Source: Bradyrhizobium sp. (lineage in GTDB: Bacteria > Pseudomonadota > Alphaproteobacteria > Rhizobiales > Xanthobacteraceae). Taken from it: a stretch of DNA of 42,931 nt. Within the stretch, counting starts at the first letter, position 1. Each line of letters begins with the position of its first letter. The translations under genes and the position numbers were made by a program. Positions 1 to 42,931 of the stretch are shown one piece after another. The stretch spans positions 1-42,931 of the forward strand of contig NZ_JAGWUA010000017.1 in the NCBI RefSeq assembly GCF_028868675.1. Reading direction: 5' to 3'. The notes beneath the pieces were generated by a model. That model saw only the letters and a program-made list of their open reading frames with translations, searched no databases and was not told where the DNA came from.

Positions 1-428
1 ACGCCGCGCCATTGCGCACGGCTCAGCACGCCGTTGAATCCGGGCGGCGGCTTGTCCGGCGCGTGCGCCGTGTCGGCAAAGAACGTTGCATTCGCCCAGG
101 TGCCGCTGATACGCACGTAGGCCGGCCCGAGCGCTGCGGCGAGTCTCCGCAAGCGCGGGTTCGCGAGATCGATCGGCGGCCGGTCGCTGTAGCGCTCGGC
201 AGCGATGCTCGCGCTCATCCCGGGCGAATAGGGCTTCCAGAACCGCCCGCCCGTGACCTCCACCATCTCCACATTGTAGGACTGGAAGCGGGGATCGACC
301 GTGCCGATCGCCGGCAGGCGCGACGGCAGGATCGCCGGCTCTCCGGCGCAGGCCGCGCGCGTCATCGCGGCGACAAGCAGCGCCATCGACACCACGCGGA
401 TCGCGCGAGCAAGTGCGACGGGTTCCAT
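1..428 (-). CDS. Heparanase-like glycoside hydrolase (GH79-type), N-terminal part, cut by window edge
   Basis: The reading frame opens at an ATG at 428 and runs off the left edge, giving about 142 residues. An N-terminal hydrophobic stretch (about residues 8-27, ending near ACAGEP) looks like a signal peptide, so the protein is probably exported. Residues around 85-110 read NPRLRRLAAALGPAYVRISG, which resembles the PKLR-LA-GLSPAYLRFGGT block of animal heparanases and bacterial GH79 enzymes. Those enzymes cleave uronic-acid-containing glycans. The catalytic glutamates lie further downstream, outside the window, so activity cannot be judged. The gene is divergent from the small gene at 532, with a 103-bp shared gap. 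The family call rests on one motif read by eye. Confidence 0.6.
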   Translation of the reverse strand, partial: MEPVALARAIRVVSMALLVAAMTRAACAGEPAILPSRLPAIGTVDPRFQSYNVEMVEVTGGRFWKPYSPGMSASIAAERYSDRPPIDLANPRLRRLAAALGPAYVRISGTWANATFFADTAHAPDKPPPGFNGVLSRAQWRG

Positions 429-531
429 TTGTCGATCCTACATCCGGCAAGCGCCCCCGTATGAGCGACAAATCAACCTCGTGCCGCCATATTTCGGGAC
501 GAGTGGTCTTTCCGTCAGGGGAGACGATCCG

Positions 532-900
532 ATGAAGAAAGCGCTGATAGCCGTCATCGCGATGCTGGCATTTTGGCCGGCCGGTGCAGGCGCGCAGGAA
601 CGGGCTGGCGATGCCGCGCTGGGCGCCGTGTCGGGCGCGATCGTGCTGGGGCCGGTCGGCGCGGTCGCCGGCGCCTTTGTCGGTTATGCGGCCGGACCGT
701 CGATCGCGCGATCATGGGGATTGCGCGGCTCCCGTGCCGCCAGGCGCGAGCGCGTGCATGAGGCCGCGCGTTCCGCCCCTGCCAGCGCACCGATGGACGC
801 CAATGGCCGCGTCGCGCAAATTTCTGCGCCCACGCGACCGGCGCCGGCGCCATCTCCGGCGCGGTCGGCTGCAGCGCCCCCCGTCCAGGGATTCGAGTAG
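532..900 (+). CDS. Small exported glycine-zipper protein, function unknown
   Basis: This 122-residue protein starts at the ATG at 532, just after a good ribosome site (AGGGGAG). Residues 1-22 form a signal peptide ending AGAQ. Residues about 26-52 form a glycine/alanine-rich zipper (GAVSGAIVLGPVGAVAGAFV) of the kind found in short outer-membrane or periplasmic proteins. The remaining half is rich in Arg, Ala and Pro and looks disordered. The frame is open upstream to 301, but the Shine-Dalgarno site and signal peptide fix the start here. It converges on the IclR gene with only 6 bp between stops. I do not recognise a characterised homologue and assign no function. Confidence 0.6.
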   Translation: MKKALIAVIAMLAFWPAGAGAQERAGDAALGAVSGAIVLGPVGAVAGAFVGYAAGPSIARSWGLRGSRAARRERVHEAARSAPASAPMDANGRVAQISAPTRPAPAPSPARSAAAPPVQGFE

Positions 901-906
901 CGCCCC

Positions 907-1647
907 TTACGCCGCCGATTTGGGCCGCAGGCGATCGACGGTGCGCGTGATCAGTGCGGCGACCTCAGGCACTTTCGGCCCGATGCGGAATTCGGGGCCG
1001 GCGACGACGACCGAGAGGCGGCGGTCGCCGATCGGCAGCGGGATCGCCGCGCCCGCGAGATCGCGGCTGTAGTCGCCAAAGCTCTGGCAATAGCCGCGCG
1101 CGGTCGAATTGCGCAACTCGGTCTCGACCGCCTCGATGCTGATCGGCGTCGACGGCCCGTATTGCCTGAACTCGATCTTGCGATAGAGCGCGTCGCGCTC
1201 CTCCCTGGAATATTGCAGCAGCAGCGCGCGCCCGCTCGCTGCTGCATGGATCGGCACGCGATGGCCGATGGTGGCGAAATAGCGGATCGGCGCCTGCGAC
1301 TCCACGACGTCGATGAAGACGGCCCAGAGGCCCGAGGGCGCTGTGATCGACGCGGTCTCGCCGGTCTCCGCCGACAATTCCGCGATCAGCGCGTGCGTCC
1401 ATGGCGGCAACGGCTCGACTTCCGACACCATCCGCGCCATGGCGAGCCAGCGCGGCGTCGGATAGAAACCGCCGCGCGGCCTCGGTTCGTAGAGATAGCC
1501 TTTCTCCGACAGCGTCGCGAGCAGGTTGAAGGTCGAGGAGCGCGGCCAGCCGAAATGATCCGCGATCTCGGCGAGCGTCGCCGGCTTCTTCGTCTGCGCG
1601 AAGAACTCCATGATCTCCAGGATGTTTGCGGCTTGTCGAACGATCAT
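907..1647 (-). CDS. IclR-family transcriptional regulator
   Basis: A 246-residue protein of normal IclR length. An N-terminal winged helix-turn-helix (about residues 1-65, with ATLAEIADHFGWPRSSTFNL as recognition region) is followed by an effector-binding domain (about 75-240). That domain carries typical IclR elements such as IGHRVPIHAAASGRALL and a late ARGYCQSFGDY segment. Members bind short palindromes as dimers or tetramers and sense small metabolites, often acids or CoA pathway intermediates. It is the last gene of the leftward maoC-citE-iclR unit, 34 bp after citE, so it is probably autoregulated. The likely target is the palindrome at 3013-3032 and its partner at 3119-3134; this link is inferred. 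Confidence 0.9.
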   Translation of the reverse strand: MIVRQAANILEIMEFFAQTKKPATLAEIADHFGWPRSSTFNLLATLSEKGYLYEPRPRGGFYPTPRWLAMARMVSEVEPLPPWTHALIAELSAETGETASITAPSGLWAVFIDVVESQAPIRYFATIGHRVPIHAAASGRALLLQYSREERDALYRKIEFRQYGPSTPISIEAVETELRNSTARGYCQSFGDYSRDLAGAAIPLPIGDRRLSVVVAGPEFRIGPKVPEVAALITRTVDRLRPKSAA

Positions 1648-1681
1648 TGCGGTCCGGTGCTTCGCGACGCCTCGTCCCGAT

Positions 1682-2533
1682 CTAGGGCAGGCCGAGAATT
1701 TTCTTCGCAGCGCGAAGATGCGGCTTGTCGATCATCATGCCATCGAGGCGCAGCGTGCCCGAGTTGGGATTGTCGGCGAAGGCTGCGACGACTTTCTCCG
1801 CCCAGCTTCGCTCGGCATTGGTCGGCTCGAACGCGGCATTGACGATGTCGACGTGCTTGGGATGGATCAGAGCCTTGGCGGAAAAGCCGTCGCGGCGTGC
1901 GGCGCGCGTCTCCGCTTCCAGGCCCGCGAGATTGTCGATGTCGGTATAGACGGTGTCGATCGCCGCGACCTCGGCGGCCGCCGCCGCGATCAGGCAGAGA
2001 TCGCGCGCGAGCCGATAGGGACTGTGGAAGACGCCGCCCGATGCCTTCTCGGTGGCGCCGAGCGACGCGGACAGGTCTTCCGCGCCCCACATCAGGCCGG
2101 CCAACCGCGGCGAACAGCCCTTGTAGCTGCCGAGCCCGAACACCGACGACGCCGTCTCGGTTGCGACCACGACGATGCGGGTGGACCCGGGCTTCGAGCC
2201 GGCTGCGGCCTCGAACGCGTCGAGCCACAGCGCCACCTGCTGGACGTCGTCGCCGCCGTTCGACTTCGGCAGCACGATGCCGTCGGGCCGGCCAGGCATC
2301 ACGGCGGCGAGGTCGGCGAGCGTCATGCCGGTGTCGAGCGCGTTGACCCGCACATGGAGCTGATGCGGGCCGCGCGCGCCCTGCAGCATGTCGCGCGTCA
2401 GCCTGCGTGCCTCGTCCTTCTTGTCGGTGACGACGGAATCCTCGAGGTCGAGGATCAGCGCGTCGGCCTTGGCCTGGCTGGCCTTTTCGAATTTGCGCGG
2501 GGAATCGCCCGGCACGAACAGCATGGAGCGCAT
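1682..2533 (-). CDS. CitE-like CoA-ester lyase (HpcH/HpaI aldolase superfamily)
   Basis: A 283-residue single-domain enzyme of the CitE/citramalyl-CoA/malyl-CoA lyase group. The family opening RSMLFVPGDSPRKFEKA is followed by ALILDLEDSV, the substrate Arg in LHVRVN, the Mg2+-binding Glu in VVATETASSVFG and the Mg2+-binding Asp in MWGAEDLSASLG. These enzymes cleave a 3-hydroxyacyl-CoA to acetyl-CoA or propionyl-CoA plus a 2-oxoacid such as pyruvate or glyoxylate. The start chosen gives MRSML, overlapping the maoC stop by one base (TGATG), a sign of translational coupling. An upstream in-frame ATG at 2572 lies inside maoC and is unlikely. With the hydratase before it, the pair matches the last two steps of itaconate-type pathways; the substrate here is not known. 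Confidence 0.88.
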   Translation of the reverse strand: MRSMLFVPGDSPRKFEKASQAKADALILDLEDSVVTDKKDEARRLTRDMLQGARGPHQLHVRVNALDTGMTLADLAAVMPGRPDGIVLPKSNGGDDVQQVALWLDAFEAAAGSKPGSTRIVVVATETASSVFGLGSYKGCSPRLAGLMWGAEDLSASLGATEKASGGVFHSPYRLARDLCLIAAAAAEVAAIDTVYTDIDNLAGLEAETRAARRDGFSAKALIHPKHVDIVNAAFEPTNAERSWAEKVVAAFADNPNSGTLRLDGMMIDKPHLRAAKKILGLP

Positions 2534-2985
2534 CAGGCGGGCCTCTTGTGCATCATCGCCATGCGGCGGCATCGGCCGACGACCTCGTCGTTCTGGTTGT
2601 AGGCGTGGTGCTCGAACTCGACGATCCCCGCCTTCGGCCGCGATTTCGATTCGCGAACCGAGAGCACCTTCGTCGTCGCGCGCAGCGTGTCGCCGTGGAA
2701 TACCGGCTTAGGGAAGGTCACGTCGGTCATGCCGAGATTGGCGACCGTGGTGCCGAGCGTCGTGTCGTACACGGTCATGCCGATCATGATGCCGAGCGTG
2801 TAGAGGCTGTTGAAGATGCGCTGGCCGAATTCGGTCTGCGCCGAAAAATGCGCATCGATGTGCAGCGGCTGCGGATTGAGCGTCAGCAGGCTGAACAGCG
2901 TGTTGTCCATCTCGGTGACGGTTCGCGTCAGCGGATGCCTGAACTCCTGACCCACGCTGAAATCCTCGAAATAAAGTCCAGCCAT
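2533..2985 (-). CDS. MaoC-family (R)-enoyl-CoA hydratase
   Basis: A 150-residue hot-dog-fold protein, the usual size of single-domain MaoC hydratases. The N-terminal FEDFSVGQEFRHPLTRTVTE and the hydratase-2 type segment around NPQPLHIDAHFSAQTEFGQR contain the expected Asp and His of the active site (D-x4-H type). It would hydrate an enoyl-CoA to the 3-hydroxyacyl-CoA that CitE cleaves. The start at 2985 follows a clear GGGGAGA ribosome site; the longer frame to 3099 crosses the palindromic operator and is rejected. It is the first gene of the leftward operon. Specificity (for example itaconyl-, mesaconyl- or methylfumaryl-CoA) cannot be read from sequence. Confidence 0.85.
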   Translation of the reverse strand: MAGLYFEDFSVGQEFRHPLTRTVTEMDNTLFSLLTLNPQPLHIDAHFSAQTEFGQRIFNSLYTLGIMIGMTVYDTTLGTTVANLGMTDVTFPKPVFHGDTLRATTKVLSVRESKSRPKAGIVEFEHHAYNQNDEVVGRCRRMAMMHKRPA

Positions 2986-3012
2986 CCTGTCTCTCCCCGA
3001 GCGCGCTGCACA

Positions 3013-3032
3013 TTGTTCACATATGTGAACAA
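3013..3032. promoter_or_regulatory. Perfect 20-bp palindrome, probable IclR operator (site 1)
   Basis: The sequence TTGTTCACATATGTGAACAA is its own reverse complement over all 20 bases. It lies 27 bp upstream of the maoC start codon, in the gap between the two divergent catabolic operons. IclR proteins bind palindromes of about this size and usually control the divergent operon beside them. Assignment to the IclR gene at 907 is inferred from position. Confidence 0.7.
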
Positions 3033-3107
3033 GATGTCTGAAAATTCCGCGACATGAGCATTCGAAACGACTCTTTCCGCGCGTAGTACGCTGCATCATT
3101 CATGATC

Positions 3108-3135
3108 TTGACAGACAAATTCACATATATGTACT
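3108..3135 (+). promoter_or_regulatory. Candidate sigma-70 promoter for the dctPQM operon
   Basis: A perfect -35 hexamer TTGACA (3108-3113) is followed after 16 bases by TGTACT (3130-3135), a weak -10 with four of six consensus bases. It points at dctP, about 90 bp downstream. Operator site 2 lies between and across these elements, which would suit repression. The weak -10 leaves this uncertain. Confidence 0.4.
3119..3134. promoter_or_regulatory. Imperfect second operator copy (site 2)
   Basis: ATTCACATATATGTAC matches the core of site 1 (GTTCACATATGTGAAC) at 13 of 16 positions. Its centre is 104 bp from that of site 1, close to ten helical turns, so both sites face the same side of the DNA. 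It overlaps the candidate promoter of dctP. Confidence 0.5.
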
Positions 3136-3226
3136 TTCTTCTCAAGCAAGAAATGCATGCAGGGCGAGCCGGCTCCGCAGCCGGCCCGCGACCGCCGCGG
3201 CATTGCGTTGCGTCAGGGAGGAGCGA

Positions 3227-4255
3227 ATGAAGAGGAATTGGGTCTGGACCGCTGCGGTGCTCGCGTTGTCGCTGCCGGTGGCAAATGTCGGCGCGCAGGC
3301 GCTGGAGCTGAAGGTCGCCGACTCCTTCCCCGCCGGGCACTACCTCGTCCGCCTGATGCTGAAGCCGTGGATGGACGACGTCACCAGGCGGACCAACGGC
3401 GCGGTGACCTTCACCTATTATCCGAACCAGCAGATCGGCAAGGCTGCCGACATGCTGCGGCTGACGCAGTCCGGCGTGGTCGACATCGGCTACATCGGGC
3501 CGTCCTATGTCTCCGACAAGATGCCGCTGTCGGAAGTCGCGCAATTGCCGGGCGCGTTCGAGACGAGCTGCCAGGGCACGCTCGCCTACTGGAAGAGCGC
3601 GCGCGGCGGCATTCTGGCGAAGCAGGAATATGCGCCCAACAAGATCAAGCTGCTGTTCGAGGTCGTGCTGCCGCCCTACCAGGTCTGGACCGCCAAGCAG
3701 AAGGTCGAAACGATCAAGGACATGCAGGGATTGAAGCTGCGCACCACCGGCGGCGCGCAGGACCTGACCTTGCGCGCGCTCGGTTCCGTGCCGGTGCGCA
3801 TGGCGGCGCCCGACGCCTATGAGTCGCTGTCGCGCGGCACGATGGACGGGCTGTTGTTCCCGATGGAGAGCGTCGTGGCCTATGGCCTGGACAAGCTCGT
3901 CAAGCACGCCACCGAAGGCGTCAGCTTCGGCAGCTTCATCGTGGCGTACTCGATCAACCAGTCGGTCTGGGACAAGCTGCCCGACGACGTCAAGAAGGCG
4001 ATGGACGAGGCGTCCGAGGCGATCGTGCCGAAGTCTTGTGCCGACGTCGACAAGGAGCAGGACGGAACCAAACAGCATCTGAAGGATGAGGGCGTCAGCT
4101 TCAATTCCCTTTCCGACGCGACGCGCGCGGAGATGAAGGACAAGCTCAAGGGCGTCGGCCAGGAATGGGCAGCCGGGCTCGACAGCCGCGGCAAGCAGGC
4201 GTCCGCCGCGCTCAAGGAGTTCGAAGGCCTGCTCGCAGCCGGCGGCGCGAAATAG
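3227..4255 (+). CDS. dctP: TRAP transporter periplasmic solute-binding subunit (DctP family)
   Basis: A 342-residue secreted binding protein. The ATG at 3227 follows a strong AGGGAGGAG ribosome site. Residues 1-24 form a signal peptide ending GAQA. The mature part begins LELKVADSFPAGHY and continues with the family features: TYYPNQQIGKAADML, the GVVDIGYIGPSYV loop, and the Arg in MQGLKLRTTGG that normally pairs with the ligand carboxylate. TRAP systems import small organic acids using the Na+ or H+ gradient. It heads an operon with dctQ, dctM, an acyl-CoA dehydrogenase and a CoA-transferase, so the ligand is probably an acid that is then broken down as a CoA ester. The exact ligand is unknown. 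Confidence 0.9.
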   Translation: MKRNWVWTAAVLALSLPVANVGAQALELKVADSFPAGHYLVRLMLKPWMDDVTRRTNGAVTFTYYPNQQIGKAADMLRLTQSGVVDIGYIGPSYVSDKMPLSEVAQLPGAFETSCQGTLAYWKSARGGILAKQEYAPNKIKLLFEVVLPPYQVWTAKQKVETIKDMQGLKLRTTGGAQDLTLRALGSVPVRMAAPDAYESLSRGTMDGLLFPMESVVAYGLDKLVKHATEGVSFGSFIVAYSINQSVWDKLPDDVKKAMDEASEAIVPKSCADVDKEQDGTKQHLKDEGVSFNSLSDATRAEMKDKLKGVGQEWAAGLDSRGKQASAALKEFEGLLAAGGAK

Positions 4256-4283
4256 ACGCGAGCGAAACAGGGAGGCGCCGGAC

Positions 4284-4838
4284 GTGATCAAGCGGGCAGG
4301 GAATGCGCTCGGCGCGCTGGAGCGCGCGCTCACGGTGATCGCGGTCGTCTTTCTCTTCGTGATCATGGTGCTGGTGGTGGCCGACGTGTTCATGCGTTAC
4401 GTCATGAACCGCCCGTTCTCCTTCACCTATGATCTGATCGGACTCTATCTCCTGGCTGGCGTGTTCTTCCTGACGCTGTCGGACGGCTTGCGCGAGCACG
4501 CCCATGTCGGCGTCGACATTCTGCTCTCGCACTTTTCGGAGGCCGGCCGGCGGCTGTCGGAGATTATCACCGCGCTGGTCGGCCTGTTCGTCTTCGTCCT
4601 GATCTGCAAGGTCGGCTTCGAGCGCGCGCTGGAGAATTACGAGCAGCACGACGTGCTCTCCGGCGCGATCCCCTGGCCGACCTGGATCTCGGCAGCGCTG
4701 GTGCCGTTCGGCTGCAGCGTGCTGGTGTTGCGACTCGCGTTGCAACTCGTCGGCAATGTGCTGAGCCTGGTCAGCGGCCGCGATCTCTATCCGCTGCCGC
4801 CCGTGACCGGGATCGGCGAAGCCCGGACCTTCGAGTAG
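4284..4838 (+). CDS. dctQ: TRAP transporter small membrane subunit (DctQ family)
   Basis: A 184-residue protein with about four membrane helices, the normal DctQ plan. Helices lie near residues 15-37, 45-65, 90-112 and 130-155. The MRYVMNRPFSFTYDLIGLYL segment is the usual family signature after helix 1. It holds the large DctM subunit together with the binding protein. The start is a GTG at 4284, with GGGAGG about 10 bases upstream; no nearby ATG fits. It lies 28 bp after dctP and 12 bp before dctM. Confidence 0.9.
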   Translation: MIKRAGNALGALERALTVIAVVFLFVIMVLVVADVFMRYVMNRPFSFTYDLIGLYLLAGVFFLTLSDGLREHAHVGVDILLSHFSEAGRRLSEIITALVGLFVFVLICKVGFERALENYEQHDVLSGAIPWPTWISAALVPFGCSVLVLRLALQLVGNVLSLVSGRDLYPLPPVTGIGEARTFE

Positions 4839-4850
4839 CGGGCGGCATCC

Positions 4851-6140
4851 ATGACACCTCTCATCGTGCTCGGCCTCCTGTTCTGCCTGCTCGCGCTCGG
4901 CACGCCGGTCGGCTTTGCCATGGCGTTTGCCGGCTCGGTCGGCCTCATGATGGTCGGCGGCACCGGGACGCTGCTCGGCATTCTGCAGACCGCGCCCCTC
5001 TCGACCGTCTCGTCCTACGAGCTGATCACCATCCCGATGTTTCTCTTGATGGCGGACCTCGTGCTGCTGTCGGGCGTCGCCGACGATCTCTTCAAGACGG
5101 CGTCGGCCTGGGTCGGACGCATTCCCGGCGGGCTCGGCATGGCGACGGCGCTGGCCGGCGCCGGCTTCGGTGCGATCTGCGGCACCTCGACGGCCTCCGC
5201 CGCGACGCTGTCCTCGACCAGCCTGCCGGCGATGATCCGCCAGGGCTATGAGCCGAAGATGGCGGCGGGCGTGGTCGCGATCTCGGGCACGCTGTCGATG
5301 CTGTTGCCGACCAGCGTCGCGCTCGTGATCTTCGGTCTGCTCGCGGAAGTGAACATCGGCAAGCTCCTGATCTCCGGCATCATCCCGGCGATCCTGGTGA
5401 CGATCACCATCATGGCCACGATCTATTTCCTGGTCTGGCAGGACCCGTCGCGCGCGCCCGGCGCAAAGTCCGTGCCGTGGCGCGAAAAGTTCTCGCTGCT
5501 ATGGCAGGTCTCACCGATGGTCGTGCTGTTCTCCATCGTCACCGGCACCATCTATCTCGGCGTCGCGACACCGACGGAGGCCTCGGCCTTCGGCGCGTTC
5601 GGCGCCTTCCTGCTCGCGATCGTCAAAGGCAAGATCACGCCGTCATCGCTCTACAGGACGCTGCTGCGCGCCTGCCATGGCACCTGCATGATCATCATGA
5701 TCCTGGTGGGCGCCTCGATCTTCGGCTACTTCTTCACGCTGACCCACGTCACGCAGGACCTCGTCGCCTGGATCGGCTCGCTGCCGACCTCGCGCTGGGT
5801 GATCATCACCCTGATCCTGTGCGGCTACATCGTGCTCGGCTCCTTCATGGACCAGATCGCGATCCTGGTCCTGACCGTTCCGATCGTGCTGCCGCTGATC
5901 AAGACGCTCGGCTTCGACCCGATCTGGTTCGGCGTCATCAAGATCGTCACCGCCGAGGTCGGCATGATCACCCCGCCGGTCGGGTTGAACTGCTTCATCG
6001 TCGCTCGCTACGCCAAGCGTCCGGTGGCCGAGGTGTTCCACGGCACGTTTCCGCATTTCATCGCGCACCTGATCGCGATCGCGATCCTGGTCGCGTTTCC
6101 GGGTATCATCCTCTGGCTGCCCTCGCAGATGGGACGCTAG
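4851..6140 (+). CDS. dctM: TRAP transporter large permease subunit (DctM family)
   Basis: A 429-residue integral membrane protein of normal DctM length with about 11-12 hydrophobic helices. Family marks include GTPVGFAMAFAGSVGL near the N-terminus, the GAGFGAICGTSTASAATLSS motif of the transport path, GVATPTEASAFGAFGAF in the middle and the C-terminal TPPVGLNCFIVA segment. It carries the solute across the inner membrane in symport with cations. It is followed after 26 bp by the acyl-CoA dehydrogenase in the same direction, consistent with one transcript. Confidence 0.93.
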   Translation: MTPLIVLGLLFCLLALGTPVGFAMAFAGSVGLMMVGGTGTLLGILQTAPLSTVSSYELITIPMFLLMADLVLLSGVADDLFKTASAWVGRIPGGLGMATALAGAGFGAICGTSTASAATLSSTSLPAMIRQGYEPKMAAGVVAISGTLSMLLPTSVALVIFGLLAEVNIGKLLISGIIPAILVTITIMATIYFLVWQDPSRAPGAKSVPWREKFSLLWQVSPMVVLFSIVTGTIYLGVATPTEASAFGAFGAFLLAIVKGKITPSSLYRTLLRACHGTCMIIMILVGASIFGYFFTLTHVTQDLVAWIGSLPTSRWVIITLILCGYIVLGSFMDQIAILVLTVPIVLPLIKTLGFDPIWFGVIKIVTAEVGMITPPVGLNCFIVARYAKRPVAEVFHGTFPHFIAHLIAIAILVAFPGIILWLPSQMGR

Positions 6141-6166
6141 GCGACCCGAGTTCAAGGAGATCGAGC

Positions 6167-7333
6167 ATGGATTTCGCGCTCACCGACCAGCAGGAGGCCA
6201 TCCGCGAGTCCGTCGCAAAAATCTGCGACGGCTTTGACGACGCCTATTGGCTGAACAAGGACCGCGACGGCGGCTTCCCCCATGATTTCCACAAGGCGCT
6301 GGCCGATGCCGGCTGGCTGGGGATCTGCGTGCCGGAGGCCTATGGTGGCTCCGGCCTCGGCATCACCGAGGCCGCGATCATGATGCGTACGATTGCGGAA
6401 TCGGGCGCGGGCATGTCCGGCGCTTCCGCCGTGCACATCAACGTGTTCGGGCTCAATCCTGTCGTGGTGTTCGGCACCGAGGAGCAGCGCAAGCGCATGC
6501 TGCCGCCGATGGTCGAGGGGCGCGAAAAGGCCTGCTTTGCCGTCACCGAGCCCAACACCGGGCTCAACACCACGCAACTGAAGACGCGCGCGGTCGCGAA
6601 GAACGACCGCTACGTCGTCAACGGCCAGAAGGTCTGGATCTCGACCGCGCAGGTCGCGCACAAGATCCTGCTGCTCGCGCGCACCACGCCGCTGGAGGAG
6701 GTGCGCTCGCCGACCCATGGCCTGAGCCTGTTCTACACCGATTTCGACCGCAAGCGGATCAAGGTCCACGAGATCGAGAAGATGGGCCGCAAGATCGTCG
6801 ATTCCAACGAGCTGTTCTTCGAGGATTTCGAGATCCCGATGGAGGACCGGATCGGCGAGGAAGGTCGCGGATTCGAGTACATCCTCGAAGGCATGAACCC
6901 GGAGCGCATCCTGATCGCGGCGGAGGCGGTGGGCCTGGGCAAGCTCGCGCTGTCGCGCGCGACTGAATACGCCAAGACCCGAATCGTCTTCAATCGCCCG
7001 ATCGGCAAGAACCAGGGCATCCAGCATCCGCTCGCGGTGAACTGGGTCGAACTCGAGGCCGCCTGGCTGATGGTGATGTCGGCCGCCTGGCAATACGACA
7101 AGGGCATGCCGTGCGGGGCCGCCGCCAACGCCGCAAAATATCTCGCGGGCGAAGCCGGCTTCCAGGCCTGCGAGCAGGCGGTGATGACCCATGGCGGCTT
7201 CGGCTATGCCAAGGAATTCCATGTCGAACGGTACTTGCGCGAGATCCTGATCCCGCGCATCGCCCCGGTCAGCCCGCAACTCGCGTTGAGCTTCATCGCG
7301 GAAAAGGTGCTCGGGCTGGCGAAATCCTACTGA
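6167..7333 (+). CDS. Acyl-CoA dehydrogenase family protein
   Basis: A 388-residue FAD enzyme with the three-part acyl-CoA dehydrogenase fold. The N-terminal alpha domain opens FALTDQQEAIRESV. The FAD/substrate loop CFAVTEPNTGLNTTQLKTRA (about 123-142) leads the beta domain. The C-terminal domain carries RIVFNRPIGKNQGIQHPLA and MTHGGFGYAKEFHVERYLRE. The usual C-terminal EGT that carries the catalytic Glu in medium-chain enzymes is absent (here PRIAPVSP). Instead Glu246 in NPERI sits where isovaleryl-type enzymes keep their base. The start follows AAGGAGA. It would introduce the double bond that the MaoC protein hydrates. Substrate unknown. Confidence 0.9.
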   Translation: MDFALTDQQEAIRESVAKICDGFDDAYWLNKDRDGGFPHDFHKALADAGWLGICVPEAYGGSGLGITEAAIMMRTIAESGAGMSGASAVHINVFGLNPVVVFGTEEQRKRMLPPMVEGREKACFAVTEPNTGLNTTQLKTRAVAKNDRYVVNGQKVWISTAQVAHKILLLARTTPLEEVRSPTHGLSLFYTDFDRKRIKVHEIEKMGRKIVDSNELFFEDFEIPMEDRIGEEGRGFEYILEGMNPERILIAAEAVGLGKLALSRATEYAKTRIVFNRPIGKNQGIQHPLAVNWVELEAAWLMVMSAAWQYDKGMPCGAAANAAKYLAGEAGFQACEQAVMTHGGFGYAKEFHVERYLREILIPRIAPVSPQLALSFIAEKVLGLAKSY

Positions 7334-7345
7334 TCGTGCCGCGCC

Positions 7346-8602
7346 GTGCCCGGGAAGGCGACAGCGATCGACTTCACCGGCATCATCCGGGAAGGCGATC
7401 TCGTGGTCTGCGGGCAGGCGACCGCGGAGCCGCGCACCCTCACTGAAGCGCTGGTCGCGCAGGCGGATCGGTTGCCGCCGTTTCGCATGCTGGTCGGCCC
7501 GGTATTCTCGGATACCTTTCCCGCCGGCTGCGCGCCGAACATCTCGTTCGCGAGCTACGGCGTGATCGGCAATGCGCGGCGGCTGGCGCGCGCCGGGCGG
7601 CTCGACGTGATCCCGAGCAACTACAGCGCCTTCTGCGTCGATTTCGCCTCGGGGCGGCACCGCGCCGATGTCGTCCTGGTGCAACTCGCGCAGGCTCCTG
7701 ACGGACGGCTGAGTGCGAGCCTCTCCAACGACTATGTGATCGACGCCACGCGGCGCGCACGCCTCGTCGTCGCCGAGATCAATCCGGACGCACCCTGGAC
7801 CTATGGCACCGAGTGGCCCGACGACGTGCCGCTGCATGTTCGCGTCGCCGCCCGCCGGCCGCCGGTCGAGTTGCCGTCGCCGCCGCTCGACGACGTTTCG
7901 CGCCGGATCGCCGCGCACGCGGCGGGGCTGATCGCCGACGGCAGCACGCTGCAATTCGGCGTCGGCCGGATCCCGGACGCGATCCTGTCCTCGCTCTCGC
8001 ACGCCCGCGACCTCGGCATTCACTCCGGCCTGATCAATGACGCCGTGGTCGACCTGATCGAGTGCGGAGCCGTGACGAATGCCTGCAAGGGCATCGATTC
8101 CGGGATCGCCGTCACCAACCAGGTGATCGGCACGCAGCGCCTCTATCGTTTCGTCGACCGGAACGAGGCGGTGAGCGTCCGGCCCGCGTCGTATACGCAC
8201 AGCCAGTCCGTGCTCGCGCGGATCGAACGGCTGGTTGCGATCAACTCCGCGCTGCAGGTCGGCCTCGACGGCAGCGTCAATTCCGAGACGCTGGACGGCG
8301 TGGCGGTCGGCGCGATTGGCGGGCAGCTCGACTTCGTGCGTGGCGCCAACACCTCGCCGGGAGGCAGAGCGATCATCGCGTTGCCGGCGACGACTTCCGG
8401 CGGGACCAGTCGCATCGTGCCCGACGTCGAGACGGTGACGACGCCGCGCGCCGACGTCGACGCCATCGTCACCGAATGGGGTGTAGCGGAGCTGCGCGGC
8501 TGCGGCCTTGCCGAGCGCGCGCGCCGCATGATCGCGATCGCGGCGCCCGAGCATCGCGACGGGCTGGTGGCACGGTGCCGGCAGATGATGCGGGACGCCT
8601 GA
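7346..8602 (+). CDS. Acetyl-CoA hydrolase/transferase (Cat1/4-hydroxybutyrate CoA-transferase type) family protein
   Basis: A 418-residue protein of the family I CoA-transferases that form one long chain. The C-terminal GAIGGQLDFVRGA is the family's CoA-binding glycine motif, and FGVGRIPDAI and IHSGLINDAVVDLIECG are conserved family blocks. In the second block the catalytic Glu normally follows His-Thr/Ser; here residue 228 is Gly. Start is GTG at 7346, 12 bp after the dehydrogenase; no ATG fits. By context it should move CoA onto the imported acid, or release CoA from an intermediate. The missing Glu makes the chemistry uncertain, so I give no gene symbol. Confidence 0.8.
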   Translation: MPGKATAIDFTGIIREGDLVVCGQATAEPRTLTEALVAQADRLPPFRMLVGPVFSDTFPAGCAPNISFASYGVIGNARRLARAGRLDVIPSNYSAFCVDFASGRHRADVVLVQLAQAPDGRLSASLSNDYVIDATRRARLVVAEINPDAPWTYGTEWPDDVPLHVRVAARRPPVELPSPPLDDVSRRIAAHAAGLIADGSTLQFGVGRIPDAILSSLSHARDLGIHSGLINDAVVDLIECGAVTNACKGIDSGIAVTNQVIGTQRLYRFVDRNEAVSVRPASYTHSQSVLARIERLVAINSALQVGLDGSVNSETLDGVAVGAIGGQLDFVRGANTSPGGRAIIALPATTSGGTSRIVPDVETVTTPRADVDAIVTEWGVAELRGCGLAERARRMIAIAAPEHRDGLVARCRQMMRDA

Positions 8603-8611
8603 CCGCGCGCG

Positions 8612-9001
8612 TCATTCCGCCGCGATCTGCCCGAGGCGACGCCTGGCCTGGCCCATCCAGCGCGCGAGCCGGGCGATCAGCGGATTGCCCTGATTCTTGA
8701 CGTCGAGCTCGAAGGTCTCGGCCGGGTACACCAGCGCGCAGCGCGACGGAGCGCTCGCGATCCTGGCGAACTCCACCGCCGAACTCCTGAAGAGAAAGAG
8801 TCCGCCGATGTGGCCTGCGGCTTCGCGTGCGACCCAGAGGCCGGCCCTGTTCCGCCCGATGAAGAATGCCGGAATGGACGCGCTGACGACGTCGGGATCG
8901 AGCGGCTGAAACGGAGTCCTGGGCTGGTACACGGCCGTCGCGCGCTCGTCAGCCCGAGGACCAGCCGGGCGATGTGCGGTATTGAAGGTGATCGCGGCCA
9001 T
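8612..9001 (-). CDS. Uncharacterised small protein (129 aa)
   Basis: Start chosen at the ATG at 9001, which has an excellent GAGGAGG ribosome site; the longer frame to 9364 runs across the neighbouring gene in an Arg/Ser-rich shadow frame. The protein has no signal peptide or membrane helix. A central block FFIGRNRAGLWVAREAAGHI followed by a short hydrophobic segment looks like a compact beta-rich domain; the C-terminal 30 residues are basic (LARWMGQARRRLGQI). It lies 79 bp after the gene at 9081-9554 and could share its transcript. I do not recognise the family and assign no function. Confidence 0.6.
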   Translation of the reverse strand: MAAITFNTAHRPAGPRADERATAVYQPRTPFQPLDPDVVSASIPAFFIGRNRAGLWVAREAAGHIGGLFLFRSSAVEFARIASAPSRCALVYPAETFELDVKNQGNPLIARLARWMGQARRRLGQIAAE

Positions 9002-9080
9002 TGCGGCCTCCTCGCGATCGCGATGCATATATTCTGTCGCAACGTGCGCAGATTGCGTCACGATTCGAACCTCGACTTGT

Positions 9081-9554
9081 TTAACCGAAACTGTCGCATC
9101 CGACGGGCTCATAGAGCGGGTGCGGCGCCGGACGGACGGAGGGGACGCTTGGCCGGCTGGCCTCGGCCATGAGGAGCTGCGCTTCCGTGAACGCGCAGAG
9201 CAGGGCAAGCGCGAGGTCCGCGTGTCGCGCCTCGACCGCGCTGTCCAGCCAGTCCGGCAGCTCGCGCTCGCGCGACAGGGCGCAGTGCCACTCGCCCTCG
9301 TCATAGGCGATGCGGCGGACCTGCCACAGCGGCAGTTCGAGTTCGAGCAGCGCGAGCGCCGCATCGGCCCAGGCCTCCGCGTCGACCAGCCGTGTCAGTC
9401 GTGCCGCCTTTTTGCTCTGGCCCAGCGAGGGAAAGCGCCGGCAGGCGTTGTCGATGACGTCAAGCATCAGGGGCCGCGTGACTGCATGCGCATTGCGCAG
9501 CACTTCGCCAGGCGGAGCCGGATCGTAGTGGTGGCGGAGAACGGACATGGTCAT
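9081..9554 (-). CDS. Uncharacterised protein (157 aa) with a kdp-type upstream motif
   Basis: A cytoplasmic-looking, mostly helical protein: SKKAARLTRLVDAEAWADAA and LELELPLWQVRRIAYDEGEW are the densest blocks, rich in Leu, Ala, Trp and acidic residues. It ends LYEPVGCDSFG. Two starts are possible, ATG at 9554 (MTMSVL) or 9548 (MSVL); neither has a strong ribosome site, and the longer form is given. The frame is open to 9596 but that extension has no better site. About 90 bp upstream is a 20-bp motif shared with the region before the kdp genes, so it may be co-regulated with potassium transport. I do not recognise the family. Confidence 0.55.
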   Translation of the reverse strand: MTMSVLRHHYDPAPPGEVLRNAHAVTRPLMLDVIDNACRRFPSLGQSKKAARLTRLVDAEAWADAALALLELELPLWQVRRIAYDEGEWHCALSRERELPDWLDSAVEARHADLALALLCAFTEAQLLMAEASRPSVPSVRPAPHPLYEPVGCDSFG

Positions 9555-9640
9555 ATCTCGCTTTGGGCGGCGGCACGAGGCCACCGGCGCCACCAAGATG
9601 GCCGGCGGAGCATTTGAAAACGAGATGAGGCGATGGCTGG

Positions 9641-9660
9641 AGATATAGGGATTTCATAAG
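9641..9660 (-). promoter_or_regulatory. Kdp-region 20-bp motif, copy facing the 9554 gene
   Basis: Read on the minus strand this is CTTATGAAATCCCTATATCT. It matches the copy at 9882-9901 at 17 of 20 positions and points the opposite way, toward the uncharacterised gene starting at 9554. Its right end (TATATC) could serve as a -10 element. Confidence 0.5.
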
Positions 9661-9698
9661 TGTGGACGGGGGGCGAAGCGCTCGCCAAGCACACCGGT

Positions 9699-9831
9699 GT
9701 CGTCCCTGCGAAGGCAGGGACCCATAACCACAGGATTTTGTTGTCGGAATGAAGACCGCGGCCCGGACCTTCGCAGCGACTGCTCCCCGGGATGATGGGT
9801 CCCGGGTCGCGCTCCGCTTGCCCGGGACGAC
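9699..9831. repeat. Bradyrhizobium-type intergenic palindromic repeat, 133 bp
   Basis: The element is bounded by inverted ends GTCGTCCC and GGGACGAC. Inside are a perfect hairpin CCCTGC-GAAG-GCAGGG (9704-9719) and a second CCCGGG-based stem near 9801-9826. It lies between the two motif copies. The wording of the ends and internal stems is typical of short repeats common between genes in this genus; copy number must be checked in the genome. Confidence 0.7.
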
Positions 9832-9881
9832 AGCTTCTTTTGCCTTGCCGACTTGACAACGCCAGGATCGCATCCGCGGCC

Positions 9882-9901
9882 CTTATGAGATTCCTATAAC
9901 T
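9882..9901 (+). promoter_or_regulatory. Kdp-region 20-bp motif, copy facing the kdp operon
   Basis: CTTATGAGATTCCTATAACT lies about 160 bp before the first kdp micro-ORF. The right end contains TATAAC, a near-consensus -10, with no good -35 at 17 bp, which would suit an activator-dependent promoter. KdpE is the obvious candidate activator because kdpE is in the same operon; this is inferred. Confidence 0.5.
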
Positions 9902-10062
9902 TCGCCGGGGTCGCCATCTCGAAAACCTATGCCGGCAATGGCACCTCAGCCGGCGAGATTTCCGGCCGGGCCATGCGCAAACGGATCGGGTTCGCCGCAA
10001 GCGATCGGCCCGGCAACAGAGGAAGGTTGCGTGAGGGAATGAGCGCAACAAGGAGAACTCCC

Positions 10063-10146
10063 ATGATGGACGTTCTGATGCTGGCGCTGGCCTTCGGCCT
10101 GTTCGCGCTCGCGATCGGCTACACCTACGCCTGCGAAAGGCTGTGA
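10063..10146 (+). CDS. KdpF-like micro-protein (27 aa) leading the kdp operon
   Basis: A 27-residue single-helix membrane peptide. ATG at 10063 is preceded by AAGGAGAA, an excellent ribosome site. After MMD comes one hydrophobic helix and then the end YTYACERL. The layout resembles KdpF in the next frame (MMFDY, helix, [11 protein letters not shown]): same double Met, same helix length, and a TYA followed by a short basic end. It lies 11 bp before kdpF. It may be a second KdpF-like stabilising peptide or a leader peptide. It is too short for standard gene finders, so homologues may often be unannotated. Confidence 0.6.
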   Translation: MMDVLMLALAFGLFALAIGYTYACERL

Positions 10147-10157
10147 GGGAGGCGAGT

Positions 10158-10247
10158 ATGATGTTCGACTATACACTCGCCGGAATCGTCTCGCTCGGCC
10201 TGCTGTTCTACCTGACCTACGCATTGCTGCGGCCCGAGCGCTTCTAG
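10158..10247 (+). CDS. kdpF: KdpF, small subunit of the K+-transporting ATPase
   Basis: A 29-residue peptide, the usual KdpF size, with one membrane helix and the family-typical end [11 protein letters not shown]. KdpF stabilises the KdpABC complex in the inner membrane. The ATG at 10158 follows GGGAGGCG; an adjacent ATG at 10161 is an alternative. It lies 115 bp before kdpA, a gap with no further ORF I can support. Confidence 0.85.
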
Positions 10248-10362
10248 CTCACTCCCAAGATTGCTGGCGGCCGCCGCCTGTCGTCGCCCTCCTGCCGGCT
10301 CTGCGTCTCGCGGCGATGCGCCCGTGAGGGTTCATCAAGGATTGATGTCAAGGACCCAAATC

Positions 10363-12066
10363 ATGACCGTGATCGGCTGGCTCCAGATCGTTGTCTTCTT
10401 CGCGATCGTCGTCGCGCTGGTCAAGCCGCTTGGCGGCTACATGACCCGGGTGTTCAACGGCGAGCGCACTTTCCTGTCGCCCGTGCTGCGCCCCGTGGAG
10501 GCCGGGATGTACCGGATCTCGGGCGTCGACGAGACGCGCGAGCAGCATTGGCTGACCTACACGGTCGCCATGCTGCTCTTTCACGTCGGCGGCGTCCTGA
10601 TCATTTATGGGCTGATGCGGCTGCAGGCGTTCCTGCCGCTCAATCCGGCCGGCCAGTCCGCGGTCGCCGAGGATCTCTCCTTCAACACCGCGATCTCCTT
10701 CATCACCAACACGAACTGGCAGAACTACGGCGGCGAAAGCACGCTGTCCTACCTGACCCAGATGGTCGGCCTGACGCACCAGAACTTCCTGTCGGCGGCA
10801 ACCGGCATCGCTCTGGCGGTGGCGCTGATCCGCGGCTTCTCCCGGGCCTCGGTGGGCACGATCGGCAACTTCTGGGTCGACGTCGTCAGGTGCACCCTCT
10901 ACGTCCTGCTGCCGATCTGTATCGTCTACGCGCTGTTTCTCGTCTCTCAGGGCATGCCGCAGACCCTCGGCGACTATGTCGAGGCCACCACGCTGGAAGG
11001 CGCCAGGCAGACCATCGCGGTCGGCCCGGTCGCCTCGCAGGTCGCGATCAAGATGCTCGGCACCAACGGCGGCGGCTTCTTCAACACCAACGCCGCGCAT
11101 CCCTTCGAGAACCCGACCGCATTGTCGAATTTCGTGCAGATGCTCTCGATCTTCGTGCTCGGTGCGGCACTCACCAACGTGTTCGGGCGCATGGTCGGCA
11201 ACCAGCGCCAGGGCTGGGCGATCCTCGCGGTGATGGGCGTGCTGTTCTTCGCCGGGGTTGCCGTCTGCTACTGGGCGGAAGCCAGCGGCACCTCCACCCT
11301 GCAGGCGCTCGGGCTCTCCGGCGGCAACATGGAAGGCAAGGAAGTCCGCTTCGGCATCGTCGCCTCCTCACTCTTTGCCGTGGTCACCACTGCGGCCTCC
11401 TGCGGTGCCGTCGACGCGATGCATGATAGTTTCACCGCACTCGGCGGCATGATCCCGCTCATCAACATGCAGCTCGGCGAGATCATCGTCGGCGGCGTCG
11501 GCGCCGGGCTCTACGGCATGCTGCTGTTCGTCATCCTCGCCATCTTCGTCGCGGGCCTGATGGTCGGCCGCACGCCGGAATATGTCGGCAAGAAGATCGA
11601 GACGCGCGAGGTCAAGATGGCGATGCTCGCGATCCTGGTGCTGCCGCTGATGTATCTCGGCTGGACCGCCGTCGCAGTGGTCTATCCGCCGGCCGTGGCG
11701 TCGATGGCCAATGCCGGGCCCCATGGCTTCACCGAGGTGCTCTACGCCTATACGTCGTCGACCGGGAACAACGGCTCGGCATTCGGCGGCCTGACCGGCA
11801 ACACCTTCTTCTACAACCTGACGCTCGCCTCGGCGATGTTCGTCGGCCGCTTCTTCATGATCATCCCGGCGATGGCGATCGCCGGATCGCTTGCGGCCAA
11901 GAAGTCCGTGGCGGCCTCGGTCGGCACCTTCCCGACCACCGGCGGGCTGTTCGTCGGCCTCGTGGTCGGCGTCATCCTGATCATCGGCGGCCTGACCTTC
12001 TTCCCGGCGCTCGCGCTCGGCCCCATCGTCGAGCATCTCGCGATGAACGCCGGAAATGTCTTCTGA
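10363..12066 (+). CDS. kdpA: K+-transporting ATPase subunit KdpA (potassium-binding channel-like subunit)
   Basis: A 567-residue polytopic protein, close to the 557 of E. coli KdpA, with about ten helices. The repeated selectivity-filter loops are visible: [35 protein letters not shown] (the loop holding the filter glycine), [20 protein letters not shown] and [15 protein letters not shown]. KdpA binds K+ with micromolar affinity and passes it to KdpB. The start at 10363 (MTVIGWLQ) fits the family and follows AAGGA; the open frame to 10261 is a proline/arginine-rich extension without homology. kdpB begins 24 bp later. Confidence 0.96.
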
Positions 12067-12090
12067 TCGAGCTCTTTCGGAGTCACGTCC

Positions 12091-14208
12091 ATGGAACCCG
12101 TCCATAAGCCCAACAAGCGCATGCCTGTTACGGCGATGCTGGATCCGAAGATCGTGATGCCTGCGATCGGCTCGGCCTTCGCCAAGCTCGATCCGCGGGC
12201 CATGATCAAGAACCCCGTGATGTTCGTGGTCGAGATCGTGGCCGCGCTCACCACCGTGATTTTCCTGCGCGACATCGCCAGCGGCGGCGAGGACCTCGGC
12301 TTCACTTTCCAGATCATCCTCTGGCTGTGGTTCACGGTGCTGTTCGCCAATTTCGCCGAGGCGGTGGCCGAGGGCCGCGGCAAGGCGCAAGCCGAGACGC
12401 TGCGCAAGACCCGTACCGAAAGCCAGGCCAAGCTGCTGACCGGCGCCGGCCGCGCCTTCAGGCTCGTCCCGGGCACGAGCCTCGAGGTCGGCGACATCGT
12501 GCTGGTCGAGGCCGGCGACACCATTCCCTCCGATGGCGAGGTGATCGAGGGCGTCGCTTCCGTCAACGAAGCCGCCATCACCGGTGAGTCCGCGCCCGTC
12601 ATCCGCGAGTCCGGCGGCGACCGCTCGGCGGTGACCGGCGGCACGCAGGTGCAGTCGGACTGGATCCGCGTCCGCATCACCGCGGCGCAGGGCTCGACCT
12701 TCATCGACCGCATGATCAGGCTGGTCGAGGGTGCCGAACGGCAGAAGACGCCGAATGAGATCGCGCTCAACATCCTGCTCGCCGGCCTCACCATCATCTT
12801 CGTGTTCGCGACCGTCACCATTCCGAGCTACGCGGCCTATGCCGGTGGCTCGATCTCGGTCATCATGCTGGTGGCGCTGTTCGTGACGCTGATCCCGACC
12901 ACGATCGGCGCGCTGCTTTCGGCGATCGGCATCGCCGGCATGGACCGCCTCGTGCGCTTCAACGTGCTGGCAATGTCGGGGCGTGCCGTGGAGGCCGCGG
13001 GCGACGTCGACACCCTCCTGCTCGACAAGACCGGCACCATCACGCTCGGCAACCGCCAGGCGACAGCGTTCCGCTCGGTGCGCGGCGCTACCGAGCAGGA
13101 ACTCGCGGACGCGGCCCAGCTCGCCTCGCTCGCGGACGAGACGCCCGAGGGCCGCTCCATCGTCGTGCTGGCGAAGGAGAAGTACGGCATCCGCGGCCGC
13201 GACATGGCCGAGTTCGGCGCCACCTTCGTCCCCTTCACGGCGCAGACCCGCATGAGCGGCGTCGACGCAGGCGGCTCGTCGGTGCGCAAGGGCGCGGTCG
13301 ACGCCATCCTCAACTACGTCGGCGGCGGCACCGCACAGGCGATCTCGTCGGGCAACGCGGTCCGCGCCATCCAGCCCACGCTGGCTTCGGACGCGGCCCG
13401 GGAAATCCAGTCGATCGCTGACGAGATCGCCACGGCCGGCGGCACGCCGCTGGCCGTGGCAAGAGACGGCCGACTGCTCGGAATCATCCAGCTCAAGGAC
13501 ATCGTCAAGGGCGGCATCCGCGAGCGTTTTGCGGAACTCCGCCGCATGGGCATCCGCACCATCATGATCACCGGCGACAACCCGATGACGGCGGCGGCGA
13601 TCGCCGCGGAAGCCGGCGTCGACGATTTCCTGGCGCAGGCGACGCCCGAGGACAAGTTGAGGCTGATCCGGGACGAGCAGGCCAAGGGCAAGCTGGTGGC
13701 GATGTGCGGCGACGGCACCAACGACGCGCCGGCGCTCGCGCAGGCCGACGTCGGTGTCGCCATGAACACCGGCACGCAAGCTGCGCGCGAGGCCGGCAAC
13801 ATGGTCGACCTCGACTCCAACCCGACCAAGCTGATCGAGGTGGTCGAGATCGGCAAGCAGCTCCTGATGACGCGCGGTGCGCTGACCACGTTCTCCATCG
13901 CCAACGACGTCGCGAAATATTTTGCGATCATCCCGGCGATGTTCCTGACGTTCTACCCGCAGCTCAACGTGCTCAACGTCATGAACCTGTCGAGCCCGCA
14001 GAGCGCCATCCTGTCGGCGATCATCTTCAACGCGCTGATCATCATCGCGCTGATTCCGCTGGCGCTGAAGGGCGTCGCTTATCGGGCGGTCGGCGCCGGA
14101 GCGCTTCTGCGCCGCAACCTGATGGTCTACGGCGTCGGCGGCATCGTCATTCCCTTCATCGGCATCAAGGCGATCGACCTCGTGGTCACCGCTTTGCATT
14201 TGGCTTGA
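12091..14208 (+). CDS. kdpB: K+-transporting ATPase subunit KdpB (P-type ATPase)
   Basis: A 705-residue P-type ATPase, slightly longer than the 682 of E. coli. It carries the actuator TGES motif with Ser167 (equivalent to the inhibitory phosphorylation site Ser162 of E. coli), the phosphorylation motif DKTGT with Asp312, the nucleotide-domain segment, and [18 protein letters not shown] for the hinge. ATP hydrolysis here drives K+ entry through KdpA. A 124-bp palindromic repeat separates it from kdpC, unusual inside this operon. Confidence 0.97.
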
Positions 14209-14211
14209 GAT

Positions 14212-14335
14212 CGTCATTGCGAGCGAAGCGAAGCAATCCAGAAATGCTTCCGTGGCTGAGAGCCTGGATTGCTTCGTCGCGGAGCCTGTCATCGGGCCGC
14301 GCTTCGCGCGGGCCCGTTGGCTCCTCGCAATGACG
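14212..14335. repeat. Palindromic repeat inside the kdp operon, 124 bp
   Basis: Inverted ends CGTCATTGCGAG (14212-14223) and CTCGCAATGACG (14324-14335) enclose an inner pair GAAGCAATCCAG / CTGGATTGCTTC. It is a different sequence class from the repeat at 9699. Sitting between kdpB and kdpC, it would form a strong hairpin in the polycistronic mRNA; kdpC has its own GGAGAC ribosome site just after it. Confidence 0.75.
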
Positions 14336-14354
14336 GAAGAATAGGAGACGTAAC

Positions 14355-14954
14355 ATGCTCAGAGAAATCCGTCCCGCCATCGTCCTCTTGCTGGCGCTCA
14401 CCGTCATTACGGGACTGGCCTATCCGCTGGCGATGACCGGTCTTGCCGGCGTGCTCTTTCCCAGCCAGGCGCAGGGCAGCCTGATCGAGAAGGACGGCAA
14501 GGTCATCGGCTCCGCCCTGATCGGGCAAGAGTTCAAGGATGACAAATATTTCCACGGCCGTCCGTCGGCGACCTCGGCGCCGGATCCGGCCGATTCGACC
14601 AAGACGGTGTCGGCGCCCTACAACGCCGCCAACTCGTCCGGCTCCAATCTCGGCCCCACCAGCAAGGCGCTGGCCGACCGGCTCAAGGAAGATGTGGACA
14701 AGCTGAGGGCCGAAAACCCGAGCCAGCCAGTGCCGGTCGACCTCGTCACGACTTCGGGCAGCGGGCTCGACGCGCATATCTCGCCTGAAGCCGCGCTCTT
14801 CCAGGTGCCGCGGGTTGCGAAGGCGCGGAACATGCCGGAGGACGCGGTCAAGCAAATCGTTACGGCCAACACCGAAGGACGCCTGCTGGGCCTGCTGGGT
14901 GAGCCGCGCGTCAACGTTCTGGCTCTGAACCTGGCGCTCGACCGGGCCAAGTAG
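14355..14954 (+). CDS. kdpC: K+-transporting ATPase subunit KdpC
   Basis: A 199-residue protein (E. coli 190) with one N-terminal membrane anchor (about residues 8-30) and a periplasmic domain. Family blocks include [29 protein letters not shown] near residues 64-72, [13 protein letters not shown] and the late [10 protein letters not shown]. KdpC acts as a chaperone-like subunit that helps the KdpFABC complex bind ATP and K+. The ATG at 14355 follows GGAGACGTAAC. The start of kdpD is 40 bp downstream. Confidence 0.96.
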
Positions 14955-14994
14955 CGGCCTAGGCCCAAGAGGCGGAGACGACTATATTGTCCTG

Positions 14995-17718
14995 ATGGTT
15001 CAGCAGCGCCGCGATCCCGAACAACGACCCTCGCCGGAGGCGCTGCTGGAGGCCGCCCGGCGCGAGGAGAGCGCGAGCGGCAAGCTCAAGATCTTCGTCG
15101 GCGCCGCCCCCGGCGTCGGCAAGACCTACGAGATGCTCACGAGCGCGCATGCCAGGCGCAAGGCCGGCGTCGACGTCGTCGTCGGCTACATCGAGACCCA
15201 TGGCCGCGCCGAGACCGAGGCGCTGCTGCACGGGCTCGAGGTGATCCCGCGCAAGCGGCTCGACTATCGCGGCCAGGTCCTGGAGGAAATGGACATCGAC
15301 GCGGTGATCGCACGCCGCCCGAAGCTCGCGCTGGTCGACGAGCTCGCCCACACCAACGCGCCCGGCAGCCGCCACCCCAAGCGCCATCTCGACGTCGAGG
15401 AACTACTGTCGCACGGTATCGACGTCTACACCGCCGTCAACATCCAGCACATCGAAAGCCTCAACGACGTCGTTGCCCAGATCACCCATGTCCGGGTGCG
15501 CGAGACCGTGCCGGACTCGGTGTTCGACCGCGCCGACGCGATCGAGCTGATCGATCTCACGCCCGACGACCTGATCCAGCGGCTGAAGGAGGGCAAGGTC
15601 TATGTGCCCCGGCAGGCCGAGCGGGCGCTCGAGCATTATTTCTCGCCGGGCAACCTGACCGCGTTGCGCGAGCTGGCGCTGCGGCGCACCGCCGAGCGCG
15701 TCGACGAGCAGCTTCTCACCCACATGCAGGCCAATGCGATCGCCGGCCCCTGGGCCGCAGGCGAGCGTATCCTGGTCTGCGTCAGCGAGGATCCGCGCGC
15801 GGCCGGCCTCGTGCGCTACACCAAGCGCATCGCCGACCGGCTGCATGCGCCGTTCACCGCGATCTCGATCGAGACGCGGCGCAGCCTGCAATTGTCCGAC
15901 GCGCAGCGCGACCGGCTGGCCGACACGCTGCGGCTCGCCGAAGCGCTCGGCGGCGAGGCGCTGACCATTCCCGGCGTCGGGCGCCGCATCGCCGACGACG
16001 TCGTGAATTTCGCGCAGGGCAACAACGTCACACAGATCGTGATCGGCAAGTCGACCCGGCCGCGCTGGTTCGAACTGACGCGCGGTTCGATGGTGCACGA
16101 TCTGGTCCGCCGCGCCGGCAACATCACCGTCCACGTCATCGCCGGCGACGAGGTGCCAGGAGAGCCAGCGCCGAAGATCGCGGTGCAGACGGCGGCGCGC
16201 TCCGAACCGTTCGATCCGCTGCCCTACGTGAAGGCGATCGGCGTCGTGCTGATCGGCCTCGGCGCAGCCGCGCTGCTCCGGCCGCGGTTCGGCATCGAGA
16301 ACGTCGATCTGGTCCTGCTGACCGCGATCGTGGCGGTGGCCGTGCGCTACGGCCTGTGGCCTTCGCTGCTGGCGACCGTGGCGGCCTCGCTGTCGTACAA
16401 CTTCTTCTTCCTGCCGCCGATCTATACTTTCACGATCACCGATCCGACCAACGTCACGGCCTTCGTGTTGTTCCTGGTGGTGGCAGTGCTGGTCTCCAAC
16501 GTCGCGGCCCGCGTGCGCATCCAGGCCGATACCGCGATCGGCAGGATCAGGATGACCGAGCAGCTCTACGCTTTCAGCCGCAAGCTCGCCGGCACCGGCA
16601 CGCTCGACGACGTCCTGTGGGCGACCGCCTACCAGATCGCGCTGATGCTGAAGGTGCGCGTGGTGCTGCTCTTGCCGGAGCACGGCGTGCTCACCGTCAA
16701 GTCGGGTTATCCGCCCGAGGACCAGCTCGACCAGGCCGACCTTGCCGCCGCCAACTGGGCCTGGAGCAACGACCGGCCCGCCGGCCGCGGCTCCGATACG
16801 CTGCCGGGCGCCAGGCGCCTGTTCCTGCCGATGCGCACCGGCCGCGGCCCGATCGGTGTGATCGGCATCGACAACGACCGCACCGGCCCGCTGCTGACGC
16901 CGGACCAGCGCCGGCTGCTCGACGCGCTCGTGGACCAGGGCGCGCTCGCGATCGAGCGCGTGCTGCTGGTCGAGGACATGGACCGCGTCAGGCGCACCGT
17001 CGAATCCGAGCGGTTGCGCGCGGCGCTGCTCACCTCGATCTCGCACGACCTCAAGACGCCGCTCGCATCCGTGCTGGGCGCGGCCTCGACCATCCGGGAC
17101 CTTACGGGTGCGCTGTCGGATACCGAAAAGCGCGACCTGCTCGCAACCGTGATCGACGAATCCGAGCGGCTCAACCGCTTCATCGCCAATTTGCTCGACA
17201 TGACGAAGCTCGAATCCGGCGCCATCGTGCCGAAGACCGCGCTGCACGATCTCGGCGAGATCATCGGCAGCGCGCTGCGGCGGGCGGCCAAGATCCTGAC
17301 CCGCCACAAGGTCGAGCTCGAACTTGCGGCCGACCTGCCGATGCTGGCGCTGGACGCCGTGCTGTTCGAGCAGGCGCTGTTCAACCTGCTCGACAACGCC
17401 GCAAAATACTCCCCGCCGGAGACCACGATTTCGATCCGCAGCCGGCGTGACGGGAATCGGGTCGTGCTGGAGATCGCCGACGAGGGCGAGGGCATTCCCG
17501 CAGGTGAGCTCGAGAGCGTGTTCGACAAGTTCTACCGCGTGCAGAAGGGCGACCACGTCCGCCCCGGCACCGGACTCGGGCTCGCGATCTCCCGCGGCTT
17601 CGTCGAGGCCATGTACGGCACCATCTCGGCCGCCAACCGCAGCGACCGCAGCGGCGCGGTGCTGACCATCAGCCTGCCGATCCCCGCCGAGACCCACGCA
17701 TTGGATACCGCGGCATGA
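14995..17718 (+). CDS. kdpD: Sensor histidine kinase KdpD
   Basis: A 907-residue sensor (E. coli 894). Domains in order: an N-terminal KdpD domain with Walker A GAAPGVGKT (36-44) and LALVDELAHTNAPGSRH; a universal-stress-protein-like domain (about 250-380); four close-spaced membrane helices (about 410-505); a GAF-like region (about 530-660); and the kinase core with the phosphorylated His684 in SISHDLKTPLAS, N-box LLDNAAKYSP and GTGLGLAISRG. It responds to low K+ and phosphorylates KdpE. The ribosome site is weak, only a GGAG about 18 bases upstream. Its stop overlaps the kdpE start by four bases. Confidence 0.96.
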   Translation: MVQQRRDPEQRPSPEALLEAARREESASGKLKIFVGAAPGVGKTYEMLTSAHARRKAGVDVVVGYIETHGRAETEALLHGLEVIPRKRLDYRGQVLEEMDIDAVIARRPKLALVDELAHTNAPGSRHPKRHLDVEELLSHGIDVYTAVNIQHIESLNDVVAQITHVRVRETVPDSVFDRADAIELIDLTPDDLIQRLKEGKVYVPRQAERALEHYFSPGNLTALRELALRRTAERVDEQLLTHMQANAIAGPWAAGERILVCVSEDPRAAGLVRYTKRIADRLHAPFTAISIETRRSLQLSDAQRDRLADTLRLAEALGGEALTIPGVGRRIADDVVNFAQGNNVTQIVIGKSTRPRWFELTRGSMVHDLVRRAGNITVHVIAGDEVPGEPAPKIAVQTAARSEPFDPLPYVKAIGVVLIGLGAAALLRPRFGIENVDLVLLTAIVAVAVRYGLWPSLLATVAASLSYNFFFLPPIYTFTITDPTNVTAFVLFLVVAVLVSNVAARVRIQADTAIGRIRMTEQLYAFSRKLAGTGTLDDVLWATAYQIALMLKVRVVLLLPEHGVLTVKSGYPPEDQLDQADLAAANWAWSNDRPAGRGSDTLPGARRLFLPMRTGRGPIGVIGIDNDRTGPLLTPDQRRLLDALVDQGALAIERVLLVEDMDRVRRTVESERLRAALLTSISHDLKTPLASVLGAASTIRDLTGALSDTEKRDLLATVIDESERLNRFIANLLDMTKLESGAIVPKTALHDLGEIIGSALRRAAKILTRHKVELELAADLPMLALDAVLFEQALFNLLDNAAKYSPPETTISIRSRRDGNRVVLEIADEGEGIPAGELESVFDKFYRVQKGDHVRPGTGLGLAISRGFVEAMYGTISAANRSDRSGAVLTISLPIPAETHALDTAA

Positions 17719-18404
17719 GCGCCAACCCGATCAAGGTTCTGGTCATCGACGACGAGCCGCCGATCCGCAAATTGCTGCGGATGGGGCTGTCGACGCAGGG
17801 CTATGACGTCCTGGAGGCCTCGAACGGCAAGGTCGCCCTGGAGAAGCTCGCCGAGGAGCCGGCACTGATCATTCTCGATCTCGGCTTGCCCGATATCCAG
17901 GGCCATGAGCTGTTGCGCACCATCCGCGCCCGCAACGAGAGCGTGCCGATCGTGGTGCTGTCGAGCCGGGGCGACGAGGCCGGCAAGGTGCAGGCGCTCG
18001 ATCTCGGCGCCGACGATTATCTGACGAAGCCGTTCGGCATGGATGAGCTGCTGGCGCGGATGCGCGCCGCGCTTCGGCACCAGCTGCAGATCAAGGGCGA
18101 GCGGCCGGTGTTCCGCACCGGCGATCTGTCCGTCGATCTCGTTCGCCGCATCGTCAAGGTCGGCGAGACGGACGTGAAGCTGTCGCCGAAGGAATACGAC
18201 CTGCTGCGCGTGCTGGTGCAGCATGCCGGCAAGGTGCTGACCCACCGCTTCCTGCTCAGAGAATTGTGGGATGAGTTGACCGACGCGCAATATCTGCGCG
18301 TCTATGTGCGCCAGCTTCGCCAGAAGATCGAAGCCGATCCGGAACGACCGCAATATGTGCTGACGGAGACGGGAATCGGCTATCGGTTGAAGGCGGGGGA
18401 TTAA
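17715..18404 (+). CDS. kdpE: Response regulator KdpE (OmpR/PhoB type)
   Basis: A 229-residue regulator (E. coli 225). The receiver domain has acidic pocket IDDEPP near residues 11-16, the phospho-accepting Asp55 in ILDLGLPD, and the late Lys in YLTKPFG. The C-terminal winged helix contains LSPKEYDLLRVLVQHAG and YLRVYVRQLRQKIE. Phosphorylated KdpE activates kdpFABC transcription. ATGA overlap with kdpD implies coupled translation. The shared motif at 9641 and 9882 is its likely target. Confidence 0.96.
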   Translation: MSANPIKVLVIDDEPPIRKLLRMGLSTQGYDVLEASNGKVALEKLAEEPALIILDLGLPDIQGHELLRTIRARNESVPIVVLSSRGDEAGKVQALDLGADDYLTKPFGMDELLARMRAALRHQLQIKGERPVFRTGDLSVDLVRRIVKVGETDVKLSPKEYDLLRVLVQHAGKVLTHRFLLRELWDELTDAQYLRVYVRQLRQKIEADPERPQYVLTETGIGYRLKAGD

Positions 18405-18495
18405 GGCCGGGACATTTGACCAGAGAGAGCTTCAACGACCCTTTCCAGTAGGCGCGCGGAGCCCTTCCAATCTCCGGTATTTTCGAGGCCTTTCC

Positions 18496-18520
18496 GGAAC
18501 TCCAACCCGGGTTCGGGTTT
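18496..18520 (+). promoter_or_regulatory. Possible EcfG (general stress sigma) promoter before ligD
   Basis: GGAAC (18496-18500) is followed after 18 bases by TT, which fits the loose rhizobial form GGAAC-N18/19-TT, although the fuller -10 CGTT reads GTTT here. It lies 60 bp before the ligD start, in the only gap between kdpE and ligD. The match is short and could be chance. Confidence 0.27.
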
Positions 18521-18579
18521 TGGTTCCGGGCTGGAGGTTTGCCTGATAGGCTTCTCTCCAGGACGATGCGGGACCGGAC

Positions 18580-21216
18580 GTGCTCAGAAACCTTGCCACC
18601 TACCGGAAGAAGCGCGACTTCGAGAAGACGCCGGAGCCCTCCGGCGAGGTCGCGGTCGCGCCGTCGAAGCAGCGGCGCTTCGTGATCCAGAAGCACGACG
18701 CGACCCGGCTGCACTACGATTTCCGGCTCGAGTTCGACGGCGTATTCAAGTCGTGGGCGGTGACCAGGGGGCCCTCGCTCGATCCGCATGACAAGCGGCT
18801 GGCAGTCGAGGTCGAGGACCATCCGCTCGACTATGGCGACTTCGAAGGCACCATTCCCGAAGGTCAGTACGGCGGCGGGACGGTCATGCTATGGGACCGC
18901 GGCACCTGGGAATCCGAGGACCCCGAGCGCGGCTTCAAGAAGGGCGATCTGAAGTTCACCCTGCATGGCGACAAGCTGCACGGCAGCTGGGTGCTGGTGC
19001 GGATGCGCAAGCGGGACGGGGAGAGGCGCACCAACTGGCTGCTGATCAAGCATCGCGACGAATATGCGCGCGAGGGCAAGGCCAACGATATCCTGGACAA
19101 CGACAGGTCGGTCGCATCCGGCCGTCCGATGGAGCAGATCGAGGCGGGCAAGGGGCGGGCGCCAAAGCCGTTCATGCGGACGAACGGAGGCAAGGCCGAT
19201 GCGGTCTGGCAGTCCGACCGCGCGGAAGAGACGCGCGGGCGCACGGTCAAACCCGCGCCGCGCAAGGCCCTGAAGAGGTCAAGGGCCTCGACCGCGACGA
19301 CGGCGAAGAAGGTCTCCGAAATACCGGATTTCGTCGCGCCGCAGCTCTGCACGCCGGTCGAGCGGCCGGCGGCCGGCGAGGGCTGGTGCCACGAGATCAA
19401 GTTCGACGGCTACCGCGTGCAGCTTCGTGTCGAGGACGGCGAAGCGACGCTGAAGACCCGCAAGGGTCTCGACTGGACCGAAAAATTCCCGGCGATCGCC
19501 AGGAACGGCAGCGCGCTGCCGGACGTGCTGATCGATGGCGAGATCGTCGCGCTCGACCGCAACGGCGCGCCGAGCTTTTCGGTGCTGCAGGCAGCGCTGT
19601 CGGACGGCAAGACCGACGATCTGATCTTCTTCGCCTTCGATCTGCTGTTCGCCGAAGGCGCCGACTTGCGCCGGCTGCCGCTCGGGGAGCGGAAGGCGCG
19701 GCTCAAGAAGCTCTTGGCCGGCCGCGGGGCAAGGTCGAGCCGGATCCGCTATGTCGAGCACTTCGAAAGCGGCGGCGACGCCGTGCTGCAGTCGGCCTGC
19801 AAGCTCGATCTGGAAGGCGTGGTGTCGAAGCGGCTGGATGCGCCCTATCGTTCCGGCCGCACCGAGAGCTGGACCAAGGCCAAATGCCGCGCCGGCCATG
19901 AGGTCGTGATCGGCGGCTACAAGACCACCAACGGAAAATTCCGCTCGCTGATGGCGGGTGTGCATCGCAACGGCCATCTGGCTTTCGTCGGTATGGTCGG
20001 CACGGGATTCGGCGCCGACAAGGTCAGGCGGATCATGCCGCTGTTGAAGGCCGTGGCATCCGACGAGAATCCATTCGGCGGCGAGAACGCGCCGAAGAAG
20101 ACCCGCGACGTGCATTGGCTGAAACCCGAGCTGGTCGCCGAGATCGAATTCGCCGGCTTCACCGCGGACGGCAACATCCGGCAGGCCGCGTTCAAGGGGC
20201 TGCGACAGGACAAGCCGGCCGAGGAGGTGGAGGCGGAAACGCCGGTCAGGACGAGGCTCGCGAGCCCGGCTCCGAGCGGCAAGGCGGGCAAGCGTCTGAA
20301 GGACGCCGGCCAGGCCGAGGTGATGGGCGTCGTCATCTCCAAGCCCGACAAGGAGCTGTGGCCGGACGGCGGCGACGGCGAACCGGTGACGAAGCTCGAT
20401 CTCGCGCGCTATCTGGAAGCGGTCGGCGAATGGATGATCGCGCACCTCAAGGGCCGGCCGTGCTCGCTGATCCGCGCGCCCGACGGCATCCATGGCGAGA
20501 AGTTCTTTCAGCGTCACGCCATGCAGGGCACGTCCAACCTGCTGGAGCTCGCAAAGGTCTCCGGCGACCGCAAGCCTTACCTGCAGATCGACCGCGTCGA
20601 GGGACTGGCGGCGGTGGCGCAGATCGGGGGAGTCGAGCTCCATCCCTGGAACTGCGCCCCCTTCGAATACGACACGCCGGGCCGGCTGGTGTTCGACCTC
20701 GATCCGGCGCCCGACGTCGCGTTCGCCGACGTCGTCGAAGCCGCAAAGGAGATGCGGCAGCGCCTCGCCGCTCTCGGCATGGAGAGTTTCTGCAAGACCA
20801 CCGGCGGCAAGGGCCTGCATGTGGTCGTGCCGTTGCGCCACGGCGCCAGAGACGAGGTGAGCTGGAAGGAGGCCAAGACCTTTGCGCAGGGCGTCTGCCG
20901 CTGGATGGCGGATGACGCGCCGGGCCGCTATCTGCTCAACATGGCGAAGAAGCTGCGCAACGGAAAGATATTCCTCGATTACCTGCGCAACGACCGCATG
21001 TCGACCGCGGTGGCGCCGCTGTCGCCGCGAGCTCGCGACGGCGCCACCGTTTCCATGCCGCTGACCTGGACGCAGGTGAAGGGCGATCTCGATCCGAGGG
21101 GCTACACCGTCCGCACCGTGCCGGCCCTGCTGGCGCGCTCGAAGGCGTGGGACGGCTATGACGATGCGGCATCATCGATCAAGGCAGCGATCAGGAAGCT
21201 CGCGGGGAAGGTGTAG
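18580..21216 (+). CDS. ligD: Multifunctional ATP-dependent DNA ligase LigD (non-homologous end joining)
   Basis: An 878-residue protein with all three LigD domains in the Pseudomonas order. The 3'-phosphoesterase domain (about 20-190) has [16 protein letters not shown] and the [11 protein letters not shown] motif. The ligase domain (about 245-530) has adenylation motif I KFDGYR with Lys274 and [12 protein letters not shown]. The polymerase/primase domain (about 575-870) has the catalytic pair in FDLDP (Asp706, Asp708) and [13 protein letters not shown]. It repairs double-strand breaks together with Ku. The start is GTG at 18580; no in-frame ATG with a better ribosome site is nearby. No Ku gene is in this window. 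Confidence 0.95.
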
Positions 21217-21230
21217 GCCACCCCTCAAAG

Positions 21231-21301
21231 CGTCATTCCCGGCTGCGCAAGGCGCAGACCCGGAATGGTGTTGCGAGATTCCGGGCTTGCAGCCGACCAG
21301 G
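21231..21301. repeat. Palindromic repeat between convergent ligD and treY, with terminator-like hairpin
   Basis: The core is a long hairpin: 21234-21248 pairs with 21252-21267 around a three-base AAG loop, including a perfect CTGCGC/GCGCAG stem and an outer CATTCC/GGAATG stem. A decayed second half (GAGATTCCGGGCTTGC) follows. It fills the gap between two convergent genes, where it could stop transcription from both sides, although there is no U-run. The right end is approximate. Confidence 0.6.
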
Positions 21302-21322
21302 GGAGACCGGCCGTAGGTGAGG

Positions 21323-24103
21323 TCAGGCGCGCTCGCGCCTGCGCATCGGTCTTGCCGTCGCTCTGGCACGGGCCCTGAGGACTGCGGCGGGGAATGCTCC
21401 GCAGATCTCCGAGACCGGGACTGCCGCGCCGTCGATGCCCGCCATCGCATATGCCCCGAGCTGAACGACGGCGTCGAAGGCATCGGCCCTCGGCCAGTCC
21501 CGACCGCCCTGCGTCAACGGCGCGAACCATCGTCCGACCACCGTGATCGCGGCATCGCGGCCGTTCCGCCGCGCGAAGGCGATGACATGGCTGGCGTGGG
21601 GGCCGTTCACCTCGAGCGGCTCATAGCCGCCGTCGGTAAAGACCCCGGCGAGTTCGGCGCGCAACGCGAGCAGCCGGCGCGTCCAGGCGAATTTGATGCG
21701 GCCGTCCGGCCATCTCTGCGCGAGTTCGGACCAATCCGGATCGTCCAATGACGCAATCGCTGCGCGGCGGGCGGAAAAATTCACCGGACGGCGGTTGTCG
21801 GGATCGACCAAAGACAAGTCCCAGAGCTCGGTGCCCTGATAGAAATCCGGGACTCCAGGCAAGGTGGCCTTGAGCGCGAGCTGGCTCAGCGAGTTCAGCG
21901 CGCCGAGCAGGGCGGTGCGTCCTGCCAGCGCCCGCAGCGACTGCAAGAATTCAGCCGACAGCGAAGGATCGAGGATCTTTGCGATGAAGTCCCGCGCGCC
22001 AGCCTCATAGTCCGCGTTCGGGTTGAGCCAGCTCGTCTCTTCCTTGCCCTCGCGCGCCGCCTTGAGCGCATAGGCCTGCATGCGCTCGACGAAGCCGTCA
22101 TCCGGCCCGTCGACGGGCCACGCTCCGAGCAGCGCCTGGTACAGCATGTATTCGAACGTCGCCGACGGCGCCCGCATATCGCCCTTGAGCCTGACGTGCG
22201 GGGCATTGAGGACCTTCCAGCGCGCGACCGCGGCCGTCCATTCGCCGGCGATCCCGGCGAGCGCCGCGATCCGCGCCCGTGCGTCCTCGCCGCGCTTGGT
22301 GTCGTGGGTGGCGGTGGCCGTCATGCCGTGCGGCCATTGCCGGGCGCGCGCCTGCATGATCTGGTGAAACGCCGGAATCGGCATCCCGGCCGCCGATGGA
22401 TCGCCGCCGACCTCGTTCAGCGCGATCAGCCGGTGGTAGCGATAGAACGTAGTGTCCTCCAGCGACTTCGCCATCATCGGCCCGGTGAATTGCTGCACCT
22501 TCAGCGCAAAGCGGCGTACGCGCGGCGCGCTGTGCGGCGGACGGCCGGGGGCGAGCAGGTCCATGGTGAGGGCGTCGCGCAGGAAGGCGAAGATGCCCTC
22601 ATCGGCCGCGAACCAGTCGCCGCGGGCGCGTTCGACGGTCGCCTCGATCAGCGCGCGGTCGTGCGCGGTCGGGCCGGTCGTGGTGAGATAGGTGCGGTAG
22701 ACCGGGAAATGCAGCACGTAGAGCTCGAGCGCCTGCCGCAGGCTGTCGGCGGAGAAGTCGCGCGTGGAGTAGTGGCCGTTGGCGATGCGGGCGAGCAGGC
22801 GCCATAGCACCGTGAATTCGGAGGTCAGCAGCGTCTCCAGCACGCGCCGCTTCGCCGCCATCAGATAGGGCGCGAGCCGCGGCGGCCGGTTGCTGATTTG
22901 TCGCCAGGTCTCATCGAGGGCCTCCAGTCCGTGCGCATCCACCAGCACCTGCGTGATGACGTTCATCCATTCATAGCCGGTGGTGCCGGATACGCCCGCA
23001 AAGCGCGGCAGGTCTTCGTGCTCGCACAGGATCTTCTCGACCACGGTGTAGAAGGCTCTTGCGCCCTGCGCCTCGCGCACCAGCCGGCGCAGCCGCAGGC
23101 AGTATTGCGCGGGATCGCGCAGGCCGTCGATGTGGTCGAGACGCAGGCCCTGCAGGCGGCCGTCGGCGATCAACTGCCGGACCAGGCGATGCGTGGCGGC
23201 GAACGTGCCGGGATCCTCGACGCGGAGACCCGCGAGCCCGTTGACGTCGAAGAAGCGGCGGTAGTTGATGTCGCTCGAGGCGAGCCGCCAATGGCCGAGC
23301 TTGTAATGCTGCCGCTCGAGCAGGTGATGCAGCGTCAGCGTCTGCGCCGGCCGGTCCTGGCCCGCGCGGTAGACGCCAAGGCCGCGTGCGATGAGATCGG
23401 CCGCGCCGGGAATGTCTCTCAGCGCGGACTTGAAGGCAGGGGCTTCGCGGCGGCTCGGGTGACGCAAGCCCTTGTAGCGCGCCGCGAGCGCAAGCAGGTG
23501 CTGGCCGGCCGCGCTCTCATCCGCATCGGCCTCCTTCACGATCATCCGCAGCATCTCGCCGTAGCGCTCGGGCGCAATCGGCAGGCGATGCTCGAAATAC
23601 CAGGCGGAGAAGCTGCCTTCCCGCGCGTCGTAACGCAGCTCGATCTCGCCGCGCTCCAGCGCATCGCCATAGGCCGAGCCGAGGATTGGCAGCAGTACGC
23701 CTCCGCGTGCGCGATAGGGCAGTTGATCCCAATCGATGTCGAATGAGACGGCGTGCGGCGAGGCCGGTCCCCATTCCAGCACGTCGAGCCACCAGGGATT
23801 GTCGGCAAAATGCACGCCGAGATGGTTCGGCACGAAGTCGATGATCAGGCCGAGATCGTGCCGTCGCAGTGCTTCGCTGAGCCGCGCAAAGCCATCGGCG
23901 CCGCCGAGCTCGGGATTGAATTCGCCGTGATCGACGATGTCGTAGCCATGGGTCGAGCCCTTGCGCGCCTTCATCAGCGGCGAGGCATAGAGATGCGAGA
24001 TGCCGAGCGCCTTCAGATAGGGCACGATCTCGACGGCCTTGTCGAAGTCGAAATCGGCGGTGAACTGCAGGCGGTAGGTGGCGAGCGGGATCACAGGCGG
24101 CAT
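21323..24103 (-). CDS. treY: Maltooligosyltrehalose synthase TreY
   Basis: A 926-residue GH13 enzyme that turns the reducing end of a maltooligosaccharide into a terminal trehalose unit. The family opening ATYRLQFTADFDFDKAVEIV is followed by SHLYASPLMKARKGSTHGYD and IIDFVPNHLGV. Catalytic residues are Asp323 in GLRLDHIDGL, Glu356 in VVEKIL and an Asp in THDTKRGEDARAR. The start at 24103 is one base after the treZ stop, so translation is probably coupled; the open frame to 24247 lies inside treZ. It is the last gene of the six-gene leftward operon. Confidence 0.96.
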   Translation of the reverse strand: MPPVIPLATYRLQFTADFDFDKAVEIVPYLKALGISHLYASPLMKARKGSTHGYDIVDHGEFNPELGGADGFARLSEALRRHDLGLIIDFVPNHLGVHFADNPWWLDVLEWGPASPHAVSFDIDWDQLPYRARGGVLLPILGSAYGDALERGEIELRYDAREGSFSAWYFEHRLPIAPERYGEMLRMIVKEADADESAAGQHLLALAARYKGLRHPSRREAPAFKSALRDIPGAADLIARGLGVYRAGQDRPAQTLTLHHLLERQHYKLGHWRLASSDINYRRFFDVNGLAGLRVEDPGTFAATHRLVRQLIADGRLQGLRLDHIDGLRDPAQYCLRLRRLVREAQGARAFYTVVEKILCEHEDLPRFAGVSGTTGYEWMNVITQVLVDAHGLEALDETWRQISNRPPRLAPYLMAAKRRVLETLLTSEFTVLWRLLARIANGHYSTRDFSADSLRQALELYVLHFPVYRTYLTTTGPTAHDRALIEATVERARGDWFAADEGIFAFLRDALTMDLLAPGRPPHSAPRVRRFALKVQQFTGPMMAKSLEDTTFYRYHRLIALNEVGGDPSAAGMPIPAFHQIMQARARQWPHGMTATATHDTKRGEDARARIAALAGIAGEWTAAVARWKVLNAPHVRLKGDMRAPSATFEYMLYQALLGAWPVDGPDDGFVERMQAYALKAAREGKEETSWLNPNADYEAGARDFIAKILDPSLSAEFLQSLRALAGRTALLGALNSLSQLALKATLPGVPDFYQGTELWDLSLVDPDNRRPVNFSARRAAIASLDDPDWSELAQRWPDGRIKFAWTRRLLALRAELAGVFTDGGYEPLEVNGPHASHVIAFARRNGRDAAITVVGRWFAPLTQGGRDWPRADAFDAVVQLGAYAMAGIDGAAVPVSEICGAFPAAVLRARARATARPMRRRERA

Positions 24104-24104
24104 G

Positions 24105-25862
24105 CTAGCCTCCGAGACGCCAGACCACCGACCAGGGCGGAAGCCGTTCGCCGGCCGCCTTGCCCCAGATCGGCGTGCCGGTGATGTGGTCGGTGCGTGC
24201 GATATCCTCGTCGGACAGATTGGCCGCAAGGCGCATCGTCGTGCCATCGCCCATGCGCCAGTGCGCCGTCAGCACGCCGTCGTCGGCCGCCACGGCGTTG
24301 CCGAAGCGTGCACCACCAAGCCGTGGCACGATCTTCTCGTGGCGGAGCCGGAGTAGCTGCCGTACCAGCGCCTGCCGGGCCTCCTGCTCCGGCGTGCGCG
24401 AATACCAGTCGAGCACGGCGGACTGCAACGTGGCCGGGTCGAGCGGGTCGGGTACGTCGTTGCCGTACTTCGCATAGGCCCACGCATATTCCTGTCGCCG
24501 GCCGTTGCGGACGGCTTCGGCAAGGCCGCCGTGAAAATCGCAGAAGAACGGGAACGGCGTCGTGGCGCCCCATTCCTCGCCCATGAACAGCATCGGCACC
24601 GCCGGCGCGAGCAGGGTGATCGCGAGCGCCGCCTCGATCGCCGGCGACGCGGCCTGGCTCTCCAACCGGTCGCCGAGCGCGCGGTTGCCGATCTGGTCGT
24701 GGTTCTGCAGGAAATTGACGAAGGTGACCGGCGGCAAATGTCCGCTCGGCTCGCCGCGCGGCTTGTCGCCCCAGAAGGCGGACACCTCGCCCTGATAGAC
24801 GAAACCCAAGGCGAGCGCGCGGGCGAGATCGCGGCGTGGCGAGCGCTGATAGTCGCCGTAGTAACCGGCGGATTCCCGCGTCAACATCACGTGCCAGACG
24901 TGGTGATAGTCGTCGTTCCATTGCGCGCGGTATTTGCCGCGCGGCGGATCCTGCACCGGATCAAGCAGGCTCGCGCAGTTGTCGCCGTTCTCCAGCACGA
25001 GATGGATGTGCCGCGCCGTCTCGACGGCAAGCCGCCCCGCCGCGACGCTGAGTTCATGCAGCATCGGGGTTTCGCCGGGCTCCTGCAGGATGTGGTTGGC
25101 AGCGTCCAGCCGCAATCCGTCGAAACGGTAGTCGCGCAGCCAGTGGATTGCGTTCTCGACCGCGAACGCGCGTACCTCGCCTACGCGGTAGTCGATTGCG
25201 CTGCCCCAGGGCGTGTGCGCGTCGATGAAGAAGGTCGGCGCATAGCGGCCGAGATGGTTTCCCTCTGGGCCGAAGTGGTTATACACCACGTCGAGGAACA
25301 CCATCAGCCCGCGCAGATGCGCTTCATCGATGAGCGTCTTCAGGTCCTCAGGACGCCCATAGGCGCTGTCCGGCGCGTACCACAACACGCCGTCATAGCC
25401 CCAGCCGCGGGAGCCGGCGAAATCCGCCAGCGGCATCAGTTCGAGCGCGGTGATGCCTGTTGCGACCAAATGATCGAGCTTCTCGATCATGGCGCGATAA
25501 GTGCCATGCGGCGTGAACGTGCCCACATGGATTTCGATCAGGACGGTCTCGTGCCACGGGCGGCCGCGCCAATCCCGCGCGCGCCAGCCGAAGCTGTCGT
25601 GGTCGACGACCTCGCTCGGCCCGAAGACGTCCTCCGGCTGGAAGGCGGAGGCGGGATCGGGCACGTCGAGTTCGTCGTCGATGCGAAACCTGTAGCGTGC
25701 GCCGGCCGTCAGACCGGGAATATTTGTGACATACCAGCCATCGTGCTCGCGCCGCATGGCGTGACGCCGGTCGAGCAGGAGGTCGACGCGTTTTGCGCCG
25801 GGCGCCCAGAGCCGGAACTCGACGCCGTCTCCGGTCAGCCGCGGGCCAAAGGTTGCGCTCAT
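24105..25862 (-). CDS. treZ: Maltooligosyltrehalose trehalohydrolase TreZ
   Basis: A 585-residue GH13 enzyme that releases free trehalose from the product of TreY. An N-terminal carbohydrate-module-like domain (FGPRLTGDGVEFRLWAPGAK) precedes the barrel with IHVGTFTPHGTYRAM. Catalytic residues are Asp253 in FDGLRLDA, Glu291 in LVLENGD and Asp389 in NFLQNHDQIGNR, all present. Its start overlaps the glgX stop by four bases (ATGA). Placing treZ before treY, after glgX, suits a line in which debranched glucan is converted to trehalose. Confidence 0.95.
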   Translation of the reverse strand: MSATFGPRLTGDGVEFRLWAPGAKRVDLLLDRRHAMRREHDGWYVTNIPGLTAGARYRFRIDDELDVPDPASAFQPEDVFGPSEVVDHDSFGWRARDWRGRPWHETVLIEIHVGTFTPHGTYRAMIEKLDHLVATGITALELMPLADFAGSRGWGYDGVLWYAPDSAYGRPEDLKTLIDEAHLRGLMVFLDVVYNHFGPEGNHLGRYAPTFFIDAHTPWGSAIDYRVGEVRAFAVENAIHWLRDYRFDGLRLDAANHILQEPGETPMLHELSVAAGRLAVETARHIHLVLENGDNCASLLDPVQDPPRGKYRAQWNDDYHHVWHVMLTRESAGYYGDYQRSPRRDLARALALGFVYQGEVSAFWGDKPRGEPSGHLPPVTFVNFLQNHDQIGNRALGDRLESQAASPAIEAALAITLLAPAVPMLFMGEEWGATTPFPFFCDFHGGLAEAVRNGRRQEYAWAYAKYGNDVPDPLDPATLQSAVLDWYSRTPEQEARQALVRQLLRLRHEKIVPRLGGARFGNAVAADDGVLTAHWRMGDGTTMRLAANLSDEDIARTDHITGTPIWGKAAGERLPPWSVVWRLGG

Positions 25863-27934
25863 GGCGCGCCCGCGAATGCGAGCACCGAGCGCGGCGGCGC
25901 CTTGCTGTCGCCGCCCGGCGGGAAATCGACCGTGTTCAGTCTGGTCTCGGTGGTGTTCAGGATATGCTGCCAGCTGTTGTATTCGGCCATCCTGGGCAAT
26001 TTGAATGCGATCTCTTCCGGTGCTGCGTTCAGCACGATAAAGATGGCCGGTACGTCCGGTTCCAGGGGGCCGAGCACATAGGCGAGGAATCGCCCCTCCG
26101 GAAAATTCCAGTCACCTTCCGTCATCTCCTCGGCGGCCGGCGTCAGCCAGAGCACGCCGTAGGAGCCATCGGCGGGACGGCCATCCAGCCAGCGGTGGCT
26201 GCGCAATTGCGAGAAGCGCCTTCGAATTTCGGCGAGATGTCCGACGAAGTCGGTCACGTCCTCGCCGTCCCGGCCGAGGTTCTCCCAGCCGACCCAGCCG
26301 ATCTCGTTGTCCTGGCAATAGGCGTTGTTGTTGCCGGATTGCGAGTTGCCGACCTCGTCGCCGGCGAGGATCAGCGGCGTGCCCTGCGCCAGCATGAGGC
26401 AGGCGAGCGCGTTCTTGCGAAGTTGGCGGCGCAGCGCCAGGATCGTCTCATCGTCGGTCGGGCCTTCGACGCCGCAATTGTTGCTGTGGTTGTCGTTGGA
26501 GCCGTCGCGATTGTCCTCGCCATTGGCCTCGTTGTGCTTCTGGTTGTAGGCGAAGAGATCGGCGAGCGTGAAGCCGTCATGGACGGTGACGTGGTTGATC
26601 GAGGCGCGCGGCCGCCGTCCGTCGTGGTTGAACAGGTCGGAGGAGGCGGTCATGCGGCTGGAGATGTCGCCGATCAGGCTGCCTTCGCCGCTCCAGTAGC
26701 GCCGCATGGCGCTGCGATAGCGGTCGTTCCATTCCGACCATTGCGAGGGAAAGGCGCCGACCTGGTAGCCGCCCAGGCCGAGATCCCACGGCTCGGCGAC
26801 GAGCTTGACGGTGGCGAGCACCGGGTCCTGCCGCACGACGGTCAGGAACGCGTGGCCGCGATCAAAGCCGTTCGGCCCGCGCGCCAGCGTGGTCGCGAGG
26901 TCGAAGCGGAAGCCGTCGACGTGACAGACCTCGACCCAGTAGCGCAGGGAATCCATCACCATCTGCAGCACGCGGGGATGGGTGAGGTTCACCGACGAGC
27001 CGCAGCCGGTGAAGTCGTCGTAAAAGCGCGGGTTCTCGCGGTTGAGCCAGTAATACGAGGCGTTGTCGATGCCCCGGAAGCACAGCGTCGGGCCCAGATG
27101 ATTGCCTTCCGCGGTGTGGTTGTAGACGACGTCGAGCATCACTTCGATGCCGGCGTCGTGCAGCCGCGCCACCGTGGTGCGGAACGAGTCCAGCGGATTA
27201 TCCTGGGCGTAGCGGGGCTCGGGCGCGAAAAAGGACAGCGAGTTGTAGCCCCAGTAGTTGACGAGCTTCTTCTCCACCAGCACGCGGTCGTCGACGAAGC
27301 CGTGCATCGGCAGCAGTTCGACGGTGGTGACGCCGAGCCGCTTCAGGTGCGCGATCATCGCGGGCGAGGACAGGCCGCCATAGGTTCCGCGCAGGTTCGG
27401 CGGCACGTCCTCGCGCTTCTGGGTCAGGCCCTTGACGTGGGCCTCGTAGATGACGGTATCTTCCCAGGGGATGTTGGGACGGATCTCGCGTCGGCCCCAG
27501 TTGAAGGTCTCGTCGACCACGACGGCCTTGATCATGCCGCGCGCATTGTCGCGGCGGTCGAACGACAGGTCCTCGCGCGGACTCCCGGTGCGATAGGCGA
27601 AATGCGCGTCGCTCCACACCAGCCGGCCGGCGGTGCGCCTGGCGTAGGGGTCGAGCAGCAGCTTGTTCGGATTGAAGCGGTGGCCGTGCTCGGGTTCGTA
27701 GGGGCCGTGGACGCGATAGCCATAGAGCTGCCCCGGCGAGACGTCGTTGAGATAGCCGTGCCAGACGTCCTCGGTGCGCTCCGGAAGCTCGATGCGCTCG
27801 AGTTCGCGCCGGCCGTGACCGTCGAACAGGCACAGCTCGACCTTCTGCGCATGGGCGGAGAACAGCGCGAAATTGGTGCCCCTGCCGTCCCAGCTTGCCC
27901 CAAGACGTGCGGGCGATCCGGCGCTCAGTCGCAT
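25859..27934 (-). CDS. glgX: Glycogen debranching enzyme GlgX (isoamylase type)
   Basis: A 691-residue GH13 debranching enzyme. An N-terminal CBM48 region (SPARLGASWDGRGTNFALFS, typical of GlgX/TreX) leads to a barrel with Asp345 in GFRFDLAT, Glu381 in VAEPWD and Asp453 in HDGFTLADL. It removes alpha-1,6 branches and yields linear chains, the substrate of TreY. It begins 3 bp after glgB and overlaps treZ. In trehalose operons the same family is called treX, and that name would fit equally well. Confidence 0.95.
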   Translation of the reverse strand: MRLSAGSPARLGASWDGRGTNFALFSAHAQKVELCLFDGHGRRELERIELPERTEDVWHGYLNDVSPGQLYGYRVHGPYEPEHGHRFNPNKLLLDPYARRTAGRLVWSDAHFAYRTGSPREDLSFDRRDNARGMIKAVVVDETFNWGRREIRPNIPWEDTVIYEAHVKGLTQKREDVPPNLRGTYGGLSSPAMIAHLKRLGVTTVELLPMHGFVDDRVLVEKKLVNYWGYNSLSFFAPEPRYAQDNPLDSFRTTVARLHDAGIEVMLDVVYNHTAEGNHLGPTLCFRGIDNASYYWLNRENPRFYDDFTGCGSSVNLTHPRVLQMVMDSLRYWVEVCHVDGFRFDLATTLARGPNGFDRGHAFLTVVRQDPVLATVKLVAEPWDLGLGGYQVGAFPSQWSEWNDRYRSAMRRYWSGEGSLIGDISSRMTASSDLFNHDGRRPRASINHVTVHDGFTLADLFAYNQKHNEANGEDNRDGSNDNHSNNCGVEGPTDDETILALRRQLRKNALACLMLAQGTPLILAGDEVGNSQSGNNNAYCQDNEIGWVGWENLGRDGEDVTDFVGHLAEIRRRFSQLRSHRWLDGRPADGSYGVLWLTPAAEEMTEGDWNFPEGRFLAYVLGPLEPDVPAIFIVLNAAPEEIAFKLPRMAEYNSWQHILNTTETRLNTVDFPPGGDSKAPPRSVLAFAGAP

Positions 27935-27937
27935 GGG

Positions 27938-30077
27938 TCAGCCTTCCGGCACGAGGAAGATCGCGGCCAAAGGCGGGATGGTGAGGCTCAGCTCGGGCGT
28001 CTTGCCGGCGACGGCATGAACCTCTCCGATGTTGCCGACATTGGTGCCGCCGTAATGGGCCGAGTCCGAATTGAAAACCTCCTTCCATTTGCCGGCGAAC
28101 GGCACCCGGACGCGGTAGGAACGATAGACGTTGGGCGAGAAGTTGACGACGACGAGACAGCGGGCGCGGGCGTCAAGACCCTTGCGCAGCCAGGCGAAGA
28201 CGTTGCGGTTGGCGTCGTCGGTCACGAGCCATTCGAAACCGGCCTGCTCGCAATCCATCTGGTGCAGCGCGGGCTGCTCGCGATGGAGCCGGTTGAGGTC
28301 GCGGACCAGCGACTGGATTCCGGCGTGGTTCCCGTACTGTAGCAGGTGCCAGTCGAGCGACTGGTCGTGATTCCACTCGCGGCCTTGCGCGAACTCGCCG
28401 CCCATGAACAAGAGCTTCTTGCCGGGGTGGCCGAACATGAAGCTGTAATAGGCGCGCAGATTCGCAAAACGCTGCCACTCGTCGCCGGGCATCCGGCCCA
28501 GGATCGAGCGCTTGCCGTGCACGACCTCGTCGTGGGAGAGCGGCAGGATGAAGTTTTCCGAGAACGCGTAGTGCAGGCCGAACAGAATGTCGCCGTGATG
28601 GTATTTACGATGCACCGGGTCCTTGCTGATGTAGTTCAGCGTGTCGTGCATCCAGCCCATGTTCCATTTGTAGCCGAAGCCGAGCCCGCCATATTCGACG
28701 GGACGCGACACCTGCGGCCAGGCCGTGGATTCTTCCGCCGCGGTCGTCGCCTGCGGGAAGCGGCCGAACACCTCGCTGTTGAAGCGGCGCAGGAAGGCGA
28801 TCGCCTCGAGATTCTCCCGTCCGCCGTGCTGGTTCGGGACCCAGCCGCCCGGTGGCCGGCTGTAGTCGAGATAGAGCATGGAGGCGACGGCGTCGACGCG
28901 CAGCCCGTCGATGGCGTAGCGCTCCAGCCAGAACAGCGCGTTCGAGACCAGGAAATTGGCGACTTCCGTGCGGCCGTAATTGTAGATCAGCGTCCCCCAG
29001 TCGAGGTGACGGCCCTGCAGGGGATTGGCATGCTCGTAGAGCGCGGTGCCGTCGAAATGACCGAGCCCGTGCGGATCGTCAGGGAAATGTCCGGGTACCC
29101 AGTCGAGCAGCACGCCGAGGCCCTCGCGATGGCAGGCATCCACCAGCGCGGCAAAGTCCTCGGGGCCGCCGAACCGGCTGGTCGGCGCATAGAGACCGGT
29201 CGGCTGGTAGCCCCATGAGCCGTCGAACGGGTGCTCGCTGACGGGTAGAAACTCGACATGGGTGAAACCCATGTCGCGTGCGTAGGCGGGAAGCTGCTCG
29301 GCGAGCTCGCGGTAGGTCAGCCACTCGTTGTTGCCCTTGCGCCGCCAAGAACCGAGATGGACCTCGTAGATCGACATCGGCGCCGACAACGCGTTGATGC
29401 CGTCCGGCGCGGGGCGCGGCCGCGGCAACGCCTCCTCATCGAATACGATCGAGGCCGTCTTAGGCCGCACCTCGCTGGCAAAGGCCATCGGATCGGACTT
29501 CAGCGGCAGCGTGTGGCCGTGAGGACCGACGATGTCGAACTTGTAGTGATCGCCGGGCTTGGCATGCGGGACGAACAATTCCCAATAGCCGATGCCGCGC
29601 ACGCGCATCGGATGGCGGCGCGCGTCCCAGAAATTGAAGTCGCCGACCACGCTGACCCGCCGCGCGTTCGGCGCCAGCACCACGAAACCGATGCCGTCGA
29701 CGCCGTCGAGCGTCATCGGATGGGCGCCGAGCTTGTCGTAGAGGCGTTGGTGGGTGCCTTCGCCGAGCAGATAGAGGTCGTAGTCGCTGAGGATCGGCGG
29801 AAAGCGATAGGCGTCCTCCAGTTCGACGACCTTGTCGCCGAATTTCGCTCGCAACCGATAGCGCTTGGCGCCGTTGGGCACGGAGCCGGCGAACAGCCCG
29901 GCCTCGTGGATGCGGTCGAGCTTCGCCACCTCGCCGTGCTCTCCGATCGCCTCGACGTTGGAAGCCTCGGGCAGGAAGGCGCGCACCACGCTCTTGTCGC
30001 CCTCCGGATGCAGGCCGAGATAGTGGAAGGGATCGGAGTGGCGGCCTTCGATGACGGCGTAGGCTTCGGCAGACAAT

Positions 30078-30085
<8 letters not shown>
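27938..30085 (-). CDS. glgB: 1,4-alpha-glucan branching enzyme GlgB
   Basis: A 715-residue GH13 branching enzyme of usual length, with two N-terminal beta domains (about 1-110 and 120-220) and the catalytic barrel. Asp398 in [17 protein letters not shown], Glu451 in [10 protein letters not shown] and Asp519 in [10 protein letters not shown] are all present. It puts alpha-1,6 branches into glucan, in GlgE-type pathways on chains built from maltose-1-phosphate. The start ATG overlaps the end of treS by eight bases; the open frame to 30196 lies inside treS and is rejected. Confidence 0.96.
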
Positions 30086-33371
<3,286 letters not shown>

Positions 33372-33382
33372 GGCGCGTATCC

Positions 33383-35419
33383 TCACGCCAGGCACCGGAA
33401 CAGCAGCGCGGGATCGCGATGGGGATCGATGCGCAGGCGAATCCCGCCCCATTCGATCCCGGACTGCTCGCCGGTCAGGAGATTTTCGATTGCGCAAACA
33501 TGGCGCCGCTCGCCGCCGATGTCGAGCGTGACGTCGCCGAGCGGGAGCCAGAATTCCCGCACGTTGCGAGACAGCGCGATCGCGGCCGCCACCGCGTTGC
33601 TGCCGTCGGCCGACGTCTTGACGAAGGCGATCGCCTCGCCGTCCTCGATGGCGAGAAAGCGGAACCTCTCGGTCTGCTGCAGCGCCAGGTTGTCCCGCCG
33701 GATGCGGTTGAGGGTCGCAATGTAGGCCTTGATGTTGCCGGGCCGGTCCCAGTCGCGCGGCTTGATCCGGTATTTTTCGGAGTCGTGATACTCCTCGCGG
33801 CCTGGCACAGCCTCGTGCTCGAGGAGTTCGAAGCCACTGTAGATGCCGTAATTGCCCGACAGTGTGGCCGCCAGCGCGACGCGCGACTTGAACATCCAGG
33901 GCTCGCCGCTCTGCAGGTGATACGGCAACACGTCCGGCGTATTGGTGAAGAGGTTCGCGCGATAGTACTCGCGTTGCGGATGGCTCGTCAGTGCGCCGAG
34001 ATGCCGCTCCAGCTCCCACTTCTCCGTGCACCAGGGGAAATAGCTGAAGGATTGCGCGAAGCCGAGCTGCGCCAGCCCGCGCATCAGCTTCGGCCGGGCA
34101 AAACTCTTGGCGAACAGGATGACCTCGGGATGGCGGCGGCGGATGTCGCGGATCAGCCATTCCCAGAAGTGGAACGGTGCGGTGTCGTGGTTGTCGACGG
34201 CGAACATCGTCACGCCCTGCTCGATCCAGCACAGCATGACGTCACGGAGGGCATTCCACAGCGCGCTCCGATCCTCGCAGGCGAAGTCGGGCATGACGAT
34301 GTCGGAGTAGGGACCGTCCGTCGGCGGCATCGAGCCGTCGGGCCGGCGCTTGAACCATTCGGGGTGCTGCATCAGCCAGGGATGGTCCGGCGAGCACTGC
34401 ACGACGAAGTCGAGCGCGATCTCGACGCCGTATTCGAGGCAGGTCGCCGCCAGCGCTCGGAAGTCCTCGATGGTGCCGAGCTCGGGATGCAGCGCGTCGT
34501 GGCCACCCTCGATGGCGCCGACCGCGTAGGGGCAGCCGGGATCGCCGTCGGCGGCATCAGGCGAATTGTCGCGGCCCTTGCGGCGGCTGCGGCCGATCGG
34601 GTGGATCGGCGTGAAGAACAGCACGTCGAAGCCCATCGCGGCGATGTCGGGCACGCGCGCAATGCAGTCTCTCAATGTGCCGTGCCGGCCGTCCGGCCCG
34701 CCCTGGCTGCGCGGCATCATCTGATACCAGGCACTGAAGTGCGCCTTGTCGCGGTCGGCGATGAGCGGAAAGAGGGTGGAGCGCGTCAGGTCGGACCGCG
34801 ACTGGCTTTCGGCCATGACGTTCCTGAGCTCGGTCGTGAGCAGGGGGGCGACGTCGCCGGTCTGCAGGTAATCTTCGCACTGCCTGACGATGATGGACGC
34901 CGCGTCCTGATCCGCGCCATAGGCCCTGGTGAGCAGGCCCGCGCCCTCGATCGCATCGAGCGTGACGTCGACGCCGCATTGCTGCCGCAGCTCCAGGCCG
35001 CGGCGCCACGTCGCGAACTCGTCGGTCCAGGCCTCGACGGCATAGACATAGGCGCCGGGACAGGGCGGCACGAAGGAGCCGAACCAGCGGTCGTCGGAAT
35101 GCAGCGTCATCCGTTCACGCTGCCATTCCCGATCCTGCTCGCGGCGCCAGACGAGCGCGGCGCCGACCACGCCGTCGCCGTCGCGCAAGACATCCGCCCA
35201 GACCTCGACGGGCTCGCCCGCGATCCGCTTCACCGGAAAGCGGCCGCCGTCGACCGAGGGATAGACGTCTTGGATGAGGAAAGCGCTGCCGGTTGCGGCG
35301 CTCTCGACAGTTTGAATTGTCCTGTTCACGGTGATGCCATTGACAAGAAAGCAGCGTCCCGTTTCCCTCCAGCGAGAACCGGCGCTTGGTATCTCCATAA
35401 GAAGCCGCTTCTGTGTCAT
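33383..35419 (-). CDS. GlgE-like maltosyltransferase-family protein with altered active site
   Basis: A 678-residue protein with the GlgE plan. The N-terminal domain carries the hallmark DVYPSVDGGRFPVKRIAGEP (51-70); the GH13 barrel follows, with ALDFVVQCSPDHPW and TNTPDVLPYHLQ, and then a beta domain. GlgE extends alpha-glucan with maltose from maltose-1-phosphate. The nucleophile Asp409 and stabilising Asp496 are kept. The acid/base Glu normally in LAEAFTRP is Lys438 (FAKSFARP), and the Arg two residues before the nucleophile is Ala407. The loop RVDNPHTKP reads AVDNHDTAP. It is the first gene of the treS-glgB-glgX-treZ-treY operon. The N-terminal 40 residues lack clear family matches, so a start at Met8 is possible. 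Likely a pseudoenzyme or changed enzyme, so no symbol is given. Confidence 0.85.
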   Translation of the reverse strand: MTQKRLLMEIPSAGSRWRETGRCFLVNGITVNRTIQTVESAATGSAFLIQDVYPSVDGGRFPVKRIAGEPVEVWADVLRDGDGVVGAALVWRREQDREWQRERMTLHSDDRWFGSFVPPCPGAYVYAVEAWTDEFATWRRGLELRQQCGVDVTLDAIEGAGLLTRAYGADQDAASIIVRQCEDYLQTGDVAPLLTTELRNVMAESQSRSDLTRSTLFPLIADRDKAHFSAWYQMMPRSQGGPDGRHGTLRDCIARVPDIAAMGFDVLFFTPIHPIGRSRRKGRDNSPDAADGDPGCPYAVGAIEGGHDALHPELGTIEDFRALAATCLEYGVEIALDFVVQCSPDHPWLMQHPEWFKRRPDGSMPPTDGPYSDIVMPDFACEDRSALWNALRDVMLCWIEQGVTMFAVDNHDTAPFHFWEWLIRDIRRRHPEVILFAKSFARPKLMRGLAQLGFAQSFSYFPWCTEKWELERHLGALTSHPQREYYRANLFTNTPDVLPYHLQSGEPWMFKSRVALAATLSGNYGIYSGFELLEHEAVPGREEYHDSEKYRIKPRDWDRPGNIKAYIATLNRIRRDNLALQQTERFRFLAIEDGEAIAFVKTSADGSNAVAAAIALSRNVREFWLPLGDVTLDIGGERRHVCAIENLLTGEQSGIEWGGIRLRIDPHRDPALLFRCLA

Positions 35420-35431
35420 TAGTTCCGCCCG

Positions 35432-35457
35432 GGAACGGCAGCCCTGCTCCGCGAGTT
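35432..35457 (+). promoter_or_regulatory. Possible EcfG (general stress sigma) promoter before malQ
   Basis: GGAAC (35432-35436), then 19 bases, then TT; the -10 reads AGTT against CGTT. It lies about 80 bp before malQ in the 116-bp gap between the divergent glucan operons. Trehalose and glycogen genes are often under general stress control in rhizobia, which fits, but the match is short. Confidence 0.3.
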
Positions 35458-35535
35458 AAGCCTGATTAACGCCTTCGTTCGCCTGATAAAAGTGCCTCCG
35501 TCCCGGCCAGGGATCGCTTGCAAGCCGCGTGCCGA

Positions 35536-37497
35536 ATGGATCTGATCGCTCAAGCCAAGACCAGGGGAATTCAGGCAGAGTTCATCGATGCCCTGGGGAC
35601 GCTGCGGGTCACCGGGCCCGCCGCTCTCAAGTCCATTCTCGCGGCGCTGCCCGAGAAGCGCGCTTACCGGTTCGTCGCCGGCCCTGTCGTGGTCCGGGCC
35701 GGCCCGCCGGTGCGTACCGCACTGTTCGAGGCCGCGGTGCTCCCGTTGCGCTGGTCGATCGCGCGCGGCGCGGAGGTGGTCGCGGAGGGAGAGGCGTGCG
35801 AGCGCGTCATTGCCTGGCCCGCCGGTCTGGCGCCCGGCTATTACCGGCTGAAGCTCAGGGATGCCGCGGGCATCGAGGACGAGGCGCCGCTGCTCGTGGC
35901 ACCGGAACGCGCCTTCACCGGCGATTTCGATCGCGGCTGGTTGCTCGCCGTGCAGCTCTACGGCATCCGCTCCGCGCGCAACTGGGGAATCGGCGATTTC
36001 ACCGATCTGGCGGGTCTCGTGGCGCTCGCCGCCGAGCTTGGCGCGGACGGCGTCGGCCTCAACCCGCTGCACGCGCTGTTCGACGACCGGCCGACCGATT
36101 GCAGCCCTTATTCGCCGAACAGTCGCCTGTTCCTCAATCCGCTCTACATCGACGTCGAGGCGATCCCGGAATATTCGGCCGATCTGCTGCCCGAGGCGCG
36201 CAGCATCGCGGCGCGCCTGCGTGACGGCGACCGGGTCAACTATGCCGAGGTCGGGCCGCTGAAATGGCGGGGCCTGCGCGCCGCTTTCGATGGGTTCCTG
36301 GCCCGGGCCAGCGACACGCGCCGGCAGGATTTTGCGGCGTTCCGCGCTGTGCGAGCGCCGCTGCTGCAGCGTTTTGCCTGCTTCGAGGTGCTGCGGCATC
36401 GCTTCGCCCGGCCGTGGTGGGAATGGCCGAGCGAGTGGCTGCGGCCGGATGAGGCGACATGCGCCGAACTGCGCGAGGGCCCCGACGGGCGCGAGGTCGC
36501 GTTCGTCGAATTCGTGCAGTGGACCGCCGAGACCCAGCTGCATGCGGCAAAGGCGCTTGCCGGCCGGCTCGGCCTCAAGGTCGGGCTCTATCTCGACGTC
36601 GCGGTCGGCGTGCAGTCCAACGGGTTCGATGCCTGGAACGAGCAACTCGCGATCTCGCGCCAGCTCGCGGTCGGCGCGCCGCCCGACGTGCTCAACACCG
36701 TGGGCCAGGATTGGGGTCTTGCCGGATTCAATGCCGGCGGGCTCGAGGCGCGATCCTTCGTGCCCTTCGCCGAGATGCTGGCGGCCTCGATGCGCCACGC
36801 CGGCGCGATCCGGCTCGATCACGTGCTCGGGCTCAAGCGGCTGTACCTGGTGCCGCGCGGCTTCAAGCCGGACAACGGCGCCTATGCGCAGATGCCGTTC
36901 GAGGCGTTGCTCGCTACCGTTGCCCGCGAAAGCGCGGCGCATGGCTGCATCGTGATCGGCGAGGATCTCGGCACCGTGCCCGAAGGTTTTCGCGAGACCA
37001 TGCAGGACTGGGGCATCTGGTCCTATCTGGTGATGATGTTCGAGCGCGACGATCAGGGGCGTTTCCGCAACGTCGATCACTACATTCCCAATGCGTTGGT
37101 CACTCTCAACACCCACGATCTCTGCACCTATGCCGGCTGGCGTTCCTTCAGCGATCTGAAGGTGAAGCTTTCGCTGGGGCTCGACCCCGGCGAGAGCGAG
37201 CAGGCGCGCTGGCACGCGCTCGGCATGCTCGACGACATCCTCCGCCACAACGCCATCGAGCGGAACGACCTCTATTCCGTGCTGGCGTTCCTGGCACGGA
37301 CCCCCTCGCGGTTGCTGGCCGTTTCGCTGGAAGACCTTTTGGGCGTGGTCGACCAGCCGAACATCCCCGGCACGATCGACGAGCATCCGAACTGGCGCCA
37401 GCGCCTGCCGGTCGCGCTCGAGCATATCGCCGCGACCATCGATCTCGCCGCGCTGAAGGCCGCAACCAGGGAACGGTCGTCCCTGCCGGCGCGTTGA
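35536..37497 (+). CDS. malQ: 4-alpha-glucanotransferase MalQ (GH77)
   Basis: A 653-residue GH77 enzyme that moves maltodextrin segments between chains and frees glucose. Family signatures: LYGIRSARNWGIGDFTDL, the substrate loop TDCSPYSPNSRLFLNPLYID, Asp428 in IRLDHVLGL, Glu476 in VIGEDLGTVP and Asp528 in LNTHDLCT. The N-terminal 140 residues form the extra domain of bacterial MalQ. The ATG at 35536 is preferred over an earlier TTG at 35518; neither has a strong ribosome site. It is divergent from the glgE-like operon and 33 bp ahead of the GH15 gene. Confidence 0.94.
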   Translation: MDLIAQAKTRGIQAEFIDALGTLRVTGPAALKSILAALPEKRAYRFVAGPVVVRAGPPVRTALFEAAVLPLRWSIARGAEVVAEGEACERVIAWPAGLAPGYYRLKLRDAAGIEDEAPLLVAPERAFTGDFDRGWLLAVQLYGIRSARNWGIGDFTDLAGLVALAAELGADGVGLNPLHALFDDRPTDCSPYSPNSRLFLNPLYIDVEAIPEYSADLLPEARSIAARLRDGDRVNYAEVGPLKWRGLRAAFDGFLARASDTRRQDFAAFRAVRAPLLQRFACFEVLRHRFARPWWEWPSEWLRPDEATCAELREGPDGREVAFVEFVQWTAETQLHAAKALAGRLGLKVGLYLDVAVGVQSNGFDAWNEQLAISRQLAVGAPPDVLNTVGQDWGLAGFNAGGLEARSFVPFAEMLAASMRHAGAIRLDHVLGLKRLYLVPRGFKPDNGAYAQMPFEALLATVARESAAHGCIVIGEDLGTVPEGFRETMQDWGIWSYLVMMFERDDQGRFRNVDHYIPNALVTLNTHDLCTYAGWRSFSDLKVKLSLGLDPGESEQARWHALGMLDDILRHNAIERNDLYSVLAFLARTPSRLLAVSLEDLLGVVDQPNIPGTIDEHPNWRQRLPVALEHIAATIDLAALKAATRERSSLPAR

Positions 37498-37530
37498 GAG
37501 GGGACAATCTCGGGGGATTGACGAGGTCAT

Positions 37531-39330
37531 GTGAGGATCGAGGACTACGCGCTGATCGGCGATTGCGAGACGGCGGCGCTCGTCGGCCGCGACGGCTCGA
37601 TCGACTGGTTGTGCTGGCCGGCCTTTGATTCCGACGCCTGCTTTGCCGCTATCCTCGGCACCAACCGGAATGGACGCTGGCTGATCGGACCGCGCGGCGA
37701 TATTACGGCCGCCTCGCGCCGCTATCTCGGCGATACGCTGATCCTGGAAACTCGCTTCGAGACCGAGGGCGGCGCCGTCGCATTGATCGATTTCATGCCG
37801 CCGCGCGGCCAGGCGTCCGACGTCGTGCGTCTGGTGCGCGGCGTCGAGGGACGCGTGAAGCTCCGGATGGAGCTCGTGATCCGCTTCGGCTTCGGCGTCG
37901 CCATTCCCTGGGTGCGGCGGACCGAGGACCGCTCCGCAGTGCTCGCCATCTGCGGGCAGGACATGACGGTGCTGCGGACGCCGGTCGAGACCCGCGGCGA
38001 GGATTTGACCACTGTCGCCGAATTCGAGGTGAATGCCGGCGAGACCATCCCCTTCGTGCTGACCTATGGGCCCTCGCATCTGCCGCCGCCGAAACCGATT
38101 GATCCCGAGGCGGCATTGCGGGAGACGGAAGCCTTCTGGAAGGACTGGTCCGGCCGTTACCGCCGCAAGGGCGATCACCACCATCTCGTCATGCGTTCGC
38201 TGATCACGCTGAAGGCGCTGACCTTCGGACCGACCGGCGGCATCGTGGCGGCGCCGACCGCCTCGCTGCCGGAAAAACTCGGCGGCGCCAGGAACTGGGA
38301 CTACCGCTACTGCTGGCTGCGCGATGCCACCTTCACGCTGCTCGCGCTGATGAATTCCGGCTATACCGAAGAAGCCTCGGCCTGGCACAACTGGCTGCTG
38401 CGTGCCGCCGCGGGCGCGCCGGCGCACATGCAGATCATGTACGGCATCTGGGGCCAGCGGCGGCTCCTGGAATGGGAGGCGGGCTGGCTTGCCGGATACG
38501 AAGGCGCGCAGCCGGTGCGGTTCGGCAATGCCGCGCATGCCCAGCTGCAGCTCGACGTCTATGGCGAGCTGATCGATGCGCTGCACCAGGCGCGCATGGC
38601 GAAATTGCAGCTCGACGACGCGAGCTGGGCGCTGGAATGCGCCGTGCTCGAGCATCTGGCCGGTGTCTGGGACCATCCCGATCACGGCATCTGGGAGCGC
38701 CGCGGCGAGGCGAAGCACTACGTCTTCTCCAAGGTGATGACCTGGGTCGCGTTCGATCGCGCCATCAAGAGCGCCGAAACCTTCGGCTTCAAGGCACCGC
38801 TGCTGCATTGGCGCGCCCTGCGCGACACCATCCATCGCGACGTCTGCCGCAAGGGATTTGACGCCGAGATGGGCGCGTTCGTGGAGTCCTACGGCTCCAA
38901 ACTGCTCGATGCCAGCGTGCTGCTGCTGCCCTCGGTCGGCTTCCTGCCGGCGGCGGATGCGCGGGTACGCGGCACGATCGCGGCGATCGAGCGCGACATG
39001 ATGCGCGACGGCTTCGTGCTGCGGCACGATCCGAGGGAGGTCTCGGAGGAGACGCAGCCGATCGAGGGAGCGTTCCTGGCCTGCACGCTGTGGCTCGCGG
39101 ATGCCCATGTGCTCGGCGGTGACCTCGACCAGGCGCAGGCGCTGTTCGACCGCGTGGCCGCCGTCGCCAACGACGTCGGACTGCTGGCCGAGGAATACGA
39201 TTCCATCGCCGGGCGCCAGACCGGAAATTTTCCGCAGGCGCTGACCCATATCGCGCTGATCAACACCGCGCACAATCTGTCGGCGGCGAGGGCAGAGGGC
39301 GAGAAGCCGGCGGTGCAGCGGTCGCAGTAG
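37531..39330 (+). CDS. GH15 glucoamylase/trehalase-like glycoside hydrolase
   Basis: A 599-residue intracellular protein of the GH15 family, with an N-terminal beta-sandwich (about 1-215, opening IEDYALIGDCETAALVGRDG) and an alpha/alpha barrel (about 225-590, RNWDYRYCWLRDATFTLLAL). The two catalytic Glu positions are present: Glu389 in GIWERRGE and Glu554/555 in LLAEEYD. No signal peptide. Family members release glucose from maltodextrins or, in mycobacteria and some others, split trehalose; sequence alone does not decide. Start is GTG at 37531 with GAGG eight bases before; the ATG two bases earlier runs straight into TGA. Co-transcribed with malQ. Confidence 0.88.
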   Translation: MRIEDYALIGDCETAALVGRDGSIDWLCWPAFDSDACFAAILGTNRNGRWLIGPRGDITAASRRYLGDTLILETRFETEGGAVALIDFMPPRGQASDVVRLVRGVEGRVKLRMELVIRFGFGVAIPWVRRTEDRSAVLAICGQDMTVLRTPVETRGEDLTTVAEFEVNAGETIPFVLTYGPSHLPPPKPIDPEAALRETEAFWKDWSGRYRRKGDHHHLVMRSLITLKALTFGPTGGIVAAPTASLPEKLGGARNWDYRYCWLRDATFTLLALMNSGYTEEASAWHNWLLRAAAGAPAHMQIMYGIWGQRRLLEWEAGWLAGYEGAQPVRFGNAAHAQLQLDVYGELIDALHQARMAKLQLDDASWALECAVLEHLAGVWDHPDHGIWERRGEAKHYVFSKVMTWVAFDRAIKSAETFGFKAPLLHWRALRDTIHRDVCRKGFDAEMGAFVESYGSKLLDASVLLLPSVGFLPAADARVRGTIAAIERDMMRDGFVLRHDPREVSEETQPIEGAFLACTLWLADAHVLGGDLDQAQALFDRVAAVANDVGLLAEEYDSIAGRQTGNFPQALTHIALINTAHNLSAARAEGEKPAVQRSQ

Positions 39331-39339
39331 CGGCCCGCT

Positions 39340-40152
39340 TCATTCGACCCCGTTCAGTCTCAGGACCATCTCCATCGCATCCGCGAAACCGTCCTGCTCG
39401 TTGCTGGCGGTGACGTGGGTGGCCGCGCCCTTGACGTTCTCGGTCGCGTTGCCCATCGCGAACGACAGGCCGCTGGCCCGGAACATCGCGAGATCGTTCT
39501 GCATGTCGCCGATGGTGGCGACTGCGTGGGCCGCGATCCCGAGCCGCCGCGCCATCGCCTGCACGAAGGTGCCCTTGTCGCAGCCGGGCGGCGTGATGTC
39601 GAGGTAGTAAGTCTGCGAGCGCACCGCGACGGCCCGGGTGCCGAGCGCCTCCTGTATCGCCGCCTCGCAGCGCTCCAGCATGGCTGCGTCGGAACTCGCG
39701 CCGACGATCTTGCAGGCGCCGGACAGATAGGGCGAGAAATCCGGCACGACGGTCGGATCGGCGCGGATCGCGCGCCTCTCCAGCGGCACATGGTTGCCAT
39801 CGGGATTGCAGGTCAGCCATTTGTCGGCGGTGAAGACCCAGACGTCGACGCCGAACTCGTTCAGGATATTGACGCTGCGCTCGGCGGCCGGTGCCGGGAT
39901 CAGGTGCTGCTCGATCGGATTCAACTGCGGATCGACGATCGCCGAGCCGTTGAAGGCGCCGACCGGGAGCGTGATCGCGAGCGGCTCGATCAGGAAGCGC
40001 ATGCCGATGGTCGGGCGGCTCGAGGTGATGGTGAAGCCGATGCCGGCCCGATGCAGCCGCTGCACGGCAGACCGGGCGCGATCGGTCAGCGTCTTGTCCT
40101 TCGTCAGCAGCGTACCGTCGACGTCGGAGACAACGAGCGAGATGCGCGTCAT
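39340..40152 (-). CDS. Cof-type HAD-superfamily phosphatase
   Basis: A 270-residue HAD hydrolase of the Cof (IIB cap) group. Motif I is VVSDVDGTLLT with Asp8 and nucleophile partner Asp10 in the N-terminal eleven residues; motif II is the Ser in TITSSRP; motifs III and IV are DKGTFVQAMARRLGI and IGDMQNDLAMF. Such enzymes dephosphorylate sugar phosphates or related metabolites. The ATG overlaps the gluconokinase stop by four bases, so it belongs to the zwf operon and may act on a pentose-phosphate or gluconate-pathway intermediate. It converges on the GH15 gene with 9 bp between. Substrate unknown. Confidence 0.9.
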   Translation of the reverse strand: MTRISLVVSDVDGTLLTKDKTLTDRARSAVQRLHRAGIGFTITSSRPTIGMRFLIEPLAITLPVGAFNGSAIVDPQLNPIEQHLIPAPAAERSVNILNEFGVDVWVFTADKWLTCNPDGNHVPLERRAIRADPTVVPDFSPYLSGACKIVGASSDAAMLERCEAAIQEALGTRAVAVRSQTYYLDITPPGCDKGTFVQAMARRLGIAAHAVATIGDMQNDLAMFRASGLSFAMGNATENVKGAATHVTASNEQDGFADAMEMVLRLNGVE

Positions 40153-40691
40153 GAGCTGGGCCCGTGCGATGCGGCGTCGAGCTTCAACTGCCGCAACACG
40201 TCGTCGACGATGGCTTCGACCGGCGCGTCGATCGCGACGGTGACGACATGCTCGCCGGCCTCGGGCGGCTCCAGCGTCCTGAACTGGCTCGCCAGCAGCT
40301 CCGGCGGCATGAAATGCCCCTTGCGATGGGCGAGCCGGCTGGCGATCAGCTCCGGCGCGCCCTGCAGGAACACGAAGCGGACGTCCCTGCGCCCGCGCGA
40401 GAGCACGTCGCGGTAGGCGTGCTTGAGCGCCGAGCAGGCGATGATGACATGGCCGCCATACGTGCAAGTGCGCTCGATCTCGTCGGCGATGGCGTTGAGC
40501 CAGGGCCAGCGATCCGCGTCGGTGAGCGGATGACCAGCGCTCATCTTGGCGACGTTGGCTGCCGGATGAAAGCGGTCGCCGTCCTCGAAGCGCCAGCCGA
40601 GGCGCTTGCCGAGTGCATCCGCGATCGTGCTCTTGCCCGAGCCCGATACGCCCATCACGATCAGCGCGCAGGGTGTCTCAGCGTCAGTCAC
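40149..40691 (-). CDS. gntK: Gluconokinase (GntK type)
   Basis: A 180-residue kinase of the short thermoresistant gluconokinase group. P-loop GVSGSGKST lies near residues 14-22, followed by FEDGDRFHPAANVAKMSAGH, CSALKHAYRDVL and the lid segment RKGHFMPPELLASQF. It converts gluconate to 6-phosphogluconate. The GTG at 40691 lies five bases after GGAGGA, the ideal distance; the TTG one codon before is too close to it. The start overlaps the pgl stop. It joins gluconate to the product of Zwf and Pgl. Confidence 0.94.
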   Translation of the reverse strand: MTDAETPCALIVMGVSGSGKSTIADALGKRLGWRFEDGDRFHPAANVAKMSAGHPLTDADRWPWLNAIADEIERTCTYGGHVIIACSALKHAYRDVLSRGRRDVRFVFLQGAPELIASRLAHRKGHFMPPELLASQFRTLEPPEAGEHVVTVAIDAPVEAIVDDVLRQLKLDAASHGPSS

Positions 40692-41427
40692 CAAAATCCT
40701 CCGGAAGCGCGGCGCGATCGACCAGCCAGACGGTCTCGCCGATCGAGCGCGCGCGTGTCGCCGGCAGGTTCTCGCCGTTGAGAAGACGCGTCAAGATCGC
40801 CCGTTTATCGAGCCCCGCGATCTCGAACAGCATTTCCCGGCAGGAGGCGAGCGCGGGCAGGGTCAGCGTCACGCGCGGCACGAAGGGTGCAACATTGGCC
40901 GTTGGGACGGCGACCACCCAGCGCGCGGTCTCATCGAGCGCCGGATCACCAGGAAATAGTGAGGCCGTGTGGCCATCGGGTCCGGCGCCGAGCAGCATGA
41001 GGTCGAACAGCGGCCTGGACGGATCGAGCCGGGTAGCGCCATAGAACTCCTGGAGCTCGCGCTCGTAGGAACGGGCGCTCTGGTCCGGGTTTCCGGCGGA
41101 GGTCGGGATCGGGTGGATATTGGCGGGCGGCGCATTGCCGTCGAGAAGGACCGCGCGCGCGAGCGCCATGTTGTTGAGCGCGTCGCCCGCCGGCACGAAG
41201 CGCTCATCGCCGATGAACCAGTGCACGCGCGCCCAGGGTATCCTGCCGCGCCAGGACGGCGTCGCGAGCAATTGGTAGAGCCGCTTCGGGCTCGATCCGC
41301 CGGCCAGGCAGATGGCGATCTCTCCCGGGCAGGCGTCGAGTCTCGCCATCACCCGTTCAGCCGCGATGCGCGCGAGCTCGTCCGCATCCGCAGCGACGAT
41401 CAGCCGCGGTCGGCGCGCGGTCGCCAT
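40684..41427 (-). CDS. pgl: 6-phosphogluconolactonase
   Basis: A 247-residue protein of the SOL/DevB lactonase family. Diagnostic blocks: CLAGGSSPKRLYQLLA (near 39-54), WARVHWFIGDERFVP and LLGAGPDGHTASLFPG. It hydrolyses 6-phosphoglucono-lactone from Zwf to 6-phosphogluconate. Its ATG overlaps the zwf stop by one base (TGATG), and its end overlaps gntK by eight bases. Confidence 0.95.
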   Translation of the reverse strand: MATARRPRLIVAADADELARIAAERVMARLDACPGEIAICLAGGSSPKRLYQLLATPSWRGRIPWARVHWFIGDERFVPAGDALNNMALARAVLLDGNAPPANIHPIPTSAGNPDQSARSYERELQEFYGATRLDPSRPLFDLMLLGAGPDGHTASLFPGDPALDETARWVVAVPTANVAPFVPRVTLTLPALASCREMLFEIAGLDKRAILTRLLNGENLPATRARSIGETVWLVDRAALPEDFGD

Positions 41428-42931
41428 CAGGTGAATTTCCGCCAGCTTCGCCCGTCGCGCCTCATGAGCTCGTCGGCGCAGACGGGGCCCTCGCTGCCGG
41501 CCTCATAAGTTTCGATGCCGTCGCGGCCCGCTCTCTTCCAGGCGTCGAGGAACGGTTGCACCGCCCGCCATCCGGCCTCGACGCCGTCAGCGCGCTGGAA
41601 CAGGATGTTGTCGCCGATCATGCAGTCGTAGATCAGCGTCTCGTAGCCGGTGCTCGGGTCGGTCCTGAAATAGTCGCCATAGCGGAACTTCATCTCGACG
41701 CCGTCGATGGTGACGCTCGGGCCCGGGATCTTGGCGTTGAACTGCAACTCGATGCTTTCGGTCGGCGAGATGCCGATGGTCAAGAAGTTCTGCGACAACC
41801 GGTCGATCGAGGTGCCGTTGAACATCGAAAGCGGGGCCTGCTTGAACTTGATCGCCACTTCCGTCCGCTTGGTGCCGAGCGCCTTGCCGGTGCGCAGGTA
41901 GAACGGCACGCCGGCCCAACGCCAGTTGTCGATCGCGAGCTTCAACGCGACGAAGGTCTCGGTGGTGCTGTCGGGCCTGACGTCCTCGACCTTGCGGTAG
42001 TCGGTCAACTCGTCGTCGCCGATCTGGCCGGCCAGATATTGCGCGCGTACCGAATTCCTCAGCGCCTCGGTCTCGCTCTGGTGCTGGATCGCGGCCAGCA
42101 CCTCGGCCTTCTCGTTGCGCACCGCGCGGGCGTCGAACCGCGACGGCGGCTCCATTGCGACCAGCGACAGCAGCTGGAACAGGTGGTTCGGCACCATGTC
42201 GCGCAGCGCGCCGGTCGCATCGTAGAAGCGGCCGCGATGGCCGACGCCGAGCCTCTCTTCCACGGTGATCTGGACATGGTCGATGTGGTTGCGGTTCCAG
42301 ATCGGCTCGAACATGCCGTTGGCGAAGCGCAGCACCATGATGTTCTGCACCGTCTCCTTGCCGAGATAGTGATCGATCCGGTAGATCTGGTGCTCTTCCA
42401 TCAGCTTGAGCAACTCGGCGTTCAGCGCCCGCGCCGAGGCGAGGTCGGTGCCGAAGGGCTTTTCGACCACGAGCCGGCGCCAGGCGCCGTCGTTCTCCTT
42501 CAGCAAGCCGGTGCGGCCGAGTTCGTGCGCGATCGGCGCGAACGCGGCAGGCGGCGTCGCGAGGTAGAACAGGCGGTTGCCGCCGGTGCCGCGCGAACAT
42601 TCGAGCTCGTCGAGCTGCTTGCGCATGGCGTCGAAGGACGACGGGTCCCTGGTGTCGGCCTCGATCGTGCTGACGCATCGCAGGAGTTGCCGGGCAACCA
42701 TGTCGTCCACGGGACGGGTGGCGAATTCGCGCAGGCCCTTCATCAGGCTGTCGCGCAGTGCGTCGCTCGACATGCCCTTGCGCGCCACGCCGGCCACGCA
42801 GAATTTTTCCGGCAGCAGGCCGGTGGCCGCGAGATTGTACAGCGACGGAAGGACGAGGCGGTGGGTGAGATCGCCGGTGGCGCCGAAGATGACGAAGGCG
42901 CAATTCTCCGGCTTTTGCTGTTCTTGCGGAT
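41427..42931 (-). CDS. zwf: Glucose-6-phosphate dehydrogenase Zwf, N-terminal end outside window
   Basis: The frame continues to the right edge, so the first residues are missing; about 501 residues are visible. The NADP-binding motif FGATGDLT is about 15 residues in from the edge, so only a short part is lost. The active site RIDHYLGKETVQN with its conserved His and Lys, and MFNGTSIDRLSQNF, are present; the end SWRKFT is typical. It oxidises glucose-6-phosphate, giving NADPH. It is the first visible gene of the zwf-pgl-gntK-HAD operon; the promoter is not in view. Confidence 0.96.
   Translation of the reverse strand, partial: PQEQQKPENCAFVIFGATGDLTHRLVLPSLYNLAATGLLPEKFCVAGVARKGMSSDALRDSLMKGLREFATRPVDDMVARQLLRCVSTIEADTRDPSSFDAMRKQLDELECSRGTGGNRLFYLATPPAAFAPIAHELGRTGLLKENDGAWRRLVVEKPFGTDLASARALNAELLKLMEEHQIYRIDHYLGKETVQNIMVLRFANGMFEPIWNRNHIDHVQITVEERLGVGHRGRFYDATGALRDMVPNHLFQLLSLVAMEPPSRFDARAVRNEKAEVLAAIQHQSETEALRNSVRAQYLAGQIGDDELTDYRKVEDVRPDSTTETFVALKLAIDNWRWAGVPFYLRTGKALGTKRTEVAIKFKQAPLSMFNGTSIDRLSQNFLTIGISPTESIELQFNAKIPGPSVTIDGVEMKFRYGDYFRTDPSTGYETLIYDCMIGDNILFQRADGVEAGWRAVQPFLDAWKRAGRDGIETYEAGSEGPVCADELMRRDGRSWRKFT

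Follow-up and report, generated by a model that had tools for sequence, protein, structure and literature searches.

What becomes of a GlgE homologue whose acid/base glutamate has been replaced by a lysine? GlgE is the α-1,4-glucan:maltose-1-phosphate maltosyltransferase of subfamily GH13_3, exemplified by Streptomyces coelicolor GlgE1. A GlgE-like gene that raises this question lies in a 42,931-nucleotide stretch of DNA (hereafter the window), whose contig (C320) is part of a 5.04 Mb genome that is 99.96% complete and whose relatives, by database comparison, are Bradyrhizobium. A preliminary description made from the window's sequence had proposed that this protein lacks its catalytic acid/base in an otherwise complete GlgE-pathway operon.

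Genomic context

The GlgE-like gene (33383..35419, minus strand) is an open frame with 678 codons as listed. Its true start is probably located some 14–31 codons downstream of 35419: a database entry for the protein is 648 residues long, most matches in the clade described below start at residue 14–20 of the listed frame, and in some relatives a stop codon precedes their own start. In the order of minus-strand transcription, the gene is followed by those for a TreS-maltokinase fusion (30078..33371, 1097 residues, starting 11 bases past the GlgE-like stop codon), the branching enzyme GlgB (27938..30196, tentative start, the listed frame overlapping the end of the TreS-maltokinase gene), the debranching enzyme GlgX (25859..27934), TreZ (24105..25862) and TreY (21323..24247). 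The fusion exceeds the curated cut-offs of both its parts, with 906 bits for TIGR02456 (cut-off 678) and, in the maltokinase half (residues 571–1088, 30108..31661), 569 bits for TIGR02457 (cut-off 375). A motif scan of GlgB, GlgX, TreZ and TreY was too loose, and these four were identified by curated cut-offs as well (PRK05402, 972 bits against 741, for GlgB; TIGR02100, TIGR02402 and TIGR02401, respectively, for the other three). Judged by gene order, the GlgE-like gene appears to share an operon with TreS-maltokinase and GlgB.

The divergent neighbour (35518..37497, plus strand) encodes a GH77 4-α-glucanotransferase (MalQ) by domain match, and a GH15 gene is, like MalQ, oriented opposite to the GlgE-like gene. 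Sites that resemble σEcfG promoters (GGAAC and GTT separated by 15–18 bases) occur six times in the window against 2.1 expected. Two of them, overlapping and on opposite strands, are found at 18496–18527 upstream of ligD. Another, at 35432–35457, is upstream of MalQ and faces it, and a σEcfG-type promoter for the GlgE-like gene was rejected.

The active site

The protein carries the GlgE N/S domain (PF11896, E = 3.9e-50), and its residues 47–673 align to S. coelicolor GlgE1 with E = 2e-136. In this alignment, Ala407 takes the place of Arg392, the GH13 arginine, Asp409 that of the nucleophile Asp394, Lys438 that of the acid/base Glu423, and Asp496 that of Asp480. Codons 407–414 (34178..34201, minus strand, as are all codons given here) read AVDNHDTA for RVDNPHTK: Asp409 is kept, while Ala407, His411 (for Pro396), Asp412 (for His397) and Ala414 (for Lys399) are new. 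Lys438 is part of LFAKS (codons 435–439, 34103..34117), its codon AAG occupying 34106..34108, and codon 496 (33932..33934) still specifies aspartate. The alignment and the codons thus bear out the preliminary reading of Lys438 (AAG, 34108–34106), Ala407 and the two retained aspartates. Among the phosphate contacts of GlgE (Asn352, Tyr357 and Asn395), Asn352 is gone, having become Gly369. Of the catalytic residues expected in a GlgE enzyme, the nucleophile is present and the acid/base glutamate and the arginine are not; by its residues, the protein would count as a pseudoenzyme, i.e. a homologue of an enzyme family without the family's catalytic residues.

A first structure model, for which the alignment was narrow, reached a poor pLDDT of 62 and was set aside for a model based on 71 sequences (pLDDT 81), in which the protein is predicted to have the GlgE fold. 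Asp409 directly follows strand 405–408, as GH13 requires, and Lys438 is placed at the end of strand 434–438. A structural check for another glutamate at the acid/base place, which the preliminary description had called for, found none in this predicted model. Nor was a second, canonical GlgE found in the 5.04 Mb genome, a search of which returned a single match.

Distribution of the Lys438 type

The comparison set consists of 120 distinct long GlgE proteins. Duplicates and matches that start after residue 45 or end before residue 670 were excluded, and L026–L028 and the split L121 and L122 fell out by these rules. Lys438 is found in 84 of the 120, and these 84 form one Bradyrhizobium clade. 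Lys438, His411 and Asp412 are present in all its members and Ala407 and Ala414 in 83 each; the one member without Ala407 has Thr, and the GH13 arginine is absent in 84/84. With the same residues in 84 distinct proteins, a sequencing slip or a mutation of a single strain is rejected. The nucleophile Asp409 is kept in 81 members and replaced in three (V, A, A).

The residues that contact the maltosyl unit, as named in passages of PMC4663749, are largely preserved in the clade. K281, D373, N410, D496, K549 and Y550 are each found in 84/84 proteins and Q341 in 83/84; residue 296 is Ser in 80 and Cys in four, and residue 285 is Asn in 77 and Asp in seven. The acceptor-site Trp463 is invariant (84/84). 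Asn352 is lost in all 84 members, with Gly in 73, and the other phosphate contacts are kept (Tyr371 in 83/84, Asn410 in 84/84).

Wider searches place the same residues in a large part of the genus. Among the best 120 of 7951 database matches, 109 (the window's own entry included) have A-D-H-D-K-D at positions 407/409/411/412/438/496, four are single-residue variants with Lys438, which brings Lys438 to 113, and seven are canonical. A long Lys438-type match is found in 96 of 195 Bradyrhizobium genomes when each genome is assigned one class from its best match among the matches listed (to E = 1.8e-269). The two types were told apart by identity (at least 73% vs at most 70%), a division with which residues 407 and 438 agreed in all the genomes fetched from these groups. 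A search for weaker second GlgE copies in 60 + 13 genomes gave short GH13 matches only, besides pieces of split or interrupted genes. In a scan of 296 genomes of the family, matches of at least 73% identity are confined to Bradyrhizobium, and all 19 GlgE sequences from 18 non-Bradyrhizobium genomes are canonical. One genome of another genus (G315) has two GlgE genes (L181 and L182), both with canonical motifs, in addition to glgC. Automatic annotation often labels the Lys438-type proteins maltosyltransferases.

Purifying selection and fixed replacements

In the codon models, ω (dN/dS) is 0.093 in the Lys438 clade (18 sequences out of 84), 0.079 in canonical GlgE relatives (18 out of 23) and 0.120 in the E2 group described below (all 11). 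When 16 clade and 17 canonical sequences are compared domain by domain, the values are 0.077 vs 0.061 in the catalytic domain, 0.115 vs 0.098 in the N/S domain and 0.126 vs 0.098 in the C domain. Constraint on the clade GlgE is strong, though slightly weaker than in canonical GlgE. The codon changes agree with the purifying selection expected of a pseudoenzyme in use: within the clade, the codons of K438, H411, D412, D496 and K549 changed 4, 4, 7, 9 and 19 times, respectively, without a change of amino acid. Averaged over 629 sites, there are 13.0 codon changes and 4.5 amino-acid changes per site. Amino-acid changes are absent at 209 of these 629 sites, so that their absence is on its own not rare. 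The conservation of Lys438 and Ala407 (84/84 and 83/84) and the purifying selection for which the preliminary description had proposed a check are both confirmed, and they uphold its argument against a sequencing slip or recent decay.

In canonical Bradyrhizobium GlgE, 293 positions are invariant with at most one exception each. The clade keeps 234 of them in at least 81 of its 84 members and has 12 fixed to another residue, seven of which lie no more than five residues from D409 or K438 (P = 6e-7 for 18 sites this close, ignoring kinship). Altogether, at least 81 of the 84 proteins share the same residue at 370 of 629 positions. Over these 370 sites, the members that lack D409 have four deviations each, D409 counted (clade median 2, range 0–24), which places them 24th from the top among the 84. 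The window protein is the most divergent member, with 24 deviations, and has all the new active-site residues.

Split genes occur in both types. In the clade member G101, a complete genome, the Lys438-type gene is split over two frames (L121, L185), and the TreS-maltokinase match in L185 is also split. In G133, likewise complete, a GlgE-like gene with canonical residues (G133:C1:1994395-1996324) lies in two frames beside a canonical maltokinase.

An altered maltokinase

The preliminary description had taken the TreS-maltokinase for an apparently intact maker of maltose-1-phosphate, the GlgE substrate, and the GlgE pathway for otherwise complete. Neither view can be maintained, as the maltokinase pocket has changed together with GlgE. 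According to passages of PMC4306142, Asp305 is the putative catalytic base of maltokinase, metal is bound by Gln310 and Asp322, His307 belongs to the proposed maltose pocket, Glu324 is part of the DFE motif, Glu326 is salt-bridged to Arg342, and Ser136 is at the γ-phosphate. Asp305, Gln310 and Asp322 are present in the window protein. In the alignment, residue 948 (30528..30530, minus strand) is Arg in place of the pocket His307 (HGDFRLGQ), and residues 965–967 (30471..30479, minus strand) are DGD for EGE, which replaces Glu324 and Glu326 and turns DFEGEP into DFDGDP. The window maltokinase also has Phe for the usual Arg before DVA (AFDVAG for ARDVAG); by motif, this would be the arginine that pairs with Glu326.

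The same changes run through the clade, in which His307 is Arg in 78/78 maltokinases and DFEGEP has become DFDG, in most cases with D or N as the next residue. Asp305, Gln310 and Asp322 are kept in 81/81, so the protein may still be a kinase, and Ser136 is replaced by Ala in 5/81. The ω of the maltokinase half is 0.131 in the clade vs 0.095 at canonical loci. The catalytic residues of TreS are intact in 94/94 altered loci and in 24/24 readable canonical ones (five more were unread). Thus, the operon is not simply decaying.

Paired changes in GlgE and maltokinase

Seven GlgE and seven kinase positions were read per locus. All could be read at 123 distinct loci of 193, the remainder being duplicates or not covering both genes. 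With Ser136 set aside, both active sites are altered at 94 loci, both are canonical at 29, and none is discordant. Two of the 123 loci contain split genes, L185 (both sites altered) and L122 (canonical by residue). As the GlgE frame of L122, the G133 locus, is split, the pairing rule holds for residues, and L122 may, if the split is not a sequencing error, combine a broken GlgE with a canonical kinase and be an exception for intact genes.

Five patterns can be told apart among the altered loci. The first is the Lys438 clade (81 loci). The second is E2 (10 loci), with N352H or N352Q and Y357W in GlgE and E324D, E326G and S136P in the kinase. The other three are L129 (GlgE N352H, Y357W; kinase H307N, S136A), L186 (GlgE Y357S; kinase Q310E, E326N, S136R) and L184 (GlgE D394K, N395D, Y357H, N352D; kinase D322G, S136P). 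Ser136 is thus replaced in E2, L129, L184 and L186, and Asp322 is lost in L184. The Lys438 clade keeps Asp305, Gln310 and Asp322 and, unlike these four, mostly Ser136, and its kinase may therefore be changed, not dead.

Two variants within this set have an unaltered acid/base. L129–L138 and L161 combine it with His or Gln for N352 and Trp for Y357; the P-loop Ser136 of their maltokinases is Pro, or Ala in L129, and glgC is present in nearly all. In L184:5001-7037 (genome G437), AEAFTRP is canonical, the nucleophile Asp394 has become Lys (RVKDPHTKP), and the kinase has Gly for Asp322.

In a phylogeny of the TreS half with 62 taxa, among them 25 of the 81 clade loci, the label altered/canonical switches five times. 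We counted the events here because the changes affect the GlgE genes themselves. The position of L129 in this tree is weak (neighbouring support 41), and the paired change is accordingly put at four to five independent lineages. The TreS tree has the Lys438 clade beside the canonical L102; the GlgE tree has it beside the N352H/Y357W group (support 1.0 for the joint node and 0.66 for the clade itself).

Glycogen synthesis in the same genomes

GlgC was scored by the TIGR02091 cut-off in the 195 Bradyrhizobium genomes. It is over the cut-off in 95 of 96 Lys438-type genomes (the 96th, G078, has two adjacent pieces), in 4/25 genomes with canonical GlgE at 65–70% identity, in 26/27 with GlgE at 62–67%, in 3/7 of the lower or split group and in 12/40 without GlgE (weak matches or none); these counts share kinship, and the 96 Lys438-type genomes are not 96 independent events. 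In the window genome, GlgC and GlgA are found together on contig C332. The E2 group has GlgC too and shows that GlgC can occur without the Lys438 state. Of 19 more genomes from the family, eight have glgC over the cut-off; all eight are outside Bradyrhizobium (8/18) and have canonical GlgE, which argues that GlgC permits the change and does not force it. One altered lineage, G437, has no glgC over the cut-off. Another route to maltose-1-phosphate is that of GlgM (described in part of PMC11046441). GlgM is over its cut-off in none of the 11 genomes searched, seven of which are clade members, and was rejected as an alternative source.

Function of the Lys438-type protein

On balance, we favour the reading that this GlgE homologue, likely without maltosyl transfer, is kept next to TreS and GlgB as a non-catalytic protein that binds maltosyl units or the ends of glucans. 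Throughout the clade, catalytic residues have been replaced and the replacements fixed under purifying selection, the kinase has changed in parallel, and the maltosyl contacts are conserved. Mutation of Glu423 leads to a loss of activity, as stated in PMC5076824; with neither the acid/base nor Arg392, turnover of maltose-1-phosphate would cease. GlgE1 variants E423A and D394A were crystallised with malto-oligosaccharides bound (same source, in the passages concerned), so a GlgE without these residues can still bind sugar, as we infer for the Lys438 type.

In the scenario we propose, the ADP-glucose route (GlgC/GlgA) would supply glycogen in this lineage, and flux through maltose-1-phosphate would then be dispensable. 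The kinase and GlgE sites would change together, as an active kinase beside a dead GlgE would accumulate harmful maltose-1-phosphate. Such accumulation is seen in a Streptomyces glgE-null mutant and not in a pep2-null mutant (as reported in a section of PMC5042117); that the harm comes from loss of GlgE, not of the kinase, would explain the paired change. TreS would remain an enzyme, with GlgE as its binding or regulatory partner. The treS gene of B. diazoefficiens (blr6767) is under σEcfG, and its mutant is reported to have more trehalose and less maltose (passages of PMC8092242). This suggests that TreS may run toward maltose, and it is there that a maltose-holding partner would act.

Several points weigh against a retired enzyme kept purely as a binder. 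The nucleophile, kept in 81/84, would be more than a binder needs; the new residues match the old ones in their degree of fixation, which may also fit a new reaction; ω is slightly above that of canonical GlgE in each of the three domains; the clade maltokinase, with its catalytic and metal-binding residues in place, may still be active; L122 may pair a broken GlgE with a canonical kinase; and glgC is not sufficient for the change and is not over the cut-off in the altered lineage G437. The first two also fit the strongest competitor, in our judgement unlikely, in which the maltosyl pocket is kept and His411, Asp412, Lys438 and Ala407 run a new reaction or take a new sugar phosphate from a re-shaped kinase. 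The strict conservation of His411, Asp412 and Lys438 (84/84, with synonymous changes only) is consistent with such an enzyme, and so is a kinase that keeps its phosphotransfer residues and has Arg for the pocket His in 78/78. Furthermore, the other altered lineages replaced Ser136, and two of them also a metal ligand, whereas Ser136 became Ala in just 5/81 clade kinases. A re-wired enzyme is harder to reconcile with the three members that lack Asp409 and show no marked decay, with the absence of the nucleophile-supporting arginine in 84/84, and with the ω of the maltokinase half, which at 0.131 exceeds the canonical 0.095. Also unlikely, and put forward as a tentative idea, is a conversion of GlgE and maltokinase as a pair, in which the kinase, through the Arg of its sugar pocket, would phosphorylate another sugar, and GlgE, with a new His-Asp-Lys site above the former maltosyl pocket, would bind or convert the product.

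That the gene is a functionless relic in slow decay is quite improbable. Its split in G101 and the loss of the nucleophile in three of 84 proteins fit decay. The ω of 0.093 for the whole gene and 0.077 for the catalytic domain, the 370/629 conserved positions and the long Lys438-type match in 96/195 Bradyrhizobium genomes do not. Relic status is disfavoured by ω and is possible for single strains such as G101.

The preliminary description had offered a maltose-1-phosphate sensor as one possible role. Here, Lys438 would bind the phosphate and the protein report the pool, in keeping with a positively charged residue at the phosphate end and with the retained sugar contacts, Tyr371 and Asn410. 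The idea is weakened by the loss of Asn352 and by the parallel change of the kinase pocket, after which a constant supply of maltose-1-phosphate is no longer a given; with no GlgM over the cut-off in the genomes searched, this sugar phosphate may be absent, and we regard a sensor as very unlikely. Least probable of all is a still-working GlgE in which phosphate, a good leaving group, lets Lys438 or Asp412 replace the acid/base: although the nucleophile, the third Asp and most sugar contacts are kept, the GH13 arginine and the phosphate-binding Asn352 are gone, the donor-making kinase is altered too, and in GlgE1 mutation of Glu423 removes activity and the acceptor-site change H397R alone lowered kcat about 40-fold (passages of PMC5076824).

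Relation to known systems

Compared to S. coelicolor GlgE1, the window protein has Lys for Glu423, Ala for Arg392, Gly for Asn352 and Asp for His397, and its partner kinase has a changed pocket. The canonical GlgE of other Bradyrhizobium (65–70% identical, for example L105) has the same gene order where this was read, at L105, and, on the trees, common ancestry; its motifs RVDNPHTKP and AEAFTRP are intact, and so are HGDFHLGQ and DFEGEP in its maltokinase. The laboratory variants E423A and D394A likewise lack the acid/base or the nucleophile and still bind malto-oligosaccharides, but they are single engineered changes (PMC5076824, in part), whereas the clade has a natural, fixed replacement of several residues.

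A GH13 fold in a partner role has a precedent. The SLC3 heavy chains (4F2hc and rBAT) have this fold and act as partner chains. Like the role proposed for GlgE, theirs is not catalysis; they differ in being animal membrane proteins of distant sequence, and no kinship is claimed. Chains of rBAT were found among the matches to TreS.

In the literature searched, no paper joins "pseudoenzyme" and "GlgE". B. japonicum is described in print, in the passage concerned, as having a complete glgE operon, and a section of a 2021 paper links a Bradyrhizobium desiccation phenotype to the glgE operon as a suggestion. Among the entries examined, those from B. japonicum and B. diazoefficiens (P0009 and P0112) are of the Lys438 type, so the desiccation inference needs a test. 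If GlgE and maltokinase were indeed converted as a pair, the GlgE operon would have a second, so far unrecognised use throughout a large Bradyrhizobium branch. The repeated, paired change in the maker and the remover of a harmful intermediate is a natural test of a joint-retirement rule, for which the canonical sister species are the controls.
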